Virus record (IMG/VR): IMGVR_UViG_3300005613_000489
Span: 1-20,669 of that record
Source of the DNA: a virus
Strand: one strand, 5' to 3'
DNA: 20,669 bases
Under the pieces are notes generated by a model that saw only the letters and a program-made list of their open reading frames with translations, searched no databases and was not told where the DNA came from. How positions within the stretch are numbered: position 1 is the first letter of the stretch; each line of letters starts with the position of its first letter. This document shows positions 1-20,669 of this stretch, one piece after another. The translations under genes were made by a program, and so were the position numbers.

Positions 1-104
1 GTATTTTCTGTTGTCAGTTCCCGAATGTTGCAGAAGCAATGGGATGGGAAAGAGGTGATGAGTGTCCAGAGTGTGGTGATCAATCAATGATTACACTGGA
101 ATAA
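1..104 (+). CDS. C-terminal fragment of a small zinc-ribbon-like protein (truncated by window edge)
   Basis: Reading from base 3, the frame is open to a TAA at 102-104 and gives 33 residues: IFCCQFPNVAEAM then GWERGDECPECGD, ending in MITLE. The CxxC pair (CPEC) and the upstream CC pair look like a zinc ribbon. The N-terminus lies outside the window, so family and function cannot be named. The other two plus-strand frames end earlier and show no recognisable motif. The stop overlaps an AATAAATA box that may serve the next gene. Confidence 0.6.
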   Translation, partial: IFCCQFPNVAEAMGWERGDECPECGDQSMITLE

Positions 105-128
105 ATATTTCTACATTTGTTAAAATTT

Positions 129-377
129 ATGGCCGTATATCCCGTTATTCATAAAGAGACTGGTGAACAAAAAGAAGTAAAGATGAGTGTTCACGATTGG
201 GACCAATGGAGAAAAGATAATCCAAATTGGGAAAGAGATTGGTCAGACCCATCAACATTTCCCAATTTTGGAGAGGTGGGTGAGGTTTATGATAAACTTC
301 GCAAATCTCATCCAGGTTGGAATGATGTCTTGCGTAAAGCATCAAAAGCACCTGGTTCTAAAGTTCGTCCTGTTTAA
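129..377 (+). CDS. Conserved small hypothetical protein, 82 aa
   Basis: I choose the ATG at 129 (MAVYPVIHKETGEQKE) over an in-frame TTG at 117, because the MxxYPVxxKxTGE opening looks like a natural N-terminus. The protein is hydrophilic and rich in Trp and Asp (WDQW, NWERDWSDPSTFPNFGE), and ends in a basic KASKAPGSKVRPV tail. The opening recalls small FmdB-type regulators, but no zinc cysteines are present, so I do not assign that family. It lies 15 bases upstream of phoH and is probably co-transcribed with it. Function unknown. Confidence 0.7.
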   Translation: MAVYPVIHKETGEQKEVKMSVHDWDQWRKDNPNWERDWSDPSTFPNFGEVGEVYDKLRKSHPGWNDVLRKASKAPGSKVRPV

Positions 378-392
378 TCTTTTCTCAAATAT

Positions 393-1148
393 ATGCCTGC
401 AAAAAGAAAGACACCAACCCGCGTAGTTCCATTTGGAATGAGTAACAAATCTATGAAAAGAAAGAAACCAATCAATTCTGATTTGATGAAAACGATTGAT
501 CCTCTTACAGAGAATCAACAAGAACTTTTCAGATGTTATAAGAACGATCAAAACATTGTTGCCTATGGTGCAGCAGGTACAGGAAAGACCTTCATCACCC
601 TCTACAATGCCCTGAGAGACGTGATGGATATGAAGAGTCCATATGAGAAGATCTACATTGTTAGGTCTCTTGTAGCTACCAGAGAGATTGGATTCTTACC
701 TGGAGATCACGAAGATAAATCTTCACTTTATCAAATTCCATATAAGAATATGGTAAAGTATATGTTTGAGTTACCAACAGAAGCAGACTTTGAAATGCTT
801 TACGGTAATCTTAAGACACAAGGAACAATTAGTTTTTGGTCTACAAGTTTTATTCGTGGAACTACTCTTGATAATGCGATTATTATTGTTGATGAATTTC
901 AGAACTTGAACTTTCACGAACTTGATAGTATAATCACAAGAGTTGGAGAAAATTCAAAGATTATGTTCTGTGGTGATGCTACTCAATCTGATTTGGTAAA
1001 AACAAATGAGAAGAATGGTATCATTGACTTTATGAGAATTCTTCGTATGATGCCTTCTGTTGATTGCATTGAATTTGGTGTAGATGATATTGTACGATCT
1101 GGTCTTTGTAAGGAATATCTAATTGCAAAATCTGATTTGAATCTATGA
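393..1148 (+). CDS. phoH: PhoH-like P-loop ATPase
   Basis: This is a 251-aa PhoH-family ATPase. Walker A GAAGTGKT is at residues 59-66, with Lys65 as the nucleotide-binding lysine, and the Walker B stretch IIIVDEFQN has Asp167-Glu168. IVRSLVATREIGFLPG and a sensor-like MFCGDATQSD follow, as in the family. The N-terminal 40 residues are basic (KRKTP, KRKKP) and may contact nucleic acid. PhoH is very common in marine T4-like phages; bacterial relatives are phosphate-starvation inducible and some are linked to RNA metabolism, but the phage role is not established. The stop overlaps the next start (ATGA at 1145-1148), which implies translational coupling to the exonuclease. The start at 393 keeps the MPAKRKT opening; an ATG at 438 is the alternative. 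Confidence 0.95.
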   Translation: MPAKRKTPTRVVPFGMSNKSMKRKKPINSDLMKTIDPLTENQQELFRCYKNDQNIVAYGAAGTGKTFITLYNALRDVMDMKSPYEKIYIVRSLVATREIGFLPGDHEDKSSLYQIPYKNMVKYMFELPTEADFEMLYGNLKTQGTISFWSTSFIRGTTLDNAIIIVDEFQNLNFHELDSIITRVGENSKIMFCGDATQSDLVKTNEKNGIIDFMRILRMMPSVDCIEFGVDDIVRSGLCKEYLIAKSDLNL

Positions 1149-1828
1149 ATTTTACTCATCATAATTATCTGGGTGATATTGAACTTAACAAAAAAGAAAC
1201 GAATGGCATCCGACTCTATCATCTTCCAAATGGAGAGTGGGTGCCTTCTATTACTTCAGTAACTTCTTTTTATAATCGGCAGATTTTTGTTGATTGGCGT
1301 AAGAGAGTTGGTATTGAAGAAGCAAATCGTATTACAAAAAAAGCAACTGCAAGAGGAACTGATTTTCACGAAGTTGCACAGGACTATCTGCTAAACAAAG
1401 AACTTGATTGGAATAATTATCTTCCAGCATCTAAGTTTATGTTTCATCATTTGAAACCAGAATTGGATAAGATAAATAATATTCATGCAATTGAACGAAC
1501 ACTCTACTCAGAATACTTTGGGTTGGCAGGTAGAGTTGACTGTATTGCAGAATATGAAGGAGAACTGGCAGTCATAGACTTTAAAACATCTGAAAAGATC
1601 AAACCTGAAAAATGGATTGAGAACTATTTTGTTCAGGAGATGTTTTATGCTTCTGCATACTATGAAATGACTGGAATCCCGATTAAAAAATTGATTACTC
1701 TAATGGTCACTCCTGGTGGTGAGACTAAAGTATTTGACAAAAGGAATAAAGGGGATTATATTAAGTTATTAGTTCAATATATTAAAGAATTTGTACATCA
1801 CAATACTGGGACAAAGAATGGGGAATGA
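1145..1828 (+). CDS. PD-(D/E)XK exonuclease (RecB/MGME1-like)
   Basis: The 227-aa protein has a RecB-type nuclease core: RGTDFHE around residues 75-81, then GRVDC with Asp132, then the IDFKT motif with Asp145 and Lys147, and a downstream QEMFYASAYYEM helix matching the QxxxY region of Cas4, RecB and MGME1-type exonucleases. These residues would bind the metal ions for DNA cleavage. It overlaps phoH by 4 bases and its 3' end overlaps the gp33 start by 11 bases, so it belongs to the replication and recombination operon. Degradation or processing of phage or host DNA is the likely job; the specific substrate cannot be read from sequence. A sigma70-like promoter for the downstream genes is embedded near its 3' end. 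Confidence 0.85.
   Translation: MNFTHHNYLGDIELNKKETNGIRLYHLPNGEWVPSITSVTSFYNRQIFVDWRKRVGIEEANRITKKATARGTDFHEVAQDYLLNKELDWNNYLPASKFMFHHLKPELDKINNIHAIERTLYSEYFGLAGRVDCIAEYEGELAVIDFKTSEKIKPEKWIENYFVQEMFYASAYYEMTGIPIKKLITLMVTPGGETKVFDKRNKGDYIKLLVQYIKEFVHHNTGTKNGE
1734..1762 (+). promoter_or_regulatory. Sigma70-type promoter upstream of gp33
   Basis: TTGACA at 1734-1739 and TATATT at 1757-1762 are separated by exactly 17 bases. The -35 is a perfect match to consensus and the -10 matches five of six. Transcription would start near 1769, about 50 bases upstream of the gp33 ATG at 1818. It lies inside the exonuclease coding region, so the match could be chance, but the gp32 promoter has the same geometry. 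Confidence 0.55.
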
Positions 1829-2075
1829 ACTAGAAAAAGAATTAGAAAAAAAGTTTTTCTGTCCATCCAAATTCGCACAAGAGATTGAGCATCTTGTTCA
1901 AGATAATGCTGAAATGACATATATTGATGCTATCATTCACTTTTGTGAACAGAATAGTGTTGATTTGGAATCAGTTCCGAAACTAATTTCTAAACCACTG
2001 AAAGAAAAATTGAAGTATGAAGCAATGGAGTTAAACTTTTTGAAGAGGAGCTCTAGAGCGAAACTACCACTTTGA
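1818..2075 (+). CDS. gp33: gp33-like late-promoter transcription accessory protein
   Basis: This 85-aa protein is placed as T4 gp33, the co-activator that bridges the host RNA polymerase beta flap and the gp45 sliding clamp for late transcription. The assignment rests on position (directly before gp59 and gp32, as in T4-like phages), small size (T4 gp33 is 112 aa) and the pattern CPSKFAQEIEHLV, AMTYIDAIIHFCE, SVPKLIS, LKEKLKYEAMELN. The ATG at 1818 (MGNELEKELEKK) is preferred over an upstream TTG at 1791. The C-terminus KLPL is hydrophobic, as expected of a clamp-binding tail. It overlaps the exonuclease end by 11 bases and is followed closely by gp59. Confidence 0.8.
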   Translation: MGNELEKELEKKFFCPSKFAQEIEHLVQDNAEMTYIDAIIHFCEQNSVDLESVPKLISKPLKEKLKYEAMELNFLKRSSRAKLPL

Positions 2076-2078
2076 AGA

Positions 2079-2675
2079 ATGATGCCTGTTGATGCTTATC
2101 GTTGTTATTTGTCATTAAAAAATCACTTTACAAAAGAGAAATACGACTATCACAAATATTGTGGTAAGAGTCGTGCATCTGTGCAAGCTTTCTACAAACG
2201 TAAAGATCGTTTTTGGTTTGAGAAACTTGCAAGAAATAAAGACGACAAAGAAGTTATAGATTTTTTTGTATCTAATTTTATTTCTTGTACTGATCCAAGT
2301 AAACTTTGGATTGGTGAATTGATGAAAGAAGGAGAGGAACGATATACTCATTGGAAAAAAAGAAATCAATCTCTCACTTATGTGTTCAAAGATGAAGTAG
2401 AAAAGTTATTTGAAAATCAAAAAGTGAATGATATTTTTGATTGCTCAAAAGGACATCCAATCATCTTAAAGAGATATTTGAGTGGTGATATTTCACTTGA
2501 AACAATGGTAATCTGTGATAAAATATTTCAATATTCAAATAACTTTGATAAAAAACTTCAAGATCCTGTGTGGGAAACCGTCAGTATGAAAATTAAAAAA
2601 TATTCTCCTTTCCTACATATAGATGTATTTCGTTATAAAAAAGTTCTGAAAGAAATTGTTTTAGGAGAAAGATGA
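2079..2675 (+). CDS. gp59: gp59-like DNA helicase loader
   Basis: The 198-aa protein corresponds to T4 gp59 (217 aa), which binds fork DNA and gp32 and loads the gp41 replicative helicase. Visible similarities are the N-terminal DAYRCYLSLKNHF, the YDYHKYCGKSR segment followed by FYKRKDRFWFEKLAR (T4 has QKRRDKYFFQKL), the central NFIS and WIGEL, and the C-terminal WETVSMKIKKY. The protein is basic and Lys-rich. Tandem ATGs at 2079 and 2082 are both possible starts. It overlaps the next gene by 4 bases (ATGA at 2672-2675). Location between gp33 and gp32 supports the call. Confidence 0.88.
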   Translation: MMPVDAYRCYLSLKNHFTKEKYDYHKYCGKSRASVQAFYKRKDRFWFEKLARNKDDKEVIDFFVSNFISCTDPSKLWIGELMKEGEERYTHWKKRNQSLTYVFKDEVEKLFENQKVNDIFDCSKGHPIILKRYLSGDISLETMVICDKIFQYSNNFDKKLQDPVWETVSMKIKKYSPFLHIDVFRYKKVLKEIVLGER

Positions 2676-3013
2676 GTTTCTTTGATTCTGATGTTGTCCG
2701 TGCAGAGATGACAGAAATTAGTGAGTTGCAAGAAGATGTTTATCAAAATGTCTTTAAGTTTTCGTCAATGAATAAAGAAGAGAAAATGTTTCACGTTAAT
2801 CTTCTTGAGAGATTATTGGAAAAGCAAAAAGTTCTCTATACAAGGTTGAGTTTGTCTGATGATCCTGAAGCAAAAATTATGAAAGAACGCATTATTGAAT
2901 CTGCTTCAATGATGGGTCTCTCTAAAGATATTGATATGAATATTGTATTCAATAATATGAGCAAGATGCTTGAGTTGATGAAGGAACAGATTGACAAAAC
3001 TGGTTCTGACTGA
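2672..3013 (+). CDS. DUF1825-like protein
   Basis: A 113-aa acidic, helical protein. The opening MSFFDSDVVRAEM, the central LLERLLEKQKVLYTRLSLSDDPEA and the MMGL segment, then NNMSKMLELMKEQID, follow the pattern of the DUF1825 family seen in cyanobacteria and their T4-like phages. Its biochemical role is unknown. It sits between gp59 and gp32, coupled to gp59 by an ATGA overlap with an AGGAGA ribosome-binding site upstream. Its last codons contain the gp32 promoter. The family call is from recalled pattern and should be checked with a profile search. Confidence 0.7.
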   Translation: MSFFDSDVVRAEMTEISELQEDVYQNVFKFSSMNKEEKMFHVNLLERLLEKQKVLYTRLSLSDDPEAKIMKERIIESASMMGLSKDIDMNIVFNNMSKMLELMKEQIDKTGSD

Positions 3014-3019
3014 TAGAAT
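2991..3019 (+). promoter_or_regulatory. Near-consensus sigma70 promoter for gp32
   Basis: TTGACA at 2991-2996 and TAGAAT at 3014-3019 are separated by exactly 17 bases. Transcription would begin near 3026, leaving a leader of about 40 bases before the gp32 ATG at 3066. This would give gp32 its own supply of mRNA independent of the upstream operon. The -35 lies in the end of the DUF1825-like gene. Confidence 0.65.
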
Positions 3020-3065
3020 AACGAAGTACAACAAGCCAAATCCGTACAAATACGAGGTAATCCGA

Positions 3066-3989
3066 ATGTCTTTCGCAAATCTTAAAAAGCAATCTTCTCT
3101 TGGTTCTCTCACTTCTAAATTGGTGAAGGAAGTTGAGAAGATGAACAATACTTCTAGTGGTGCTGATGAGCGTCTCTGGAAACCAGAAATGGACAAGACT
3201 GGTAATGGTTTTGCAGTTATCCGTTTCCTGCCCGCACCTGAAGGTGAAGATCTTCCCTGGGCAAAGATGTACTCACATGCCTTCCAAGGTCCTGGTGGTT
3301 GGTATATTGAGAACTCTCTGACCACTATTGGTCAGAAAGATCCTCTGGGAGAGTATAACCGTGAACTGTGGAATAGCGGTAGCGATGCTGACAAGGATAC
3401 TGTTCGTAAGCAGAAGCGTAAACTGTCTTACTACAGTAACATCTATGTGGTGAAGGATGCCGCAAACCCTCACAACGAAGGTAAAGTCTTCCTATTTAAG
3501 TATGGTAAGAAAATCTTTGATAAGATTATGGAAGCTATGCAACCTGAATTTGAAGATGAAACTCCTATCAATCCTTTTGACTTCTGGGCTGGTGCAAACT
3601 TCAAACTGAAGATTGTGAAGAAGGATGGTTATTGGAATTATGATAAGTCTGAGTTTGATCGCACTAGTGCTCTTCTAGACGATGATGATGCAATGGAAGC
3701 AATTTGGAAGAAAGAGTATTCTCTGACTGCACTGACTGCTCCTGATCAGTTCAAAACTTATGAACAACTAGAAACTCGTTTGAAGATGGTTCTGGGTCAA
3801 AAATCTTCGCGTCCTCGCTATGATGAAGAAACTGATAATGAAGATAATGATCGTGGTTCTTATACTCCCAATTTCTCTTCAAATGATTCAGAACTAGATT
3901 TTAACTCGCCTGATATCACAGCAAAGTCATCTAATTCTGAAGATGAAGATGATGCTCTCAGTTATTTCCAACGACTTGCTGAGGAATGA
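3066..3989 (+). CDS. gp32: gp32-like single-stranded DNA-binding protein
   Basis: The 307-aa protein is the T4 gp32 homologue (301 aa), which coats ssDNA and organises the replication and recombination machinery. The start at 3066 (MSFANLKK) has GAGGTAAT just upstream; an in-frame TTG at 2991 is less likely. The order matches gp32: a basic N-terminal cooperativity arm; the core with WKPEMDKTGNGFAVIRFLP, GGWYIENSL, SYYSNIYVVKD, NEGKVFLFKYGKKIFDKI and WAGANFKLKI; and an acidic Ser/Asp-rich tail (residues about 250-307) that in T4 binds partner proteins. The zinc ligands are not conserved: His71 remains, but no cysteines occupy the three positions that are Cys in T4. It ends convergent with gp53, one base apart. 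Confidence 0.95.
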   Translation: MSFANLKKQSSLGSLTSKLVKEVEKMNNTSSGADERLWKPEMDKTGNGFAVIRFLPAPEGEDLPWAKMYSHAFQGPGGWYIENSLTTIGQKDPLGEYNRELWNSGSDADKDTVRKQKRKLSYYSNIYVVKDAANPHNEGKVFLFKYGKKIFDKIMEAMQPEFEDETPINPFDFWAGANFKLKIVKKDGYWNYDKSEFDRTSALLDDDDAMEAIWKKEYSLTALTAPDQFKTYEQLETRLKMVLGQKSSRPRYDEETDNEDNDRGSYTPNFSSNDSELDFNSPDITAKSSNSEDEDDALSYFQRLAEE

Positions 3990-4003
3990 TCTATTCGTAG
4001 ATC
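3988..4003. terminator. Hairpin covering both convergent stop codons, probable bidirectional terminator
   Basis: GATCTA (3988-3993), TTCG loop (3994-3997) and TAGATC (3998-4003) form a perfect 6-bp stem with a four-base loop. It includes two bases of the gp32 TGA (3987-3989) and the whole gp53 stop (3991-3993 read on minus). On the plus side it is followed by TTAATCTTATTT, a moderate U-tract; the minus side has only a weak one. It sits exactly where transcripts of the two opposing operons must end. Confidence 0.55.
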
Positions 4004-4659
4004 TTAATCTTATTTCCTTTCTTCAAGGTTCTGCTCTCAAATTGAGTGGAACCTTTTTTGTATGGCATAATAGTTTCAAGATCATTGAAGATGATATTTA
4101 AATAACGAGGTTTGAGAACAAAGATATTTCTTTTGTCTTCTTGAAGTTGAGTTTCATATTCAAGATTAGTTACAGGAACCGCAATATTTGTTGTTGTAAC
4201 TTCTGTTCCCAACCCATCATCATAAAATGAAATAGTATAATTGTTTGGTATTTTAATTCCCTTTTGAAATATAAGAGCACCTGCACTGGTCTTAACTTCT
4301 TTTGATTCGTAATGATGAACTGCATTGATTGTTTCAATGTTTAGATATTTTTCATAAAGATAATTTTCAAAATTTTGTTGACTTAAAGGCCATTCATCTT
4401 GAACATTAATAATATTATTTGCAAGAAGAACTATCCAATCAAGAGTTGAATCATCGTAAATCTTATATGCGACACTATCAGGCCTTTCATCTCCAATGAT
4501 GGAATACTTTGTAAAGAAAGAAATCTCACCAAAGATATCTTCACGAATCTTTCCTCTTTTGAAAAGATTTTTAACTTGAGTGTAGTCAGTGGAGTTTGAT
4601 CCTTTCTGTCTACTAGTGTAATTAAAATCTGGAACGAATCTGAAATAAGGTTTTGGCAT
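3991..4659 (-). CDS. gp53: gp53-like baseplate wedge subunit
   Basis: The 222-aa protein corresponds to T4 gp53 (196 aa), which joins neighbouring wedges into the hexagonal baseplate. The N-terminal half carries the family pattern: KRGKIREDIFGEISFFTKYSI, ERPDSVAYKIYDDSTLDWIVLLANNI and DEWPLSQQNFENYL. The C-terminal half is beta-rich (RNIFVLKPRYL, IMPYKKGSTQFES, LKKGNKIKIYE). It is the last gene of the minus-strand block, one base after gp48 (stop of gp48 at 4661) and converging with gp32. The hairpin on its stop codon likely ends the transcript. Confidence 0.88.
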   Translation of the reverse strand: MPKPYFRFVPDFNYTSRQKGSNSTDYTQVKNLFKRGKIREDIFGEISFFTKYSIIGDERPDSVAYKIYDDSTLDWIVLLANNIINVQDEWPLSQQNFENYLYEKYLNIETINAVHHYESKEVKTSAGALIFQKGIKIPNNYTISFYDDGLGTEVTTTNIAVPVTNLEYETQLQEDKRNIFVLKPRYLNIIFNDLETIMPYKKGSTQFESRTLKKGNKIKIYE

Positions 4660-4660
4660 T

Positions 4661-6034
4661 TTAGTATCCCATTGTTGGATCGTCTAGTGAATCACTATGA
4701 TCATCACGATAGATGGGTTCAAGTTCATCGAATTGCATATCAACAGTATAAGAAGTCATTGAACCATCTGCTTTTCCTTCTCCATCATGATATGTCATAT
4801 AAGTTCCATCAGGAGTATAGTTCACATTAAAATTTGTTAATGCACAAGGTTTTATTTTATTTAAGAAGGGATGAATATTAGTTTCAGTTCCTCTAAAAAT
4901 ATAATCTAAGAAAAATACATTCGGTGTTTTTAAAAACACATGATTATCATTCTTTTGGACTGCCATTTCTCTCTTAAAGAATTTTATAATTCTCCTTATT
5001 TCTTTTGCTTCTTTATTATCTCTTGGTGTAAATCTGTATGAGTATTTAAATGATCTGAGTTGTGGACCCTTGAATAATAATTCTAAGTTTGGATTAACAA
5101 CCATACCTGTTGTTCTACCTAAAATATTTGCTCCAACTGCTCGTCCTGCAAAATATGCAGAAATGTATTGTTGAAGTTCTGGAGTATTTGCCAAATTTTT
5201 AACTGCTGCTCCCAGTTGATTGCCTGCATTTTGTAATGCTTTACCAAAATCGAAGTTTGCTGATCCAAACTGATTAATAATATTATATGCTGCGGCACCA
5301 AAGGAAGCTTGAATGGGATTTAATTCATCGGAACCCCAACTAACAGAATTAGATTCACTAATACCTGGATACATCGGCAAAATAACAGATGTTCCTTTAT
5401 CAGTTATTCTGGTTTTAACTGATTGTATAGCAAGGTTTGTTCCTTCTTGCAGTCCTCCACTCAAACCAGGAACATATTTTGCAACTTGAATTTTTAAAAA
5501 ATCATAATTATTGTTTTTAGTATCATAATTCAATGGATATCTTAAAATAGATGGAGTAGTTGTTATTTTTACTTTTGTTGTTTCTTGTGAGATTTCTAAA
5601 TTAAAATTTGGTAGAGGATCTGGTTTTGGTGCTACTGGATTTTGTATTGGATCGCCACTAGAAGAAACTGTTTTTCCACTAACAGGATCAATAACTTTCG
5701 GAACTCCTAGAGATTGTGCAAATAATCTTCTATTATCCTCACTTGCATTTGAGTTTATATCTGAAGCTCTGTCATTATTCAGAATTGGCACCAATTCTTT
5801 TTGAAATATTTCATTAAATTCATTTTGAGATAGATTGGTATTATTTGCCACATTGTATTGGTTTTTAAGATATTCTCCTCCAATATTTGAAGTCCAGTCA
5901 CTATATTTTTCTCCAGTACTTGGTGGTGACTTGGCAGCATCTATTCCTAAAATTGATACAACAGTTTCTGCTGTTGTTACATTAGTTGATATTGTTAGTG
6001 GTATGCCCTTCCACAATCTTGTCTTTTCTGCCAT
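4661..6034 (-). CDS. gp48: gp48-like baseplate tail-tube cap
   Basis: The 457-aa protein matches T4 gp48, which sits between hub and tube and starts tube polymerisation. Recognisable are SILRYPLNYDTKNNNYDFLKIQVAKYVPG (about residues 165-195), NPNLELLFKGPQLRSFKYSYRFTPR, the helix EAKEIRRIIKFFKREMA and the C-terminal YTPDGTYMTYHDGEG with FDELEPIY. T4 gp48 is 364 aa; the excess is mainly an N-terminal stretch of about 150 residues, Ser/Asn/Pro-rich and without an obvious family, before the conserved core. It lies 13 bases downstream of the unknown 125-aa gene, with an AATAAATA box just upstream that could be its own late promoter. Confidence 0.85.
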   Translation of the reverse strand: MAEKTRLWKGIPLTISTNVTTAETVVSILGIDAAKSPPSTGEKYSDWTSNIGGEYLKNQYNVANNTNLSQNEFNEIFQKELVPILNNDRASDINSNASEDNRRLFAQSLGVPKVIDPVSGKTVSSSGDPIQNPVAPKPDPLPNFNLEISQETTKVKITTTPSILRYPLNYDTKNNNYDFLKIQVAKYVPGLSGGLQEGTNLAIQSVKTRITDKGTSVILPMYPGISESNSVSWGSDELNPIQASFGAAAYNIINQFGSANFDFGKALQNAGNQLGAAVKNLANTPELQQYISAYFAGRAVGANILGRTTGMVVNPNLELLFKGPQLRSFKYSYRFTPRDNKEAKEIRRIIKFFKREMAVQKNDNHVFLKTPNVFFLDYIFRGTETNIHPFLNKIKPCALTNFNVNYTPDGTYMTYHDGEGKADGSMTSYTVDMQFDELEPIYRDDHSDSLDDPTMGY

Positions 6035-6047
6035 TAGACACAGGTTT

Positions 6048-6425
6048 TTATCTATTTATTCTGAATTTCTGAAAAGGAATATCTCTTGCATCAGAAAGTT
6101 CAAGTGGATATATGATATGCAAATTGCCAACGATGCCCATCCAGTTATAATTTCTTTCTGTCCCCCAGTGAAAATTTAAACCACGAAATCCCCAACGATA
6201 TATGCCAGTCACTGCAACAAGTGGATGCTCATCATATTTAATGTTTGGAGTATCTGGTCTATAAACAAAAGTATAATATCTTCCGACATCAGGAACAACA
6301 TCAGTTTTTTTAAAAATGTCAAGAACCTCTGTCATCATATCATCAACATCACCCATTGCGATGATATCATCTCTTGTTTTTTTAATTCTGTTGACTTGAC
6401 TTGCTAAGTATTCTTCTTGTTCCAT
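6048..6425 (-). CDS. Conserved hypothetical protein, 125 aa, in baseplate/head-completion block
   Basis: The N-terminal 50 residues look helical (QVNRIKKTRDDII, DDMMTEVLDIFKK). The rest is aromatic and beta-rich, with YYTFVYRPDTPNIKYDEHPLV, then WGFRGLNFHWG, NYNWMGIVGNLHIIYPLEL and FQKFRINR. I do not recognise a named T4 gene, though the style suggests a structural or assembly protein. Its start lies inside the gp4 3' end (22-base overlap) and it is followed by gp48, so it is made with late baseplate and head genes. Confidence 0.75.
   Translation of the reverse strand: MEQEEYLASQVNRIKKTRDDIIAMGDVDDMMTEVLDIFKKTDVVPDVGRYYTFVYRPDTPNIKYDEHPLVAVTGIYRWGFRGLNFHWGTERNYNWMGIVGNLHIIYPLELSDARDIPFQKFRINR
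6053..6060 (-). promoter_or_regulatory. Candidate T4-type late promoter box for gp48
   Basis: Read on the minus strand this is AATAAATA, one change from the T4 late -10 element TATAAATA, about 20 bases before the gp48 start at 6034. It overlaps the 3' end of the 125-aa gene. Short AT-rich boxes occur by chance in this DNA, so support is modest. Confidence 0.3.
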
Positions 6426-6868
6426 GACTTGATTCCAAGTTCCTCTTCTGTTATGATCTTGAATTCAAGCATTCTGTCTTTACAGAACTCATCAGCAGCT
6501 TTCCATTTAGCCTTATTTACCTCAAAAGTTGTGCATTCATAAATGTATGATTTGGTAACTCTAGATCTTTTTATAGGAGGTTGAGTTTGCTTTTTTGGTT
6601 TAACCTCAATTACATAATTTTTGACAGAACCATTTGATTCTTTAACTTTAATAATAAAGTCTGGGAAATATTTGTGAATTCTTTTATCAACAGGAGATAT
6701 GTACGGAATGTAGAATTCTTCACTTCCCCACTCAAGGATGTTTTCATTCAGATCACACCACCGACAAAACTTTCTTTCCCAACTACTTCTACAAATTATA
6801 TTATTTGGATTACCTTTATATTTTCTAGGATTCTCTGGTTTATATTTACTCTTAATACTTTCTCCCAT
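6404..6868 (-). CDS. gp4: gp4-like head completion nuclease
   Basis: The 154-aa protein corresponds to T4 gp4 (150 aa), needed to finish filled heads before tail joining. The N-terminus YKPENPRKYKGNPNNIICRS mirrors the T4 KFKGNPMNIVFRS region. A PD-(D/E)XK-type nuclease pattern is visible: Glu31 in SSWERKF, Asp70 in YFPDFII, and Glu88-x-Lys90 in VIEVKPKKQTQPP. These match the expected metal-binding and catalytic residues, so activity is plausible. It is the first gene of the minus-strand block, with a TATAAATA box 33 bases upstream, and diverges from the tail-tube-fold gene starting at 6910. Confidence 0.88.
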   Translation of the reverse strand: MGESIKSKYKPENPRKYKGNPNNIICRSSWERKFCRWCDLNENILEWGSEEFYIPYISPVDKRIHKYFPDFIIKVKESNGSVKNYVIEVKPKKQTQPPIKRSRVTKSYIYECTTFEVNKAKWKAADEFCKDRMLEFKIITEEELGIKSWNKKNT

Positions 6869-6871
6869 TAT

Positions 6872-6884
6872 CTATGATACATAG
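6872..6884. promoter_or_regulatory. Short inverted repeat in divergent intergenic region
   Basis: CTATG (6872-6876), ATA, CATAG (6880-6884) is a near-perfect 13-base palindrome in the 41-base gap between gp4 (minus) and the gene at 6910 (plus). A TATAAT lies just after it at 6888-6893. It could be an operator, but the region is very AT-rich and the match is short. Confidence 0.2.
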
Positions 6885-6900
6885 TAATATAATCAAGTTC

Positions 6901-6908
6901 TATTTATA
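6901..6908 (-). promoter_or_regulatory. T4-type late promoter for the minus-strand gp4-gp48-gp53 block
   Basis: On the minus strand this reads TATAAATA, an exact match to the T4 late-promoter -10 element recognised by sigma gp55 with gp33 and gp45. It lies 33 bases upstream of the gp4 start at 6868, a normal late leader length, and ahead of the whole minus-strand block. On the plus strand the related box overlaps the ATG at 6910 and cannot serve that gene. Confidence 0.5.
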
Positions 6909-6909
6909 A

Positions 6910-7743
6910 ATGGCTGGTCCGCAACCAAATACAATTAAAACTGGATTATTAAAAAGTAAGATTTTAAATCTTGCTCAAACTTCAGTATATCTTGTAAAGG
7001 TTCAACCACCTGATCAGGTACAAGGTTTTTTGCGTGAAGCAGGAAGAAATCTAGATTATCTTTCAGAAGGAGCAGATTTAGAACTTCTTTGCACTGATGC
7101 TGTTCTTCCTGGAAATAGTCTTGCAACACATGATGTTACAAGTGATTATCATGGTGTTACTGAGAAGATGGCATATCGTAGAATTTATGATGAGAGTTTA
7201 GATTTAACTTTTTATGTTGATTCTGGTTATAAAATAATTGAATTTTTTGATGGATGGATTGATTATATCACTGGTATTGGAAGAAATATTTCAAGAGAAG
7301 ATACTAAAAATCCTTATATAAATTATAGGATGCAATTCCCAAATACTTATAAGAAAAATATTTTCTTAACTAAATTTGAAAAAGAAAGAAATCGTGCTTT
7401 ATACTATACTTTCATACAAGCTTTCCCTACAAATATTGTTTCGATGCCAGTTTCATATGAGGCAAGCAATATCTTAAAATGTACGGTTTCATTTTCATAT
7501 ATTAGATATGTTAGAGAAAGAGTTCAGGAAGGATTTTTAGCAGAATCACCAAAGAATCCAAATGCTCCAGGAAATCCAGATGTTCCTGTTACACAACCAC
7601 AAAGATTTTCTAGGTTTGGAAATACTGCTGGTCCCAATACTGTTTTCACTGAAAGAGACACTGCGACTGGAGCACGATTAGATGGTGGATCAGATCCACA
7701 ACCAATCACTGAAAGACAAGCCCTGGGATTAGATCCTAGATAA
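6910..7743 (+). CDS. Tail-tube-fold protein, probable gp54-like baseplate tail-tube initiator
   Basis: The 277-aa protein has a body (residues about 15-205) with features of the tail-tube fold shared by gp19, gp48 and gp54: DYHGVTEKMAYRRIYDESLDLTFYVD, a helix KIIEFFDGWIDYITG, YRMQFPNTYKKNIFLTKFE, and a C-terminal strand ILKCTVSFSYIRYVRERV. The last 70 residues are Pro/Gly-rich and probably extended. With gp48 nearby, gp54 (tube initiator) is the most likely T4 equivalent, but a second tube-like protein is possible. It has no clear Shine-Dalgarno sequence before the ATG at 6910. It starts the plus-strand tail operon and diverges from gp4. Confidence 0.7.
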   Translation: MAGPQPNTIKTGLLKSKILNLAQTSVYLVKVQPPDQVQGFLREAGRNLDYLSEGADLELLCTDAVLPGNSLATHDVTSDYHGVTEKMAYRRIYDESLDLTFYVDSGYKIIEFFDGWIDYITGIGRNISREDTKNPYINYRMQFPNTYKKNIFLTKFEKERNRALYYTFIQAFPTNIVSMPVSYEASNILKCTVSFSYIRYVRERVQEGFLAESPKNPNAPGNPDVPVTQPQRFSRFGNTAGPNTVFTERDTATGARLDGGSDPQPITERQALGLDPR

Positions 7744-7748
7744 TTTAC

Positions 7749-7756
7749 TCTAAATA
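7749..7756 (+). promoter_or_regulatory. Candidate late promoter for gp26 and the tail operon
   Basis: TCTAAATA resembles the late -10 TATAAATA with one change. It lies in the 40-base gap between the tail-tube-fold gene and gp26, 28 bases before the gp26 ATG at 7784, with an AGG just ahead of that start. Position is good; sequence match is moderate. Confidence 0.35.
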
Positions 7757-7783
7757 ATCACACTGAAACTTCTATAGGTCATT

Positions 7784-8503
7784 ATGCCTTTACCAACCAT
7801 TGCAACACCAACCTATGAACTTGAGTTGCCCTCTACAGAACAAATAGTTAAGTACAGACCTTTTCTTGTTAAAGAAGAAAAACTTTTAGTTCTTGCATTA
7901 GAAAGTGAAAGTAACAAGGAAATTTCTAATGCTATTAAAGCAGTATTAAAAAATTGTATTCAAACAAAAGGTATTAAGATAGAAACTCTTCCAACCTTTG
8001 ACATTGAATATCTCTTCTTAAATATTCGTGGTAAATCTATTGGAGAAGAGATTGAAGTTAATCTTATTGCTCCTGATGATGGTGCAACTTCTGTCCCAGT
8101 CAAAATTAATATTGATGATATTAAGGTTCAAAAGAGAGAAGGACATACAAAACAAATTAAACTTGATGACAATTTGATGATGGAGATGAAGTATCCATCA
8201 TTGGAGCAATTTATCAAAAGTAATTTTGATATGTCTGATGAGGTAAATATGGACAAGTCTTTTGAACTTGTAGCTATGTGTATTGATAAAATTTATAATG
8301 AAGATGAAGTTTGGTCTGCTGCTGATTGTACGAAGAAAGAAATTGTAGATTTTCTTGAGCAAATGAATACAGTTCAGTTCAAACAAATTGAGAAGTTTTT
8401 TGAAACAATGCCGAAACTTTCTCACGAAATTACCTTTATAAATCCAAAAACAAAAGTAGAGAGCACTGTAGTTCTGGAGGGCCTCTCAAGTTTTTTCGCT
8501 TAG
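7784..8503 (+). CDS. gp26: gp26-like baseplate hub assembly / tail-chaperone protein
   Basis: The 239-aa protein resembles T4 gp26 (208 aa, T4 baseplate family), which acts in hub assembly. Evidence is the N-terminal PSTEQIVKYRPFLVKEEKLLVLALES, the central TLPTFDIEYLFLNIRGKSIGE, and the C-terminal HEITFINPKTKVESTVVLEGLSSFF. It sits immediately before the tape-measure-like genes, the position of tail assembly chaperones in many tailed phages. The final codons TTT TTC form a slippery heptamer T_TTT_TTC at 8491-8497, one Ala codon before the TAG, with GGAGG 10 bases upstream. A -1 shift would fuse the first 238 residues to 62 residues of the next frame, giving a 300-aa product. Confidence 0.88.
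   Translation: MPLPTIATPTYELELPSTEQIVKYRPFLVKEEKLLVLALESESNKEISNAIKAVLKNCIQTKGIKIETLPTFDIEYLFLNIRGKSIGEEIEVNLIAPDDGATSVPVKINIDDIKVQKREGHTKQIKLDDNLMMEMKYPSLEQFIKSNFDMSDEVNMDKSFELVAMCIDKIYNEDEVWSAADCTKKEIVDFLEQMNTVQFKQIEKFFETMPKLSHEITFINPKTKVESTVVLEGLSSFFA
8476..8497 (+). promoter_or_regulatory. Predicted programmed -1 ribosomal frameshift site at the end of gp26
   Basis: GGAGG (8476-8480) is an internal Shine-Dalgarno-like stimulator spaced 10 bases before T_TTT_TTC (8491-8497). The heptamer is in the correct phase, with zero-frame codons TTT at 8492-8494 and TTC at 8495-8497. The zero frame ends 6 bases later at TAG 8501-8503. The -1 frame continues CGC TTA GGA ATG and is open to TAA 8683-8685. 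A weak 9-bp hairpin (8519-8540) lies 21 bases downstream. The layout matches the dnaX and lambda G/GT type of site; function is inferred. Confidence 0.65.
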
Positions 8504-8514
8504 GAATGGTACAT

Positions 8515-8685
8515 ATGGATCTTGAAAATTATTTTAAGATTAATTTTGCTTTGATGCAGTACCATAAATATTCATTAACAGAGATTGAAAATATGATGCC
8601 TTGGGAAAGGGACATCTATATTGCGTTACTACAACAACATCTGGAAGATGAAAAACTAAAGCAACAGCAATCGAATGGCATCTAA
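8515..8685 (+). CDS. Small gp51-position hub assembly ORF, possible frameshift extension of gp26
   Basis: An open frame of 56 codons from ATG 8515 (59 from ATG 8506) encodes MDLENYFKINFALMQYHKY, SLTEIENMMPWERDIYIALLQQHLEDEKLKQQQ. It is well formed, helical and acidic. ATG 8515 has AGGA nine bases upstream, while ATG 8506 has no usable spacing. Position after gp26 is that of T4 gene 51 (hub assembly), but T4 gp51 is much larger and I see no clear similarity, so the symbol is left empty. The frame is -1 relative to gp26 and open through the gp26 end, so it may be expressed as a gp26 fusion, independently, or both. It overlaps the next start by 11 bases. Confidence 0.75.
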   Translation: MDLENYFKINFALMQYHKYSLTEIENMMPWERDIYIALLQQHLEDEKLKQQQSNGI

Positions 8686-10714
8686 GGTAGAGAGATTAAG
8701 AAAAGCCTATGAATTTAAAATCGGCAAAGATCTTGCTGATAAACTTTCAGATGCACAAATTTATCTTCTTTCAAAATATTATAATTCTTTAAGTGAATCA
8801 GAGCAAAGTGATATTGATAATAAGTTTGCCAAAGGAATGTCAAATGACCTTCTTGATATGGCAAATGGAATGGCAGAAGAGAAGAAAGAATCGCCTCCTC
8901 CAGAACCACCACCATCACCAGAACCACCACCTTCTCCTCCACCATCTTCTTCAGCATTAGTTCCAGTTGGACCTCAAAAAACAGATTTAGTTGGTGAGGA
9001 AATTGATTCAAGAATATTATCTATTCTTGGATTAGAAGATGCATTTGACTTTACTTATGAAGAATATCTAACTCTTCTAAAAGAAAAAATGATTGCTGCA
9101 AGAATGGTGCAGCAAGAGATGCCTACAGAAAGTGTAGAATTAATTACAAATGAATATAAGAGAGTTAAGGGTAAAACAGGAAAATTCAAAATTAAAGCAA
9201 AGAAAATTGATATCAATAAAGTAGTTGATAAAAAAGCATCTCCTGGAAAAGTTCAATTAGATCCAAAAAAACTTTTACCTCCTGCAATAGAAGATAAGGA
9301 GCAGGAAGACAAACAAGATAAAAATCAAGATATTTTACAAGAAATCTTAGATTTCTTAAAAGGAGATTTATTAGATTCTTTAAAGTCAATTAACTCTGTT
9401 GTTGAAGATATTCTTACTACTCTCAAAGAACAAAGAGCAATTGATGCAAAGAAGGCAGAACAAGAAAGAAAATCGGCAGAGATTGAAAAAAAGAAAAAAA
9501 GAGAAGCAACTTTAGAAGGTGGGGAAGACAAGAAAACAAGTGATGTAGTTTCTAAAGTTGCAAAACCATTTACAAATTTCTTTGATACGATCAAGAATTT
9601 CTTTATGAATATCTTGCTTGGATCTGCTATCAATTTTTTATTGTCTGTCATTAAAGACCCAAGTATTATTTTGACCCCACTCAAGAACTTTGCCAATATG
9701 ATTATTGGATTCTTGAATAGTATCATTAGTTTCCTGTGGAATATGGTAATGTCACCAATCAATTTTGTAGTCGATCAAATCAATGGTGGAATAAAAGGAT
9801 TAATAGATCAAGTAAATAAGGCAATATCTTTAATACCGGGAGCAAAACCAATCACTGCTCCACAAATACCAAAAGTTCCTGATGCTCCACAAATACCAAC
9901 AATTCCAGTTCAACAACAAGAAGGTGGTGGAGAAACAATTAATATTGGTGATATATCATTAATGAGTGGTGGTGGAGTTGATAATAATACTGGAGTTAAG
10001 ATATCTGGATTTGGAAAAGATACTCAGTTAACTGCACTATCTACAGGTGAAGTTGTATTCAGTAATCCTGCTGCAGACTTTTGGGGAAGAGATAATCTTC
10101 TTGCAATGAATGCAATGGGTGGTGGAACCAATAAACCTAAGTTTGGAGCACTGAATGGTATTCAAGCAATGCAAGGTGGTGGTGTTGCTGGAGCTCCAGC
10201 AGGAGCTCCTGCTGGAGGAGGTAAAATCATTTTTGGTGCAGGACATGCAGCAAAAAATAAAGGAAGTAATGTTGGAACTGATAATTTGCCCGTTCAAGGG
10301 ACACAAGATCCAACAACAAAGGTGCCAGAGTCAGTGGCAATGATGCATTTGATTGAATCGATGCAAAAAATAGTTTCATCAAATCCGCAATTATATTCTA
10401 ATATTGGATTTCATAATATTACAGAAACTAAAGGTCCTCGTGGAATGAGCGCATCAACAAAAAGAATAGAGGGTCGAGGCGATCAATATATAGAATTTCA
10501 TTTGGATCAGTGGGGTGGGGGTGGAAGATCTGGGGTAATATCCAGAAATAGAACACCTATTGATAATGCTCTTGGGTCTGTGTTTGGAGTTTTCCCAGAG
10601 AATTTTAAACAGGGAGATCTTGCAGTTGCGGAGGCAGGTGGAACTATTTTAGAACTTGCTGCAATTGATGATCCAAAAATTCGTTCGTTTTTAAATGAAG
10701 CAAAGCGAAATTAA
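8675..10714 (+). CDS. Tape-measure-like tail protein with amidase-3-like domain, ended by an in-frame TAA
   Basis: The 679-aa protein lies where the tape measure or hub length-control gene is expected. In order: a helical N-terminus (1-70), a Pro-rich linker (72-94), a Lys/Glu coiled coil (about 209-282), a hydrophobic stretch FFDTIKNFFMNILLGSAINFLL and following segments (about 300-362), Gly/Pro-rich repeats, and a C-terminal domain (about 515-675) resembling zinc N-acetylmuramoyl-L-alanine amidases: GAGH with His524, Glu552 in VPES, His609 in EFHLD and catalytic-type Glu660 in ILELAAIDDP. All four expected residues are present, so it may cut peptidoglycan during entry. A TAA at 10712-10714 ends it, yet the same frame stays open for 86 more codons. 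The name tape measure is by position and architecture only. Confidence 0.8.
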   Translation: MASKVERLRKAYEFKIGKDLADKLSDAQIYLLSKYYNSLSESEQSDIDNKFAKGMSNDLLDMANGMAEEKKESPPPEPPPSPEPPPSPPPSSSALVPVGPQKTDLVGEEIDSRILSILGLEDAFDFTYEEYLTLLKEKMIAARMVQQEMPTESVELITNEYKRVKGKTGKFKIKAKKIDINKVVDKKASPGKVQLDPKKLLPPAIEDKEQEDKQDKNQDILQEILDFLKGDLLDSLKSINSVVEDILTTLKEQRAIDAKKAEQERKSAEIEKKKKREATLEGGEDKKTSDVVSKVAKPFTNFFDTIKNFFMNILLGSAINFLLSVIKDPSIILTPLKNFANMIIGFLNSIISFLWNMVMSPINFVVDQINGGIKGLIDQVNKAISLIPGAKPITAPQIPKVPDAPQIPTIPVQQQEGGGETINIGDISLMSGGGVDNNTGVKISGFGKDTQLTALSTGEVVFSNPAADFWGRDNLLAMNAMGGGTNKPKFGALNGIQAMQGGGVAGAPAGAPAGGGKIIFGAGHAAKNKGSNVGTDNLPVQGTQDPTTKVPESVAMMHLIESMQKIVSSNPQLYSNIGFHNITETKGPRGMSASTKRIEGRGDQYIEFHLDQWGGGGRSGVISRNRTPIDNALGSVFGVFPENFKQGDLAVAEAGGTILELAAIDDPKIRSFLNEAKRN

Positions 10715-10975
10715 TATGGTCCAGCAACTGAATCACTGGCACTTAAAATATTAAATGCAGTTGTTGGAAAGAGTGTTCCGAAGACAAAACCACCAGGACC
10801 ACCATCTGCTTCCAGACAAAAGATTGTAATGGCACCACTTCCTGTTGGTGGTGGCCAACAAGCACCGACAAGTGCTGCATCTCCAAGTCAACCAGAAGTT
10901 CCTGGATTTTCTGCTGAAGATCCAATGAATATGAGTACTTTGGTTGTTAAATCAATTTACAATATGGTAGGATAG
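10715..10975 (+). other. In-frame 86-codon continuation after the TAA (readthrough tail or mutated C-terminus)
   Basis: The frame of the preceding gene continues without a start: YGPATESLALKILNAVVGKS, a Pro-rich linker, KIVMAPLPVGGGQQAP, a second linker, then MSTLVVKSIYNMVG and a TAG at 10973-10975, four bases before the next ATG. The pattern (hydrophobic strand, Pro, GGG, then a terminal amphipathic helix) mirrors the C-terminus of the next gene (TVVVPAPVIGGGEGP to NSYYRAQLMGFLYKQG). Other frames here have no credible gene with a ribosome-binding site. Readthrough, a true nonsense mutation, or a sequencing or assembly error are all possible. Confidence 0.7.
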
Positions 10976-10979
10976 AACT

Positions 10980-13604
10980 ATGGTATTACCACTTCTTGCC
11001 ACTGCTGGAAGACAATTTTTGATGTCATCTGCAAAGAATTTTGCAAAGTCATCTGCAAAGAAAGCAATAAAAAATAAAATTAAACCAAAGAAAAAGAAAA
11101 TAAAATCTGAAAAGTTTTTTGGCAAAGATGAAAAAGGTGGAGCATTAGTTAAAACTGAAAAGCAAAAATCAAACTTTCAATCTTCTGGAGCATTAGTTAA
11201 GTATCAATCTCCTACACTTAAAGCAGATAAACTTTTGGATTTAAAACCAGAAGAAAAGAAAGGATCGATTGGTGAAGAACTTCAAAGTGTCATTGATGAA
11301 GTTAAAAAACTTAGAAGTGGTTTAGTTCAGATCAAAGGATTACTTGATGAAAGAAAAAATTCAGAACTAAAATCTCTTGTTGAAAGTAAAAAGCAAATTC
11401 AAATTGATAAGAAAAAAAGAAGAGAAAGTGAATTAGAAAGTAAAAAACCACAGAAAAAAGAAGGTGGAATTAGTTTACCTAAACCAAAATTTAGTTTCTT
11501 TGATTCTATCACTAATTTCTTTACATCAATATTAATTGGAAGTTTATTAAACTTTTTACTTGCAAATAAAGATAAAATCTTTAAAGCATTTGATGATATT
11601 TCAAAAGGATTTACAAATATTTTTGATGTGATGAGATTTTCAATTATCTCATTAACAACTGCAATGCCTGGATTGGTGAAAACACTTGCAAAACTTGGTA
11701 AAACAATTTTTAAAGGACCAGCAAAATTAACAGCTAATCTCTTAAAAAAACTTGGCGGAAGCATTAAAAATTTATTAGTTAATGTTGGAAAATCTCTCAG
11801 TGGATTTGTATCAAATACATTTAAAAATTTAACTGGTGCAGGAGCATCAGGTGCAACAAGAGCAACTGGAGTTCAGCAAAGAAGATTTAAAGGAAAGGGT
11901 GCAAAACCAAAACTCAGACAACTTCCAAAACCAGGAACGCCAAAACCAACCTCTGCAACAACAATTAAAAATGCTAAGAAGTTATTTACTAAAGGTGGAC
12001 TGAAGCATTTTAAGAGAGTTTCATCAGTATTCAAAAGAGTTCCATTTGTTGGTGCTTTGATTGGTATTGGTATTGATTTAGCAATGGGCGAGAGATTAGA
12101 TAATGCTATTGCCGGTGCTGCTGGAGCATCTCTTGGTGCAGCAATCGGTGGTGCGATTGGAACAGCAGCTATTCCAATACCTTTTGTGGGAACATTTTTG
12201 GGAGGAACAATAGGTGCTGCTGTTGGTGATTGGGCAGGTAAAGAAATTTATAAAAATTTGAGTGGACAAATAACTCAGATTAATCCACCAGTAACAGAGG
12301 AAAAACCTGATACCTCATCTACATCATCTCCATATAGTGGATTTAATCAACCACTGCCAGGAGCTCCTGGAACAACTGGATTTGTTCCAGAGGGAGCAAA
12401 TGCTGATTGGTGGTCATTGGTGGCAATATCATCTCTTGAAAGTAGCAATCAACAAGGAAGAGCAGATGTTGCCCAGTCGATTTATAACAGAGTTGCATCT
12501 GGAAAAAATTTCGGACAAACTGCAAATACAGTCAAAGGTCATATATTAGCTTCTGGACAATATCAACCAGTAAGAGAAGGTGATTCTAGATTGTTTGCAT
12601 CGATATCAGATAAAGAAAGTGCTATAGCAGCGGTGCTGTCTCATCCAAATGTGAGTAGTAGAACTGTAGCAGAAAAAATAATTAATGATACTGCAAGGGC
12701 ATTAGAGAATCCAACTCTGATAAAAAATGCTGCTGATTGGGTAGGGGGAAGAACAGATTTTGCTGTTCCTAGTGCAGCTAACAAATATCCTGGAGGCCTT
12801 GGATATAAAACCAGACACGGACATTTATTTGGGTGGTATGTCGGTCCAGGATCTATTCAATATGGAAGATCAAATCCAGGTCCTGCAGGAAAACCAAACT
12901 TTCCTGGTATTTCTACTGGACAAGCACCACCAGCACCAGAACTTCCTTCAGCAATACCATTGACTGCTCTGATAAAACAATCTCAACTACCTCCATTACC
13001 ACCAACAAATACTATACCAGGAAAACAACATTATGGTGCTCATAGATCAGGTGGAAGAAAGCACGCTGGGGTTGACTTTGATATTAGTGGAGATGAAAAA
13101 TTTTACTCAAGAATTGGTGGAGTAGTTACTAAAGTTGCAAATGATCCTGGAGGATATGGAAAATATGTTGATATCTATAATGAAACATTAAAAAGAACTG
13201 AAAGGATTGCGGAAGGTGCAAGAGTATTGGTTAAAAAAGGAGATGTTATAAGACCAGGGCAAGCCGTTGTTCAAGGAGAAAGTGAAACTGGAGTCATACA
13301 TTATGAAATCAGAAAGGGTGGTGGATATGGATTTTCTGGAACCGAAGACCCGACAAAGTTTTTAGCATCATTGGATCAAAAAGGTGGAGTTTCTGCTACT
13401 ACACAATCGCTTAGACAACAAGCATCTTATGATCAGAAAGGAGGAACTGTTGTTGTTCCTGCACCAGTAATAGGTGGTGGAGAAGGACCAATGATAATGG
13501 GAGGAAATCGAGGAACTGTACTACCAATAGGAATTATGCAAAAAGATGTATTAAATAGTTATTATCGAGCCCAACTTATGGGATTCTTATACAAGCAAGG
13601 TTAA
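10980..13604 (+). CDS. Tape-measure-like tail protein with SleB-like and M23 peptidase-like domains
   Basis: The 874-aa protein shares a coiled-coil plus hydrophobic module with the preceding gene: IDKKKRRESELE then SFFDSITNFFTSILIGSLLNFLL (about residues 140-195). A Gly/Ala zipper membrane-like segment follows (about 358-420). Residues about 473-623 look like a SleB-type cell wall hydrolase, with candidate catalytic Glu487 in SSLESSNQ, then ADVAQSIYNRVASGKNFG and GQYQPV. Residues about 684-797 look like an M23 (LytM-type) peptidase: HxxxD with His695 and Asp699, and zinc-ligand His774 in HYEIR. The usual HxH general-base His is replaced by Val772, so peptidase activity is doubtful. The N-terminus is basic. 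Expected roles are tape measure or hub component plus local peptidoglycan opening. It is coupled to gp27 through TAATG. Confidence 0.8.
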   Translation: MVLPLLATAGRQFLMSSAKNFAKSSAKKAIKNKIKPKKKKIKSEKFFGKDEKGGALVKTEKQKSNFQSSGALVKYQSPTLKADKLLDLKPEEKKGSIGEELQSVIDEVKKLRSGLVQIKGLLDERKNSELKSLVESKKQIQIDKKKRRESELESKKPQKKEGGISLPKPKFSFFDSITNFFTSILIGSLLNFLLANKDKIFKAFDDISKGFTNIFDVMRFSIISLTTAMPGLVKTLAKLGKTIFKGPAKLTANLLKKLGGSIKNLLVNVGKSLSGFVSNTFKNLTGAGASGATRATGVQQRRFKGKGAKPKLRQLPKPGTPKPTSATTIKNAKKLFTKGGLKHFKRVSSVFKRVPFVGALIGIGIDLAMGERLDNAIAGAAGASLGAAIGGAIGTAAIPIPFVGTFLGGTIGAAVGDWAGKEIYKNLSGQITQINPPVTEEKPDTSSTSSPYSGFNQPLPGAPGTTGFVPEGANADWWSLVAISSLESSNQQGRADVAQSIYNRVASGKNFGQTANTVKGHILASGQYQPVREGDSRLFASISDKESAIAAVLSHPNVSSRTVAEKIINDTARALENPTLIKNAADWVGGRTDFAVPSAANKYPGGLGYKTRHGHLFGWYVGPGSIQYGRSNPGPAGKPNFPGISTGQAPPAPELPSAIPLTALIKQSQLPPLPPTNTIPGKQHYGAHRSGGRKHAGVDFDISGDEKFYSRIGGVVTKVANDPGGYGKYVDIYNETLKRTERIAEGARVLVKKGDVIRPGQAVVQGESETGVIHYEIRKGGGYGFSGTEDPTKFLASLDQKGGVSATTQSLRQQASYDQKGGTVVVPAPVIGGGEGPMIMGGNRGTVLPIGIMQKDVLNSYYRAQLMGFLYKQG

Positions 13605-14947
13605 TGGCAGATAATTCAGCAACAAGATCTGGTAACATTACTAGGTTTCAGATCTATCAAGCAAAAAATAATGCTCAGTCAGTTGACATGAGCGCAGGAA
13701 CTGTTGAGTTATCATACTATGAAAGTGTTTTATCAAATCATATTTCCGCAACAGCCACAATTGTAGAGACTGGATTCCAAGCAAACTCTGAGGGAGTTCC
13801 GATTAATGCTCCTGGAGTAATTGATGGATTGCCAATTCGTGGTGGAGAGCAAACGATTTTAGAGTTTACTGATAATCAACCAGAAGAAAATAAACTTTCT
13901 TTTAAAGATGAGACATCTATGTATGTCAACAGAGTTCGTAATATTGATCCTGGAACTCAGAAAGATGTTTATTCAATTGACTTTGCGCCAAGAGAATTCA
14001 TTGCAAATGAGCAAACAAGGGTTGTAAAAAGATATGATGGACAGATTTCCGATTCTATTTCAAATATTTTAATAAACACTTTAAATGTTGATTCTGATAG
14101 AGTCGAAGTCGATCAAACTGAAAGAAAGTATAACTTTATTGGTAATGATCGTAAACCATTTTATGTTTGTACATGGTTAGCATCAAAATCAATTCCAAAA
14201 GTTGATGAAACAAAAAGTATTGGTGCATCTGCTGGATATTTCTTTTATCAAACTGCAGACGGATTTAAGTTTAAAGCATTAGATAATTTACTTGATCAAA
14301 AAAGAGGATATAAGAAATATACATTTACTAATACTGCAGATCTTCCTGAAGGATACAATGGAAAGATCCTTTCATATAATATTGAGAGAGATATTGACTT
14401 ACAACAGAATTTAACTCTTGGAACTTATTCAAATACAAGTCTTTTCTTTGATTTTTATGCGATGAAATATCAAAGAAAGAACTATAATATTGATGAGCAA
14501 GAAGATGGAATTAAAATTGCTGCAACTGATATTCGTTATGTTTCTGATGAATTTAGAACTGCACCATCACGATTAATGAATCATGTATTAGATGTTGGAA
14601 CACTCCCTTCTGGAAAATCAACTGAAGAACAATTGAAAGAATGGAAGAACGACCCATCAAACCCCACATTTGATGCGAAGAATACAATGGTTCAATCCAT
14701 CATGAGATATAATCAATTGTTCACTATTAAAACAAATATTGTAATAGCAGGTGACTTTAGTTTAAGAGCTGGTGACTTGATTTATTGTGAATTTCCTAAG
14801 TTAGAAGGAAATAATGTAAGTGAAACCAATCCTCAAAGTGGTGGCATATATATGATAGCAAGTCTTTGTCATCGAATCACATCAAGAGATACTTTTACAA
14901 GTCTATCACTGGTTAGAGATTCATTCGGCAGAACCCCATTTAAGTAA
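13604..14947 (+). CDS. gp27: gp27-like baseplate hub protein
   Basis: The 447-aa protein matches the gp27/gpD hub family; T4 gp27 is 391 aa and trimerises to adapt the sixfold tube to the threefold spike. Supporting features are the beta-rich N-terminal domain (TVELSYYESVLSNHISATATIVET), the second domain DRKPFYVCTWLASKSIP followed by AGYFFYQTADGFKFKALD, and the C-terminal IVIAGDFSLRAGDLIYCEFP with GGIYMIASLCHRIT and FTSLSLVRDSFGR. Its start overlaps the stop of the preceding tape-measure-like gene (TAATG), and the CP12-like gene starts 3 bases after its stop. Confidence 0.88.
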   Translation: MADNSATRSGNITRFQIYQAKNNAQSVDMSAGTVELSYYESVLSNHISATATIVETGFQANSEGVPINAPGVIDGLPIRGGEQTILEFTDNQPEENKLSFKDETSMYVNRVRNIDPGTQKDVYSIDFAPREFIANEQTRVVKRYDGQISDSISNILINTLNVDSDRVEVDQTERKYNFIGNDRKPFYVCTWLASKSIPKVDETKSIGASAGYFFYQTADGFKFKALDNLLDQKRGYKKYTFTNTADLPEGYNGKILSYNIERDIDLQQNLTLGTYSNTSLFFDFYAMKYQRKNYNIDEQEDGIKIAATDIRYVSDEFRTAPSRLMNHVLDVGTLPSGKSTEEQLKEWKNDPSNPTFDAKNTMVQSIMRYNQLFTIKTNIVIAGDFSLRAGDLIYCEFPKLEGNNVSETNPQSGGIYMIASLCHRITSRDTFTSLSLVRDSFGRTPFK

Positions 14948-14950
14948 AAT

Positions 14951-15163
14951 ATGGAAAACATCGAACAGCACATCGAATCAGATAAAAAGGAACTTCAAGA
15001 TCCTAATATTTCACCTCAACGCCGTCGTCATATTCAATCTGAGTTAGAAGATCTTGAGCAATATCATGAAAGACATCCAGATGATCATCATGATCCCACA
15101 TCATTAGAAATTTATTGTGATAGTAATCCAAATGCACCAGAATGTAAAATATACGAAGATTAA
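14951..15163 (+). CDS. cp12: CP12-like Calvin-cycle regulator (GAPDH-binding C-terminus only)
   Basis: The 70-aa acidic, disordered-looking protein ends in LEIYCDSNPNAPECKIYED, the C-terminal CP12 signature: Cys56 and Cys65 are spaced by eight residues, as in the redox loop that inserts into glyceraldehyde-3-phosphate dehydrogenase. In cyanobacteria CP12 ties GAPDH to phosphoribulokinase and shuts down the Calvin cycle in the dark; phage copies are thought to divert carbon to the pentose phosphate pathway. Here the N-terminal cysteine pair is absent and the AWDxVEEL region is replaced by SELEDLEQYH, so PRK binding may be lost or altered. It lies between gp27 and gp5 with a TAATG overlap into gp5, so it is expressed as a late tail-operon gene. 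The motif match is strong; function is inferred. Confidence 0.85.
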   Translation: MENIEQHIESDKKELQDPNISPQRRRHIQSELEDLEQYHERHPDDHHDPTSLEIYCDSNPNAPECKIYED

Positions 15164-17622
15164 TGATAGAGCAAGGATTATTTAAAAGACATTTTATGGG
15201 AAGAGATGGATTTATCTGGTGGATAGGCCAGGTAGTCAGTGATAAAGAGTGGGTTGCTAACATTTCTGGAAATCCGACTGACACTAATGAATCACATCTT
15301 GGATTTGACTATCGATATAAAGTTCGTATTATAGGATACCACACTGCAATAAAATCTGATTTAACAGACAATGATCTTCCTTGGGCATCTGTGATGCTCC
15401 CAGTGACTGCTGGTGGCGGTGGTGGTAATGTAAGTCAAACACCGTTAATTAAACAAGGAAATTTTGTTTATGGATTCTTTCTTGATGGTGAGGATGCTCA
15501 ACAACCTATTATCATGGGAATCATTGGATACAATCAATATACGCCCATTCTTGGAAATTCTCCTGAAGATATAGGGTTTAAACCTTTCACTGGATATAAT
15601 AATAGTGATCCTATTGCGACTTATGGAATTAAATCTGTTCCAAATGCTGGAGAAATAGCACCAACTGCTGATGGTAATGTATCATCTAGCACCTCAAAAG
15701 TTACGAACGATACTCTTGATCAAAGTGTTGTTGGTCAAAGTGGAAATATAAAATCTATAGATAAGGTCCTTAAGGGGAAAAGTAAGAAAACAAAAACTCC
15801 TTTACCAAAAACAACAGAGTGTGATAAATTTCAACCAGGAGTTATTCAATTAAAAATACAAGAATTAATTCAGTCAATAGAAAGTGCAAAAAAATCTGTA
15901 TATTCTTGGAGAGAAAATTTTACATCTAAGTTAATTAATGAGGAAGGCCAACAATATAGTTTAGAAGAGTATATTATATACAAAGTTAATAATGTTGCCA
16001 GATTTATCTCTGGTGGATTAAAAAATATTATTTCAGACATACAAAAATTCATTACTCGAAAAGTTAATAATGGATTAAAGGATCTGTATTTCATTTTATT
16101 TCCCAATGAGCAACAAGAAGCAAAAAAATCAGTTGATACTGCAATGGATTTACTTGCTTGTTTGTTTAAAAGAATAATTCAAAATCTTTTTAATATTGTA
16201 CTAAATTTTTTGAATTCTATTATTGATAGATTTATCAATGCTCCTCTTTGTGCAATTGAAAACTTTATTGCAGCTCTTCTTGGAAAATTAACAGGTTTAA
16301 TTTCAAGTGCTGTTGATGCAATTTTAAGACCATTAAACGCAATCTTTGGTGTCATTGATTTGTTTGGTGGTGTTGCTGATTTTATCGTTGATATACTTTC
16401 ATTTTTGAAATGTGAAATAAAACCATCTTGTCCAAAACTTGATTCTTGGAGCTTAGATTCTAATATTATTCCACCATTAACTATTGATATTGATTCTTTC
16501 ATTAGTAAAATTGAAGACTTTGCAAGTGGAATCACTCAAAGTATTGATCCTGATAATTTTAATTTTGATTTAGATTTTAGTGATATTTTTGAGGATACTT
16601 GTAATGTTGGTCCAATTTTTTGTGGTCCTCCAAATGTTGTTTTCCTTGGTGGTGGAGGAAGTGGAGCATCTGGAAATGCAGTTGTGAATTCTCTTGGAGA
16701 AATTGTTGGAATTGATATTATAAATTCTGGAAGTGGTTATTCTACAAATCCATTAGTTATACTTGAAGATGCATGTGGAAATGGAAGTGGTGCTATTGTA
16801 AGAACTGTTATTGGATCTGTTTCTCCTGCAAGTGATGGAATAGGCTATGTTTCTGATCCTGATGGCAATGAAACGGGTGTGACTGTTATTGGATCTGTTT
16901 CTCCTGCAAGTGATGGAATAGGCTATGTTTCTGATCCTGATGGCAATGAAACGGGTGTGATTGGTGTTGTGATTGAGGAACCTGGATTTGGATATCTTCC
17001 TACAAATGATGGAAGTCAAGGTGGAGATCGTAGAACTTGGAGCACTCCAGAACAAACAGTGGTGCAAAGAGAAAATGGAACATATGACATTCCATATAAT
17101 CCTGGAGATGTAATCGATCTTTTCCCTGGAGATACCGTAAGAACACCTCCAGGATCCAATGTTGCTGATAATATTCCTGGCGGAACTTATACAACAGTTA
17201 ATAGTTCAATAACAATTACAGCTCCAGCATATAATAAAGACTCTCTTTATAAATCTGGAACGGCAGGAAATTATCCATATGATGGAAACGGAAGATATCC
17301 AGTAATTACTTACTTGTGTGATGTTAAAATTGCTGATTCTGGATTTGGATATCAGGAGGGAGATCAAATTATTATTGAACCAAATTATGGTGCAAAATTA
17401 GAACCAGTGATCGGAGAATTTGGAAAAATTACAAAGGTAAATATTATTTCTTCTGGAGAAGGATTTAAAGAATTTCCATTGATCTATATTGAAAGTTCTA
17501 CAGGATCAAATGCAAAGATTCTTCCAAGATTCTGTATAGATAGGGTTGGAGAATCTGAACTTAAAGAACCTGGAATTCTTGATAAAGTTGTGACCGTTGT
17601 AGATTGTGTAGGTAAAAATTAA
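15163..17622 (+). CDS. gp5: gp5-like baseplate hub protein without visible lysozyme domain
   Basis: The 819-aa protein begins with the gp5 OB-fold domain (about residues 1-130): GLFKRHFMGRDGFIWWIGQV, YKVRIIGYHT, DLPWASVMLPV and FFLDGEDAQQPIIMGIIGYN. T4 gp5 (575 aa) then has a lysozyme and a beta-helix. Here residues about 220-430 are a long hydrophobic, helical segment with no lysozyme Glu/Asp/Thr pattern, and residues about 500-819 are Gly-rich with repeated strands such as INSGSGYSTNPLVILE, DSGFGYQEGDQIIIEP and ISSGEGFKEFPLIYIE. Residues 548-599 are an exact 26-residue duplication. It is coupled to CP12 upstream and to the spike-like gene downstream, both by TAATG. Confidence 0.85.
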   Translation: MIEQGLFKRHFMGRDGFIWWIGQVVSDKEWVANISGNPTDTNESHLGFDYRYKVRIIGYHTAIKSDLTDNDLPWASVMLPVTAGGGGGNVSQTPLIKQGNFVYGFFLDGEDAQQPIIMGIIGYNQYTPILGNSPEDIGFKPFTGYNNSDPIATYGIKSVPNAGEIAPTADGNVSSSTSKVTNDTLDQSVVGQSGNIKSIDKVLKGKSKKTKTPLPKTTECDKFQPGVIQLKIQELIQSIESAKKSVYSWRENFTSKLINEEGQQYSLEEYIIYKVNNVARFISGGLKNIISDIQKFITRKVNNGLKDLYFILFPNEQQEAKKSVDTAMDLLACLFKRIIQNLFNIVLNFLNSIIDRFINAPLCAIENFIAALLGKLTGLISSAVDAILRPLNAIFGVIDLFGGVADFIVDILSFLKCEIKPSCPKLDSWSLDSNIIPPLTIDIDSFISKIEDFASGITQSIDPDNFNFDLDFSDIFEDTCNVGPIFCGPPNVVFLGGGGSGASGNAVVNSLGEIVGIDIINSGSGYSTNPLVILEDACGNGSGAIVRTVIGSVSPASDGIGYVSDPDGNETGVTVIGSVSPASDGIGYVSDPDGNETGVIGVVIEEPGFGYLPTNDGSQGGDRRTWSTPEQTVVQRENGTYDIPYNPGDVIDLFPGDTVRTPPGSNVADNIPGGTYTTVNSSITITAPAYNKDSLYKSGTAGNYPYDGNGRYPVITYLCDVKIADSGFGYQEGDQIIIEPNYGAKLEPVIGEFGKITKVNIISSGEGFKEFPLIYIESSTGSNAKILPRFCIDRVGESELKEPGILDKVVTVVDCVGKN
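16804..16959 (+). repeat. Exact in-frame 78-base tandem duplication inside gp5
   Basis: Copy 1 is 16804-16881 and copy 2 is 16882-16959. I see no mismatch between them. The unit of 26 codons begins TVIGSVSPAS and ends DGNETGV, so it lengthens the Gly-rich beta region without breaking the frame. Identity at third codon positions implies a recent event or active recombination, or a read-assembly artefact. Confidence 0.93.
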
Positions 17623-18224
17623 TGGCAGAACCAATTAACTATGATCAGTATCGTTTAGGGACAAAGGACGGAGAAATTCGCTTTGGAACTATACATGAAG
17701 ATGGCATAATTGCTGGAGTAGAAATTACTTCTGGTGAATCAGCAGAAAATGGTATTCCCCATTATATTGTAATGGATAAAACTGGGGATTCTAAAACAGG
17801 AAGAAAAGGATCCACCACGATTGAGTGCCCTGGCACTTTTAATGTTAAAGCTGGATATACTTGTGATTCAAGTCAATCAATTCCTGGAGTTTTTATTGAT
17901 GCTGTGAGTGGTGATTTGATTTTATCTGCTCAAAGTGGTAGAATTAGAATTATTGCTGAAAATATTGAATTAATTACAACAGGAACTGGAGGAGAAAATG
18001 GAAACATTTCTCTTCATGCAAATGAAAAAATAATTATTGTCGGTAAGCAAGGAGTTACAGTTAAATCAGAAACATCATGTAGAATGTTTTCTGAAAATAC
18101 TGTGGAAGTAGTTGGAAATAGTATATTAAATTTGTATGGAGGATTATTTGATTGTGCTGATGGAGCAACAAAAACCAAAGGATCTAAAGGCGGTTCAACA
18201 AACGAGGAGAGAAATAGACAATGA
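17622..18224 (+). CDS. Beta-helical spike-like baseplate protein
   Basis: The 200-aa protein has repeated short strands of the type found in the gp5 C-terminal and VgrG beta-helix: GVFIDAVSGDLILSAQSGRIRIIAENIELITT, then GNISLHANEKIIIVGKQGVTVKSE and NTVEVVGNSILNLYGG (about residues 88-175). It starts on the gp5 stop codon (TAATG) and its stop overlaps the next ATG. It is probably a trimeric needle or spike component supplied as a separate chain. The terminal 25 residues are Lys/Gly/Ser-rich and polar. A general structural protein is the alternative; no catalytic motif is visible. Confidence 0.7.
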   Translation: MAEPINYDQYRLGTKDGEIRFGTIHEDGIIAGVEITSGESAENGIPHYIVMDKTGDSKTGRKGSTTIECPGTFNVKAGYTCDSSQSIPGVFIDAVSGDLILSAQSGRIRIIAENIELITTGTGGENGNISLHANEKIIIVGKQGVTVKSETSCRMFSENTVEVVGNSILNLYGGLFDCADGATKTKGSKGGSTNEERNRQ

Positions 18225-18889
18225 AAGTACCTGATTTATTTGTAGGAAAAAGATTTTTCTGCGGAAATGGGAAACCAGAAATTTTAGGGAGAGGAGAAAC
18301 TGAAGTTCGTGGTTCTGGATATCTTGAAGGACCCTTGATTGCTGGTGATCCAAAACAATTTGAAGAACCAAATATCAATGAACTCGGCACAGTAATGTGT
18401 GGAGAAACAAAGAATGAGGAAATGAAACCAATTCCGTTTTATTCTTTGTTTGTAAGAACATATGCAAGAATAAGAAGTTTTCTTAAAGTAGATACTTTAC
18501 TTACTGTAAGATTAATCAAGGCAAAGTATATTTACTCTGAAATTTTGATGGCAAGAACAAAGAATTTTGTCATTGATCATCCTCTCAAAAGAAATAAAAG
18601 GTTAGTTCATGCGTGTCTTGAAGGGCCTGAAAATGCAGTTTATGTAAGAGGAAGACTCACAAGTCATACTGAAATCATTCTTCCAGACTATTGGGAAGAA
18701 CTTGTAGATGAGAGAAGCATTACTGTTTCTTTAACTCCCATTGGTGCTCATCAAGATATTATTATTAAGAGAATCGGCCAAAATCGTATTTGGTTACAAT
18801 CAAAGGGAGGAATGCCAATTGATTGTTTTTACCATGTTTATGGTGAAAGAAAAGATATAAAAAAACTTGTTACGGAGATTGATAAGTAA
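18221..18889 (+). CDS. Fibre-like structural protein, first of a tandem paralogous pair
   Basis: The 222-aa protein has a variable, Gly-containing N-terminal half (VRGSGYLEGPLIAG) and a C-terminal domain of about 100 residues (from residue about 112): KNFVIDHPLKRNKRLVHACLEGPE, AVYVRGRL, IILPDYWEELVDERSITVSLTPIG. This HP-(K)-RLxHxCxEGPE domain is shared with the next gene. Such domains recur in cyanophage virion proteins, fibres among them; the function is unclear, possibly trimerisation or attachment. ATGA overlap with the preceding gene and TAATG with the next point to co-translation. Confidence 0.75.
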   Translation: MKVPDLFVGKRFFCGNGKPEILGRGETEVRGSGYLEGPLIAGDPKQFEEPNINELGTVMCGETKNEEMKPIPFYSLFVRTYARIRSFLKVDTLLTVRLIKAKYIYSEILMARTKNFVIDHPLKRNKRLVHACLEGPENAVYVRGRLTSHTEIILPDYWEELVDERSITVSLTPIGAHQDIIIKRIGQNRIWLQSKGGMPIDCFYHVYGERKDIKKLVTEIDK

Positions 18890-19701
18890 TGGCATTTACA
18901 TTTAAACACTATGGAACCTTTACAGGACCAAATAGTTTTGATGGTGATTATGATTATGATGCACTTTCAAGAGAAGGATTTTGGTGGAATGATCTACCTA
19001 TAGATAACACATTTAAAATCAGAGATTTGGGTGTTTTGTTTTTTAATAATCCATCTGACTATCTTGGATTTTATTTGAATGGAGTAAGCACAAGTCTTGT
19101 CACAATGACAAGAAATACAAGCAATATCCCAACATTTATTGCACAAATTGATGACACTATCTTCAATGGAAATATTTTTGCAAATGGAGAAGTTGTCGTT
19201 AATGGAAGTGTTTGGGCAAATGAGGTTGTTTTTCTGAATGGTATTGGGGATGCAGCATCATATATGCAAACAACAAGGTCAATTGCAATTGCAAATTCAA
19301 AAAAATCTTTTGATATTCTACACCCAAACAAAAAGGGATATAGACTTCGACATGTTTGTGTTGAAGGTCCAGAATCTGCAATTTATATCCGTGGAAAACT
19401 TTCTGATTCGAATGTTATCCAACTTCCAGAATATTGGAAAGGTTTGATCGATCCAGAAACAATTTCGGTACAATTAACACAAATTGGTCATACTCAAGAT
19501 CTAATTGTTGAAAAAATTGAGTGGGGACAAAAAATTATTGTAAAATCTGGAAATGGAACAACCATTAATTGTTACTATCAGGTTTGGGCAGATAGACTCG
19601 GAGAAAAACTGATACCAGAGTATAAAGGTGAAACACCAAATGATTATCCTGGAAATAACTCAGAATTTTCAGTTTCTGGTTGGGATTATGATAGGAGATA
19701 A
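18889..19701 (+). CDS. Fibre-like structural protein, second of a tandem paralogous pair
   Basis: The 270-aa protein has a different N-terminal half (aromatic, DGDYDYDALSREGFWWNDLP, then beta-rich INGEVVVNGSVWANEV-like strands) joined to the same C-terminal domain as its neighbour: KKSFDILHPNKKGYRLRHVCVEGPESAIYIRGKL, IQLPEYWKGLIDPETISVQLTQIG and INCYYQVWADR, starting near residue 142. It has an extra tail of about 35 residues (YKGETPNDYPGNNSEFSV). This pattern is a common arrangement for virion proteins with a conserved module and a variable head. It is coupled by TAATG upstream. Confidence 0.75.
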   Translation: MAFTFKHYGTFTGPNSFDGDYDYDALSREGFWWNDLPIDNTFKIRDLGVLFFNNPSDYLGFYLNGVSTSLVTMTRNTSNIPTFIAQIDDTIFNGNIFANGEVVVNGSVWANEVVFLNGIGDAASYMQTTRSIAIANSKKSFDILHPNKKGYRLRHVCVEGPESAIYIRGKLSDSNVIQLPEYWKGLIDPETISVQLTQIGHTQDLIVEKIEWGQKIIVKSGNGTTINCYYQVWADRLGEKLIPEYKGETPNDYPGNNSEFSVSGWDYDRR

Positions 19702-19703
19702 CT

Positions 19704-20531
19704 ATGCAAACCACTTTTGAAAACACGACCTTAGATGCTGTAGGTATTCTAACATTTAGAAAAGAATCTCTTTTAGAATCTAATTCTGCCTCATTACCAA
19801 CTTCAATTTCAATTGCACAATCAAGACTTGGATTATTTGATACTCCGGCAGCGGAGATTGACAATGTAATTCTCCCAAGCATTACAATTATTAATAATAA
19901 AAAACAAGAGATTGTGAACCTGTGCTCTCTTGCATCTACAACCATTGTAGTTCTTGGAGTTACAACAACTTCTTGTCCATTATCTTCCGAAGCAAGTGAT
20001 GTCTCTTCATTTTATAGTGATATTATAATTGGAGCTGGTGCGACTGCTGGAACAAACATTGGTATTGGGACTAGTGCTGTCATTGGATTTGGAACAGTTT
20101 ATGCTGACGATTTGAAAGGATATATCTCACCAAATCTTGAAAATGGTGTTTATAGTACAAATAATCCAATAGAAAATACGGCATATTCTTCAATTACTGT
20201 TTCAAATGCGGGAGCAGGAAGATCTACAAAATTATTTGAAAATGATTCTGACTCAGCAAATCTTGGAATTGTAGTTGCGATTCAACCCGGTTTTGGAGTA
20301 ACTTGTGATGGATATGCATCTTCTATTTCAACTTTGATAAGTGAAATTGTATCAATTCGTGCTGGACTTTCTAGTTACATAAATGGAGCGACGATTGTAA
20401 AAAATTACAAACATTCTTATCAACTTGGATATTGGTCTTTAAAGAGAGTTGAACAAAAGCATACCGATGATGTCGCTGCAATTGATGCAGTTCTTGGAAT
20501 CCTTACAGATCCATCTATGATTAGCCCTTGA
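19704..20531 (+). CDS. Conserved structural-type protein, 275 aa, unknown
   Basis: I do not recognise a named family. The protein is rich in Ser, Thr, Gly and Ala, with hydrophobic beta-type stretches (ITVSNAGAGRSTKLFE, NLGIVVAIQPGFGV, IIIGAGATAGTNIGIGTSAVIGFGTV) and a helical C-terminus (STLISEIVSIRAGLSSYI, YKHSYQLGYWSLKRVEQKHTDDVAAIDAVLGIL). It follows the fibre-like pair by 2 bases and is the last gene of the late tail operon, so a virion role is likely. Its TGA (20529-20531) lies inside the -35 box of the next promoter. Confidence 0.75.
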   Translation: MQTTFENTTLDAVGILTFRKESLLESNSASLPTSISIAQSRLGLFDTPAAEIDNVILPSITIINNKKQEIVNLCSLASTTIVVLGVTTTSCPLSSEASDVSSFYSDIIIGAGATAGTNIGIGTSAVIGFGTVYADDLKGYISPNLENGVYSTNNPIENTAYSSITVSNAGAGRSTKLFENDSDSANLGIVVAIQPGFGVTCDGYASSISTLISEIVSIRAGLSSYINGATIVKNYKHSYQLGYWSLKRVEQKHTDDVAAIDAVLGILTDPSMISP

Positions 20532-20556
20532 CCCGTCCCTACTGGTCTGCTATACT
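20528..20556 (+). promoter_or_regulatory. Sigma70-type promoter starting a new transcription unit
   Basis: TTGACC at 20528-20533 and TATACT at 20551-20556 are separated by exactly 17 bases, each one change from consensus. Transcription would start near 20563, about 18 bases before the ATG at 20581. The promoter begins within the stop codon of the late gene, so a host-sigma early unit follows directly on the late operon. I see no terminator hairpin between them. Confidence 0.65.
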
Positions 20557-20580
20557 ACATAGGTAATCAAACAAACCTCA

Positions 20581-20669
20581 ATGCAAGACGAGTACCTGAC
20601 CCGATGCGTCGTGGATCCAATCAAACGAAAAGTTTATATGTACTCCAGTGAGGGGACAGAACGAGAAGT
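20581..20669 (+). CDS. Small protein, N-terminal fragment (truncated by window edge)
   Basis: ATG at 20581 opens a frame that runs to the window end without a stop: MQDEYLTRCVVDPIKRK then VYMYSSEGTERE, 29 complete codons. It directly follows the sigma70-type promoter, and no strong ribosome-binding site is visible; AGGTAA at 20561-20566 is rather far upstream. The chemistry looks like a small phage early protein, but I do not recognise a family. Confidence 0.6.
   Translation, partial: MQDEYLTRCVVDPIKRKVYMYSSEGTERE

Follow-up and report, generated by a model that had tools for sequence, protein, structure and literature searches.

In the dnaX gene of E. coli, a slippery heptamer is combined with a Shine-Dalgarno (SD)-like element about 10 nt upstream and with a 3' stem-loop. 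Among phages, the abstract of the 2022 study by Vladimirov and co-workers is said to describe frameshifting as conserved in several T4-like groups, with T4 using genes 26 and 51. Poly-T slippery sequences are known in the TAC-N genes of T4-like phages (PMC12846349, citing Vladimirov, Gautam and Davidson, Virology 2022), and some of these phages are described as carrying a short copy along with a fused long copy (PMC10885494, citing Vladimirov et al. 2022). T4 gp51 is needed for assembly and is absent from the particle (PMC3004832). The original prediction for the locus described here had considered its mechanism undescribed, a claim that falls with the 2022 report of a T4-like chaperone frameshift, a study in which the chaperone genes of T4-like phages were identified (Vladimirov et al., via PMC12846349 and PMC10885494). 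As far as that report is conveyed by these two citing papers, the main claim is already published in kind, and the present locus adds one more case, with very good support, from an uncultured marine cyanophage.

The locus lies in a 20,669-nt stretch of viral DNA (IMG/VR record IMGVR_UViG_3300005613_000489, positions 1 to 20,669; hereafter, the window), and all of its features given below are on the + strand. A gp26 homologue of 239 aa (7784..8503; PF12322, phrog_150), the short form (TAC-N/gpG-like), scores 246.9 bits against PF12322, T4_baseplate (gp26/gp51), for which the gathering score is 24.5. It sits between a tail tube-like gene upstream (6910..7743; PF23849, phrog_45) and a tape-measure-like ORF of 679 aa downstream (8675..10714), the latter assigned by weak matches (phrog_35029, E 6e-15; phrog_1272 tape measure, E 4e-4). 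In Pelagibacter phage HTVC008M, an ORF shortly 3' of gp26/gp51 is named 'putative tail tape measure'. In position and in its short/long logic, the window locus matches lambda gpG/gpGT (PMC5009743), although its slippery site is T_TTT_TTC and its extension comprises just 62 aa. The proposal of a programmed -1 frameshift of the lambda G/GT type just ahead of the tape measure gene is strongly supported by comparison, with the tape measure itself assigned by weak matches.

A short form and a long form with an extra C-terminal domain are seen in sequence, both in the window fusion and in T4 gp26 versus gp51. The predicted structure of the window gp26 (mean pLDDT 85) matches gp26-type proteins of many phages. 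A fold search of the PDB with this model placed the HK97 tail assembly chaperone 2ob9 at rank 3, a match that is not significant (E 0.73, prob 0.30); a PDB sequence search with a gp26 profile returned chance matches only, and an NCBIfam search returned no meaningful match. By analogy, we infer that the window gp26 and its fusion function as tail assembly chaperones.

The last codons of gp26 (8489-8500) read AGT TTT TTC GCT and are followed by the 0-frame stop TAG (8501..8503), so that the slippery heptamer T_TTT_TTC (8491..8497) stands in gp26 phase one codon before the stop. A candidate stimulator, the SD-like GGAGGG (8476..8481), lies 9 nt upstream of the heptamer, or 10 nt when GGAGG (8476-8480) is taken as the element. 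Ribosomes slipping by -1 would continue with CGC TTA GGA ATG GTA CAT ATG and on to a stop ending at 8685. The resulting extension of 62 codons plus stop (8497..8685) matches phrog_634, is homologous to the T4 gp51 C-terminus and corresponds to the gp51 C-terminal domain; joined to 7784-8497, it gives a predicted long form of 300 aa (TAC-NC/gpGT-like; 7784..8685) that includes SSFFRLG. The heptamer in phase, the GGAGG ten bases upstream, the 62 further open residues and a 300-aa product spanning SSFFRLG had all been part of the original prediction, and each was recovered at these positions. The bare TTTTTTC string is no rarity in the AT-rich window, with 13 matches against a chance expectation of about 20 and only one on the + (coding) strand, and the argument rests on phase and conservation.

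We consider it very probable, from sequence and comparison, that a programmed -1 ribosomal frameshift at this site yields short and long tail assembly chaperones. During translation of gp26, GGAGGG in the mRNA would be paired with 16S rRNA some 10 nt behind the slippery T_TTT_TTC. There, both the P-site and the A-site tRNA (Phe) would re-pair one base back, and a fraction of ribosomes would pass the gp26 stop and add 62 residues from the -1 frame. Two products would result, a short TAC-N and a rarer, long TAC-NC tail assembly chaperone. By analogy with lambda gpG/gpGT, both forms would cover the tape measure protein and bring in tail tube subunits, and neither would remain in the virion. We infer that frameshifting takes place in infected cells. 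The junction resembles E. coli dnaX in joining an SD-like element about 10 nt upstream to a slippery heptamer, but differs from it in the heptamer itself (A_AAA_AAG in dnaX, T_TTT_TTC here) and in having a weak 3' structure.

Conservation was assessed in a close and a wide set of relatives. The close set consisted of 80 IMG/VR viral contigs encoding gp26 at 69-82% amino acid identity, plus the window. T_TTT_TTC is found in identical phase in 81/81 of these, separated from the stop by one codon, and either GAGGG or GAAGG(G/A) keeps a constant distance from the heptamer. The small ORF keeps a constant -1-frame offset throughout this set except in L027, which is without a small-ORF match and has little downstream sequence at that locus. 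The wide set comprised 155 distinct junctions from further scans and named phage records, reduced to 154 by leaving out L187. The gp26 of L187, from a record sharing 99% identity with Pelagibacter phage HTVC008M, is interrupted early by an in-frame stop, which was taken for a sequence error. An in-phase T_TTT_TTY lies 0-2 codons before the stop in 151 of these 154 distinct junctions, and each of the 151 has 42-69 open codons in the -1 frame. Carriers of the heptamer include phages of Synechococcus, Prochlorococcus, Pelagibacter, Methylophilales, Sinorhizobium, Agrobacterium, Vibrio, Aeromonas (Aeh1), Stenotrophomonas and Pseudomonas.

Within the gp26 genes of the 151 heptamer-bearing relatives, an in-phase T_TTT_TTY occurs 151 times at the junction and once anywhere else. 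The two Phe codons of the heptamer (TTT, TTC) are the only columns without synonymous change among 205 scored in an alignment of 132 cyanophage-type genes; the other conserved Phe columns in these genes vary between a clear predominance of TTT and equal use of TTT and TTC. The codon before the heptamer varies (AGT, TCT, GCT, GAT, GGT), its last base being T in all those listed, and the -1 frame opens with CGN (Arg) in 131/151. Conservation of the heptamer, its phase and the open -1 frame across relatives, as the original prediction would have it, extends to 151/154 junctions, and the SD-like element is conserved as well. Relatives without the heptamer, named in advance as evidence to the contrary, do occur and amount to 3/154, all of them with TAATG.

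The composition of the upstream element is itself informative. At the Glu codon of GAG-GG, GAG outnumbers GAA by 102 to 35, the background GAG:GAA ratio being about 1:2 (binomial 6e-23), and GAA is usually paired there with GGG as the next Gly codon, versus GAG-GGN (odds ratio 48, Fisher 1e-14), P-values that treat related sequences as independent and are hence overstated, although the direction is clear. Through this compensation of GAA by GGG, the stretch stays purine-rich. The mean duplex with the anti-SD (16S tail) amounts to -8.3 kcal/mol, compared with -5.8 kcal/mol for synonymous controls, and the spacing between SD-like element and heptamer is 9-11 nt in 144/151 relatives. In the window, the anti-SD duplex reaches -11.0 kcal/mol at GGAGGG; at the gp26 start it is -2.0 kcal/mol. 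These codon choices indicate that the SD-like element is under synonymous selection at the family level.

A 3' stem-loop had been absent from the original prediction. RNA structure downstream of the heptamer was evaluated in 147 sequences against controls in which the -1-frame protein was kept fixed and codons were redrawn by usage. The 42 nt starting about 5 nt past the heptamer fold more stably than these controls (mean z -2.42, 82% below -1), and the excess weakens in stretches further 3'. The stem-loops differ by lineage (P-SSM2, -15.6 kcal/mol; S-PM2, -14.2 kcal/mol; P-HM1, -12.0 kcal/mol); those of the relatives are stronger than that of the window and often lie 5-8 nt 3' of the heptamer. 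The predicted hairpin of the window (8518..8541, -7.2 kcal/mol), 20 nt 3' of the heptamer, is weak, with z from -1.1 to -2.5 by stretch and shuffle, and oddly placed. A universal stimulator hairpin of 5 bp (GRUCC-AUAU-GGAYC, +17 to +30) was considered as well; all five pairs are formed in only 55/137 relatives, with a mismatch in the window, and this candidate was dropped and lineage-specific stem-loops adopted instead. Synonymous permutation left some signal for the same hairpin (3.48 pairs vs 3.36, sd 0.03).

T runs of the kind present at the junction can cause slippage of RNA polymerase. A fused message might thus be created on the six-T run by transcriptional and not ribosomal slippage, but we regard this as extremely improbable, given that the codon phase is fixed, that T_TTT_TTC and not T_TTT_TTT is found in 141/151 heptamer-bearing relatives, and that both an SD-like element at 9-11 nt spacing and a 3' RNA structure appear to be selected. 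A fixed phase, an SD-like element and a 3' structure matter to ribosomes, not to a polymerase.

In GenBank, gp51 is annotated as a separate CDS in P-SSM2, S-PM2 and HTVC008M, in line with a scheme of two overlapping genes in which a short, independent gp51 would be translated from ATG 8506 or ATG 8515 (8506..8517), by ordinary initiation or by termination-coupled reinitiation. An ATG is present at the position equivalent to 8506 (+15) in 78/137 relatives and at that equivalent to 8515 (+24) in 83/137. In the window, the anti-SD duplex is +1.4 kcal/mol at ATG 8506 and -5.9 kcal/mol, weak to modest, at ATG 8515, which is preceded by an SD-like AGGA; some independent initiation at ATG 8515 is possible. 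The TAATG overlaps discussed below would likewise suit two genes. An independent gp51 gene should, however, have a conserved start codon, whereas the small-ORF starts vary and come with weak ribosome-binding sites: 28/137 relatives have neither ATG, and in seven phages (Syn2, S-CAM1, S-WAM2, S-RIM8, Aeh1, Melnitz-3 and OLIVR5) no ATG occurs until extension codon 16-19, inside the conserved domain. Two overlapping genes would moreover leave unexplained the invariant heptamer, an SD-like element located 25-35 nt from the ATGs, and the fact that T4 gp51 is homologous across the entire fusion. We consider this arrangement very unlikely.

The programmed frameshift, on the other hand, would explain an oddity in the annotation of cyanophage gp51, for which several inspected records list no gene and others a separate one. 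Cyanophage gp51 is only about 20% as long as other T4-like gp51 proteins, and gp51 was reported missing from Aeh1 (Sullivan et al. 2010, PMC3037559). Records without any gp51 gene are those of ACG-2014d, Syn2, S-CAM1, S-WAM2 and Aeh1, as expected if annotators required a start codon. In Aeh1, T_TTT_TTC and a -1 extension left out of the annotation are found just after gp26 (1848-2624). The missing N-terminus of cyanophage gp51 would be gp26, joined by frameshifting, and annotation as a joined CDS would correct the cyanophage gp51 records.

The T4 hub assembly chaperones gp26 (208 aa) and gp51 (249 aa) are encoded by adjoining genes on opposite strands, unlike the window, in which gp26 is followed by a -1 frame extension; no frameshift can join genes in this orientation. 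Both T4 proteins match PF12322 over the gp26-like part, as in the window, while gp51 has a C-terminal extension that additionally matches phrog_634, the small-ORF family, and the window fusion aligns end to end with T4 gp51. Since gp51 thus combines a PF12322 domain with the small-ORF extension, T4 encodes, judging by these matches, the short and long forms as two separate genes. The same composition supports the earlier suggestion that the gp26/gp51 pair belongs with the G/GT chaperone group. Aes012 has a two-gene arrangement like that of T4. A protein tree intended to place the gp26/gp51 duplication in time joined long branches to one another, and no date is readable from it.

A TAATG stop-start overlap, with no heptamer, is found in the Vibrio phages D533 and VAP7 and in Pseudomonas phage Cygsa01, which suggests stop-start coupling replacing frameshifting in these phages. 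A scan using the Vibrio D533 gp26 found no relatives. These three relatives, the modest SD of ATG 8515 and the weak, oddly placed hairpin of the window were counted against the frameshift reading.

Heptamer and TAATG occur together in Vibrio nt-1, Vibrio VH7D, Stenotrophomonas BUCT608 and S-CRM01, and such junctions possibly represent an intermediate state. Their coexistence would also fit the operation of both routes, in which the long form would arise by frameshifting and, in some lineages, a free gp51 C-domain would be added by translation that starts internally or reinitiates, as would ATG 8515 with its weak SD in the window. The variation of small-ORF start codons across the family speaks against such a combination, which we regard as rather unlikely.

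Seen more broadly, the evidence is evenly balanced on whether T4-like and related myoviruses make the chaperone pair in three ways: by a -1 frameshift cassette with constant heptamer and SD-like element and lineage-specific, repeatedly re-invented 3' stem-loops, by two genes (T4, Aes012), or by a TAATG overlap without heptamer (VAP7, D533, Cygsa01). If true, the turnover of stem-loops and the third, TAATG-based state would extend the 2022 report. The evidence on stimulators and the TAATG state were not found in the literature searched, which covered Vladimirov et al. (2022) through the two citing papers; the selection measured on the SD-like element, the 3' stem-loops that differ between lineages and the overlap-based third state may be new. 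The matched systems, that is frameshift, two genes and overlap, form a natural set for asking why the short:long ratio matters.

Elsewhere in the window, a perfect 78-bp tandem duplication (two copies, 100% identical) was observed at 16804-16960, in frame within an 819-aa ORF (15163-17622); either it is of very recent origin or it was produced by the assembly.
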